This document shows, one piece after another, positions 1 to 39,120 of a DNA stretch of 39,120 bases (position 1 is the first letter of the stretch; each line of letters starts with the position of its first letter). The notes beneath the pieces were generated by a model. It had not been told where the DNA came from. It was given only the letters and a program-made list of their open reading frames with translations, and did no database searches. Position numbers and translations under genes: made by a program. The stretch is from Caldifarciminota bacterium. GTDB lineage: Bacteria > Hydrothermota > Tepidihabitantia > SM23-42. The stretch covers positions 1-39,120 of the forward strand of contig JAFGPO010000053.1 of NCBI GenBank assembly GCA_016936155.1, given 5' to 3'.

Positions 1-2447
1 CACGCGACGAGCGAGCCGCTCACATCATAGATGCGTATCTGCTCGCCGGAATTCACAGCAGTGATGTGCAGGAGCGAGGAGAAAGGTGACGGGTGGACAG
101 AAAGAGAGTGTGGAGCATTTCCCCCGGCGTATTCGTCAATACCATACCCTGAGCAATGCGCAGCCATGATCTCCCAGTTTCCGTTTTGTCCGTTCTGCCA
201 GCATAACCAGACTTCTCCGGTGTTATCGATCACCATGTGCGGGTTAATGTCAGGCCCATTCCCAACCCAGACCGCGATATGGTCGTGCCATTGTCCTGAC
301 CGGCGTAGCGCAGTATGGATATTCCAGTCACCGTACTGCCGGGATTGGTAGGCCAGCCAGACTTCATTCTGAGAACTTATCGGGTGTGCGGCAAGAACCG
401 GGAATACATCGCTTGCTCCGGACGTGGTGACCTGTTCCGGCGCGGACCACGTGGTGCCATTCAGAGAGTGGCTGATATAGATGTCTGAGTTGCCCGTATC
501 GTATGCCTGCCATGCAACGTAGAGACTGTCATTGCCGGCGGCTGCAGCGGCTGGATGGTATGCCTGCTCAAGCGATCCTGATATCGGTCCAACACTGAGC
601 CACTGCGAGCCGGTGTAATAAGAACCCCAGATCTCGGACCGGTCGTCGTAACGGCGGCAATAAAACACCCATGGCCGTCCTGTGCTGTCCACTGCCATTA
701 CCGGCATGGTTTCATTGTTCGTGAAGGACGTGACCTGCTGCACAGCGCTCCACGATGAGCCGTTGAAGTAGCATGTATATATGTCAGAGTGGAGATTGCG
801 CAGTGATTGCCATGCGACCCACAAGCGATCATTCCGGTCAAGGACCATGGCCGGACGGATATCATACGCAGGATCATGGGGATGAACCAGCTGCCGCGCG
901 GTCCATGCTCCAGAATATATACTGTAGTACAGATCATACTGTCCGTCTCCATAACTTGCCCAGACTGCGATGGGCCGACTATTCCCATCGATGCCTATGC
1001 ACGGGCAGTAATCCCAGTATTCCCATGAACCGATCACTGAGGCGCTTGACCAGGTGCTTCCACTGCGGTACGCGCCAAAGATATCGCATCGTCCGTTCCC
1101 GGTTGAACGTCCGGATTCCCAGACGATGTGCGGTGTGTTGCCTGGGGTTGCACCAATGCGCGGGAAACCGTCTGATTCCGCGTTCGCGGCAACGACACTG
1201 ATATCCTGCCAATACCGGTTGGGAGGATCGACAAGAGGCGAGGATTCAGGTGTTTCTGCCTTTGTCACGATCGCACCATGGGGTTTCAGGGTTGGATCAC
1301 CGAGGATGTTCATACCGTAGAACCAGTCCCAGCTTTGTTCTCCCCAGATCGTGAACCAGGATTTGAACGCATCCCCGATACACAGATTTTGCTGTCCGAG
1401 CGGTGTGTAGAAGTCCTCGAATTCAAGCATGCTGCCGGTCTTGGTGCTGCCGATTGCGAGCAGACCATAGGGTGTGACAAAGATGTACCATCCGGCTGAG
1501 TGGTTCTCCTCGACAAAACGCGTACCTGAACAGGCAAAGAGGTTGTAAAAGAGCGCGTATGGTTCAAGACCGAAGAGGTCATAGTTGAACACCGTACCCG
1601 CATACCCGCTGTACCCGTAGCGGAAGGTGGATCCCCACGGTGATGAGTGCGCGCATAGCTGGATCCACTCATATCCGGTCCCTAGCTGGGTGCGGTAGTT
1701 CGAGGCAACGGTCTGGTACGCGTCATTAATGACCGTGACGTTCGTATACACCGCATCAAGACCGCATGTTGTCCAGTAACTCCAGTCGTCATCAACAAAG
1801 GAGAGCGCCCGGTCCGGCACACTCAATCCTCCAGTGCGATAGGCATGGTTTTTGTGGAGGTAGTTCTTGACCAGACTCACCTCGCTGTCCCAGGTGAGAT
1901 CGCGGGCGTAAATACGTCCGATCCAGATTTCGGGTTCGACGCTGCCAGTATGGTTGTCATAGAGACCATCCACATCAACATCAATATAGGTACCATTAAG
2001 ATCGGAAAAATAAAGATCATGGGGAAACTCCTCGTCGGTTTCGAACCAGGCGACCGGCGTCTCTCCGACAAGGATCGCGCCGACCAATCCGCTGATCGAG
2101 GCGAGATGGCTGCGCAGTTGCGTATGGGACATCCCGGTTATCGTATCGAGCTGCACTGTATACCCGGCGGCAACGAGATCCTCAATGAAGGTATCGATCT
2201 CCACCGTAATAGAGCCATAGAGCTTTGCGTTTACAATGATATCAACCACATCCGGTTGATCAAATGTTCCGGTTACAGAGATCGTCGTGAGACGTGTCAG
2301 GGATCCGTCGGTATTTTTTTCTGCCCACGGCGCGTATCTCATCGGCTCACGACCGTATGGATCGATCCATTGCAGTTGTTTGACTCCAGCAATTGAACCA
2401 AAAAGAAATGAACCCAAAAATAGACATGGTAGAATTATCCGCTGCAT
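1..2447 (-). CDS. Secreted C25 (gingipain-like) protease with beta-propeller repeats and T9SS sorting domain, partial
   Basis: The minus-strand frame is open from ATG 2447 to the left edge (815 codons plus 2 nt), so the C-terminus is missing. A strong Shine-Dalgarno, TAAGGAGGT, precedes the ATG. Residues 1-21 form a signal peptide. Residues ~25-430 resemble peptidase C25 (caspase-like fold): GAILVGETPVAWF, then EPEIWIGRI, then a candidate His267 in CAHSSPWG and Cys306 in LFACSGTRF, and a closing NILGDPTL. Residues ~440-766 hold about seven repeats of a 'VAWQ...sDIY......G..W' pattern spaced ~45-50 residues, read as a BNR-like seven-bladed propeller. From ~780 comes SPFSSLLHITAVNSGEQIRI followed by YDVSGSLVA, typical of a T9SS type A sorting domain. 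Expected export is by Sec, then type IX secretion to the cell surface. Confident in the domain order; less sure that it is an active protease. Confidence 0.88.
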   Translation of the reverse strand, partial: MQRIILPCLFLGSFLFGSIAGVKQLQWIDPYGREPMRYAPWAEKNTDGSLTRLTTISVTGTFDQPDVVDIIVNAKLYGSITVEIDTFIEDLVAAGYTVQLDTITGMSHTQLRSHLASISGLVGAILVGETPVAWFETDEEFPHDLYFSDLNGTYIDVDVDGLYDNHTGSVEPEIWIGRIYARDLTWDSEVSLVKNYLHKNHAYRTGGLSVPDRALSFVDDDWSYWTTCGLDAVYTNVTVINDAYQTVASNYRTQLGTGYEWIQLCAHSSPWGSTFRYGYSGYAGTVFNYDLFGLEPYALFYNLFACSGTRFVEENHSAGWYIFVTPYGLLAIGSTKTGSMLEFEDFYTPLGQQNLCIGDAFKSWFTIWGEQSWDWFYGMNILGDPTLKPHGAIVTKAETPESSPLVDPPNRYWQDISVVAANAESDGFPRIGATPGNTPHIVWESGRSTGNGRCDIFGAYRSGSTWSSASVIGSWEYWDYCPCIGIDGNSRPIAVWASYGDGQYDLYYSIYSGAWTARQLVHPHDPAYDIRPAMVLDRNDRLWVAWQSLRNLHSDIYTCYFNGSSWSAVQQVTSFTNNETMPVMAVDSTGRPWVFYCRRYDDRSEIWGSYYTGSQWLSVGPISGSLEQAYHPAAAAAGNDSLYVAWQAYDTGNSDIYISHSLNGTTWSAPEQVTTSGASDVFPVLAAHPISSQNEVWLAYQSRQYGDWNIHTALRRSGQWHDHIAVWVGNGPDINPHMVIDNTGEVWLCWQNGQNGNWEIMAAHCSGYGIDEYAGGNAPHSLSVHPSPFSSLLHITAVNSGEQIRIYDVSGSLVA

Positions 2448-2465
2448 AGTGACCTCCTTATTCAA

Positions 2466-2493
2466 ATTATAGAGCGCGCATGGAATAAGTCAA
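2466..2493 (-). promoter_or_regulatory. Promoter of the C25 protease gene
   Basis: On the minus strand TTGACT (2493-2488) and TATAAT (2471-2466) are separated by 16 bp. The expected transcript start is about 2459, giving a leader of roughly 12 nt that carries the Shine-Dalgarno TAAGGAGGT. It stands back to back with the xerC promoter. Confidence 0.8.
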
Positions 2494-2511
2494 TATGTGA
2501 TCCGGCATGTA

Positions 2512-2539
2512 TTGACAAAGTATGCATAACCATTACAAT
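2512..2539 (+). promoter_or_regulatory. Promoter of xerC
   Basis: TTGACA (2512-2517), 16-bp spacer, TACAAT (2534-2539). Transcription should start near 2546, only ~7 nt before the ATG at 2553. No Shine-Dalgarno fits in that leader, so the mRNA is almost leaderless. Confidence 0.8.
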
Positions 2540-2552
2540 TGAATGTCCATCT

Positions 2553-3443
2553 ATGAAACAAAGAGAAGAGCTCTTCCCGACTGTCCATGCTTTTATCGTA
2601 TACTGCGAGAAAGAAAAGAACTTTTCCACTCATACGCTGCGGGCATACCGCGCTGATCTTGAAGCTTTCTACGATTACTTGAGGGTGCAAAAAATAGCCT
2701 TGATCGACAGGAATGCAATCAGCCATTATATCGGTTTTCTCTTGAAACACGGCATGGATTCAAGGAGTGTCGCACGCAAACTGTCGAGCCTAAAATCATA
2801 CTTTCGATATTTGAAGCGAATGGATGTCATTTCGAATAATCCGACCGCGGGGATACGGACACCAAAGATCAAGAAACATTTACCAGGATTCCTATCCTAT
2901 GATCAGGTAGAGCAGGCACTCGTGATCACCAGCCCGAGGGACCGGGCGATAATGGAAGTGCTGTACAGCTGCGGCGTACGTGCCCAGGAATTGGTCTCTC
3001 TGCGTATTGTGGATATCGATTTAAACCGGGATGAAGTACGGGTAAAAGGGAAGGGGGGCAAGGAAAGGATCGTGCCCCTCGGCCGGATCGCGAAACATGC
3101 CATTCTTGATTATATCAAAGTCCGTGCTGATACTGCGCGCTCTGTGGAACGGGCACGCGCGACACCGGAACTGTTTCTGAATTACCGGGGAGGGCGGTTG
3201 ACGACGCGGTCATTGCAGGAGATCGTGAAGAAGTATCTTGCAAGGGTTGCGCAGGCAGCTGGAACCAATCCGCACATCATGCGGCACAGTTTTGCCACGC
3301 ACCTACTGGAAAACGGGGCTGACCTTCGCGCGGTTCAGGAGCTGCTCGGTCATGCCTCCCTGTCCACGGTCCAGATCTACACACATTTAACCAAGAAACG
3401 TCTGCGCGAGATCTACCTGCAAAAACACCCGCGAGCAGAATAA
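2553..3443 (+). CDS. xerC: Tyrosine recombinase XerC/XerD family
   Basis: Site-specific recombinase of the phage-integrase family, 296 aa, the usual Xer length. Residues ~8-92 match the N-terminal SAM-like core-binding domain and ~110-290 the catalytic domain. The catalytic set is complete: Arg143 (CGVRAQEL), Lys167 (KGKGGKERIVP), His241 and Arg244 (HIMRHSFATH), His267 (LLGHASLS) and the nucleophile Tyr276 (IYTHL). Xer proteins resolve chromosome dimers at dif with FtsK; a lone Xer could serve as a XerH/XerA-like single recombinase, which the sequence alone cannot decide. The ATG at 2553 sits just behind a strong promoter with no Shine-Dalgarno. No att-like or dif-like palindrome was recognised next to it, and its codon use looks like the neighbours', so a housekeeping role is more likely than an integrase of a mobile element. 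Confidence 0.92.
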   Translation: MKQREELFPTVHAFIVYCEKEKNFSTHTLRAYRADLEAFYDYLRVQKIALIDRNAISHYIGFLLKHGMDSRSVARKLSSLKSYFRYLKRMDVISNNPTAGIRTPKIKKHLPGFLSYDQVEQALVITSPRDRAIMEVLYSCGVRAQELVSLRIVDIDLNRDEVRVKGKGGKERIVPLGRIAKHAILDYIKVRADTARSVERARATPELFLNYRGGRLTTRSLQEIVKKYLARVAQAAGTNPHIMRHSFATHLLENGADLRAVQELLGHASLSTVQIYTHLTKKRLREIYLQKHPRAE

Positions 3444-3493
3444 AACCGCGGACCGAAAGCCGATGACAGTATGCAGAAAGCATAGAGATATAT

Positions 3494-3976
3494 ATGGCAG
3501 GAACTAGGAACCAAGGCAATATGGACAACAGAGACCCGCAATCTGCAATCCGCAATCCGCAGTTTTTTATTACAGCCGTTTTGCTCCTCTCTATATGCTG
3601 TGTTCCCCAGACCGTGTTCGACCGGATCGAGGATGGCGACTTCACCATGGTGAAAAAAGGGCGGTACGACCGGCCAGCGGTTTTTCTCGACGAAGGGAGA
3701 GAATACCAAGGGCAGGTTCTTGAGATCCGAAGGGGCATTGAGAAGCACTTCGACCTTTTACCCCTTATTACAAAGCAGCACTACATTGTCGATCGCGATC
3801 TCGTATTCACTTACAAGTATGTATTACTGGATACGATCGACCGTTGTTTTGTGCTGCGGTATTTTGCGCGAACGCACAACGATCCTCTGCTTGCCGGTTA
3901 CGAAATATTCTTTGCCTGTGATACCGCGACCAAACACGTAACTGGCATATTCACGGGCGAGGTGCCGCTTGAGTAG
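3494..3976 (+). CDS. Hypothetical membrane-anchored or secreted protein; N-terminus partly encoded by a tandem repeat
   Basis: No family recognised. The frame gives 160 aa from ATG 3494; ATG 3521 is an in-frame alternative with AAGG upstream. Residues 1-23 are encoded by simple-repeat DNA (PQSAIRNPQ is the translation of a 7-nt tandem repeat). Then comes a hydrophobic stretch, FFITAVLLLSICCVP, which could be a signal peptide or anchor; the cysteines do not make a canonical lipobox. The remaining ~115 residues are polar and mixed alpha/beta in character (GREYQGQVLEIRRGIEKHF, FVLRYFARTHNDPLLAGYE). The stop overlaps the TTG start of the TPR gene by 8 bp, so the two are co-transcribed and probably act together in the envelope. 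The repeat at the start suggests the true N-terminus may lie downstream. No function is proposed. Confidence 0.6.
   Translation: MAGTRNQGNMDNRDPQSAIRNPQFFITAVLLLSICCVPQTVFDRIEDGDFTMVKKGRYDRPAVFLDEGREYQGQVLEIRRGIEKHFDLLPLITKQHYIVDRDLVFTYKYVLLDTIDRCFVLRYFARTHNDPLLAGYEIFFACDTATKHVTGIFTGEVPLE
3537..3562 (+). repeat. 7-nt tandem repeat (CGCAATC, about 3.7 copies)
   Basis: Units read cgcaatc, tgcaatc, cgcaatc, cgcag. The array lies inside the 5' end of the hypothetical gene and encodes PQSAIRNPQ. Just upstream (3501-3518) is another low-complexity stretch, ggaactaggaaccaagg. Both look like intergenic repeats taken into a reading frame. Confidence 0.75.
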
Positions 3977-6044
3977 TCTTTTTATTCTTTTGGCGATCTG
4001 GCCGGGTGGAACATACGCGCCGAGAGGTAACCTTGCTGAAGCATACCGGTACTTCATGCTTGAGTCCGCGATCGACCCTTCCCACAGTTCATACTACCAT
4101 GCAGCAGTGTGTGCCCTGGCGCAGGGTGATTACGAGGGCGCATATGAACTTCTCCTCAAGGTGGATCACTCACTGCCGCATGTTCATTACTATCTGGGGA
4201 TCGTTTTTTATCAGAGATCCCTCATCGACGTGGCGCGCGCGCATTTTACGCGCGCGATCGAAGAAGACCCGGAACTATGGCAGGCTCGATACTATATGGG
4301 ATTGATCGAATTAAAACAGAACCGGATCGACGAAGCGTCATGGTTCCTGCGTGATACGCCGGACACCATCGATCGGTCGATGATCCTGCCGTATATTGAT
4401 GACTACGAGAAGCTTCTGAACGCCCGCATCTTTTACACGGACGGTGACTATCAGCACGCGATCGATACGTACGATGCGGTGCAGCATTACTTCGGTTACC
4501 GTGAGATCGGCCTCGCGCATGCCTATTCCCGATTGCAGGAATATGACCAGTGTCTTTCCCTCCTGGACACGGTCATTGTTCTTTCAAGGCAACAGGACCT
4601 GGTTACCCATAGTCTCGCGTTCGCCGCTGATGTCAGTATCATAATGAAGAACATTGGACGTGCTCGACACTACCTCTACAATCTTATGAGTATTGACCCG
4701 GGTGATCGAACCCGGTATTTGCTCGGGAGAACATACAGCGACGAGGTGCTCTACGATTCAGCCCACGTTTATTTCAACCGGTTACCGGATTCTGTTGACG
4801 AGTACTTGTTTTTTAAAGCACGCACTGAATATTTCCTCGGCCTCTGGGGCCGGGCAGAAGAGAAACTCCTGCGGCACCGCGAGCAATTCCCGGAATCGCC
4901 TTTTGGGGATCGTGCCATTTTCATTCTCGCTTCAATAAATTATAAAAGGGAAGAGTATGCGCATGCGATCGATTTTTTCACCGAACTCTGTAACACATAT
5001 CCCGCCTCGATCTATGCCGCTACGGCGCAACGTACGATAGGTACAGCATATTACGGACTCGGGGAGTATGAAAACGCCTTGACCGCGTATGAACGGGTGA
5101 AAGACTTCAATCCACCGCGGAACATTGAGGAAGAAACCACGTTATGTATCTACGAAACGCAGTATAAACTCGGCAAATACCGGACACTGATTGATGCCTT
5201 GCGCAGTTTTATCAGTCATGATCAGTCATCGCGCCTCGTGCCAAAGACACGGATGAGGATCGCAAAGCTCCTCCTTGAACAGAAAGAATACTATCAGAGC
5301 ATAAGCGAACTGAACCAGATCAGCGAGCTGTATCCGGACCAGGCGATCGCATTCGAGGCTGATCTGGAAAAGGCTCGTATCTATGATCATCTCGGGAATA
5401 AGCGTGAACAGAAGAGAACGCTTTTAAGGCTTTTTGACCAGCCAGGAGCGGAAGAATATCAGTCATACGTTGCCAACGAACTTGCCGCGATCTATAGCGA
5501 AGTTATGGATTACGATTCATCTCTTCATTATTATAATATACTCCTCGCTGAAGAGCAGTACCGCGAGAAGGCGGTCTTCGAGATCGCGCGTATCTACGAT
5601 CTCCTCGGGCAGTATGATGAAGCGGAAACCATGGTCGACCAGCTTATCAGCGATTATCCAACATCGGTTTTTCTCTTCCACGCGTATCTGATAAAGGTGC
5701 ATGTGTATAAAAACAGCGGTGAGTATGATAAAGCGGTTGAATTGCTTACCGATCTTACAACGAAACTCGGTAAGCGACCGGAGATCTATATGGAATTGGG
5801 GAATCTTCATGTCGAGATGGAGCAGTATGTGCGGGCGCGCGATAATTACCTTACCGCGGGCGAGTACTACAAGCAGAACCGTGACGGTGCTGCACAGGCA
5901 TGGTTGTCTGCCGGTGATGCATCGGTCGCGATCGAGGATTATAAGCGGGCACGCGAACTTTTCCTGCAAGCCCACCTTATTGCCGAATCGATCATGCTCA
6001 AGGATATGGCGACCGCACGATTGAGCGCGATCAGCGAAGAGTAA
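3969..6044 (+). CDS. Exported tetratricopeptide-repeat (TPR) protein
   Basis: Large TPR protein, 691 aa from a TTG start at 3969 preceded by GAGGTG at good spacing and overlapping the preceding stop. Residues 1-17 (MSSLFILLAIWPGGTYA) look like a short signal peptide lacking a strong positive N-region. The rest is a chain of helical 34-residue repeats with TPR signatures, for example AVCALAQGDYEGAYELLLKV, YYMGLIELKQNRIDEASWFL, AYYGLGEYENALTAYERV, ARIYDLLGQYDEAETMVDQL and AGDASVAIEDYKRARELFLQ, so the protein is probably an all-helical solenoid. TPR solenoids in the periplasm or outer membrane usually act as scaffolds (BamD, Tol-Pal partners, secretion assembly). No catalytic domain is visible. 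It pairs with the small upstream gene and ends 30 bp from the convergent MerR-type gene. The partner is unknown. Confidence 0.85.
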   Translation: MSSLFILLAIWPGGTYAPRGNLAEAYRYFMLESAIDPSHSSYYHAAVCALAQGDYEGAYELLLKVDHSLPHVHYYLGIVFYQRSLIDVARAHFTRAIEEDPELWQARYYMGLIELKQNRIDEASWFLRDTPDTIDRSMILPYIDDYEKLLNARIFYTDGDYQHAIDTYDAVQHYFGYREIGLAHAYSRLQEYDQCLSLLDTVIVLSRQQDLVTHSLAFAADVSIIMKNIGRARHYLYNLMSIDPGDRTRYLLGRTYSDEVLYDSAHVYFNRLPDSVDEYLFFKARTEYFLGLWGRAEEKLLRHREQFPESPFGDRAIFILASINYKREEYAHAIDFFTELCNTYPASIYAATAQRTIGTAYYGLGEYENALTAYERVKDFNPPRNIEEETTLCIYETQYKLGKYRTLIDALRSFISHDQSSRLVPKTRMRIAKLLLEQKEYYQSISELNQISELYPDQAIAFEADLEKARIYDHLGNKREQKRTLLRLFDQPGAEEYQSYVANELAAIYSEVMDYDSSLHYYNILLAEEQYREKAVFEIARIYDLLGQYDEAETMVDQLISDYPTSVFLFHAYLIKVHVYKNSGEYDKAVELLTDLTTKLGKRPEIYMELGNLHVEMEQYVRARDNYLTAGEYYKQNRDGAAQAWLSAGDASVAIEDYKRARELFLQAHLIAESIMLKDMATARLSAISEE

Positions 6045-6074
6045 ACCTTTGAAGAACCAAGACCGAGCGAACAA

Positions 6075-6419
6075 CTATGTTTTTATCATTTCACTGATTT
6101 TTTTCAGATCGTCGCGTATTTCTCGGATCTCCTTCAGGACTTTCATGCGTTCGCGGAGCGGTAAAGAAAGCTGTTCGGGTTCTTCACTCACGGTCGCAAG
6201 CTTCTTTTTGGCTCCGGCGATCGTAAAGCCCTGATCGTAGAGGACGTGTTTGATCGTGCGTACGATATCGATATCTTTCTTGGAATAGTATCGTCGGCCA
6301 ACACGATTTCTCCTGGGTTTAAGGATCGCGAATTCCTTTTCCCAGTACCGCAGGATGTACGGTTTTAATTTCAAAATGTCCGCTACTTCCTTGATGGAGA
6401 AGAATTCCTTGTCCGCCAT
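6075..6419 (-). CDS. MerR-family helix-turn-helix regulator
   Basis: Small DNA-binding protein, 114 aa. The N-terminal ~75 residues carry the MerR winged-helix signature: FFSIKEVADILKLKPYILRY, WEKEF, then GRRYYSKKDIDIVRTIKHVL and GFTIAGAKKKL. The C-terminus is a charged helix likely to form a dimerising coiled coil; there is no ligand domain and no cysteine metal site. A good Shine-Dalgarno, GGGAGGA, precedes the ATG at 6419, and it lies 25 bp behind gpsA, so it is the last gene of the DUF512-der-plsY-gpsA operon. Its target is unknown. The RYWEKEF form is common among MerR-like proteins beside housekeeping genes in several phyla. Confidence 0.88.
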   Translation of the reverse strand: MADKEFFSIKEVADILKLKPYILRYWEKEFAILKPRRNRVGRRYYSKKDIDIVRTIKHVLYDQGFTIAGAKKKLATVSEEPEQLSLPLRERMKVLKEIREIRDDLKKISEMIKT

Positions 6420-6444
6420 ATATCCTCCCTTGAAATTTCACTCC

Positions 6445-7434
6445 CTATTCATGTCTGAGTGGTCTGGACATGAGTTCCTGGATCGCTTGTTTCGGTGATT
6501 TTGTTTCGTACACGATGCCATATACACTGTCGCAAATGGGCATATCAACACCATAACGTGATGCAAGCCTTTTGATCGCCCGGGCAGTGGGTATGCCTTC
6601 TGCGACCATGACCATATCGCGTTGTATCTGTTCAAGCGGTTTTCCTTCGCCGATACACACGCCACAGCGGTGATTTCGTGACTCGTTACTGAAAGATGTG
6701 GTCACGAGATCACCAAGGCCGCTTAATCCCCAGAATGTTTCTGCGCGGGCTCCCATCCGCACGCCCAGCCGCTGGATCTCAACGATACCGCGCGTGACGA
6801 GAGCGCCTTTTGCATTCGTGCCATAGCCAAGTCCATCACTGATTCCACATCCGAGCGCGATTACATTTTTGGTCGCGGCTCCGAGTTCAGCCCCTATCAC
6901 ATCGTTCCCCTGGTAGATGCGGAACGTTTCGGTGGCAAGTGCCTGCTGCAGTCTTGCCGTGCCGCATTCATCTGTGCCAACGATCACCGCGGCAGTTGGT
7001 TCTCCCCGCACGATCTCGTTCGCGATACACGGTCCAGACAGGGTGAATACGGCGTTGTGGTCACCAAGACCCTGCTGGATGATCTCGCTCGGCCGCTTGA
7101 GCGTTTGTTGGTCGATGCCTTTGACAAGGTTCAGGTAGCAGGTACATTCAGCTTTCACGTGTGCAACGATGTCGACGACCGGGGTAAGCGTCTGGGATGG
7201 TACGGCAAAGACCACGCATTCTGCTCCCTCCAATGCCTTTTTGATGTCCCAATGGACTGGTATTTCCCGGGGGATGGGGTAACCGGTAAGATAGGGCTGG
7301 TTATCACGAGTCGCCTGAACATGTTCACTGCGTTCACGGTCGAATTCCCAGATTTTTACTTGATGACCATTCTGATATTGGATGATACCGAACACCGACC
7401 CCCAGTTCCCGCACCCAAGGATGCTGATCCTCAT
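6445..7434 (-). CDS. gpsA: Glycerol-3-phosphate dehydrogenase [NAD(P)+]
   Basis: Makes sn-glycerol 3-phosphate from dihydroxyacetone phosphate for phospholipid synthesis in the cytoplasm. The Rossmann motif GCGNWGSVFG lies at the N-terminus, followed by the family motifs VFTLSGPCIANEI, NVIALGCGISDGLGYGTNAK (with the conserved lysine) and a SNESRNHRCG segment. From ATG 7434 the protein is 329 aa, a normal length. This start overlaps the plsY stop as ATGA and has GGGAG 5 nt upstream; the GTG at 7446 is a less likely alternative. Coupling with plsY makes biochemical sense, since PlsY acylates the GpsA product. Confidence 0.95.
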   Translation of the reverse strand: MRISILGCGNWGSVFGIIQYQNGHQVKIWEFDRERSEHVQATRDNQPYLTGYPIPREIPVHWDIKKALEGAECVVFAVPSQTLTPVVDIVAHVKAECTCYLNLVKGIDQQTLKRPSEIIQQGLGDHNAVFTLSGPCIANEIVRGEPTAAVIVGTDECGTARLQQALATETFRIYQGNDVIGAELGAATKNVIALGCGISDGLGYGTNAKGALVTRGIVEIQRLGVRMGARAETFWGLSGLGDLVTTSFSNESRNHRCGVCIGEGKPLEQIQRDMVMVAEGIPTARAIKRLASRYGVDMPICDSVYGIVYETKSPKQAIQELMSRPLRHE

Positions 7435-8057
7435 TTTTTCTCCCACAATTTTGTTTTTGGCTCGGTCCCCTGGAATAGACGCTGGATGTTCGCACGGTGT
7501 GCGATGATGATCAGAACACCGAGGATAATGAGGAAGAGGCGGTCGAGGAAGGTTCCATCATTGATAACGAAAGCGGCAATGGGCATGGTGATCGCCAGGC
7601 TCAATGATGCGATCGAGACGATCAGCGTGGTAACGTAGACGATGAGCCAGATACCGATCGAGACCGTGAATGCCCGGGGTACGAGCCCGAGCGCGACACC
7701 GATCACGGTTGATACACCCTTTCCTCCCTTGCCTTTGAACAATGGATTATAGATGTGACCGAGCATTGCCCCGGCTCCCGCGCACATCGCGGGAAGCGAG
7801 AGGGACCGGGCAATGAGGACCGGCGCCAGTCCCTTGACGCCATCGAGCACAAAACCGAGGATGAAAAATGAAAGACCGCACGCGCGTCCAAGATTGGTCG
7901 CGCCGATATTGCCGCTCCCTGTTTTTGTAAGATCGATACCTTTGAAGCGCGCGATACAATAGGAAAACGGAATGATGCCGCAGACCCACCCGAGCGCACC
8001 AGCAACAATGAAGCCAAGGATCGTGCTGTTATGATCCATGGCGGCGCGACTTCCCAT
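7431..8057 (-). CDS. plsY: Acyl-phosphate:glycerol-3-phosphate acyltransferase
   Basis: Integral membrane enzyme that transfers an acyl group from acyl-phosphate to glycerol 3-phosphate, the first step of phosphatidic acid synthesis. Up to 208 aa with about five hydrophobic segments. Family motifs are intact: GSGNIGATNLGR, GHIYNPLFKGKGGKGVST and a C-terminal IIIAHRANIQRL. Two starts are possible: ATG 8057 (29 bp inside der) and ATG 8039 (M7, 11 bp overlap). M7 gives the more usual N-terminus, MDHNSTILGFIV. It is translationally coupled to gpsA downstream. A PlsX partner was not found in this window. Confidence 0.94.
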   Translation of the reverse strand: MGSRAAMDHNSTILGFIVAGALGWVCGIIPFSYCIARFKGIDLTKTGSGNIGATNLGRACGLSFFILGFVLDGVKGLAPVLIARSLSLPAMCAGAGAMLGHIYNPLFKGKGGKGVSTVIGVALGLVPRAFTVSIGIWLIVYVTTLIVSIASLSLAITMPIAAFVINDGTFLDRLFLIILGVLIIIAHRANIQRLFQGTEPKTKLWEKK

Positions 8058-9321
8058 TTACTCTTTTCGTTCGCACGAGGATCGGTACTCCTGGGAAACT
8101 GCTGTAGGTGCGAATCGTATTGCGGATATATTGAATATAACTTTTTTTAACCGACGCTGTTACGGTAGCCCGGAATATCGGCGGACATGCCTGCATTTGC
8201 CGGAGGCTCAGGATCGCACCATTGTCTGGCGGCTTCAATCTTTCGACGATCGCATGCAGCACGTCCGGCGACAACGTACGACGGCTTTCCCGATCAATGT
8301 TATGGATCGTGCGCAGGAGCGTTGGTATGCCGGTTCTCTCATGGGCGGAGATCGGTATGATCGGAACGAATTCGAATGATGAAAAGGATCGGTATGTTGC
8401 CGGATCGATCTTATTCCGTACCTTCTTGGCTATGAGATCGATCTTGGTCGGAACGAAGATCAGGCCTTTTGCCTTAGAGAGCACGAGCGACGCGATCCTC
8501 CGGTCTTGATCGACCACGCCCTGAGTGGTATCGAAAAGCAAAAGGATGATATCCGAGTGTTCGATCCAGTGGATCGCGCGCAGCACGGAGTAGAACTCGA
8601 TCGAGCGCCGCACACGGGCTGGACGCCGCAGGCCTGCAGTGTCGATGATCTCAAGCTCCCTGCCCTCGTGGGAAAAACGCGCGTTCACGCAGTCGCGCGT
8701 TGTGCCGGGAGCATGGTCGACGATCGCGCGGTCAGTGCCGGTAAGAACGTTGAGAAGCGTGGATTTTCCTGAATTCGGCCGCCCGAGGATGAGCACGCGG
8801 ATCACCTTCGAGGATCGTTTGCGCGTATCTGAAGGGAGATAGGGTAGGGCAGCATCGAGGAGGTCGCCGAATCCGCTGCCTGCTTCGGCCGATATACGGT
8901 AACAGCGATCCAGGCCAAGGGCGGCGAATTCGTTTTCAACCAGGGCGGCTTTCTTGCTGTCCACTTTGTTGATCACCAGGATCACGGGTTTATTCGTTTT
9001 CCGGAGCTGCCCGGCGATATCCTCATCGCCCGGCTGCAGACCGTTGATCCCGTCCACCACGAAGAATATAAGGTCGGCCTCTTGAAGTCCGTATGAGATC
9101 TGTTCATGGATCTTGCGGGCAAGGTTAGTGGTTTCCTGAGGGAAAAAGCCACCCGTATCAATGATGTTGATCGTCCGTCCGCACCACGTCGCTTCGCCGT
9201 AGATGCGGTCCCTGGTTACACCCGGTTCATGATAGACGACACTCTGGCGTAGGCCGATAAGCCGGTTGAAGATCGTTGATTTTCCGACGTTCTTACGGCC
9301 CACGATCACGATCGTAGCCAT
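8029..9321 (-). CDS. der: Ribosome-associated double GTPase Der (EngA)
   Basis: Essential GTPase for 50S subunit maturation, 430 aa. Two tandem G domains are visible. The first has GRKNVGKS (8-15), DTGG (55-58) and NKVD (118-121); the second has GRPNSGKS (180-187), DTAG (227-230) and TKID (292-295). A KH-like C-terminal domain of about 80 residues ends in a basic tail, KRVNGKSRRHGS. The second-domain G4 motif TKID replaces the more usual NKWD or NKxD, which may matter little. The start at 9321 overlaps the DUF512 gene by 16 bp, and the 3' end overlaps plsY. Confidence 0.96.
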   Translation of the reverse strand: MATIVIVGRKNVGKSTIFNRLIGLRQSVVYHEPGVTRDRIYGEATWCGRTINIIDTGGFFPQETTNLARKIHEQISYGLQEADLIFFVVDGINGLQPGDEDIAGQLRKTNKPVILVINKVDSKKAALVENEFAALGLDRCYRISAEAGSGFGDLLDAALPYLPSDTRKRSSKVIRVLILGRPNSGKSTLLNVLTGTDRAIVDHAPGTTRDCVNARFSHEGRELEIIDTAGLRRPARVRRSIEFYSVLRAIHWIEHSDIILLLFDTTQGVVDQDRRIASLVLSKAKGLIFVPTKIDLIAKKVRNKIDPATYRSFSSFEFVPIIPISAHERTGIPTLLRTIHNIDRESRRTLSPDVLHAIVERLKPPDNGAILSLRQMQACPPIFRATVTASVKKSYIQYIRNTIRTYSSFPGVPILVRTKRVNGKSRRHGS

Positions 9322-10538
9322 TGCAGGAGTTCCTCTACGGATTGCGGAGCAACATACGTATTGGCCGCGATCTGCCGGTTGTCAATGAAATCACCGTCAT
9401 CATTTGTGCAATTCGGCGGCAGGACGATACGGTCAAAACGATGGTCATGCGGTTGTATCGATTGGTCGATATCGTCTGCTCCGAGTAATCCGGATACCGT
9501 GACGGTTGGTCCAAAAAAAGTGTTTTCAATGGTACACACCTCGATGTCACCGGCACCAATCATTCCGCCCTGGATCAGTCGCTGTTGAAGCATGGTGAGG
9601 TACGGTTTTGCGTACTGCGATGTGACAAAGAGCACCCGTCCCTTGATCTTTCCGCGCGCATCAATCGCGGATACCTCGTCGAGAAAAGACCGGACCATGC
9701 CGATGCCATTTTCGATCTGGGGCATATCATCGTAGTAGGGTGATGAGGGGATTTCAATGCCGCTCATAATGTAAAATTCATCAGCAGCGTACACGACGCC
9801 CTTGCCGCGCTGCGCGCGGAACTCATGCTGTCGGGCGGCGACCAGGTGTACGATTTCAGCCGCCTGACCCGCGGTCACGAGCGGATATGATGGTGCATAA
9901 CGGGTACGGCCGACCGGGATGATCCCGATCGAGGCCACGCCCGGATAGAGCGCACTGAGTTCCTCGATGCTTTTATTCAATTGAGCACCGTCATTGAGGC
10001 CAGGGATCACGACGATCTGGCAATGAAGTGTGATCTTGTGGCGGATCAATGAACGCAGCTGTTCTATGATCGAACCCGCGCGTTCATTTTTGAACATCGC
10101 GATGCGGAGTTCAGGATCCGTTGTATGCACCGAGACGTATAAAGGGGTCAAACGCAGGCGCGCAATGCGTGTGATATCGGTATCAGTAACATTCGTGAGG
10201 CTGAGGAAGTTGCCAAAGAGAAAGGACAATCGGTAGTCATCGTCGCGCACATAGAGGGAGGCGCGGAGACCTGAGGGTAACCCCTTGATAAAGCAGAATG
10301 CACAGTCGTTCCTGCACGTACGATACTCAGGTGCCTGGAGCGTGATTGGAATATCCTCTTCAGGTCTAAAAGCGATCCTTTGCGTGCGGCCGTTCAATGC
10401 AACAGTGACCTGGCGGGGCTGCGCTTGATCATTGTAGAATTCGAACTCCAGAAAATCATCGATCGAGTGATCGTTGATGCTTATCAACCGTGATTGAACC
10501 GGGATCCGTGCATCCCGGGAGTGTTCGACGATAACCAT
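9306..10538 (-). CDS. DUF512 radical SAM protein
   Basis: 410 aa, cytoplasmic. The N-terminus (RLISINDHSIDDFLEFEFY) resembles the end of a degenerate PDZ-like domain, as is usual in this family. A Cys75-x3-Cys79-x2-Cys82 motif (CRNDCAFCF) binds a 4Fe-4S cluster of the radical SAM type, and GLRASLYVRDDDYRLSFLFG follows, characteristic of DUF512. The family is conserved and frequently adjacent to der, but its substrate is unknown to me; a role tied to ribosome or tRNA maturation is only a guess from the neighbours. It is the first gene of the operon. The TATAAT hexamer ends 5 bp before the ATG, so the mRNA is probably leaderless. Confidence 0.9.
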   Translation of the reverse strand: MVIVEHSRDARIPVQSRLISINDHSIDDFLEFEFYNDQAQPRQVTVALNGRTQRIAFRPEEDIPITLQAPEYRTCRNDCAFCFIKGLPSGLRASLYVRDDDYRLSFLFGNFLSLTNVTDTDITRIARLRLTPLYVSVHTTDPELRIAMFKNERAGSIIEQLRSLIRHKITLHCQIVVIPGLNDGAQLNKSIEELSALYPGVASIGIIPVGRTRYAPSYPLVTAGQAAEIVHLVAARQHEFRAQRGKGVVYAADEFYIMSGIEIPSSPYYDDMPQIENGIGMVRSFLDEVSAIDARGKIKGRVLFVTSQYAKPYLTMLQQRLIQGGMIGAGDIEVCTIENTFFGPTVTVSGLLGADDIDQSIQPHDHRFDRIVLPPNCTNDDGDFIDNRQIAANTYVAPQSVEELLQWLRS

Positions 10539-10543
10539 TACGA

Positions 10544-10572
10544 ATTATATGATATTTTAGTATAAAATTCAA
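10544..10572 (-). promoter_or_regulatory. Promoter of the DUF512-der-plsY-gpsA-merR operon (leaderless type)
   Basis: On the minus strand TTGAAT (10572-10567), 17-bp spacer, TATAAT (10549-10544), then TCGTA and the ATG at 10538. Transcription would begin at or next to the start codon. No Shine-Dalgarno is present. Confidence 0.7.
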
Positions 10573-10602
10573 GTGTTTCTTTAACCAAATACGAGGTTTA
10601 TA

Positions 10603-10630
10603 TTGACGCTGAGAGCATTTTGGATATAAT
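10603..10630 (+). promoter_or_regulatory. Promoter of the citrate-to-2-oxoglutarate operon
   Basis: TTGACG (10603-10608), 16-bp spacer, TATAAT (10625-10630). The start near 10637 gives a leader of about 160 nt before the ATG at 10797, by far the longest leader of any promoter in the window. Confidence 0.75.
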
Positions 10631-10737
10631 AATGGACAGAAATTTTTCAGGGTAATGATCTCCATGATCACTTTTTGTGAGAATTCTGGAAAATGTTTCG
10701 AAGAAGTACTGTCGTGAGAACATGAAAGCAATCCCTT

Positions 10738-10759
10738 CAGAACCATGAACGTGGTTCTG
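10738..10759 (+). promoter_or_regulatory. Hairpin in the leader of the TCA operon
   Basis: Perfect 8-bp inverted repeat CAGAACCA / TGGTTCTG with a 6-nt loop, 37 nt before the ATG. No poly-T follows, so it is not a standard terminator. It could be a protein-binding or mRNA-stability element. Confidence 0.5.
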
Positions 10760-10796
10760 TTCTGTTGCGCGCAGGTGTATTACTATTGGAGGCATT

Positions 10797-12065
10797 ATGG
10801 GTAAAACCTTAGCAGAGAAGATATTGTCCGCAAAGAGTGGAGAAGATGCACGTGCCGGTGGTATCGTTATCGCAAAAGTCGATGTTGCCGCATTCCAGGA
10901 TGGTACCGGACCGCTCGGGGTCCGGCAGCTGCAAAAAATGAATGTCACCAAAGTTAAAGCAAGAACATCGATCTTTTTTCTCGATCATGCAGCGCCCTCT
11001 CCACGAAAAGAATTGAGTAATGATCATATGCTCCTTCGGTCGTATGCCGCGTCTGCAGGTGCTATCGTGTCGGACATCGGTGATGGAGTGATCCATCAGC
11101 GGCTCGTCGAGGCATATGTTAAGCCCGGTGATGTTGTGATCGGCGGCGATTCTCATACCTGTACATCAGGTGCTCTCGGTGCATTCGCTACTGGTATGGG
11201 ATCGACTGATGTTGCGGTCGGCATGGCCAAGGCAAAGACGTGGTTCCGGGTGCCGGTTACTTACCGGATCGAAGTAACGGGGAGATTCCAACCTGGAGTT
11301 TTTTCCAAAGATTTGATTCTCTATTTGATCGGGATGCTCGGTGCGGATGGCGCGACCTATAAGGCCCTTGAATTCGGAGGTCCGGTGATCGATCGGATGT
11401 CAATGGAATCGCGGTTTACGCTTTCGAATATGGCGGTTGAAGCGGGAGCAAAGGTAGGGCTTATCGCATCGGATAAGGTAACGCGGGATTATCTGAAAGC
11501 GCGGAATCGTTTAAAAGAATGGAAACCGCTTGTTCCGGATCCTGATGCAGTTTACGAAAAGGTCATTACGATCGACGCGGGGAAAATACCGCCGCAGATC
11601 GCATTTCCTCATACGGTTGATAACACACGACCGGTCACCAAGGCGACCATGATAAAAGTCGATCAAGCGTTCATTGGAACCTGCACGAACGGCCGGATCG
11701 AGGATCTGAAGATCGCCGCGCGCCTATTAAAGGGGAAGAAGCGACACCCGCGTACCAGACTGGTCATCGTGCCTGCATCACGCGGTGTATTCCTGGAGGC
11801 CATGAACAAAGGGTATCTCGATATATTCGTAAAAGCGGGAGCGATGATCATCGGACCTGGTTGTGGTCCCTGTGTTGGCGTTCATCAGGGTGTTCTCGGG
11901 AATGGTGAGGTATGTATATCAACCGCGAACCGGAATTTCAAAGGAAGAATGGGTAATCCTGAGGGTTTTGTTTATCTTGCATCGCCCGCGACCGTCGCCG
12001 TATCGGCGATCAAGGGAAAGATCAGCGATCCCCGTCCATTATTCCGCAGTTTGAAACACACATAG
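10797..12065 (+). CDS. Aconitase / LeuC-HacA-type hydratase, large subunit
   Basis: Large, 4Fe-4S-bearing subunit of a two-part hydro-lyase of the isopropylmalate/homoaconitate family, 422 aa. Cluster ligands are Cys296 (IGTCTNGR), Cys356 and Cys359 (GPGCGPC); the signature GGDSHTCTSGALGAFATGMG is present. Family membership alone would allow 3-isopropylmalate, homoaconitate or citrate as substrate. The operon (citrate synthase, small subunit, isocitrate dehydrogenase) and the absence of leuA or leuB indicate that it converts citrate to isocitrate through cis-aconitate. Shine-Dalgarno TTGGAGG precedes ATG 10797. It is the first gene of the operon, behind a ~160-nt leader. Substrate assignment is inference; family assignment is firm. 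Confidence 0.88.
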   Translation: MGKTLAEKILSAKSGEDARAGGIVIAKVDVAAFQDGTGPLGVRQLQKMNVTKVKARTSIFFLDHAAPSPRKELSNDHMLLRSYAASAGAIVSDIGDGVIHQRLVEAYVKPGDVVIGGDSHTCTSGALGAFATGMGSTDVAVGMAKAKTWFRVPVTYRIEVTGRFQPGVFSKDLILYLIGMLGADGATYKALEFGGPVIDRMSMESRFTLSNMAVEAGAKVGLIASDKVTRDYLKARNRLKEWKPLVPDPDAVYEKVITIDAGKIPPQIAFPHTVDNTRPVTKATMIKVDQAFIGTCTNGRIEDLKIAARLLKGKKRHPRTRLVIVPASRGVFLEAMNKGYLDIFVKAGAMIIGPGCGPCVGVHQGVLGNGEVCISTANRNFKGRMGNPEGFVYLASPATVAVSAIKGKISDPRPLFRSLKHT

Positions 12066-12090
12066 TCATAATAGTGAAAGGAGAAAGAGA

Positions 12091-13365
12091 ATGGCCACAT
12101 TAAAAGAGACATTAGCGAAGAAGATCCCGGGTCTTCGTGACGAGATCAAAAGTTTCGTTAAGGCGAATGGCGCGAAGGTCATATCAGAAGTCACTGTACA
12201 GCAAGCCTATGGCGGTATGCGAGGGGTCAAATCCCTGGTGTGCGATACCTCGGTTGTGCCACCGGACAAAGGTTTGATCATCCGAGGCAGACCCGTGGCG
12301 GAATTGAAGAATGAGCTGCCAGAAGCCGTGTTCTATCTTTTGGTCACCGGTGAAATGCCGGATCAAGTATCGACCGCAGCATTGACCAAGGAATTGAAGG
12401 CACACGCCAAGGTCCCTGATTATGTATGGAAGATACTTGAAGCGATGCCCAAAGATTCCCACCCCATGGTCATGTTCAGCCTCGGCATCCTTGCGATGGA
12501 AAAGGAATCCGTATTCCGTAAGAAATACACTGAAGGGATGGCCAAGACCGATTACTGGGATCCAACGCTTGAGGATTGCATTAGAATTATTGCCGCACTG
12601 CCCACACTCGCTGCAGGTATTTATAGAATGCGTTTTAATAAGGGCGCCCGGATCGAGCCAGATCCTGCTCTGGACTGGGGCGCTGATTACGCGCGCATGC
12701 TCGGTATCAAGGACCCAAAAGGCGAGTTTGCGAATCTCATGCGCCTGTATATGGTCCTTCACTCAGACCATGAAGGTGGCAATGTGAGCGCACATACCTG
12801 CCATTGCGTCGGTTCTGCTCTCTCTGATCCCTACTACGCTATTTCTGCCGGCCTCGATGGACTGGCCGGTCCCCTGCACGGTCTCGCGAATCAGGAATGT
12901 TTGCGGTGGGCCATCATGGTACGGGACAAATTCGGTGGCGTACCGAGTGATGATCAGCTTCGTCAGTTCGCCTGGGATACCTTAAATTCAGGTCAGGTTA
13001 TTCCCGGATACGGGCACGCCGTGCTTCGCATTACTGACCCCAGGTTCGCTGCATTCCGCGAATTTGGTGCACGGGTGTGCCCGGACGACGATCTTTTCAA
13101 GATCGTAGACCGGGTATTCAATGTTATTCCCGATGTCCTGAGAGAACACGGAAAAGCGAAAGATCCGTGGCCTAATGTCGATGCGGCATCCGGCTGTTTG
13201 CTTTATCACTTCGGGATTACCGAGTTCGAATACTATACCGTGCTGTTCGGCGTATCACGTGCTCTGGGCATGTGTGCTCAACTGATCGTAAGCCGCGCCC
13301 TTGGTGAAGCGATCGAGCGACCGAAATCCGTAACAACGGAATGGATGAAACAAACGGTGAAATGA
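12091..13365 (+). CDS. gltA: Citrate synthase, eukaryote-like (type I) form
   Basis: Condenses oxaloacetate and acetyl-CoA to citrate; 424 aa. The catalytic triad aligns with the pig enzyme (His274, His320, Asp375): His263 in GPLHGLANQE, His309 in GYGHAVLR and Asp364 in PNVDAASG, a constant offset of 11. The block HSDHEGGNVSAHTCHCVGSA is nearly the mitochondrial sequence and unlike the hexameric NADH-regulated enzymes of proteobacteria. Eukaryote-like citrate synthases are known in Geobacteraceae, so this is a rare bacterial type rather than a contaminant; base composition and Shine-Dalgarno use match the neighbours. The gene is preceded by AAAGGAG, 25 bp behind the hydratase large subunit. 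Confidence 0.95.
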   Translation: MATLKETLAKKIPGLRDEIKSFVKANGAKVISEVTVQQAYGGMRGVKSLVCDTSVVPPDKGLIIRGRPVAELKNELPEAVFYLLVTGEMPDQVSTAALTKELKAHAKVPDYVWKILEAMPKDSHPMVMFSLGILAMEKESVFRKKYTEGMAKTDYWDPTLEDCIRIIAALPTLAAGIYRMRFNKGARIEPDPALDWGADYARMLGIKDPKGEFANLMRLYMVLHSDHEGGNVSAHTCHCVGSALSDPYYAISAGLDGLAGPLHGLANQECLRWAIMVRDKFGGVPSDDQLRQFAWDTLNSGQVIPGYGHAVLRITDPRFAAFREFGARVCPDDDLFKIVDRVFNVIPDVLREHGKAKDPWPNVDAASGCLLYHFGITEFEYYTVLFGVSRALGMCAQLIVSRALGEAIERPKSVTTEWMKQTVK

Positions 13366-13400
13366 TCGTGGATGATCGTTCTTTGTAGGAAGGAGATCGT

Positions 13401-13901
13401 ATGGTTTTAAAAGGGAAAACGTGGAAGTTCGGGGACAGTATTTCAACGGATTTGATTTGTCCCGGACGTTATTTCCACCTCCGTTCCAATTTGCCCGAAC
13501 TTGCCAAGCATGTGCTTGAAGATGCGGATCCGGATTTTGCCTCGAAAATGAAGACTGGCGATTTTGTCGTCGCGGGCAACAACTTCGGGCTCGGAAGTTC
13601 ACGCGAGCATGCACCAACGATCATTAAACTTGCCGGTGTTGCCGCCGTGCTTGCTAAATCGTTCGCGCGAATATTCTACCGTAATGCGATAAATGTAGGG
13701 CTACCTTTACTGGAATGCGATACTGATATGATCAACGAAGGGGATGAACTGGAAATCGATCTTGCGACCGGCGCGATCCGGAATTTGTCCAGAAGAACCG
13801 AACTCAAGGCGCACCCTTTACCGCAGGCGATGATCAACATTTTAAGCGACGGTGGGCTTGTTGCGCATTTGGAGAAGCACGGGGATTTCAAGCTGGACTG
13901 A
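13401..13901 (+). CDS. Aconitase / LeuD-HacB-type hydratase, small subunit
   Basis: Swivelling small subunit pairing with the 10797 gene, 166 aa, typical of archaeal-type LeuD2/HacB. The signature GNNFGLGSSREHAP (residues ~59-72) is intact. The substrate-specificity loop reads RYFHLRS (23-29), with an arginine at 28. In characterised archaeal enzymes the loop YLRT goes with tricarboxylates (homoaconitate) and YLV(Y/M) with isopropylmalate, so an arginine here fits citrate/isocitrate. That comparison is from family knowledge; the loop is one residue longer, so the alignment is tentative. Shine-Dalgarno GGAAGGAGAT. The separation of the subunit genes by citrate synthase is unusual. Confidence 0.88.
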   Translation: MVLKGKTWKFGDSISTDLICPGRYFHLRSNLPELAKHVLEDADPDFASKMKTGDFVVAGNNFGLGSSREHAPTIIKLAGVAAVLAKSFARIFYRNAINVGLPLLECDTDMINEGDELEIDLATGAIRNLSRRTELKAHPLPQAMINILSDGGLVAHLEKHGDFKLD

Positions 13902-13998
13902 TGGTCACGTAAACGTGCGGTGACGACCTGCAGTAAGATGATCCGCGGCATCCGTAGCTTCTTTTTACAATTGGACGGACCAACAAGGAGGTTATTCA

Positions 13999-15195
13999 AT
14001 GGAAGCGATTGGTAGGGCAAAAGAGCATTTTGGAAAACTGCTCGAAGATCAGTGTAAACGTGTGGAGAAGATTAAAGCGCAAAAGGATTGGATTGACTAT
14101 ACTCAGCTCAAACCGGTCATTATCGGGGTTCTGGGCGGCGACGGCATTGGACCTCATATCACAGGTGAGGCACAACGCGTTCTCGAACACCTGCTTGCGG
14201 ACGAAGTCAAGAACGGGAAAATCGAATTTCGCGTTATCGACGGGCTTACCATTGAACGGCGTGCCGAAGTGCACAAACCGATCCCGGATGAAGTTCTCGT
14301 TGAGATAAAAAAATGCCATATTCTGCTCAAGGGACCAACAACCACGCCGAAGAAGGGTGATCCGTGGCCGAACATCGAGAGTGCGAACGTTGCGATCAGG
14401 AAAGAACTCGATCTGTTCGCGAACGTCCGACCGGTCCGTGTGCCTTCCATGGGGATCGACTGGATGTTCTTTCGAGAGAACACTGAGGGTTCGTATGCGC
14501 TCGGTCCATTCGGGGTGGAGGCAACCGAGGATATTGCGATCGATTTTACCCTGGCAACGAAACCAGGAACTGAACGGATCATCCGTCTTGCATTCGAATA
14601 TGCGAAGAAGAACGCGCTCGACCGGGTAACCGCCATTACCAAAGCGAATGTGATAAAGACGACCGATGGCCTGTTCCTCAAGATCTTTTATGAGATCGCA
14701 CAAGAGTATCCCGGGATCAATGCCGATGATTGGTTCATTGACATCATGACCGCGAAACTGGTTGACACCAAGCGAAGGACTCAGTTCAAGGTGATGGTGC
14801 TGCCGAACCTTTACGGAGATATCCTGACCGACGAGGCGGCTGAGTTCCAGGGTGGTGTCGGTACGGCAGGGAGCGCGAACATCGGCAAACAGTATGCGAT
14901 GTTCGAGGCGATCCATGGAAGCGCACCCCGTATGGTCACGGAGGATCGGACCCAGTATGCTGATCCGAGCAGTGTAACCAAAGCCGGGGCGATGTTATTG
15001 AATCACCTCGGATATGCAACCCTGGGAAAGAAGCTGGAAATGGCACTTGATGTATGCGGACAGTATGAGAAGAAACTGGTCATGACCGGCCGTTCAACCG
15101 GCGCGACCGGACGAGAGTACTGTGATTACATCATGGCGACGATCGCCGATCCGAACCTTGAAAAGCGCTGGAAGGACTTCCAAAAAAGCGCGTAA
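13999..15195 (+). CDS. icd: Isocitrate dehydrogenase [NAD(P)+]
   Basis: Oxidatively decarboxylates isocitrate to 2-oxoglutarate; 398 aa. Family motifs: GGDGIGPHI, RENTEGSY (159-166), the catalytic NVIK lysine at 220, and the metal-binding NLYGDILTDEAAEFQGG (Asp274, Asp278). Isocitrate rather than isopropylmalate is supported by Ser128-x-Asn130 in ESANVAIRKELDLF, matching Ser113/Asn115 of the E. coli enzyme. The coenzyme loop HGSAPRM (306-312) matches neither the NADP form (HGTAPKY) nor the NAD form (HGTAPDI), so the cofactor is open. An extra ~35 residues precede the usual start, but ATG 13999 has an excellent Shine-Dalgarno, AAGGAGG. The gene ends the operon; a strong inverted repeat follows. 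Confidence 0.92.
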   Translation: MEAIGRAKEHFGKLLEDQCKRVEKIKAQKDWIDYTQLKPVIIGVLGGDGIGPHITGEAQRVLEHLLADEVKNGKIEFRVIDGLTIERRAEVHKPIPDEVLVEIKKCHILLKGPTTTPKKGDPWPNIESANVAIRKELDLFANVRPVRVPSMGIDWMFFRENTEGSYALGPFGVEATEDIAIDFTLATKPGTERIIRLAFEYAKKNALDRVTAITKANVIKTTDGLFLKIFYEIAQEYPGINADDWFIDIMTAKLVDTKRRTQFKVMVLPNLYGDILTDEAAEFQGGVGTAGSANIGKQYAMFEAIHGSAPRMVTEDRTQYADPSSVTKAGAMLLNHLGYATLGKKLEMALDVCGQYEKKLVMTGRSTGATGREYCDYIMATIADPNLEKRWKDFQKSA

Positions 15196-15216
15196 TTCAG
15201 ACTCGTTGCACAGGGT

Positions 15217-15248
15217 AAGAGGTGCTCCATATTTACGGAGCACCTCTT
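15217..15248 (+). terminator. 12-bp perfect inverted repeat between icd and fabG (terminator and/or operator)
   Basis: AAGAGGTGCTCC (15217-15228), 8-nt loop, GGAGCACCTCTT (15237-15248). It lies 22 bp behind the icd stop, where a terminator is expected, but only TCTTG follows rather than a T run. The last two bases of the right arm are the first two of the fabG -35 hexamer, so the palindrome may instead, or also, bind a regulator. Confidence 0.6.
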
Positions 15249-15274
15249 GACATAACAACGATAATGGCTACAAT
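15247..15274 (+). promoter_or_regulatory. Promoter of the fabG-acpP-fabF operon (leaderless type)
   Basis: TTGACA (15247-15252), 16-bp spacer, TACAAT (15269-15274), then TTGGC and the ATG at 15280. Near-consensus hexamers place transcription start at the initiation codon. There is no Shine-Dalgarno. Confidence 0.82.
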
Positions 15275-15279
15275 TTGGC

Positions 15280-16011
15280 ATGTTATTGAGGGGTAATGTT
15301 GCACTCATTACCGGTGGGGCAAGCGGTATCGGTGCAGGTATTGCACGTCGTTTTATCAAAGAAGGGGCAGTGGTCATCCTCGGCGATGTTGATGCACAGG
15401 CCGGTCAGGCAACGGCTCAGGATCTGGGCGACCATGCTCTTTTCAGTACGCTCGATATCAGCAATGAAGATAATGTGAATGCCGTCGTTAAAGGCGTGTT
15501 CAACGAGCATGGGAAGATCGATATTTTGATCAACAATGCCGGTATCACAAATGATCGGCTTCTTTTAAGGATGACAAAAGAGGACTGGCAGCGGGTCATT
15601 GATATCAACCTCACGGGTACGTTCCTGGTCACACGCGCGGTCATGAAATACATGATCAAGCAACGGTACGGAAGGATTACAAATATCGCCTCGATCGTGG
15701 GTCTGATCGGAAATCCCGGCCAGGCGAACTACTCAGCCAGCAAAGCCGGGATCATTGGATTCACCAAGGCGTGTGCTAAAGAACTAGCCGGGCGGAGTAT
15801 CACGGTCAATGCGATCGCACCCGGGTTCATTGATACGCGGATGACCGATGCCCTGTCTGATGAAATTAAAGAACAGTACAAACAAGCCATTCCGGTGAAA
15901 CGGTTCGGTACGGTCGATGACGTTGCTTCTTTAGCTGCCTACCTGTCATCACAAGAGGCATCGTACATAACCGGACAGATCATATGCGTTGATGGCGGTA
16001 TGGTAATGTGA
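15280..16011 (+). CDS. fabG: 3-oxoacyl-[acyl-carrier-protein] reductase
   Basis: Short-chain dehydrogenase of 243 aa that reduces 3-oxoacyl-ACP in fatty acid synthesis. Glycine motif TGGASGIGAG (11-20), NNAG (85-88), catalytic Asn110, Ser138, Tyr151 and Lys155 (YSASK), and C-terminal ITGQIICVDGGMVM. Asp36 at the end of the second strand (VVILGDVDA) would favour NADH over the NADPH used by E. coli FabG; this is an inference from the SDR family. It is followed by acpP and fabF, which fixes the role. The start is set by the promoter: the -10 hexamer ends 5 bp upstream and the N-terminus MLLRGNVALITGG is the normal one. Confidence 0.94.
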   Translation: MLLRGNVALITGGASGIGAGIARRFIKEGAVVILGDVDAQAGQATAQDLGDHALFSTLDISNEDNVNAVVKGVFNEHGKIDILINNAGITNDRLLLRMTKEDWQRVIDINLTGTFLVTRAVMKYMIKQRYGRITNIASIVGLIGNPGQANYSASKAGIIGFTKACAKELAGRSITVNAIAPGFIDTRMTDALSDEIKEQYKQAIPVKRFGTVDDVASLAAYLSSQEASYITGQIICVDGGMVM

Positions 16012-16044
16012 TGCCGGATGTATACTTGAGCGAAAGGAGAGAAC

Positions 16045-16281
16045 ATGGCGCTATTTGATGATGTACGTAACATCATTGTGGAACAACTGCATGTTCCACC
16101 AGAGAAGGTCACAATGGAAGCAAAATTCATCGAGGATCTTGGAGCCGATTCGTTGGATACGGTCGAACTTATCATGGCGTTCGAAGAGAAATTCAGCTTG
16201 CAGATATCAGAGGAAGAAGCGCAGAAACTCGATACGGTTGGAAAAGCAGTTACGTATTTAGAAGGTAAAGTTACTACATAA
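16045..16281 (+). CDS. acpP: Acyl carrier protein
   Basis: Small acidic carrier, 78 aa. Ser36 in [20 protein letters not shown] receives the 4'-phosphopantetheine arm from CoA. Four-helix-bundle length and charge are normal. Shine-Dalgarno AAAGGAG precedes the ATG. It lies between fabG and fabF as in many bacteria; coaE, making the CoA that donates the prosthetic group, follows two genes later. Confidence 0.97.
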
Positions 16282-16288
16282 CACGACC

Positions 16289-17530
16289 ATGAGAAGGGTT
16301 GTCGTGACAGGCATTGGGGCAATAACGCCGGTTGGCAATGATGTCAAGACGACATGGGATCGGTTGCTGCAAGGTCAGAGCGGCATCGCCCTGATTTCGT
16401 TCTTCGATACCCTGAATTTGCCGGTCAGGATCGCCGGTGAAGTAAAGGGTTTCCAGCCTGAAGAAAGGTTCGAACCGAAGACCATGAAAAGACTTGATCG
16501 CTGCGTTCAGCTCTGTTTATGGGCGACCCATGAAGCGATCGCAGATGCAAGGATCGATCTTCAGCACTGTGACCGTACGGATATCGGTGTGATCATCGGC
16601 TCAGGGATCGGCGGCCTTGGTGTCTGGGAGCGTGAACACAGGAAATTCATAGAACAGGGACCAGCGCGCGTATCGCCCTTTTTAATTCCGATGATGATCC
16701 CGGATATGACCTCAGGGTATGTTGCGATACACTGGGGCTTGAAAGGCCCTAACTATACGACTATTTCCGCGTGTGCTTCTGGTGCCCATGCGATCGGTGA
16801 TGCGTTCCGTGCGATCAAGTACGGCGATGCAACGGTCATGATAACCGGCGGTGCAGAAGCGCCGGTCACCCCGTTCGCCCTTGCCGGCTTCAGCAACATG
16901 CGTGCTCTCTCGCGCCGGAACGATGAACCTTCACGGGCATCGCGGCCATTTGATATTGAAAGGGATGGATTTATCATATCCGAAGGCGCCGCGACCATTG
17001 TCCTGGAAGAACTCGAGTTCGCCTTGAAACGGGGAGCTCGTATATACGCTGAGATCATCGGATTCGGTGCGACTGGAGATGGATACCATATCACCGCACC
17101 TGCGCCGGACGGCGAAGGTGCCCGGCGGTCAATGGAACGGGCGATCCGAGAAGCCGGGTGCAAGAAAGAGCAGATTACCTATATTAATACCCACGGTACA
17201 TCGACGGAACTCAACGATAAGTTCGAGGCGATCGCTATTAAGCAGCTGTTCGGCGAGCATTGTCAGAAGATCGTGCTCAATACGACGAAATCAATGATCG
17301 GACACACACTCGGTGCAGCGGGCGCGATCGAAGCATGCGTCACGGTACTCTCGATCCAGGAAGGCAGGCTCCATCCGACATTAAATCTGGAGAATCCCAT
17401 GCCGGAATGCTCGGGACTCACGTTTGCGAGTAGAGCAGCACAGGATTATACGATCGATTATGCCCTATCCAATTCACTGGGATTCGGAGGGCATAATTGC
17501 ACGCTATGTTTTCGACGGTATCCATCATAG
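16289..17530 (+). CDS. fabF: 3-oxoacyl-[acyl-carrier-protein] synthase II
   Basis: Condensing enzyme of fatty acid elongation, 413 aa, thiolase fold. The Cys-His-His triad is Cys162 (SACASGAHAIG), His302 (NTHGTSTELND) and His339 (MIGHTLGAAGAIEA). The oxyanion and glycine-rich C-terminal motif SNSLGFGGHN is present. Seven base pairs separate it from acpP with no clear Shine-Dalgarno, so translation is probably coupled. No fabD or fabH is in this window. Confidence 0.97.
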   Translation: MRRVVVTGIGAITPVGNDVKTTWDRLLQGQSGIALISFFDTLNLPVRIAGEVKGFQPEERFEPKTMKRLDRCVQLCLWATHEAIADARIDLQHCDRTDIGVIIGSGIGGLGVWEREHRKFIEQGPARVSPFLIPMMIPDMTSGYVAIHWGLKGPNYTTISACASGAHAIGDAFRAIKYGDATVMITGGAEAPVTPFALAGFSNMRALSRRNDEPSRASRPFDIERDGFIISEGAATIVLEELEFALKRGARIYAEIIGFGATGDGYHITAPAPDGEGARRSMERAIREAGCKKEQITYINTHGTSTELNDKFEAIAIKQLFGEHCQKIVLNTTKSMIGHTLGAAGAIEACVTVLSIQEGRLHPTLNLENPMPECSGLTFASRAAQDYTIDYALSNSLGFGGHNCTLCFRRYPS

Positions 17531-17546
17531 GATGTATAATGGGAAG

Positions 17547-18122
17547 ATGGTCATTGGGGTGGGTGGTACGATCGGATCAGGGAAAACGACGGTGAGCAGG
17601 ATATTCGAATCAATGGGCAGTTACTACATATCAGCGGATGAAATTGGATGGGAGGTTCTATCAGACATTGCGCCGATCCTGAGGAAACGATACGGATCCG
17701 GCATTATGGATGGTGAGAGCATCGACCGGAATAAGTTAGCCGCACGCGTTTTTACTGATCCCGAAGAACTGACGTTTCTTAACAGCATTTCGCATCCCCT
17801 GCTCATTGAACGACTGAAGGCGCGGATCACGCAAGCATCCGGATCGCTGGTTGTGGTCGATGCGGCTCTCCTGTTCGATTGGCCGGAGATCATGGCGATA
17901 GTTGATTACCCGGTTCTCGTGATCGCACATGAATCACTAAAGGAACAACGATCCATTGCTCATGGCATTGATCGTACACGCTACCGGACAATACGCCAAA
18001 ACCAGCACGATGACAGTCATCTCGCATCAAAAGCTCGATTTACGATCAACAATAATGGCGCGGTCGAAGCATTGTATGACCAGTGCCGGAGTATTTTAAA
18101 GGAGATACAACATGGTCATTGA
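17547..18122 (+). CDS. coaE: Dephospho-CoA kinase
   Basis: Phosphorylates the 3'-OH of dephospho-CoA, the last step of CoA synthesis. The chosen start, MVIGVGGTIGSGKTT, puts the P-loop at the N-terminus as in the family and gives 191 aa; ATG 17532, five codons earlier, is also possible. Further CoaE-like elements are YYISADEIGWEVL, a lid helix region and VVVDAALLFDWPEI. The P-loop reads GGTIGSGKT where most CoaE proteins have TGGIGSGKS, so the protein is divergent and another small P-loop kinase is conceivable. It begins 16 bp after fabF and overlaps the zinc-ribbon gene by 11 bp. Longer frames beginning inside fabF are rejected. Confidence 0.82.
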   Translation: MVIGVGGTIGSGKTTVSRIFESMGSYYISADEIGWEVLSDIAPILRKRYGSGIMDGESIDRNKLAARVFTDPEELTFLNSISHPLLIERLKARITQASGSLVVVDAALLFDWPEIMAIVDYPVLVIAHESLKEQRSIAHGIDRTRYRTIRQNQHDDSHLASKARFTINNNGAVEALYDQCRSILKEIQHGH

Positions 18123-18894
18123 ATGCAGTAATTGCCATGCACGCTACAATGTCGATGCCAGCAAGATCCCTTCAGGCGGCGTGAGAGTGAAATGCCATAA
18201 GTGCCAGCATATCATCGTCATCCAAAAAGAGCCTTCGCAACCACTCCCTGCGTCTGAACCAACGATCCCTGAAAAGGCTTCTATGCCGGACGTTCAGCCA
18301 CCAGTAATCCCTCCGGAAGCGCCGCCCGCAGTTCCTGAGACACCCAGCGTACCAGAACCCGCACGACCTTCTGTGCCGGCCGAAGAACCAGAGCAACCAG
18401 AACATCCAGAAGGACCCACGGAACCTCCTTTCCCGGATGCTCCCAGTGAACAGTCAATGCCTGAGCATCCTGATGTTCCGGATGTTCAGCCGCCAACGCC
18501 GGAACCACCTGAGCCGACACCACCCGAAATACCTGACAGCAATATTCCTTCTGCACCCGCTGAACCAGCAATCCAGGCACCAGAGCCTGTGGCTGCAGCG
18601 CCGGCAGAACCACCAGCTCCCCCTGCCGCGGCAATGAGTGAGGAAGACAGGAAGTGGAATGAGCGGGCGCGACGTCTGGCTAAAGCACTTGCATCGGATC
18701 TTGTGCTTTACAACCAGGATAAAGTTGAGGAAGGTCTCCGTAACGGGACTTTAGCCAATCTCCTGGGACCGGAGATCCGAAGATCCTGGGATTACTATTG
18801 TCAGCAGATACCCAAACATATCGTCGAAAGCACTGATCATTTTAAGGAGCAGCTGAATAAAATCGTCGGTAAGGGAAAAGAGATATTTAAATAG
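18112..18894 (+). CDS. Zinc-ribbon protein with proline-rich linker
   Basis: 260 aa in three parts. Residues 1-40 form an MJ0042-type zinc ribbon, with Cys5-x2-Cys8 and Cys28-x2-Cys31 (ECSNCHARYNV, VKCHKCQHIIVI). Residues ~43-172 are a Pro/Glu/Ala-rich, disordered linker with many PEPP- and PEIP-like units. Residues ~175-260 form a helical domain (ARRLAKALASDLVLYNQDKV, RRSWDYYCQQIPKHIVES) of a kind I associate with other bacterial zinc-ribbon proteins of unknown role. No transmembrane segment. Shine-Dalgarno AAGGAG. It is the last gene of the fabG operon and converges with the PH/DUF1648 gene 3 bp away. Biological role unknown; a link to envelope or motility proteins seen elsewhere is not testable here. 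Confidence 0.8.
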   Translation: MVIECSNCHARYNVDASKIPSGGVRVKCHKCQHIIVIQKEPSQPLPASEPTIPEKASMPDVQPPVIPPEAPPAVPETPSVPEPARPSVPAEEPEQPEHPEGPTEPPFPDAPSEQSMPEHPDVPDVQPPTPEPPEPTPPEIPDSNIPSAPAEPAIQAPEPVAAAPAEPPAPPAAAMSEEDRKWNERARRLAKALASDLVLYNQDKVEEGLRNGTLANLLGPEIRRSWDYYCQQIPKHIVESTDHFKEQLNKIVGKGKEIFK

Positions 18895-18897
18895 AAG

Positions 18898-19875
18898 TCA
18901 GTCGGTATCACGACCGGTTGGCGCGATTCTCATCGTGATCCTGTAGTACACGAACAACAAAACAACCACGACACTTATAAATGCTACGAGCGCATATACA
19001 AAAGGGACCATGTGGTTACCACGGGTATTCAACCAGAAGGTATCCAGGGATATGAAGAGGGTGAAAAGCTGTATCCACGACACGAGCATGATCAGTAGAG
19101 CGAGAAGCGTGCGTGTATGGATGGTCCTGCGCATCCCGAAGTAGATACCGCAGTTCATTGCGAACAATATCGTTGATGGAATAACTCCACTCAGAAGATA
19201 GGATACCTTATGTCCCCATCGGTCCGGGGAGCCATATACATCGAAGTGTACAGCGATCCGCTCTGGTAATGATTGAAAGGCAAGTAGGATCGTGGCGATG
19301 GCGGCTATATACACTATAATCGGGAGTATGAGGATCAATGGTCGTACAATCACTTTCACGCCTGGCTGGAGCGGTTCCACGGGTACAGTGCTGCATGAAG
19401 TTACAGAACAAAGCGTGTGAACAAATTTTTCAATATCGCGGGGAGATAGTGCATAGCGCATTTTCTCGGCCTGTACGATCACGACGTGTTTCATCCGCGT
19501 GAGTTGACAATTGATCGGTCCGTACTCAGCCGTTGAGAACATGCCATAGTACCCGAACAAACCTCCGTTCCCAAACATCCGGATCATTCTTATCTTGGCG
19601 AGGTCCGGGACGATCGCGTAACCCTGGATATCACCGAGCGGGATCGTGATTGTTTTCCCGATCGCTTTACGAATGATGAGACGTGATCCATCAAAGCTAT
19701 ACTGTTGTGGACTGAGTGCGTAGGAAATAGCCAAGATGAGCATCATGCCGGCGGCCCAAAGCCAGCCATAGGGGACTTTGATGATGAAGAGCGCGGAGAG
19801 CGCGATCAGGATGGTGCAGACAATGATCGTGACCACAACGGCCGTGGTGTCGAGCCGGGCGGTGTTAAAAACCAT
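18898..19875 (-). CDS. Membrane protein with bacterial PH-like and DUF1648 domains
   Basis: 325 aa with about six hydrophobic segments (~11-31, 36-53, 179-200, 226-248, 257-277, 291-311). Between the second and third lies a ~100-residue soluble region starting YSFDGSRLIIRKAIGKTITI, which resembles bacterial PH (bPH) domains. The motif LPERIAVHFDVYGSPDRWG (203-221) is typical of DUF1648, found in SdpI-like immunity and sensor membrane proteins. No sdpC or sdpR homologue is nearby, so an immunity function is not supported. The TATAGT hexamer ends 5 bp before the ATG, so it is transcribed alone, probably leaderless. Confidence 0.82.
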   Translation of the reverse strand: MVFNTARLDTTAVVVTIIVCTILIALSALFIIKVPYGWLWAAGMMLILAISYALSPQQYSFDGSRLIIRKAIGKTITIPLGDIQGYAIVPDLAKIRMIRMFGNGGLFGYYGMFSTAEYGPINCQLTRMKHVVIVQAEKMRYALSPRDIEKFVHTLCSVTSCSTVPVEPLQPGVKVIVRPLILILPIIVYIAAIATILLAFQSLPERIAVHFDVYGSPDRWGHKVSYLLSGVIPSTILFAMNCGIYFGMRRTIHTRTLLALLIMLVSWIQLFTLFISLDTFWLNTRGNHMVPFVYALVAFISVVVVLLFVYYRITMRIAPTGRDTD

Positions 19876-19880
19876 AGCGT

Positions 19881-19909
19881 ACTATAGCGAAAACAATGCA
19901 GTACGTCAA
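19881..19909 (-). promoter_or_regulatory. Promoter of the PH/DUF1648 gene (leaderless type)
   Basis: On the minus strand TTGACG (19909-19904), 17-bp spacer, TATAGT (19886-19881), then ACGCT and the ATG at 19875. No Shine-Dalgarno. Confidence 0.68.
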
Positions 19910-19910
19910 T

Positions 19911-20018
19911 GCCCGATGATAGTCACTCCGTAGTACAAATTTTGCACGGTTAAAGCCCTCTTTGCCGTCTCGAGCCCTTTCCTGCCCTCTTGTAGCCTTC
20001 TACCGCCATGTTTCTTGC
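19911..20018. repeat. Low-complexity intergenic stretch downstream of glmM
   Basis: Imperfect units such as gccctctttgccgtctcgag, ccctttcctgccctcttg and tagccttctaccgcc recur. The other flank of glmM (about 21430-21465) carries the related gggagggtaagaagctcgag on the opposite strand. It looks like a dispersed purine/pyrimidine-biased repeat; no gene or clear terminator is visible in it. Confidence 0.45.
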
Positions 20019-21338
20019 TTATGAAAGCACTCGTTGTATCTTGTGAACGAGATTCTTGATATACCCATCGTCGCTGGATTCACCGATGATCCGGACCAGC
20101 GGTTCGGTCTGCGAAGGTCGGATGTGCACCCAGAAATTTTTTCCGCTGATCCGTAATCCATCCTGTGCGGTTATACGGCCTCTTACCAGAGATCGCAAAC
20201 GCGGCATTTTACGTTCAAAGCGTTCACGGGACATGCGTACTTTGACTTTGACCATATAAAACCTGGGGTACGATGCAATGATTTCGCTCAGCGGTCTCTT
20301 ACGCTGAGCCAGCAGAGCAATAGCATAAGCAGTACCGACAAGCGCATCCCGCGTCAGATTGATTCGGGGATCGATAATGCCTCCATTGCCTTCTCCGCCG
20401 AACACTGCTTTTACCTTTTGCATTTTCTCAACTACATGAGCTTCTCCTACCGGTGTTCGATACACAACGCAATCGTATTGACTGCATACATGTTCGAGCA
20501 AAGAGGTCGTTGATAAATTGGTCACAACCGGGCCTTTTATAGTTTCGAGAAGGTAGTCTGCCGCAAGCACGATCGACATATCTTCGCCAATCGGTTTTCC
20601 CTTTTCATCGACGATCGATACTCGATCACAATCTGGATCGCATGCTACACCAATATTACAACGTTTAACACGCACCAGATGGCTGAGTTGATACAGATTT
20701 TCGGGCGTCGGTTCAGGCCCCCGGGGGAACCGGTGGCTGTAGGTGCAATTCACCTCGTACACCCGGCATCCTAAAGACCGTACAAGCTGGGGTAAAGCTT
20801 TGGATCCGGCTCCATTCACCGCGTCGACAGCAACTGTCAAATGCGGCGCCTCGACGCGCAGCGTCTTCAGGATACGATCGATATGTTTGCGTATCGCATC
20901 AGTTCGCTTACGGACGGATCTCGCCTTCAGCGGTTTTATTATAGTGTCCTTTCGATCAAGATGCTTCTTGAATTTCTTGAGTTCCAGTTTATTCAAGAAT
21001 CGACCACCCCTCACCACGAATTTCAACGCGTTCCACTGGGCCGGATTATGGCTTGCCGTGATGATGATGCCGGCATTGGCCTTTAGAGTGCGGACCATGA
21101 AAAGTACCGTGGGTGTAGGTACGATGCCAAGATCGACCACCATGCACCGCGTTTGTTTCAGGCCATGCTTGACCGCTTTCAAGAAATCAGGGCTTGAACT
21201 GCGCGTATCCCTCCCCACAAGTATCGTCCCGGGTCCGGTAAACTCACCAAAGGCGCGGGCATACCGCGCCACATCATCAACCGTGAGATCTTTTCCAACG
21301 ATCCCCCGCAATCCTGATACGCTGAACATCAACGGCAT
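20019..21338 (-). CDS. glmM: Phosphohexomutase, GlmM-like (phosphoglucosamine mutase)
   Basis: Alpha-D-phosphohexomutase, 439 aa. The phosphoserine loop is ITASHNP (Ser96), the metal loop DPDCDRVSIVDEKG, and the sugar-binding loop GGEGNGGIIDP. The last motif and the N-terminus SVSGLRGIVGKDLT are of the kind found in archaeal-type GlmM and phosphomannomutase proteins. GlmM makes glucosamine 1-phosphate for UDP-GlcNAc, the precursor consumed by the mur genes later in this window; phosphomannomutase or phosphoglucomutase activity cannot be excluded. Single gene behind its own promoter, whose -10 hexamer ends 5 bp before the ATG. Confidence 0.88.
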   Translation of the reverse strand: MPLMFSVSGLRGIVGKDLTVDDVARYARAFGEFTGPGTILVGRDTRSSSPDFLKAVKHGLKQTRCMVVDLGIVPTPTVLFMVRTLKANAGIIITASHNPAQWNALKFVVRGGRFLNKLELKKFKKHLDRKDTIIKPLKARSVRKRTDAIRKHIDRILKTLRVEAPHLTVAVDAVNGAGSKALPQLVRSLGCRVYEVNCTYSHRFPRGPEPTPENLYQLSHLVRVKRCNIGVACDPDCDRVSIVDEKGKPIGEDMSIVLAADYLLETIKGPVVTNLSTTSLLEHVCSQYDCVVYRTPVGEAHVVEKMQKVKAVFGGEGNGGIIDPRINLTRDALVGTAYAIALLAQRKRPLSEIIASYPRFYMVKVKVRMSRERFERKMPRLRSLVRGRITAQDGLRISGKNFWVHIRPSQTEPLVRIIGESSDDGYIKNLVHKIQRVLS

Positions 21339-21343
21339 GGTTT

Positions 21344-21371
21344 ATTATAGTGGAGAAATAGTGTAAGTCAA
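21344..21371 (-). promoter_or_regulatory. Promoter of glmM (leaderless type)
   Basis: On the minus strand TTGACT (21371-21366), 16-bp spacer, TATAAT (21349-21344), then AAACC and the ATG at 21338. No Shine-Dalgarno. Confidence 0.8.
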
Positions 21372-21490
21372 TTGATTCCAAGGATTCAAGGCACTAAAAA
21401 ACAATTAAAGGCGTTGAAAACAATATAAAGCAGGGAGGGTAAGAAGCTCGAGAAGCGCATGGAATTCGGCGACAATGGCGTACGGCATTA

Positions 21491-21518
21491 TTGACATACG
21501 TCATATACGATGTACAAT
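21491..21518 (+). promoter_or_regulatory. Promoter of the glycosyltransferase-surE operon (leaderless type)
   Basis: TTGACA (21491-21496), 16-bp spacer, TACAAT (21513-21518), then AGAC and the ATG at 21523. This rules out the in-frame ATG at 21475, which lies upstream of the promoter. Confidence 0.82.
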
Positions 21519-21522
21519 AGAC

Positions 21523-22194
21523 ATGGATGTGAGCGAAACCGGCGTGGTGATACCAGCATATAATGCCGAATCGACGATTAACAATGTCATTGCAGCGTTA
21601 CGTGGCATCGGCTTTAGAAAAGAAGAGATCATTGTTGTGGATGATGGTTCATGCGACCTGACTGCGGACATAGTGCGCAGCAATGGTGTCGGCATGATAC
21701 GCCATGAACAAAATAAGGGAAAAGGTGCTGCCTTGAAGACCGGATTTCACTATGCGAAGGAACATTCATTGACCGGTGTTGTGACCATTGATGCAGATGG
21801 TCAGCACCAGATCCGGGATATTCCTTCCTTGCTTGAACACCGTCGTGACTATGATTTGATCATCGGTACGCGGTGTGACATGCGCACCATGCCGTTTGTG
21901 CGTAAGGTAGTCAATCGTATCACTTCGCTCGTTATCTCCGTTCTTTCGCAAGCGCATGTCCCCGATGTTCAATGCGGCTTGCGATACATCCGCATGACGC
22001 TGCTTGATCGTATAACGCTGCATACGAACCGTTATCAGACCGAATCCGAGCTTGTCTATAGAGCCCTGCGCGCTCATTTTCGTGTTGGTTTTGTGCCGGT
22101 CGCCACACACTATAATACGGAGAAGAGTTACATTCATCCATTTATCGACACAATCCGCTTCACACTTATGGCCGTGGGATTCTTATGGCGCTGA
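21523..22194 (+). CDS. Family 2 glycosyltransferase (DPM1/polyprenyl-phosphate type)
   Basis: GT-A enzyme of 223 aa from ATG 21523. Nucleotide-sugar motifs are VVIPAYNAESTINNVIAAL, EIIVVDDGSCDLTADI, NKGKGAALKTGF and DADGQH (the metal-binding DxD equivalent). The layout matches soluble dolichyl/undecaprenyl-phosphate mannosyl- or glucosyltransferases; no C-terminal membrane helices are present. The likely acceptor is a polyprenyl phosphate for envelope glycans, but donor and acceptor are inferences. Its last 10 bp overlap surE. The start is fixed by the promoter directly upstream. Confidence 0.88.
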   Translation: MDVSETGVVIPAYNAESTINNVIAALRGIGFRKEEIIVVDDGSCDLTADIVRSNGVGMIRHEQNKGKGAALKTGFHYAKEHSLTGVVTIDADGQHQIRDIPSLLEHRRDYDLIIGTRCDMRTMPFVRKVVNRITSLVISVLSQAHVPDVQCGLRYIRMTLLDRITLHTNRYQTESELVYRALRAHFRVGFVPVATHYNTEKSYIHPFIDTIRFTLMAVGFLWR

Positions 22195-22940
22195 TCCTGT
22201 TGACTAACGATGATGGCTATGATGCACTCGGTTTTCAGACGCTGTACCGGGTTCTATCCAAGGATTTCGATGTATTTGCCGTTGCACCACGCACCCAGCA
22301 GAGCGGTGCCAGCCACTCGTTGACTTTACGCCGTCCGATCCGTGTTGAGAAGATCCGGGATGGATTTTTTACGATCGATGGGACGCCCACCGATTGTGTG
22401 TTGCTCGCATACCACGATCTGATAAAAACGCCGATCAGCCTTGTTGTCGCCGGCATCAACCATGGACCCAATATGGGGAGTGATGTTTTCTACAGCGGGA
22501 CGGTTGCGGCCGCTTTGCAGGGGGCATCGCTGGGCATCAAAGCCATGGCAATTTCCCTCTCCGGCAAAGAATATACGGATTTTACGAAATCGGCTGTCTA
22601 CGCGAGCGGGTTGATCAGCAAGACCCTTGCCATGGAACGTGATCGTCTTGTCCTTAACGTGAACATCCCGGAGAAGCGGATCAAAGGTGAAAAGGTGACG
22701 AAATTGGGTCAGCGGATATACCGGGATAAGGTGATCCGCAATAGCGAACAGAAGAACGTCATGTACAGCGTTATCGACGGTACCCTCTCTTATACGATCG
22801 CTGCGGATACTGATTTCAAGGCAGTAAAGGAGTCCTTTGTTTCGATCACTCCTCTGATCCTCGATCTTACAGATTATGATGGAATGCAGGGTGTGCATGA
22901 GTACCTTGCAGGGTCCTCTACAAAGCGGCGAAAATTATGA
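22185..22940 (+). CDS. surE: 5'-nucleotidase SurE
   Basis: Divalent-metal nucleoside monophosphatase of the stationary-phase survival family, 251 aa. The metal site LLTNDDGYDALG is at the N-terminus, and family motifs APRTQQSGASHSLTLRRPI, DGTPTDCVLLA and GINHGPNMGSDVFYSGTVAA follow in the normal order. It overlaps the glycosyltransferase by 10 bp and the next gene by ATGA, so all three are translated together. In many genomes surE sits near pcm or nlpD; neither is seen here. Confidence 0.96.
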   Translation: MALILLTNDDGYDALGFQTLYRVLSKDFDVFAVAPRTQQSGASHSLTLRRPIRVEKIRDGFFTIDGTPTDCVLLAYHDLIKTPISLVVAGINHGPNMGSDVFYSGTVAAALQGASLGIKAMAISLSGKEYTDFTKSAVYASGLISKTLAMERDRLVLNVNIPEKRIKGEKVTKLGQRIYRDKVIRNSEQKNVMYSVIDGTLSYTIAADTDFKAVKESFVSITPLILDLTDYDGMQGVHEYLAGSSTKRRKL

Positions 22941-23320
22941 GAGCATTGTTTGAACAGAGCAACGAATTCCGGTACCACGCGGCGAACGGTAAACACTATG
23001 TTGTCTATTTTTTGAAATTCTGGCGGACCGATGATAAAGCAGGGGATTATATCGTCAAGTACCAGATCCGGTCTCCGGAAAATGATTTTGTGTGGTACGG
23101 ACGTATGTCACGGGCACGGGTGCAGGAGGAATTGAAGATCTCGCCGGAAGTCTTTCATAAATATCCGGAAGGTGCCCTGCGGGAACGAGTTGAGCAAGAT
23201 TTGAAGCGTATGTTCATTTTTATCATCAAGAGAGGACTGGATAAGGGATTCGAGGAACCGAATACCGAATTTCTGTTCGACAGAGGAAAACCCATTACGA
23301 AACGAACCTGGTCAGAATGA
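22937..23320 (+). CDS. Conserved-looking hypothetical protein
   Basis: 127 aa, soluble and highly charged, no family recognised. It begins MRALFEQSNEFRYHAANGKH and contains a tryptophan/tyrosine-rich beta-like half (VVYFLKFW, YIVKYQIRSPENDFVWYGR) and a helical half (RERVEQDLKRMFIFIIKRGL). There is no signal peptide or cysteine. ATGA overlap with surE argues that it is a real, co-translated gene. A function is not offered. Confidence 0.72.
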   Translation: MRALFEQSNEFRYHAANGKHYVVYFLKFWRTDDKAGDYIVKYQIRSPENDFVWYGRMSRARVQEELKISPEVFHKYPEGALRERVEQDLKRMFIFIIKRGLDKGFEEPNTEFLFDRGKPITKRTWSE

Positions 23321-23383
23321 CCAGGGAAGTGTTGGGGTGCCATTCCTAAACGGTGCGGGTGTTTATGGTGTCATAAATGTGTA

Positions 23384-23411
23384 TTGACTTGTCTGTGAAG
23401 ATAGATATAAT
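23384..23411 (+). promoter_or_regulatory. Promoter of yajC-def-fmt-rsmB
   Basis: TTGACT (23384-23389), 16-bp spacer, TATAAT (23406-23411). The start near 23418 leaves a ~20-nt leader with Shine-Dalgarno AAAGGAGAAGG. The rest of the 117-bp gap behind the hypothetical gene shows no other clear element. Confidence 0.8.
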
Positions 23412-23437
23412 ACTGCGTTGCACGAAAGGAGAAGGTG

Positions 23438-23770
23438 ATGATACATTTTCTATTCCAGCAATCTTGTGAAACGACTGGACAACAGCAACAGAATCCTTTA
23501 GTAAGTTTGCTGCCCCTTATTTTGATCTTCGTTGTGTTCTATTTTTTGTTGATCCTGCCACAACAACGTAAACAGCGGCAGCACCGTAAACTCCTTGAGG
23601 CTTTGAAAAAGGATGATCGGATCATAACATCCGCAGGGATTCACGGTACGGTCGCCAATGTAAAGGATCGAACCCTCATGATCGTGATCGCGGACGGAGT
23701 AAAAGTCGAGATTGAGAAGAGTCATATAGCACATGTTGTAAGTAGAACCTCAGACACTGAGACCAAGTAG
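23438..23770 (+). CDS. yajC: Preprotein translocase accessory subunit YajC
   Basis: Single-span inner membrane protein of the SecDF-YajC complex. ATG 23438 is preferred over the GTG at 23435 because it is 6 nt from GGAG. The protein is 110 aa: a Gln/Asn-rich N-terminus, the membrane segment LVSLLPLILIFVVFYFLLIL, the family junction PQQRKQRQHRKLLEALKKDD, and the cytoplasmic IITSAGIHGTVANVKD. The usual partners tgt, secD and secF are not adjacent; the gene leads an operon of protein maturation enzymes instead. Confidence 0.94.
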   Translation: MIHFLFQQSCETTGQQQQNPLVSLLPLILIFVVFYFLLILPQQRKQRQHRKLLEALKKDDRIITSAGIHGTVANVKDRTLMIVIADGVKVEIEKSHIAHVVSRTSDTETK

Positions 23771-23825
23771 AAGCGGAGGGACGCCGCAGTTCATGCGGAA
23801 AGCAGTTGTAAGGGTGGTATAGATA

Positions 23826-24338
23826 GTGACACAAACGATCGCGAAATATCCGGATCCTATACTCAGGGAAAAAGCCAACCCCGTTGAGAGGATCACGACG
23901 GAAATTCTCGACCTTGCCGAGGGGATGATACGGATGATGATCGAATCCGACGGGGTCGGTCTTGCCGCCAATCAGGTCGGTTCACGGGAACGTATCTTCG
24001 TCATTAACACAACACCCCACGAGGACAAACCAACGCCAATAGTCATGATCAACCCGGTGATCATCGACCAGGAGGGATCGACAAGCGAAGCTGAAGGATG
24101 CCTGAGTTTTCCTGAACTCTATATTACGATCGAACGCGCTGATCGGGTGAACCTTCATGCAAAGAATACCTTCAATGAGACCATCGTGTACGAAACCACC
24201 GGTCTGCTGGCGCGGGCGGTTCAGCATGAGATCGATCACCTCAACGGAGTGCTCATCATTGACCATGTTACGACTGATGAGGATAAGGAGAACATGGAGC
24301 AGTGGCAGAAGAACATGCAGCAAAAGGCAGAGACATGA
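23826..24338 (+). CDS. def: Peptide deformylase
   Basis: Removes the formyl group from nascent N-formyl-methionine, 170 aa. The three motifs are GVGLAANQVG (residues 43-52), EGCLSFPE (90-97, metal ligand Cys92) and QHEIDHLNG (133-141, ligands His134 and His138, catalytic Glu135). The GTG start at 23826 gives the normal N-terminus MTQTIAKYPDPILRE; the AAGGGTGG upstream is a weak Shine-Dalgarno. ATGA overlap with fmt, the enzyme that puts the formyl group on, is a common bacterial arrangement. Confidence 0.97.
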   Translation: MTQTIAKYPDPILREKANPVERITTEILDLAEGMIRMMIESDGVGLAANQVGSRERIFVINTTPHEDKPTPIVMINPVIIDQEGSTSEAEGCLSFPELYITIERADRVNLHAKNTFNETIVYETTGLLARAVQHEIDHLNGVLIIDHVTTDEDKENMEQWQKNMQQKAET

Positions 24339-25252
24339 ACATCGTGTTTTTCGGCTCAGGTGCTTTTGCCATGCCCCTGGCACAACATATCCATGAGGAG
24401 TTCGGTCTTGTTGCGGTTATCGTGACGAAACCGAAACCGCATGGTCGCGGTCGCAAAGAGATCCCATCAAAGATCGCAGTATGGGCACAAGAACATGGGA
24501 TCACCGTGTGGGCTCCGCATGATCCCAATACAGTGGAGTTTATATCGACACTCATGGAACTCGATCCTGATGTGTATGTGCTCGCATCATACGGGCATAT
24601 CCTCGGAAATGATCTTTTACGTATTCCGCGATACGGCGGGATCAATGTCCATCCGTCTTTACTCCCGCGACACCGCGGTGCGGCACCGATCCAGCGCGCG
24701 ATCATGGAGGGCGATATCGTGACCGGTGTGACCGTGATAATGATGGACGAGAGGATCGACCATGGCGATATCATATTCCAGCAGTCAGTTGCTATTGAAC
24801 CCGATGACACCTACGGAACGCTTCTCGAGCGTCTGTCCAGGCTCAGTACGGAATCCATCGGTCAAATTCTCCACGACGTAGAACGTGGAGTCTGTGTTCA
24901 TACGCCGCAAAACCATGAACAGAAGAGCTACGCACACAAGATCACAAAAGAGGAGACCGTGATCCGGTGGGATCAGGGAGCGGATGCGGTCCGAAATTTG
25001 ATACGGGCATTGTCGCCGCATCCTGCAGCCCGGACCATGTTCCGCGGCAAGGAACTAAAGATCATCGCGGCCCGCAAGGGAAAACGCCCGGGTGATCCGG
25101 GTACGATCTTGTTTGAATCGAAGGACATCGCGGTCGGTACCGGTGATGGTTCGCTCATCCTCGATGTAGTGCAACCGGCGAATCGAGCACTCATGGCAGG
25201 ATTGGATTTCAAGAACGGTTACCATATTCAGGAGGGAGAAGTGTTAGCATGA
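24335..25252 (+). CDS. fmt: Methionyl-tRNA formyltransferase
   Basis: Formylates initiator Met-tRNA with 10-formyl-THF; 305 aa from ATG 24335, which overlaps the def stop as ATGA. A longer frame from GTG 24302 lies inside def and is rejected. Motifs: N-terminal MNIVFFGSGAFAMPLA, the catalytic segment GGINVHPSLLPRHRGAAPIQ, and ERIDHGDI. A C-terminal OB-like domain starts at about residue 205. It ends with an ATGA overlap into rsmB. Confidence 0.96.
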   Translation: MNIVFFGSGAFAMPLAQHIHEEFGLVAVIVTKPKPHGRGRKEIPSKIAVWAQEHGITVWAPHDPNTVEFISTLMELDPDVYVLASYGHILGNDLLRIPRYGGINVHPSLLPRHRGAAPIQRAIMEGDIVTGVTVIMMDERIDHGDIIFQQSVAIEPDDTYGTLLERLSRLSTESIGQILHDVERGVCVHTPQNHEQKSYAHKITKEETVIRWDQGADAVRNLIRALSPHPAARTMFRGKELKIIAARKGKRPGDPGTILFESKDIAVGTGDGSLILDVVQPANRALMAGLDFKNGYHIQEGEVLA

Positions 25253-26529
25253 ACGCCCGCATCGCCGCGCTCAACGCTTTGTGCGATGTCGATGAAGGCA
25301 TTAATCTCAAGGATGCGCTCGGCAAGATATTTGAAAAGGATGAACTGCGCGATGATGATCGGTCACTGGCTAATGAACTGGCCTTTGGAACCCTGCGCCA
25401 TTGTGATGAGATAGATCAAATAATCCGTGAAGCCTATAACGGCGATTACTCTTCTTTTGACAGTCAGCTCAGGAATGTCCTTCGGATCGCGGTATACCAG
25501 TATTTGTTCCTTGACCGCATTCCGATCTATGCGATCGTGAACGAAGCCGTCAACCTTGGAAGGTCGATGAAAGAGCGCGGTTTGATCAATGCCATTCTGC
25601 GAGGTATCATACGCAACAAGCGGGTACAGGCACTCCGTGTCCCGCGTGCATGGGTGTTCAGAGAGCTCATGGATGCCTATCCGGTTGACGGGGAAAAGAT
25701 CATCGAGTCGTTCAAGATTCGTCCAACACCCTATATACGTATCAATGTTCTCAAGAACTCTATTGAGCAAGCCGAGGCAAGACTGCAGGCCATGGGCATG
25801 GAGTACCAAGAAGCGAATTGGTTCCGTGAGTTCAAGGCCGTGAGCAGGCTCGGGACGATAATTAACAATCCGATCATGAAGCATGGTTTCATCTCGATCC
25901 ACGATGAAGCACAGGGGTTGATATGTCACCTGGTCGACCCCAAGCCAGGAGAACGGATCGTTGATCTGTGCGCTGCTCCCGGGAGCAAATCCACGTACCT
26001 TGCGGAATTAATGGGCAACAACGGCGAGATTATTGCGGTTGAAGTCAATGATACGCGCATGAGAATGGTCGTGGAAAACACCTTCCGGCTCGGGATCACG
26101 ATCCTGCGGACGGTCATCGCGGATGGGCGACGTTTCTGTGTCGAGGGCATGGATAAAGTCCTCATCGACGCTCCATGCAGCAACTCTGGTGTCGTGGCTA
26201 AAAGACCCGAGGTGAAAGAGCGGGTGAATCCAAAGGTCATCAAACGATTGAACCGGTTGCAGTTCGATTTACTTGACAATGCTGCTCGTTTCCTGAACAT
26301 CGGAGGTTCGTTGATCTATTCCACGTGCAGCATCCTGCCTCAGGAGAACGAGCATCTCGTTACGCTCTTTCTCGAGACGCATGAGAACTTCAAACTGGAG
26401 CCGGCAAAGGATTTTGTACCGCTTGGCGAACAGTATCTCAAGGTACTGCCCGGTGATTTCTATACGGATGGTATCTTCGCCGCCCGCATGAAAAAGACCC
26501 GGCAGAGCCCGAACCGTTCATTCCCATAG
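25249..26529 (+). CDS. rsmB: 16S rRNA (cytosine-967-C5)-methyltransferase
   Basis: Two-part protein of 426 aa. Residues ~1-130 are a NusB-like RNA-binding domain (SLANELAFGTLRHCDEIDQI); the rest is a Rossmann methyltransferase. The SAM site is VDLCAAPGSKSTYLAELMG, and the two catalytic cysteines are in DAPCSNSGVVAKRPEVK and YSTCSILPQEN. The motif IV variant CSNSGV, where most family members have CSGLGV, keeps the cysteine. It is the last gene of the yajC operon; a 204-bp gap then leads to mraZ. Confidence 0.95.
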   Translation: MNARIAALNALCDVDEGINLKDALGKIFEKDELRDDDRSLANELAFGTLRHCDEIDQIIREAYNGDYSSFDSQLRNVLRIAVYQYLFLDRIPIYAIVNEAVNLGRSMKERGLINAILRGIIRNKRVQALRVPRAWVFRELMDAYPVDGEKIIESFKIRPTPYIRINVLKNSIEQAEARLQAMGMEYQEANWFREFKAVSRLGTIINNPIMKHGFISIHDEAQGLICHLVDPKPGERIVDLCAAPGSKSTYLAELMGNNGEIIAVEVNDTRMRMVVENTFRLGITILRTVIADGRRFCVEGMDKVLIDAPCSNSGVVAKRPEVKERVNPKVIKRLNRLQFDLLDNAARFLNIGGSLIYSTCSILPQENEHLVTLFLETHENFKLEPAKDFVPLGEQYLKVLPGDFYTDGIFAARMKKTRQSPNRSFP

Positions 26530-26584
26530 ATCCATAATACATAACACCGCGGTTGTGAACATTGCTGGATAGCGCTTTGCGGTT

Positions 26585-26628
26585 CATGAGCGATTATTAT
26601 GCGCTCATGGCGTAAGGAGCATTTTTTT
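26585..26628 (+). terminator. Possible terminator region after rsmB
   Basis: An 8-bp perfect inverted repeat, CATGAGCG / CGCTCATG (26585-26592 and 26602-26609), is followed 12 nt later by seven T (26622-26628). A second imperfect pairing just before the T run (ATGCGCTC with GAGCAT) would be closer to a standard terminator. The two stems exclude each other. The gap between rsmB and mraZ holds nothing else except the mraZ promoter. Confidence 0.4.
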
Positions 26629-26687
26629 CCCATTAAAAAAGCCACATGATCCAAAGACCTTTCCTTAATATACATACAAATTAGTAC

Positions 26688-26715
26688 TTGACAAAATCTA
26701 AATAATGTGTAAAAT
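26688..26715 (+). promoter_or_regulatory. Promoter of the dcw cluster
   Basis: TTGACA (26688-26693), 16-bp spacer, TAAAAT (26710-26715). The start near 26722 leaves a ~12-nt leader before the mraZ ATG. Confidence 0.78.
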
Positions 26716-26739
26716 GGTACAGAATGGGGGAAAATGGGG
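26715..26739 (+). promoter_or_regulatory. MraZ-binding repeats (probable autoregulatory operator)
   Basis: TGGTA (26715), TGGGG (26725) and TGGGG (26735) occur with an exact 10-bp period. E. coli MraZ binds direct TGGGN repeats separated by 5 nt, the same period. The first unit is degenerate. The set runs from the last base of the -10 hexamer to the start codon, so bound MraZ would cover the transcription start. Confidence 0.72.
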
Positions 26740-27216
26740 AACATTAGATTTCGAGGCTTTTTCCAGCATGTCCTGGATGATCGGAAGCGAGTAGCGATCC
26801 CGAGCCAGTTTCGGACGGTCGTGATGCATGAATCCGACGGCAAGGTCGTGATGACTCCTGGGTATGACCGTGAGATCGCGGTCTATGCACTCAAGACATG
26901 GGAGGAACGCGAAGAAAGCGAGTTGCTCTCTTTGTCCATGGACCGGATGCAAGCACGACGGTACCGTCGTCACTTTACCTTCGGGATCAAGGAAGACCAC
27001 CTTGACGGACAGGGACGGATCCTCATTCCCACGTTTTTGCTCGAGCACTCGGGGATCACAAAGGACGTTGTTATTGTGGGTGAGATCGACTATTTCACAC
27101 TTTGGTCTCCTGAACACTACCGCGTGTTCATGCAGGAAATCGATAAAAACTACTTAGAAGATGCTGAGAACATTGAACCACTAAGAAGGAGGAAGGATGA
27201 AAGTCCAAGCCATTGA
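26734..27216 (+). CDS. mraZ: Transcriptional regulator MraZ
   Basis: First gene of the division and cell wall cluster, 160 aa, slightly longer than the usual ~145-150. Two SpoVT/AbrB-like halves are visible: RFRGFFQHVLDDRKRVAIPS near the N-terminus and HLDGQGRILIPTFLLEHSGI in the second half. MraZ forms a DNA-binding ring and represses its own operon in E. coli. Operator-like repeats overlap its promoter and start codon. The C-terminal tail, PLRRRKDESPSH, is basic. The next gene starts inside its 3' end. Confidence 0.94.
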   Translation: MGNIRFRGFFQHVLDDRKRVAIPSQFRTVVMHESDGKVVMTPGYDREIAVYALKTWEEREESELLSLSMDRMQARRYRRHFTFGIKEDHLDGQGRILIPTFLLEHSGITKDVVIVGEIDYFTLWSPEHYRVFMQEIDKNYLEDAENIEPLRRRKDESPSH

Positions 27217-27538
27217 AGCCGTCAACAATGTGAAAGTAGCGCTCATGGTGCCCAGTGGAGAGATCAATGAGGCTGAATTCGAGACCATCGATAATAAGTT
27301 CAAAACGCTGGTCGACAAAGGCGACTACAACATCATAATGGATCTTTCCCGGGTCAGTCATATCAACTACAAAGTTGTTGGATGGCTCATTGACTACCAG
27401 AAGAAATTCAAGGAACTGGGCGGTGACATTAAACTGGTGAATGTTTCACCATATCTCTATGATATCCTGCGTCTCTATGGTTTCTACCCGTTCGAGATCT
27501 TCCCGTCAAAACGCGCCGCGCTGAAGAGTTACATGTAG
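27197..27538 (+). CDS. STAS-domain protein lacking the phospho-serine
   Basis: 113 aa, a single STAS fold like anti-sigma factor antagonists. The core reads YNIIMDLSRVSHINYKVVGW, followed by KELGGDIKLVNVSPYLYDIL, matching the family's strand-helix order. Where the family has DSSG with a phosphorylated serine, this protein has NYKV, with Tyr58 at the serine position, so switching by a SpoIIAB/RsbW-type kinase is unlikely. The gene overlaps mraZ by 20 bp, with Shine-Dalgarno AAGGAGGAAGG inside it, and sits between mraZ and rsmH, where an STAS gene is not normally found. A structural or division-related protein-interaction role is possible. No kinase or sigma factor is nearby. Confidence 0.8.
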   Translation: MKVQAIEAVNNVKVALMVPSGEINEAEFETIDNKFKTLVDKGDYNIIMDLSRVSHINYKVVGWLIDYQKKFKELGGDIKLVNVSPYLYDILRLYGFYPFEIFPSKRAALKSYM

Positions 27539-27561
27539 ACGCTTTTGCATGCGCCCGGAAT

Positions 27562-28431
27562 ATGATCTTTCATTGTCCCGTGCTGGTGGCTGAGGTCATC
27601 CGCTACATGAGGCTGCAGCCCGGGAACACCTATTGCGACTGCACAGCTGGTGGCGGTGGTCATCTATTGCAGATGCTGCAGGCATCACCTGAAAGCACGT
27701 TCATCGGTATTGACTGGGATCCTGACGCTATTGCCCATGCGCAAAGCGTACTCCAAGCCTATCATGATCAGTGTACCCTTATTCAAGGGAATTTTGCTGA
27801 GATAGATTTAATTCTCGAACGGCTCAAGCTCGACGAACTCGATGGTATCCTTTTTGACTGCGGCGTTTCCCTTTACCAGGTGACAACACCGGCGCGCGGT
27901 TTCAGTTATGATCATGATGGCCCCTTGCTCATGCGCATGTCACCGAACACCATGGCGCTCAAAGAGAGACTCCGATCCATATCAAAGCACGAACTGGCGT
28001 TCATCCTACGGTCTTATGGCGATGTACGAGGGTACCGGCGGATCGCCGAGCTTCTTTATGCCCGGCGCATGAGCCTGCGGACGACCGTAGATATCCGCAC
28101 AATCGTCGAGCAGGGAACACCAAAGCGTTTTCAAAAGAAGAACTGCCGCCGTGTATTTCAGGCATTACGTATATGGGTGAATGATGAGTTGAACAACCTT
28201 GCAAATGGATTGGCCGCTGCGTTCGAGCGTTTGCGGGTCGGAGGACGATTGATCGCGATCGCCTACCATTCCGGAGAGGATCGGATCATTAAGCGTCAGT
28301 TCCGCGAGCACCATGCGAACAAGCGTGGGGTGCTGCTCGCCAAGAAAGTAATCAGGCCATCTGCCGAAGAGGTCCGGGTTAATCCGCGGGCACGAAGCGC
28401 GCGGCTCCGGGTGTGCGAGAAATGCGCATAA
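27562..28431 (+). CDS. rsmH: 16S rRNA (cytosine-1402-N4)-methyltransferase
   Basis: Methylates C1402 in the ribosomal P site; 289 aa, at the short end of the family (~300-315). N-terminus MIFHCPVLVAEVIRY, SAM site YCDCTAGGGGHLLQML, then FDCGVSLYQVTTPARGFSYD and RVFQALRIWVNDELNNL. The C-terminus LRVCEKCA is normal. It is weakly spaced from the STAS gene (23 bp) with little Shine-Dalgarno. mraZ-rsmH-ftsL-ftsI is the standard order except for the STAS insertion. Confidence 0.96.
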   Translation: MIFHCPVLVAEVIRYMRLQPGNTYCDCTAGGGGHLLQMLQASPESTFIGIDWDPDAIAHAQSVLQAYHDQCTLIQGNFAEIDLILERLKLDELDGILFDCGVSLYQVTTPARGFSYDHDGPLLMRMSPNTMALKERLRSISKHELAFILRSYGDVRGYRRIAELLYARRMSLRTTVDIRTIVEQGTPKRFQKKNCRRVFQALRIWVNDELNNLANGLAAAFERLRVGGRLIAIAYHSGEDRIIKRQFREHHANKRGVLLAKKVIRPSAEEVRVNPRARSARLRVCEKCA

Positions 28432-28673
28432 TCCTGATATTCACCGCGATCGTCGTCTACCTTTTCTTGCTCGTATACACGGAGAGCGAATTGGTCAAGA
28501 TCGAAGTGCGTATGGAGAACCTTCAGAACCGGATGCGCGAACTTGACAATAAAAAAAAGGACCTGGAGTCTGAGATAATGGACATCAGCAACCTCGCGCT
28601 CATTGAAGCACAGGCGAAAGAACGGGGATTTGTGTTTCCCGAAGAAGCCGATGTGCATGGAGCGTTGAAATGA
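28422..28673 (+). CDS. ftsL: Cell division protein FtsL-like
   Basis: 83 aa from ATG 28422; a GTG at 28413 is the alternative. One N-terminal membrane helix (IILIFTAIVVYLFLLVY) is followed by a coiled coil (RMENLQNRMRELDNKKKDLE) and a short tail. Sequence similarity in FtsL is low in general, so the call rests on topology, length and position between rsmH and ftsI. It overlaps rsmH by 10 bp and ftsI by ATGA. It would form the FtsQLB bridge with FtsI and FtsW. Confidence 0.8.
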   Translation: MRIILIFTAIVVYLFLLVYTESELVKIEVRMENLQNRMRELDNKKKDLESEIMDISNLALIEAQAKERGFVFPEEADVHGALK

Positions 28674-30295
28674 GACGTCAGAAGATTCTGAATTTCTGCC
28701 TGTTCGCGGCTTCGGTGGTTTTTTTCTCGTACATATTTTATATCCAGTGCATCCGTTATGCCTACTACGACAACCGCGCACGGAATCAGCATGAGAAAAA
28801 ATTCATCCTGTTCGGTTCGCGGGGGAATATCTATGATCGGAATGGGCTGCCGCTCGCGACCTCGAGTCAGTGTTTCTCGATATTCTGTACACCCCGGTAT
28901 ACAACGAACAAGAAGCGTCTCGTGCGCGAACTGTCGATTTTGAGCAATGCCTCGGAATACACCGTACATAAACAGGTTGAGAAGGGTACGTTCTTCTGGG
29001 TGGAACGCAAGGTCGATCTTAATAAACGCGATCAGTACCTTGATCTTGATGATCCGAGCATCGGGTATACTTATGACCTGAAAAGGCACTATAACATGCC
29101 GGAGAATTTCGTAAGCATTCTCGGTGCCTGCGGTTCAGACAACCGGGGGATCGAAGGCCTGGAACTGCAATTGGATGATGTCCTGAGCGGGGAAGGGGGT
29201 TTTGCCATCTACCAGCGGGATCCGACCGGGGATTTAATCCCTTACCATAACAATACGGAAAAGGAGCCCACTCCTGGCAAGGATGTTTATTTGACGATCG
29301 ATCTCCAGGTGCAGTCCATCCTGGCGGCGAACCTGCAGGCAGCTTTGGTCAGCGAGGACGCACACCATGCAGCAGGGATCGTGATCCAGCCTCGCACCGG
29401 CGAGATACTGGCACTGGTCAACGTGGGACGTAACAATGATACGAGGAACCATGTTGTCTGCGACGAGTTCGAACCCGGATCGACCTTTAAGCTCTTGACG
29501 TTGACCTATGCCCTTCTTCATGGGAAGAATGAACAAGAAACGATCGATACCGAAGGTGGAACATGCAAGATCCATGGACACACGATACACGATTATCGTG
29601 ATTATGGTACTGTAACGCTCGCACAGGCGATCGCCCATTCGAGCAATGTCGCCATGGTGAAGATATCAAAGGATTTTGACCGGGAAGCATTCTGCATGCT
29701 TGCTCGTGATTTCGGATTCGGACAATTGACCGGTATCGAGTTGCCAGGCGAAGTGAAGGGGCGTCTCCCTGACCATGATTCGATCAATGATGTCGAGTTT
29801 GCAACGCTCGTATTCGGGCAGGGTCTGACGGTCAACCTCCTGCAGTTGGCGTTCGCTTACCAGGCGGTGGCGAACCGGGGAGTGCTCAACCGGCCCGTGC
29901 TCATCAAAGAGATCAGGAATGGCTCGCACACGGCGTACGCGTTTGATCCGCTTCGCATCCGAAGGGTTATCACCAAGGATATCACCGAACGCCTCACTGC
30001 GATCCTCTGTGGCGTGGTCGAGCAGGGGAGCGGCCAGGGTGCAGCAATGGAGGGTGTACGCATCGCGGCAAAGACCGGAACCTCCCAGAAGGTGGTCAAT
30101 GGCACATACTCTAACCGTTCGATCATTACCACCTTTGTCGGTTTCTTTCCCGCCGAGTCTCCTGATTATCTGATTGCAATCCTGCTCGATGAACCGAAAA
30201 AAGGATTGTGGGCGAGTACGATCGCCGCTCCGATCTTCAAGAAGATCGCGCAGAGTATTTATCAAATTAATGCATATCAATATGCAGCTGAGTGA
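28670..30295 (+). CDS. ftsI: Penicillin-binding protein, division transpeptidase
   Basis: Class B PBP that cross-links septal peptidoglycan, 541 aa. One N-terminal membrane helix (residues ~8-30), a dimerisation domain starting at SRGNIYDRNGLPLA, and a transpeptidase domain. Active-site motifs are complete: Ser271-x-x-Lys274 (GSTFK), Ser324-x-Asn326 (HSSN) and Lys468-Thr-Gly (KTGTS). There is no PASTA domain, which fits a Gram-negative FtsI rather than a SpoVD type. Its 3' end overlaps murE by 14 bp. It works with FtsW, encoded five genes downstream. Confidence 0.95.
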   Translation: MRRQKILNFCLFAASVVFFSYIFYIQCIRYAYYDNRARNQHEKKFILFGSRGNIYDRNGLPLATSSQCFSIFCTPRYTTNKKRLVRELSILSNASEYTVHKQVEKGTFFWVERKVDLNKRDQYLDLDDPSIGYTYDLKRHYNMPENFVSILGACGSDNRGIEGLELQLDDVLSGEGGFAIYQRDPTGDLIPYHNNTEKEPTPGKDVYLTIDLQVQSILAANLQAALVSEDAHHAAGIVIQPRTGEILALVNVGRNNDTRNHVVCDEFEPGSTFKLLTLTYALLHGKNEQETIDTEGGTCKIHGHTIHDYRDYGTVTLAQAIAHSSNVAMVKISKDFDREAFCMLARDFGFGQLTGIELPGEVKGRLPDHDSINDVEFATLVFGQGLTVNLLQLAFAYQAVANRGVLNRPVLIKEIRNGSHTAYAFDPLRIRRVITKDITERLTAILCGVVEQGSGQGAAMEGVRIAAKTGTSQKVVNGTYSNRSIITTFVGFFPAESPDYLIAILLDEPKKGLWASTIAAPIFKKIAQSIYQINAYQYAAE

Positions 30296-31700
30296 ACTTT
30301 TCGACCACATAATAGACTCCCCCTTCACGCATGACGTGGATGTCACGTCGCTGGAGTTCGATTCACGCAGGATAACACCTGGGGCGCTGTTCTTCGCGAT
30401 CAAGGGTGAACGGTTCGATGGGCATTTGTTCGTTGACGATGCGATCACACGGGGTGCCGCCGCGGTGGTTGTTGAACGGCCCCTGCACGTGGATGTTCCG
30501 TCAGTAGTGGTCAAAGACGCACGCGCTATCATGGGACGTCTGGCGCAAAGATTCTACGGCAGTTTCGATGGACTAACCACAATCGGCATCACCGGTACGA
30601 ACGGTAAGACCACGACCGCGTTTTTGATCCACGCGATCTTGAAGGCTGCAGGGATGAAGCCCGGTCTGCTCGGTACTATCTGGTACATCATCGGCGATAT
30701 CCAGACACCAGCAGAACGGACCACGCCCGAGAGCCTTGATGTGTTCAAGGCACTGGCCCAGGCCGAAAGGAAAGGTGCGCAGGCAATGGTCATGGAAGTC
30801 AGTTCTCATGCCCTCAGTCTCCATCGTGTGGACGACATTGTGTTCGATATCGCGGTTTTCACCAATTTGTCCCAGGACCACCTTGATTTTCACGGTACGA
30901 TCGATGCCTATAAGCGGGCTAAATTGCACCTCTTTGATCTGCTCAAGGAGCAGGGGTGTGCTCTCATTAATCAGGATGATCCGGTCAGTAAAGAGATCAA
31001 AAGGCTTTCAATACCCCGCATTGTGACCTATGGTGTGACAGGGTCTGCTGACTGTACGGCAGCTATTATCAAGGATACGATCGATGGTTTAACGCTCGAT
31101 ATACACTGGTTCGATCAAAGACATCGGATCGTAAGTCCGCTTCTGGGAACATACAACACGTACAATCTGCTCGCGGCATGTGCGACGGCCCGGGTCCTGG
31201 GTATTGATATGGCGGTCATTATCAGGGCGGTAATGGGCATGACGCGGATCCCCGGGAGGATGGAACGCGTCGCAAGCAATGTGTTCGTCGATTATGCTCA
31301 TACCCCGGATGCGATCAAAAATGCTCTTATCGCCTTGCGCCGGTATTGTGCAGGGCGTCTTTTCATCGTTTTTGGGTGCGGTGGAGACCGGGACAAGAGC
31401 AAACGCCCGCTCATGGGAAGGATCGCCAGTGACTATGCAGACCATGCGATCGTCACATCGGATAATCCACGGCACGAGGATCCCCGGCGCGTGATCGATG
31501 ATATAACAAAAGGCATCGTCAATAAGAACGCAACCGTCATTGTGGATCGTGCCGAGGCGATCGCCAGGGCGTGTACAATGGCACGGGAGGATGATATTAT
31601 CTTGGTTGCCGGCAAAGGGCACGAAGCGTATCAGATCATTGGCGACAAGCGCATTGCATTTGATGATGCGGAGGTGATTCGAGGATGTACCGGGAATTAA
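30282..31700 (+). CDS. murE: UDP-MurNAc-tripeptide ligase, meso-diaminopimelate type
   Basis: Adds the third stem-peptide residue to UDP-MurNAc-L-Ala-D-Glu; 472 aa from ATG 30282 (ATG 30270 is also possible). The frame extends further upstream inside ftsI, but that part lacks family similarity. ATP site GITGTNGKTTTAF, carbamoyl-lysine region, and the substrate motif TSDNPRHEDP. DNPR is diagnostic of meso-diaminopimelate rather than lysine, so the peptidoglycan is of the Gram-negative type. No Shine-Dalgarno is evident; translation is probably coupled to ftsI. Confidence 0.96.
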   Translation: MQLSELFDHIIDSPFTHDVDVTSLEFDSRRITPGALFFAIKGERFDGHLFVDDAITRGAAAVVVERPLHVDVPSVVVKDARAIMGRLAQRFYGSFDGLTTIGITGTNGKTTTAFLIHAILKAAGMKPGLLGTIWYIIGDIQTPAERTTPESLDVFKALAQAERKGAQAMVMEVSSHALSLHRVDDIVFDIAVFTNLSQDHLDFHGTIDAYKRAKLHLFDLLKEQGCALINQDDPVSKEIKRLSIPRIVTYGVTGSADCTAAIIKDTIDGLTLDIHWFDQRHRIVSPLLGTYNTYNLLAACATARVLGIDMAVIIRAVMGMTRIPGRMERVASNVFVDYAHTPDAIKNALIALRRYCAGRLFIVFGCGGDRDKSKRPLMGRIASDYADHAIVTSDNPRHEDPRRVIDDITKGIVNKNATVIVDRAEAIARACTMAREDDIILVAGKGHEAYQIIGDKRIAFDDAEVIRGCTGN

Positions 31701-32971
31701 TGGTGGAGAGCATCGCAGCGATGGTCGATGGGAGAACGGAATTAGGAGGTCGTGAACTTATACGCGGTGTCAGCATCGATTCCCGGGATGTACAACCCGG
31801 TGATATCTTCTTCGCGCTCCATGGCGAGAGGACCGATGGTCATAAGTACACGCGTGATGCGGTCGAGCGCGGCGCCTTTGCGGTGGTCGTTGATCAGCCG
31901 ACCGGCTGTGACCGGGAAATTACTGTTGATGATACGCTCTATGCACTCGGTTCGTTCGCCCGGAATTATCGACAGCGCTGTATATCCCAGCGTGCAAAGA
32001 CGATCGCGGTGACTGGTACGAACGGGAAAACAACCGTGAAGAATGCGATCACCGCGATCTTGAGTACCCACCATCATGTGCTTTCTTCACACAAGAATTA
32101 TAATTCCCTGATCGGTTTGCCCCTTACACTCTTCGATCTGGAACCCCATCATGAATACGTTGTCCTGGAAATGGGAACGAGCCGTCCTGGTGAGATTGCG
32201 CGATTATGCGAGATCGCGCAACCGGATATCGGTGTGATCACGCTCATCGGGCCAGGGCATTTGCAGGATCTTGGTTCTCTTCAGGGCGTGCTCAAGGAGA
32301 AGCTCTCGCTCGTCGATGCGCTGCCCGCTGATGGATCCGCTTTTATCGGCGAAGGGGTGGGGGATATCCGTGGCAAGAATATGTCGCGCATCGATCGATC
32401 ACTGGTCTTCAATATCGAGATCACGGAGCACGGATCATCGTTCACCTATCAGGGACACCGTTTCACCACTCCGTTGCTTGGCCCTGCGAACGTGTATAAC
32501 TGCCTGATCGCCCTGTGCGTGACCGAACATATCGGTATGACCGTGGAAACGCAGCACCAGGCGCTCATGGCAATGGAACCCCAACCTGGTCGCCTGGAGC
32601 CGCTCGAGCGGGAGGGTGTATTGTTCATCAACGATACCTACAATGCGAACCCGCTGTCAATGAGGGCCGCGATCGAATTCGCGGTCCATATCCAACGACC
32701 TCGGATCTTTATCCTCGGTGACATGCTGGAATTGGGCGTTCAGGCGAAGCACCTCCACGAAGAGATCGGTGTCCTTGCCCAGGGAAGCAGTGATCTCCTT
32801 GTGACCTACGGGCAGTTCGCCCGTTACTACGGGGGACAACACTTTGGTGATAAACGAGAGCTTGTGCGTTTCGTCATCGCCTCGTTGTCAGGTAATGAGT
32901 TGATCCTTGTCAAGGCATCCCGGGGTTTGCGTTTCGAGGATATCATCGACATTTTTCTGGAGGAACTATAA
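31685..32971 (+). CDS. murF: UDP-MurNAc-tripeptide-D-alanyl-D-alanine ligase
   Basis: Adds D-Ala-D-Ala to make the UDP-MurNAc-pentapeptide; 428 aa. The N-terminal domain has GVSIDSRDVQPGDIFFALHG, the ATP site is AVTGTNGKTTVKNAI, and VLEMGTSRPGEIARLC and NDTYNANPLSMRAAIE follow, typical of MurF. It overlaps murE by 16 bp with GGAGGTGA upstream of its ATG. Confidence 0.96.
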   Translation: MYRELMVESIAAMVDGRTELGGRELIRGVSIDSRDVQPGDIFFALHGERTDGHKYTRDAVERGAFAVVVDQPTGCDREITVDDTLYALGSFARNYRQRCISQRAKTIAVTGTNGKTTVKNAITAILSTHHHVLSSHKNYNSLIGLPLTLFDLEPHHEYVVLEMGTSRPGEIARLCEIAQPDIGVITLIGPGHLQDLGSLQGVLKEKLSLVDALPADGSAFIGEGVGDIRGKNMSRIDRSLVFNIEITEHGSSFTYQGHRFTTPLLGPANVYNCLIALCVTEHIGMTVETQHQALMAMEPQPGRLEPLEREGVLFINDTYNANPLSMRAAIEFAVHIQRPRIFILGDMLELGVQAKHLHEEIGVLAQGSSDLLVTYGQFARYYGGQHFGDKRELVRFVIASLSGNELILVKASRGLRFEDIIDIFLEEL

Positions 32972-34057
32972 ATGCTCTACTGGCTTTTATATCCCCTGCG
33001 CGATGCCTTCGGGCCCTTCCGCCTGTTCGGCTACATCACATTCCGCAGTGCATACGCAGCGGTCTTTGCGATCTGCATCGTGCTTTTTTTCGGACGCCCT
33101 TTTATTGCGTTCCTGAAGCGCAGATCGATCGGTCAGAAGGTCCGCGAAGAAGTGCCGGAACGGCATCGGCAGAAGGAAGGCACTCCATCTATGGGAGGTA
33201 TTATCATTCTGGTATCGATCGTAATCGCAGCTTCTCTATTCTGCGACGTCACGAACCCTAATATACTGATCCTCCTTATTGCGACCATATGGTTCGGGTG
33301 CTTGGGTGCGTATGATGACTACATCAAGATTTATAAAAAGAGGCCGCGTGGTCTGTCGATCCGGGCAAAATTATTCTTCCAGGTGCTCTTCGGCATTGCA
33401 CTCGGCGTGTATTTATACTTTTTCGGTCACGAAGACCTTGGTACGAAAACGAACTTGATCTTCGTGAAAAACTATGTGATCAACCTTGGTATCATATATC
33501 CCCTGTTCGTGTCACTCGTAGTCGTGGGAACATCGAACGGCGTGAATTTGACCGATGGACTTGACGGTCTGGCGATCGGGCTTATCGGGATCGCAGCGCT
33601 GGCATACAGTGGACTTGCGTATGCGGCCGGCCATGCAGTCATCAGCCAGTATCTGGATGTCATTTTTGTCGCGAATGGTGGCGAAGTGACGGTCTTCTGC
33701 GCATCGATTCTCGGTGCCAGTCTTGGATTTCTCTGGTTCAATGCACATCCGGCGGAAGTTTTCATGGGTGATACCGGTGCTTTGAGTCTGGGAGCCATAC
33801 TGGGCACGGCCGCTATTCTGATTAAACAGGAAATGCTCCTCATCGTGGTCGGCGGTGTTTTCGCGATCGAAGCCCTGTCCGTACTGCTCCAGATTGTGTA
33901 TTTCCGGCGGACCGGGGGAAAACGTTTGTTCAGGATGGCGCCTTTGCACCATCATTACGAGCTTAAGGGTATGCACGAACCCAAGATCGTGGTCCGGTTC
34001 TGGCTCGTTGGGATCGTGCTCATGATGGTCGCACTCTCAACGTTGAAAATAAGGTAG
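32972..34057 (+). CDS. mraY: Phospho-MurNAc-pentapeptide-transferase
   Basis: Ten-span membrane enzyme that makes lipid I from undecaprenyl phosphate; 361 aa. Conserved loops: QKEGTPSMGGIIIL, GAYDDYIKIYKKRPRGL (catalytic aspartates), VNLTDGLDGLAIG, and HHHYELKGMHEPKIVVRFW near the C-terminus. The ATG follows the murF stop with no gap, and GGAGGAAC lies just inside murF. Confidence 0.97.
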   Translation: MLYWLLYPLRDAFGPFRLFGYITFRSAYAAVFAICIVLFFGRPFIAFLKRRSIGQKVREEVPERHRQKEGTPSMGGIIILVSIVIAASLFCDVTNPNILILLIATIWFGCLGAYDDYIKIYKKRPRGLSIRAKLFFQVLFGIALGVYLYFFGHEDLGTKTNLIFVKNYVINLGIIYPLFVSLVVVGTSNGVNLTDGLDGLAIGLIGIAALAYSGLAYAAGHAVISQYLDVIFVANGGEVTVFCASILGASLGFLWFNAHPAEVFMGDTGALSLGAILGTAAILIKQEMLLIVVGGVFAIEALSVLLQIVYFRRTGGKRLFRMAPLHHHYELKGMHEPKIVVRFWLVGIVLMMVALSTLKIR

Positions 34058-34060
34058 ATC

Positions 34061-35356
34061 ATGAGAATACTGCTTCTTGGACTGGGACGCGCTAACCTGC
34101 CGGTCGCCCGCTACTGTATCGATCGGGGCGATGCGGTTGTTCTCTACGAGGAGGACCCAGCATCGCTCTCCAGAGAAGCAAAGGCAATGCTCGATGACGG
34201 GCGCATCGCACTCCATCAGGGGGGTGAGTACGATCGTATCATCTCGTCGCCGGGATTCCCCGTGCATAAGGATATCATCAGTCATTACCAGTCCCAGGAT
34301 GTTCCGATCATCGACGAGATAGAATTCACATATCAGGAATTGCGGGATCCCGCGGTCATTGCCATTACCGGCACCAACGGGAAGAGTACGACCGCTGCTC
34401 TGGTGCACGCCATCCTGAGTACGGCCGGGATCGACTGTTTTCTCGGGGGGAATCTCGCACCCGGGAACCCGTTCTCACAAGCCCTGTTCGAACCGCGACA
34501 CCCCTTCTACGTGCTGGAAGTTTCATCGTTCCAGCTGATGAGGATACAGGAGTTCCGTCCCCAAATTGCAGTCCTGACGAATATCAGCACGGATCATCTT
34601 AACTGGCATGCGAGCATCGAAGAGTACTATCAGGCGAAGCGCGCGCTCTTTAAAAACCAGACACCTGATGATCAAGCAGTGCTCAACCATGATGATGTAA
34701 CGGTACGCACCCTGACCGATGGTATTGCGGCACAGCGGATCTATTTTGGAAGAACCGCGCTCAAGGGAGTTCACTGTAACGGATCATTCCGCTGTGGATC
34801 GAAGGAACTTTTTCCCTGTTCAGTTAGCAAGCTGCAGGGAGAGCATAATATCATGAATGCACTTGCCGCGATCGCGGTGAGTACCGTCCTCGCAATCAAT
34901 ATCGATTCGCAAAAGCGTGGTATCAGCACGTTCAAACCACTGCCACACCGCCTCGAGGACTGCGGCCTGCGCTCGGGTGTACGCTACATCAATAATTCCA
35001 TGTGTACGAACGGACAGGCAGCGATTGCATCGTTCAAGGCGATCCCGGATCCTAAGATCGTGATCGTGGGCGGCAAGGAAAAAGGTGATGCTGCGCATGA
35101 ATACCTGGAGCTGCTCGTGCGTGAGGCAAAGGCGTGCATCATCCTCGGAGAGAACGCGGTTAAGATTAAAAAATTCTTTGAATCCATGCACTATGACAGG
35201 TTCGCGATCGCAACGACCATGGATGAAGCGGTTGATAAGGCTCGTTCCTTTTCCCGGCCGGGAGATACGATTATCTTGAATCCAGGGTATGCGTCCTTCG
35301 GTTTGTTCAGGGATTTTGAAGAACGCGGGGAGGCGTTCCGTCATGCAGCATGCTAA
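34061..35356 (+). CDS. murD: UDP-MurNAc-L-alanine:D-glutamate ligase
   Basis: Adds D-glutamate to UDP-MurNAc-L-Ala; 431 aa. Rossmann N-terminus MRILLLGLGRANLPVARYCI, ATP site AITGTNGKSTTAALV, then VLEVSSFQLMRIQEFRP and NISTDHLNWHASIEEY, all in family order. The C-terminal domain has the variant YINNSMCTNGQAAIAS where most MurD proteins have NDSKATN; the serine-lysine-alanine core is altered, so ligand contacts may differ. It overlaps ftsW by 14 bp. Confidence 0.94.
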   Translation: MRILLLGLGRANLPVARYCIDRGDAVVLYEEDPASLSREAKAMLDDGRIALHQGGEYDRIISSPGFPVHKDIISHYQSQDVPIIDEIEFTYQELRDPAVIAITGTNGKSTTAALVHAILSTAGIDCFLGGNLAPGNPFSQALFEPRHPFYVLEVSSFQLMRIQEFRPQIAVLTNISTDHLNWHASIEEYYQAKRALFKNQTPDDQAVLNHDDVTVRTLTDGIAAQRIYFGRTALKGVHCNGSFRCGSKELFPCSVSKLQGEHNIMNALAAIAVSTVLAINIDSQKRGISTFKPLPHRLEDCGLRSGVRYINNSMCTNGQAAIASFKAIPDPKIVIVGGKEKGDAAHEYLELLVREAKACIILGENAVKIKKFFESMHYDRFAIATTMDEAVDKARSFSRPGDTIILNPGYASFGLFRDFEERGEAFRHAAC

Positions 35357-36410
35357 ACCTGATAAGGTGCTCGCTTTCTGCGTGCTCTGTCTCGTCGTCC
35401 TTGGAACACTGTTCGTGTACTCATCATCATTTTACCGGGCAATGAGAAAAGGCGAGGATTCGACGTTCTACCTGCTCGGGCATCTCAAACGCCTCGGTAT
35501 TGCGCTCGTGTTCTTCTTCCTTGGTCTTTTCGTACCCTACACATGGATTCGCAAGATCGTTTTCCCCTTTTTTATCGTGATCGTCGTGATGCTTATCACG
35601 ACCTTGATCGCTGGTCGTACTCAATTCGGAGCGCGCCGCTCTCTGGCGATTGCCTCGTTTGGTCTACAAATTTCAGAGTTCGTGCGTCTATGGCTTGTCT
35701 TCTTTTTGGCGAATTTCTTCGACGCTCATCCTCAGATGGCGAACACCAATCATGGTATGCTGATGACCATTATCCTGAGTCTTATTGTGATCGTCCTGGT
35801 CGCGATCCAGCCATCATTATCAATGGCGCTCATATGCTTCGTTGTCCTGATTTTCATGCTGATGTACGGCAGCGCGCGCATACGGCTCGTGTTCCCGACC
35901 GTCCTGGCGAGCATAAGCCTGCTTGTCATTTTTATTCTCGTTTTCCCGCATGCACAGTACCGGATCACGAGTTTTATCACTAATCCGACCTATCAGGTCC
36001 AGCAGTCGCTCATTGCAGTCGGATCCGGCGGTTTATTGGGCAAGGGTATCGGTGCGGGTCTGCAGAAGTTTATGTTCCTGCCGCGCATCCATAACGATTT
36101 TATCTTTGCTCATATCGCTGAAGAGTGCGGTTTCATCGGTTGCTTGATAATATTTTTGTTATACTGGCAGATATTTCTCCGTGGTATCCGTATTGCCGGG
36201 TCAATCGAAGACGATTTTGCCCGATTGCTTGCAACCGGACTCAATACCACGATATTCATGATGTTCCTTATCCATGTCGGGGTGAGTATTGGATTGCTGC
36301 CGCCTACGGGAGTACCGCTTCCATTCATCTCTTTTGGCGGCTGGTCGCTCGTTGCCAACCTCTATGCAATAGGAATCTTGTTGCAGATATCCAAGGAAAG
36401 GACCGCATGA
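35343..36410 (+). CDS. ftsW: Septal peptidoglycan glycosyltransferase FtsW
   Basis: SEDS-family lipid II polymerase and FtsI partner; 355 aa from ATG 35343 (the frame continues upstream inside murD and is ignored there). About ten membrane helices. Signatures: AGRTQFGARRSLAI, HNDFIFAHIAEECGFIGCL and PPTGVPLPFISFGGWSL. The last differs from the commoner PTTGLPLPFISYGGSS but keeps its key positions. It ends with ATGA overlap into murG. Confidence 0.95.
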   Translation: MQHAKPDKVLAFCVLCLVVLGTLFVYSSSFYRAMRKGEDSTFYLLGHLKRLGIALVFFFLGLFVPYTWIRKIVFPFFIVIVVMLITTLIAGRTQFGARRSLAIASFGLQISEFVRLWLVFFLANFFDAHPQMANTNHGMLMTIILSLIVIVLVAIQPSLSMALICFVVLIFMLMYGSARIRLVFPTVLASISLLVIFILVFPHAQYRITSFITNPTYQVQQSLIAVGSGGLLGKGIGAGLQKFMFLPRIHNDFIFAHIAEECGFIGCLIIFLLYWQIFLRGIRIAGSIEDDFARLLATGLNTTIFMMFLIHVGVSIGLLPPTGVPLPFISFGGWSLVANLYAIGILLQISKERTA

Positions 36411-37423
36411 GAGTTGTGATATCGGGCATAGGCACGGGCGGGCACTATTTCCCGGCCCTTGTGGTCGGCGAAGAATTTATGCGGCGGAGGATCCCGGTGC
36501 TCTTTCTTGCCCGGCGCGGGCATCGCGAAGAAGCGCTTGCACGAGAACGTGGTATCCCCGTGTTCTGTACCGATCCAAGGGGTTTTTATGGAAAATCATT
36601 GAAGAATAAGATCATATCAATCGTTTCGATCATGGCATCGATCATAATGGTGAGTCGTGTGACCAATCATGTCATCGGGCTTGCATTTGGAGGGTATGGC
36701 TCGCTGCCTCTTATCATCGCATGCATGGTGAATCGTTGTCCGTTCTATGTTTTTGAACCGAACCGTATTCCCGGGCGCGCAACAACACTCTTTGCAGGGA
36801 AGGCCAGGAGAATTTTCCTCGGCCTTCCCCTTGCAAAGGGTGTTCATGGGCGAAGTATTGTCACCGGTATACCGATCCGTCAAGAATTCAAGAACGATCG
36901 CGCACCCTCTGCCAAGAAAAAAGAATTGAAAAAGATACTTTTCATCGGAGGCAGTCAGGGTGCGCGACGTTTGAATGATCTTGCAATCGCGCTGCAGAAC
37001 ATACGTGCATCCGGGTATCAGATCACGATCATCAGCGGAACGCGCGATCATGATCGCGTCAAGAAACTCAGCTATGGCACGACCCGGGTCGTCGCGTTCA
37101 CTGAGGAACCATGGCATGAGACCGCAAAGGCGGACATCATCGTGTCCCGGTCCGGCGCACTTGCCGGGTATGAGATCATGAGTTCGGGCAAACCAGTCAT
37201 CTTCATTCCGTTCCCGCACGCGATCGATGACCACCAATACCATAATGCGCACTACTTTTCGCGGGTCGGTAACGCGCTTGTGCTGCGTGAGGGTGATGCG
37301 GATGAACAAACGGTCGCACACCACATCGACACAATGGTGTCAAAAAAGGGGCGGGGCAGCGGAATAATTTGGGATGCGGAAAAAAGGATCGTCACCGCGA
37401 TCGTGGAGGACAACGATTTATGA
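36407..37423 (+). CDS. murG: Lipid II synthase, GlcNAc transferase MurG
   Basis: Transfers GlcNAc from UDP-GlcNAc onto lipid I at the inner membrane face; 338 aa from ATG 36407, overlapping the ftsW stop as ATGA. The longer frame from 36125 lies inside ftsW and is rejected. GT-B motifs: GIGTGGHYFPALVVGEEF, FIGGSQGARRLNDLA, and SRSGALAGYEIMSSGKPVIF followed by DDHQYHNAHYF. The first loop reads GIGTGGH where GGGTGGH is usual. Its stop is followed directly by a repeat element. Confidence 0.94.
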   Translation: MRVVISGIGTGGHYFPALVVGEEFMRRRIPVLFLARRGHREEALARERGIPVFCTDPRGFYGKSLKNKIISIVSIMASIIMVSRVTNHVIGLAFGGYGSLPLIIACMVNRCPFYVFEPNRIPGRATTLFAGKARRIFLGLPLAKGVHGRSIVTGIPIRQEFKNDRAPSAKKKELKKILFIGGSQGARRLNDLAIALQNIRASGYQITIISGTRDHDRVKKLSYGTTRVVAFTEEPWHETAKADIIVSRSGALAGYEIMSSGKPVIFIPFPHAIDDHQYHNAHYFSRVGNALVLREGDADEQTVAHHIDTMVSKKGRGSGIIWDAEKRIVTAIVEDNDL

Positions 37424-37560
37424 ACAATGTCAAATGCCAAATTACAAATATCAAAGGAATTTCTGATGACAAATTATTGAATTTCCATCAATACACTGAA
37501 AAGAAGAAACCGTGGTGTGTTTTAGTCTTGAAATTGGGATTTTTGATTTTGAATCTTCCC
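37424..37560. repeat. AT-rich repeat element inserted between murG and murC
   Basis: A non-coding block of ~140 bp starts right at the murG stop. Its ends are imperfect inverted repeats: 37426-37455 (caaatgccaaattacaaata) and 37527-37554 (aaattgggatttttgatttt). It is AT-rich against its GC-richer neighbours. Sequences of this caaatgccaaat type are common intergenic repeats in several uncultured lineages, from general recall. The frame MNNVKCQITNIKG through it is open by chance. Confidence 0.6.
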
Positions 37561-37585
37561 GAGTGCATGCGAGAGGGAGGGCATT

Positions 37586-38950
37586 GTGTTCGGTAAGACT
37601 GAACACGTCCATTTTGTCGGTATCGGGGGGATCGGCATGAGCGGTCTGGCTATATTTCTCCGCAACATGAAGTTCAAAGTGACCGGGTCTGATCTGCAGC
37701 GCTCTGATATCACCCGTACGCTCCAGGCCCGCGGCGTGAAAGTCAGTTACCGCCACGATAAAAAGAACCTATCCGGAGCCGATGTTGTCGTATACTCGAC
37801 CGCCGTGCCGAAAAATAATGTTGAGCTGGCTGAGGCGCATCGGTGCGGTATGACGATCATCCACCGCGGTGAGCTGCTGGCTGAACTCACGCGGATGAAG
37901 ATCGCGGTTTGTATTTCAGGGACCCACGGTAAGACCACGACGACGTCACTTATCGGCGAGGTATTACAGCAGGGGGAATTCTCTCCGACCACCCTGGTCG
38001 GCGGTATCGTGCGAGGGAAGTCGCAGGCCACCATCGGTAAGGGAGAATACCTGGTGTGTGAAGCGGACGAATCAGATAAGTCATTCCTCCGGTTGTACCC
38101 TTCCTATGCAATCATCACGAACATAGAGGCGGAGCACCTTGATCACTACGCGAATCTTGACGAAATCAAGGATAATTTCGTGCGTTTTGCGAACCATGTT
38201 CCTTTTTGGGGATGTACATTCCTCGGCACGGATACAAAAGGAGCGCTTGATATTCAGAGCCGTATCACCCGCCGGACGATCACCTACGGCGTGAACGAAC
38301 ACGCTCAGCTGCGTGCGGTGAAAATTCGCAAGGGGAACCTTACGTGCACCTTTGATGTCATATATGATCGTGATCGTATCGGTCGGTTCACGAGCCGGTT
38401 GCTTGGCACACATAATATTAACAATATGGTCGCCGCGATCGGTGTTGGATTAGAACTCGGCATTCCGGTCGCGACCTTGAAAAAAGCACTCAAAAGTTTC
38501 AAAGGTGTTCACCGCAGGATCGAATACCATGGCAGCGTGCGGGGCGTTTTCATCTTCGATGACTATGGGCACCATCCCACTGAGATCGCGGTCACCCTGC
38601 AGACGATCAGGGAGTACTATCCGAACCGGCGTATTATCTCAGTGTTTCAACCCCACCGTTATACGAGAACCTATCACCTTTTCAATGATTTTGCATATAG
38701 CTTCTTTGGAGCCGATGTGGTGATCATAACAAAGATCTATGCTGCACATGAGATTCCGATACCAGGCATTACCGGAGAATCGCTCGCGAAACGGGTTCGC
38801 AAAGAGCAGGAAGCAGTGTACTATGTGCCAGAATTCGATAATATCATTGCGGCCCTTCGCGCCCAGGTTAAAAAGGGCGATATCGTAGTCGTGCAGGGTG
38901 CTGGCGATATCAATCACCTTGCAGCCCGTTTGCTTAAGGAGCTTGCATGA
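37586..38950 (+). CDS. murC: UDP-N-acetylmuramate:L-alanine ligase
   Basis: Adds L-alanine to UDP-MurNAc, 454 aa. GTG start at 37586 with Shine-Dalgarno GAGGGAGG 6 nt upstream. N-terminal HVHFVGIGGIGMSGLAIFL, ATP site SGTHGKTTTTSLIG, CEADESDKSFLRL, NIEAEHLDHYANLDEI and the C-terminal FDDYGHHPTEIAVTL are in family order. It is the only dcw gene here not overlapping or nearly abutting its upstream neighbour, because of the repeat. ATGA overlap with murB. Confidence 0.96.
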   Translation: MFGKTEHVHFVGIGGIGMSGLAIFLRNMKFKVTGSDLQRSDITRTLQARGVKVSYRHDKKNLSGADVVVYSTAVPKNNVELAEAHRCGMTIIHRGELLAELTRMKIAVCISGTHGKTTTTSLIGEVLQQGEFSPTTLVGGIVRGKSQATIGKGEYLVCEADESDKSFLRLYPSYAIITNIEAEHLDHYANLDEIKDNFVRFANHVPFWGCTFLGTDTKGALDIQSRITRRTITYGVNEHAQLRAVKIRKGNLTCTFDVIYDRDRIGRFTSRLLGTHNINNMVAAIGVGLELGIPVATLKKALKSFKGVHRRIEYHGSVRGVFIFDDYGHHPTEIAVTLQTIREYYPNRRIISVFQPHRYTRTYHLFNDFAYSFFGADVVIITKIYAAHEIPIPGITGESLAKRVRKEQEAVYYVPEFDNIIAALRAQVKKGDIVVVQGAGDINHLAARLLKELA

Positions 38951-39120
38951 AACATCCGTTCACGGCCATCCCGGGGTGCCTCGTCCATGAGCGCGAACCT
39001 ATGGCGCGGCATACATCGTTCCGGATTGGCGGACCAGCACGGTATTTTGTGATCGTCCGTTCACGGCGTGCGCTCAAGCAGGTGGTGCGGGTATGCCGGC
39101 GTGCCCGATACCGGATATTC
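38947..39120 (+). CDS. murB: UDP-N-acetylenolpyruvoylglucosamine reductase, N-terminal part
   Basis: The first 58 codons of MurB, cut by the right edge. The start overlaps the murC stop as ATGA. The segment MARHTSFRIGGPARYFV is the FAD-binding N-terminal signature of MurB (usual form HTTFRIGGPA). The enzyme makes UDP-MurNAc from UDP-GlcNAc-enolpyruvate. In this gene order ddl, ftsQ, ftsA and ftsZ would be expected beyond the edge. Confidence 0.92.
   Translation, partial: MKHPFTAIPGCLVHEREPMARHTSFRIGGPARYFVIVRSRRALKQVVRVCRRARYRIF

Follow-up and report, generated by a model that had tools for sequence, protein, structure and literature searches.

Predicted leaderless first genes beside Shine-Dalgarno-led internal genes in an uncultured Stahlbacteria genome

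Gene starts in the window

The window (39,120 nucleotides, the whole stretch of DNA analyzed) lies in contig C102, part of a 162-contig draft genome of 2.49 Mb with a completeness of 86% and a contamination of 6.7%. The host lineage is Candidatus Stahlbacteria (formerly WOR-3), which is uncultured. The FabF protein of the window shares 78% identity with its homologue in Candidatus Stahlbacteria bacterium E29_bin50, whose genome appears to belong to the same family. Among about 33 called genes, five start directly behind a promoter, with gaps between the −10 hexamer and the start codon of 5, 5, 5, 5, and 4 bp for the DUF512, fabG, PH/DUF1648, glmM, and glycosyltransferase genes, respectively. 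An earlier note had claimed for these genes a −35/−10 pair ending 4 to 5 bp before the ATG and no Shine-Dalgarno (SD) site; the pair is present at all five, and the −10 hexamer sits where an SD site would be.

The DUF512 gene start (10536 to 10572, minus strand) consists of −35 TTGAAT (10572 to 10567), a 17-bp spacer, −10 TATAAT (10549 to 10544), TCGTA, and the ATG (10538 to 10536). Its product is a TIGR03279-like radical SAM/DUF512 protein, and the profile match starts close to the N terminus. The fabG start (15247 to 15282, plus strand) reads TTGACA-16-TACAAT-TTGGC-ATG, with the ATG at 15280; the product matches TIGR01830 above the cutoff, and the gene is the predicted leaderless first cistron of fabG-acpP-fabF. 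The PH/DUF1648 gene start (19873 to 19909, minus strand; ATG at 19875) reads TTGACG-17-TATAGT-ACGCT-ATG. The glmM-like gene (start region 21336 to 21371, minus strand; TTGACT-16-TATAAT-AAACC-ATG, ATG at 21338) and the GT2 glycosyltransferase gene (start region 21491 to 21525, plus strand; TTGACA-16-TACAAT-AGAC-ATG, 4-bp gap, ATG at 21523) are divergently transcribed, and both are predicted to be leaderless.

The glycosyltransferase start has a near-copy on contig C59 in which the identical gap is kept (TTGACATACGACATATGCGGGGTACAATTGACATG). This region (G000 contig C59:579-2613) carries a second glmM, 76% identical, together with a glycosyltransferase-type promoter like that of the window, each with the gap of its window counterpart; either the two loci are paralogous, or a related strain was binned into this metagenome-assembled genome (MAG). 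The window glmM (20022 to 21338) and its orthologues in the class match the archaeal-type phosphoglucosamine mutase model TIGR03990 (above the cutoff) better than the bacterial model TIGR01455.

The remaining starts of interest are leadered, internal, or spurious. SD sites had been claimed for the named internal genes, and GGAG or AAGGAGG was indeed found upstream of them. acpP (start region 16012 to 16047, plus strand), which lies 33 bp past fabG, has AAAGGAG before its ATG at 16045, and the icd-like gene (start region 13970 to 14001, plus strand) has AAGGAGG before its ATG at 13999. The fabG-acpP arrangement of the window recurs at locus L051, with a predicted leaderless fabG followed by acpP with AAAGGAG (AAAGGAGAGATAAAAAATG). 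The gene for an aconitase/isopropylmalate (IPM)-dehydratase large subunit (start region 10603 to 10799, plus strand) is a leadered first gene, with TTGACG-16-TATAAT (10603 to 10630), a leader of about 160 nucleotides, GGAGG, and an ATG at 10797. The promoter-abutting DUF512 gene lies opposite it, so that a single intergenic region serves one predicted leaderless and one leadered gene. The cluster from 10797 to 15195 encodes this large subunit, a eukaryote-like citrate synthase, the small subunit, and an isocitrate/isopropylmalate dehydrogenase; it is likely a segment of the oxidative tricarboxylic acid cycle or a related chain-elongation pathway.

At mraZ (start at 26734), the start codon lies 18 bp past the −10 hexamer. 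Here (26689 to 26738), the promoter TTGACA/TAAAAT is followed by TGGGG-GAAAA-TGGGG overlapping the start codon; this fits the layout of MraZ operators (TGGGN-N5-TGGGN) and suggests that mraZ is autoregulated. A promoter similar to that of mraZ occurs at G120 C125:5663. Strict matches to the promoter-gap-ATG pattern at ATG 2543 and 26724 in the window were rejected as chance ATGs, neither of which opens a gene.

Promoter gaps in the genome and in related lineages

The genome was scanned with the pattern TTGAC-N(15-17)-TANAAT-N(3-8)-ATG, with the reversed pattern and the same promoter at a gap of 23 to 28 bp as controls. The strict pattern has 150 matches in 2.49 Mb, and the reversed control has 1; the far-gap control has 61, many of which are probably leadered genes. 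Most strict-promoter ATGs at short gaps open reading frames of at least 80 codons (25 of 29 at gap 5, 16 of 21 at gap 6, and 10 of 12 at gap 7).

For a gene-based count, 985 genes were called by codon usage from 1.28 Mb of genome stretches, with start codons chosen from coding potential alone. Among promoters scoring at least 8, 30 of these genes have gap 5 and 13 have gap 6, over a background of 0.5 per position at gaps 40 to 69 and about 0 in shuffled sequences. GTG starts show the same gap-5 peak as ATG starts, and TTG starts show none. The −10 box thus stands above chance at the distance that would place transcription on the start codon (peak at gaps 5 to 6, flat controls). The earlier note had made its reading depend on genome-wide enrichment, and the sharp gap-5 peak bears it out. 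A dip at gap 7 and a rise at gap 8 were considered as a sign of two kinds of start site; they appeared in one analysis only and were absent with strict promoters and all ATGs, so two kinds are not claimed.

The earliest stretches were picked by pattern matches and are biased; the percentages given here therefore rest on contigs C1 to C84 only (1.14 Mb, 871 genes), which were sampled regardless of matches. In these, 124 of 871 genes (14%) are predicted to be leaderless; the same classifier found about 4 when the upstream regions were base-shuffled. The full predicted leaderless set comprises 150 genes, with start choice aided by the signal in 60, an aid that does not affect the coding-only gap histogram. 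Gaps of 7 to 8 bp account for 34 of the 150, and there the first transcribed base is uncertain by 1 to 2 nucleotides. The −35/−10 spacer is 16 bp in 67 of 81 predicted leaderless promoters and 84 of 98 other strong promoters. A 16-bp spacer is thus found in >80% of strong intergenic promoters, predicted leaderless and other alike; the usual spacer is 17 bp, one longer than seen here.

The predicted leaderless genes are concentrated at the heads of transcription units. Among divergently transcribed genes in C1 to C84, which are certainly first, 60 of 150 (40%) are predicted to be leaderless, compared with 2 of 256 genes (0.8%) that follow another gene of the same strand within 20 bp (Fisher's P about 1e-27). 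Both genes are predicted to be leaderless in 14 of 89 divergent pairs. SD-led starts make up another 54 of the 150 divergent genes (36%), so leaderless starts are not universal among first genes. The earlier proposal of leaderless first cistrons and SD-led internal cistrons hence stands as to the genome-wide peak, the 40% versus 0.8% contrast, and the conserved spacing, but not as a rule for every first gene, as the leuC-like gene at 10797 illustrates.

Further signs lie at the start codon itself. The predicted leaderless set has 126 ATG, 24 GTG, and 0 TTG starts, compared with 31 TTG starts among 834 elsewhere (P = 0.009). A pyrimidine stands at −1 in 92 of 108 predicted leaderless genes at gaps 5 to 6 versus 192 of 318 SD genes (P = 1e-6), and at 88% of gap-5 sites. 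SD sites are lacking, since the −10 hexamer fills positions −11 to −6 at gap 5; this lack is partly built in by the classifier and is weak evidence alone. The 16S rRNA retains its anti-SD tail CACCTCCTT (CCUCC) in this genome and most of the class, and the tail TGGATCACCTCCTT is present in 33 of 41 class genomes, this one included.

The spacing is conserved among orthologues. Of 41 class genomes, 40 yielded a glmM; gaps were taken by eye from the printed sequences of 30 of these loci. The gap is 5 to 6 bp in 14 of 14 orthologues from the order and 5 to 8 bp in 28 of 30 class loci, with spacing kept at protein identities down to 38%. In most genomes of the order, fabG heads its unit, 29 to 372 bp from the upstream frame, and its gap is 5 to 6 bp at 15 of 15 readable loci; the start regions at L217 and L051 are as in the window. 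In the other families of the class, fabG mostly follows an upstream frame by 2 to 38 bp, with a GGAG-type site at most loci; a few loci have no clear SD site, and L240 has a promoter near the start. Restriction to first cistrons is thus seen both in the divergent and internal counts and in fabG across the class.

Short-gap matches average 153 and far-gap matches 52 per genome in the order (14 genomes), 54 and 20 in the other families of the class (26 genomes), and 10 and 6 in the other classes of the phylum (80 genomes). Short-gap matches outnumber far-gap matches in 40 of 40 sampled class genomes, and 15 genomes from other phyla, of up to 8.7 Mb, have 0 to 9 matches each. The scanned consensus is fixed and sigma70-like, so these counts cover lineages with that promoter form and miss others. 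The one ribosomal correlate tested, loss of ribosomal protein bS21, was rejected as an explanation: all 11 further class members examined have bS21, as does most of the phylum, and within the class only the incomplete MAG studied here lacks it.

Translation initiation and alternative readings

We propose, with a probability of about 0.9, that the promoter-abutting first genes are expressed as leaderless mRNAs beside SD-led internal cistrons. The housekeeping promoter (TTGACA, 16 bp, TATAAT) would place the transcription start on the A or G of the ATG or GTG of many first cistrons, yielding an mRNA without a 5′ leader. Translation would then begin at the 5′ end, presumably by a 70S ribosome already assembled or by a 30S subunit that recognizes the 5′-terminal AUG or GUG with initiator tRNA. 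SD pairing with the 16S tail (CCUCC) would serve the downstream cistrons and the other first genes. The promoter anatomy, fixed spacing, first-cistron bias, start-codon bias, −1 pyrimidine, cross-genus conservation, and anti-SD sequence are observed; the start of RNA polymerase on the first base of the codon, and of the ribosome on the resulting 5′ end, is what we infer from them.

The promoters could be real and transcription could begin 1 to 4 nucleotides upstream of the start codon, leaving a minimal leader without an SD site. Transcription start sites commonly shift by one or two bases. Counted from the −10 hexamer, the A of the ATG is base 6 at gap 5, base 7 at gap 6, and base 8 or 9 at the longer gaps, and gap 8 occurs in 23 of the 150 predicted genes. 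At the dominant gap of 5, however, any start site before the A would fall within 5 nucleotides of the −10 hexamer. The enrichment of a pyrimidine at −1 and of A or G at +1 is what a start precisely on the codon would produce, and a requirement for a purine at +1 would account for the lack of TTG. We consider such short leaders improbable as the general explanation.

Less probable still is that the promoters fire and the true, SD-led start codon lies downstream, with the ATG behind the −10 hexamer unused. Some starts were assigned with the help of the signal, but the coding-only choice yields the same gap peak. In-frame starts with an SD site within 5 to 40 codons downstream are not commoner in the predicted leaderless genes (9 of 150) than in SD genes (21 of 318), the distance to the ATG is kept in orthologues, and family profiles mostly set in only a few residues from the predicted N terminus. 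That AT-rich sequence before genes merely mimics a −10 box has a negligible likelihood. A simple two-hexamer scan of 17 kb gave 27 hits versus 20.7 in shuffled sequences, a difference of about 1 standard deviation that is too weak to decide. Against such chance stand the reversed-pattern and shuffled-upstream controls (1 versus 150 and 4 versus 124), the position dependence at single-base resolution, and the low counts in the 15 genomes from other phyla.

Beyond the preferred reading of leaderless first cistrons, it is at about even odds that leaderless initiation is the ancestral, class-wide default of transcript-opening genes in this part of the WOR-3/Stahlbacteria phylum. It would be maintained by a rigid −35/16/−10/5/RTG module, with SD sites largely operon-internal and the mode of initiation changing with operon position. 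Promoter positions fix the start codons of such genes, and gene finders tuned to SD sites may misplace them. Genes that head a transcript in some genomes and lie inside an operon in others provide a natural comparison.

Relation to known leaderless systems

Mixed systems are already known in Deinococcota, Actinobacteria, and others. The earlier note knew of no description for this lineage; a search for "leaderless" with Stahlbacteria or WOR-3, covering literature outside subscription papers, likewise found no paper, and the presence of such a system in the phylum Stahlbacteria appears unreported. With it, the lineages rich in leaderless mRNAs, from which an ancient origin of leaderless initiation is argued, would gain an uncultured phylum.

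In the survey of Zheng et al. 2011 (PMC3160421), 207 of 953 bacterial genomes contained TA-led genes, which made up about 20% of the genes of Actinobacteria and about 40% of those of Deinococcus-Thermus. As here, their TA-like signal lies at about −10 from the start, with TATAAT in medium-GC genomes. Unlike here, the survey covered 953 sequenced genomes, and candidate phyla of the WOR-3/Stahlbacteria type were not among the named groups. According to GeneMarkS-2 work quoted in PMC9581028, 21.6% of bacterial species are predicted to use leaderless transcription.

For mycobacteria, Shell et al. 2015 (PMC4633059) showed a 5′-terminal ATG or GTG to be both required and sufficient, and the predicted leaderless set likewise uses these two codons and not TTG. 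Mycobacterial leaderless mRNAs (PMC4633059; Cortes et al. 2013, PMC3898074) also occur alongside leadered SD genes, but they were proven by RNA sequencing, ribosome profiling, and reporters, whereas those described here are deduced from DNA.

The closest comparison is with Deinococcota, in which Zhong et al. 2025 (PMC12340547) reported TANNNT 6 to 7 bp before open reading frames in a survey limited to classified species with completely sequenced reference genomes. Both groups have a −10 element a few base pairs from the start codon, a mixture with SD genes, group-wide conservation, and a large share of genes, at 14% of called genes here versus about 30% in Deinococcota (PMC12340547). The Deinococcota motif is TANNNT, mostly TACACT, about 6 to 7 bp from the open reading frame, and is strengthened by an added −35 element (PMC12340547); here, a full and strongly conserved TATAAT in most cases follows a strong TTGACA at 16 bp, with a modal gap of 5 bp. 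The sites scored here are −35 plus −10 promoters only and do not take the Deinococcota form of a degenerate TANNNT at 6 to 7 bp with an optional −35. The genes of this host thus work like the −10-motif genes of Deinococcota with a different promoter form, and they represent a new phylum for a known gene organization rather than a new mechanism.

Follow-up and report, generated by a model that had tools for sequence, protein, structure and literature searches.

A STAS-only gene without the phospho-acceptor serine, fixed in place between mraZ and rsmH in many families of the WOR-3 phylum

Few gene orders in bacteria are as stable as mraZ-rsmH-ftsL-ftsI, and the dcw cluster in the window (the whole stretch of DNA that was analysed, 39,120 nucleotides in length) raises the question of what a gene for a STAS protein is doing between the first two of these genes. 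Contig C102, which makes up the window, comes from a MAG of 2.49 Mb in 162 contigs, and the closest public relatives of this MAG belong to candidate division WOR-3 / Stahlbacteria. Our findings extend what had been an observation on one locus, and confirm a phylum-level gene family without the phospho-acceptor within the STAS-only proteins.

The locus and its predicted control

Between 24302 and 38950 the genes run in the order fmt, rsmB, mraZ, STAS, rsmH, ftsL-like, ftsI and Mur genes (Table 1), the names other than those of mraZ, STAS, rsmH and ftsL being what we take these genes to be. The preliminary description had the STAS gene overlapping mraZ by 20 bp, and this is borne out for a reading frame that its Pfam match, its conservation and its pN mark as real. 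Either GAAGGAGG or AAGGAGG is found upstream of the STAS gene, at the matching place, in nearly all genomes of families f1 and f2, and 23 nt lie between the end of the STAS reading frame and the start of rsmH. Identity of the protein to its counterparts in about 20 WOR-3 relatives is about 70-79%, and since synonymous sites are saturated in these comparisons while pN is 0.12-0.17, selection on the protein is strong. A comparison of eight genes from the region over 15 loci of the window's family ranks the STAS gene first in conservation, with a mean identity of 81%, followed by rsmB (76%), mraZ (75%), ftsI (68%), rsmH and ftsL (60% each), and murE and fmt (56% each).

Table 1. Coordinates of the features at the start of the window's dcw cluster
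Feature	Position	Strand	Basis or remark
Sigma-70-type promoter: TTGACA (26688-26693), 16-bp spacer, TAAAAT (26710-26715)	26688-26715	+	Sequence
MraZ-box-like operator, TGGTA-N5-TGGGG-N5-TGGGG, 10-bp period	26715-26739	+	Third repeat overlaps mraZ start codon
mraZ, transcriptional regulator of the dcw cluster	26734-27216	+	PF02381, 77 bits; TIGR00242, 1.2e-24
Shine-Dalgarno AAGGAGG of the STAS gene, within mraZ 3' end	27186-27192	+	Sequence
STAS-only protein, 113 aa	27197-27538	+	PF01740, 46.6 bits; AlphaFold2; Foldseek
mraZ/STAS overlap, 20 bp	27197-27216	+	mraZ ends at 27216; identical overlap in 20 genomes
Codons Asn57-Tyr58-Lys59-Val60 replacing Asp-Ser-Ser-Gly	27365-27376	+	Alignment; Tyr58 at the phospho-serine position
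rsmH (mraW)	27562-28431	+	PF01795, 271.7 bits
ftsL-like gene (DivIC/FtsL family)	28413-28673	+	PF04977, 2.7e-8; TIGR02209, 6.7e-7
ftsI, next cluster gene	28670-30295	+	Homologous, order kept, in relatives whose contigs extend that far

The TTGACA/TAAAAT arrangement before mraZ is also present in the other f1 and f2 genomes. Three TGG repeats at 10-bp spacing precede mraZ in all of the f1 and f2 genomes that were read and, whether or not the STAS gene is there, in the majority of the other families, against a background for TGGGN6TGGG of 0.015 per 210 nt. Triple TGG repeats of this kind resemble the MraZ boxes of other bacteria, which have been described (PMC8475190). Because a conserved promoter and MraZ-type repeats precede mraZ, the STAS gene would be carried on an MraZ-controlled message, and, judging from these sequence elements, it very probably belongs to an operon under MraZ autoregulation. 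At 26734-26739 the mraZ start codon falls inside the third operator repeat, no more than some 20 nt from the -10 box, and therefore the message leader would be very short.

Distribution of the arrangement across the phylum

The start of the dcw cluster could be read in 134 of the 147 genomes of our WOR-3 phylum set, 116 of them with mraZ. Exactly between mraZ and rsmH, the STAS gene is found in 53 of these 116 genomes, spread over 11 families (f1, f2, f3, f4, f5, f11, f12, f16, f31, f36 and part of f37), and in 52 of the 53 it abuts or overlaps mraZ, the gap never exceeding 1 nt and a strong ribosome site being frequent; rsmH in turn often overlaps the STAS gene. The coordinates in G060 likewise put STAS between mraZ and rsmH, and two further carriers have no visible mraZ, owing to masked bases upstream in G085 and to a contig end in G063. 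Pfam does not recognize the most distant members, in f11, f12 and f37, and some remote dcw relatives (L064, L125 and L131) fall below its cut-off; these were joined by family profile and position. Profile matches for f37 and f12 reach down to 1e-9, and the f11 proteins of G001, G002, G004 and G005 were joined by an iterated profile to which one of them, L125, had been added by hand. The remaining 63 mraZ-bearing genomes are without the gene. None of the 16 genomes truly without mraZ upstream of rsmH (f17, f22, f23, f24) has a STAS gene at rsmH, a co-occurrence that amounts to weak evidence for MraZ as the partner because it is confounded by descent: the RsmH tree has two halves, and all mraZ-less genomes fall in the one where no genome has the STAS gene.

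The statement that this spot is otherwise mraZ-rsmH agrees with four outgroups (Zixibacteriota, Calditrichota, Acidobacteriaceae and Deferribacteres), which were chosen via distant STAS matches: at 113 of their 120 mraZ loci, rsmH follows after no more than about 120 nt, and none has a STAS gene at mraZ. Nor does any of the roughly 48 best STAS matches from outside the phylum adjoin mraZ; these are ordinary proteins with (D/N)SSG, (D/N)STG or SSAG loops. The mraZ-STAS-rsmH synteny proposed for searching across candidate phyla is thus recurrent in WOR-3 and was seen at none of the 120 outgroup loci. Close relatives carry the gene at this very position, and the suggested tie to the division cluster holds in that STAS is a fixed part of the dcw front in many WOR-3 families. 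The gene represents a phylum-level family fixed in its position and not a local oddity. On the RsmH tree, a quick single-gene tree, the presence of STAS takes nine changes to explain, with at least five forced by well-supported branches; early arrival followed by repeated loss, with the place unchanged, fits this pattern, though the change count cannot separate gain from loss.

Several loci deserve separate mention. One genus offers a natural deletion, in which G144 (L068) has the STAS gene whereas G145 (L067) and G146 (L066) have lost it, their mraZ and rsmH standing 30 nt apart. G137 and G138 (L093 and L094; family f34) have 206-299 nt between mraZ and rsmH and no STAS match in it. Two neighbouring mraZ copies occur at G344:C51:57216-58288 and G357:C8:31009-32071, in the phylum of G151, Acidobacteriota.

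A STAS fold without the switch residue

The PF01740 score of the protein is more than twice the gathering cut-off of 22.6 bits, and its AlphaFold2 model (pLDDT 88.4, pTM 0.81) adopts the STAS alpha/beta fold, including a fifth strand (100-102) and a last helix (105-111). Top Foldseek matches are SpoIIAA chains (1th8_B, E 2e-6, TM 0.79). At 113 aa the protein consists of the STAS domain only, with no winged-helix DNA-binding domain. It shares with SpoIIAA/RsbV the STAS-only build of about 113-117 aa, strand 5 and helix 4, and the glycine of the b1/b2 loop. It differs in that DSSG is replaced (by NYKV here, by HxHY-type sequences in other families) and the phospho-serine is missing, in its dcw location without an adjacent kinase, and in scores below the equivalog/superfamily cut-offs of the curated SpoIIAA and ant_ant_sig antagonist models (TIGR02886, 34.4 against 114.75 bits; TIGR00377, 32.6 against 53.45 bits).

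In STAS antagonists the first of the two D-S-S-G serines is the phospho-acceptor, namely S58 in SpoIIAA (PMC11418112) and S56 in SypA, the mutagenic primers for the latter changing the first TCA after GAT (PMC10120452). In the phmmer alignment to SpoIIAA (the PDB chain 1auz appears without Met1), the acceptor serine is opposite Tyr58, the preceding Asp opposite Asn57, the second Ser opposite Lys59 and the Gly opposite Val60, so that the replacement of the switch serine by the tyrosine of NYKV, as first described, is upheld. Position 58 in 52 distinct dcw-STAS proteins is Tyr in 44, Thr in three, Phe in two, and Ile, Ala or Leu in one each, and never Ser. The alignment of homologues at the DSSG position thereby makes the absence of the phospho-serine a property of the whole family, which has the pattern H-x-(N/H)-Y at the switch, and no homologue with the normal serine and a cognate kinase came to light. 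Nearly all of the roughly 48 best matches outside the phylum have Ser there. Conservation, weighted by family, is highest at Gly21 (100%), Tyr86 (91%), His55 (84%), Gly95 and Asp49 (82% each) and Tyr58 (78%). The model places Gly21 in the region of the second N-terminal strand, Tyr58 at the start of helix 2 and Tyr86 at that of helix 3, and the equivalent regions of SypA and SpoIIAA contact the kinase (PMC10120452). Because the conserved residues sit in kinase-contacting elements while position 58 is never Ser, the partner-binding face has been kept and the switch lost.

Candidate partners of the STAS protein

It is highly likely that the protein is a phosphorylation-independent adaptor. Our main reading, to which we assign a probability of roughly 0.4, is more specific: the dcw operon of this phylum would have an adaptor of its own, built of the STAS domain only, that works independently of phosphorylation and has MraZ as its likeliest partner. 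The repressor MraZ operates in cis with its own cluster and has MraW/RsmH as antagonist (PMC8475190), and this antagonism makes a protein encoded between mraZ and rsmH well placed. With moderate confidence we infer MraZ as the partner because the STAS gene has been found only together with mraZ, begins in or at the stop codon of mraZ and appears to be under MraZ-type control, because MraZ acts in cis and has RsmH as its antagonist, and because CapS offers a case of a repressor governed by STAS. CapS, a STAS plus winged-helix repressor of immune operons, provides the precedent for a STAS domain that is tied to, and controls, a transcription repressor, but its DNA-binding domain is part of the same protein, and CapK phosphorylates it on Ser54 (PMC13373217), whereas the dcw-STAS protein is a lone STAS domain and the repressor is encoded separately, by the gene next to it.

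In the mechanism that we propose, the STAS protein would bind its partner, with no phosphorylation, through a face to which the b1/b2 loop contributes Gly21, the beginning of helix 2 His55-x-Asn/His57-Tyr58 and the beginning of helix 3 Tyr86. Its target would be MraZ, the product of the same mRNA just upstream, and binding would alter the MraZ oligomer or the grip of MraZ on its operator. Output of the mraZ-STAS-rsmH-fts genes would then be set by the balance of MraZ and STAS, in place of a kinase and a phosphatase. A protein with the fold of a switch but without the switch residue, encoded next to the repressor of its own operon, is a candidate regulator of MraZ.

Evolutionary rates bear on MraZ and RsmH alike, and the two scales disagree: phylum-wide, STAS follows MraZ after RsmH is removed (partial r 0.74), tracking it better than RsmH, whereas within the window's family, with seven control genes, STAS distances are closest to RsmH (partial r 0.41), then rsmB (0.38), with MraZ at 0.06. 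No residue of MraZ or RsmH tracks STAS presence above label shuffles, and no clear change in MraZ follows STAS loss in G145 and G146 as compared with G144. The main rival, which we consider unlikely, is that the protein is a partner of RsmH, the 16S rRNA methyltransferase, or of its ribosome step, and tunes the MraW side of the antagonism. Besides the within-family distances, this is favoured by rsmH being the other invariant and often overlapping neighbour, and by the loss of the LDMR(M/F)D motif from f1 and f2 RsmH; yet rsmH is present in nearly all genomes, STAS or not, and the other families with STAS do not show the motif loss. As to this motif, the LDMR(M/F)D of other families reads LLM(R/Q/N)M(S/A) in the f1 and f2 proteins displayed, including that of the window; rsmH is kept there while the acidic residues of the motif are lost, and RsmH activity may be altered. 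Being confined to f1 and f2, the loss is ruled out as the reason for the STAS gene.

Co-transcription of the dcw genes, whose products mostly act together, would also suit a protein that binds another cluster product (FtsL, FtsI or the Mur enzymes) or a cytoskeletal protein, the position then reflecting co-expression only. This we regard as rather improbable, since in the genomes read the gene is always at mraZ/rsmH and was never found beside later dcw genes. There is also a slim chance that the protein is a dedicated MraZ effector in which the patch of His55-x-His/Asn57-Tyr58 and Tyr86, having taken the place of the phospho-switch, is a ligand or metal site, the operon being tuned by a signal that STAS reads; if true, a ligand-reading STAS protein would be a signal input for MraZ.

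Conservation of Tyr at the phospho-acceptor position in 44 of 52 proteins could suggest a tyrosine-phosphorylation switch, but the Phe of two proteins, the Thr, Ile and Ala of f3 and the Leu of f4 occupy that position with the place in the operon unchanged, which makes such a switch very doubtful. A constitutive anti-sigma antagonist, which would hold an RsbW-type kinase without being phosphorylated and free sigma when dcw is on, could draw on the closest fold being SpoIIAA in its complex with SpoIIAB, on the continued activity of the non-phosphorylatable SypA-S56A (PMC10120452), and on RsbW-type kinases in some STAS genomes, including the window's. No kinase gene adjoins dcw-STAS, however, and of the STAS-positive genomes, G002 (99% complete), G065 (92%), G006 and G140 are without any match to HATPase_c_2 (RsbW-type). 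The small HATPase conserved in the window's family was rejected as the cognate kinase, its neighbours being DRTGG, ferredoxin/hydrogenase-like and PHP genes. The kinase of the window's genome has its own adjoining STAS partners in a module separate from dcw, L154 (G000:C153:7000-15850), which holds an RsbW-type kinase of 171 aa, a STAS protein of 216 aa with a VSSAGWG loop, a TPR protein, a STAS-HATPase fusion of 314 aa with an LSSTALG loop, and a membrane protein of 504 aa. Because four STAS-positive genomes are without HATPase_c_2, the small HATPase lies in a hydrogenase-like operon and the window genome's kinase belongs to a separate module, dcw-STAS can do without an RsbW-type kinase. An antagonist of this kind is accordingly very improbable, and the earlier view that the gene is no sigma-factor switch is supported. 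The stressosome proteins RsbS/RsbR, which have an acceptor Ser/Thr and an RsbT-type kinase, differ in the same respects, dcw-STAS having no Ser at the acceptor position and no adjacent kinase.

The likeness to MlaB drawn in the preliminary description, by contrast, is not borne out. The two share only the character of a STAS protein acting by binding without proven phosphorylation, whereas MlaB keeps Thr52 at the switch position, is without the fifth strand and last helix, and binds the mla ABC ATPase (PMC7367683). An MlaB-like regulator of the ABC transporter, acting in trans on MlaF, might be entertained as WOR-3 genomes have MlaE and both of the two mla operons inspected are without an mlaB gene. 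It is nonetheless extremely improbable, and MlaB-type identity is rejected on topology, switch residue and distribution: the window's protein has the C-terminal strand and helix and no Ser/Thr at its switch, MlaE is found in 133 of 147 genomes equally with or without the STAS gene, G077, which carries the STAS gene and is assembled in one contig, gives no match to MlaE, and no mla genes lie near dcw-STAS, which is in dcw in all 53 genomes while the mla operon is elsewhere. What stands of the earlier interpretation is a non-sigma module of the division cluster without the phospho-serine; the MlaB analogy does not, and none of our observations points to bactofilin scaffolds.

In its operon type and MraZ-box-like operator the locus matches the MraZ-MraW(RsmH) pair, from which it differs in that elsewhere in bacteria no gene lies between the two. 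No STAS gene linked to mraZ, and no STAS protein as a third member of MraZ/RsmH, was met in the literature searched, which covered few subscription journals. The control of MraZ activity and the reason for the MraZ/RsmH antagonism are not understood (PMC8475190). In summary, the dcw-STAS proteins are a whole STAS family that has kept the binding face and discarded the phosphorylation switch of the best-studied members, and a gene kept between mraZ and rsmH across distant families of one phylum represents a concrete candidate for the missing control of MraZ.
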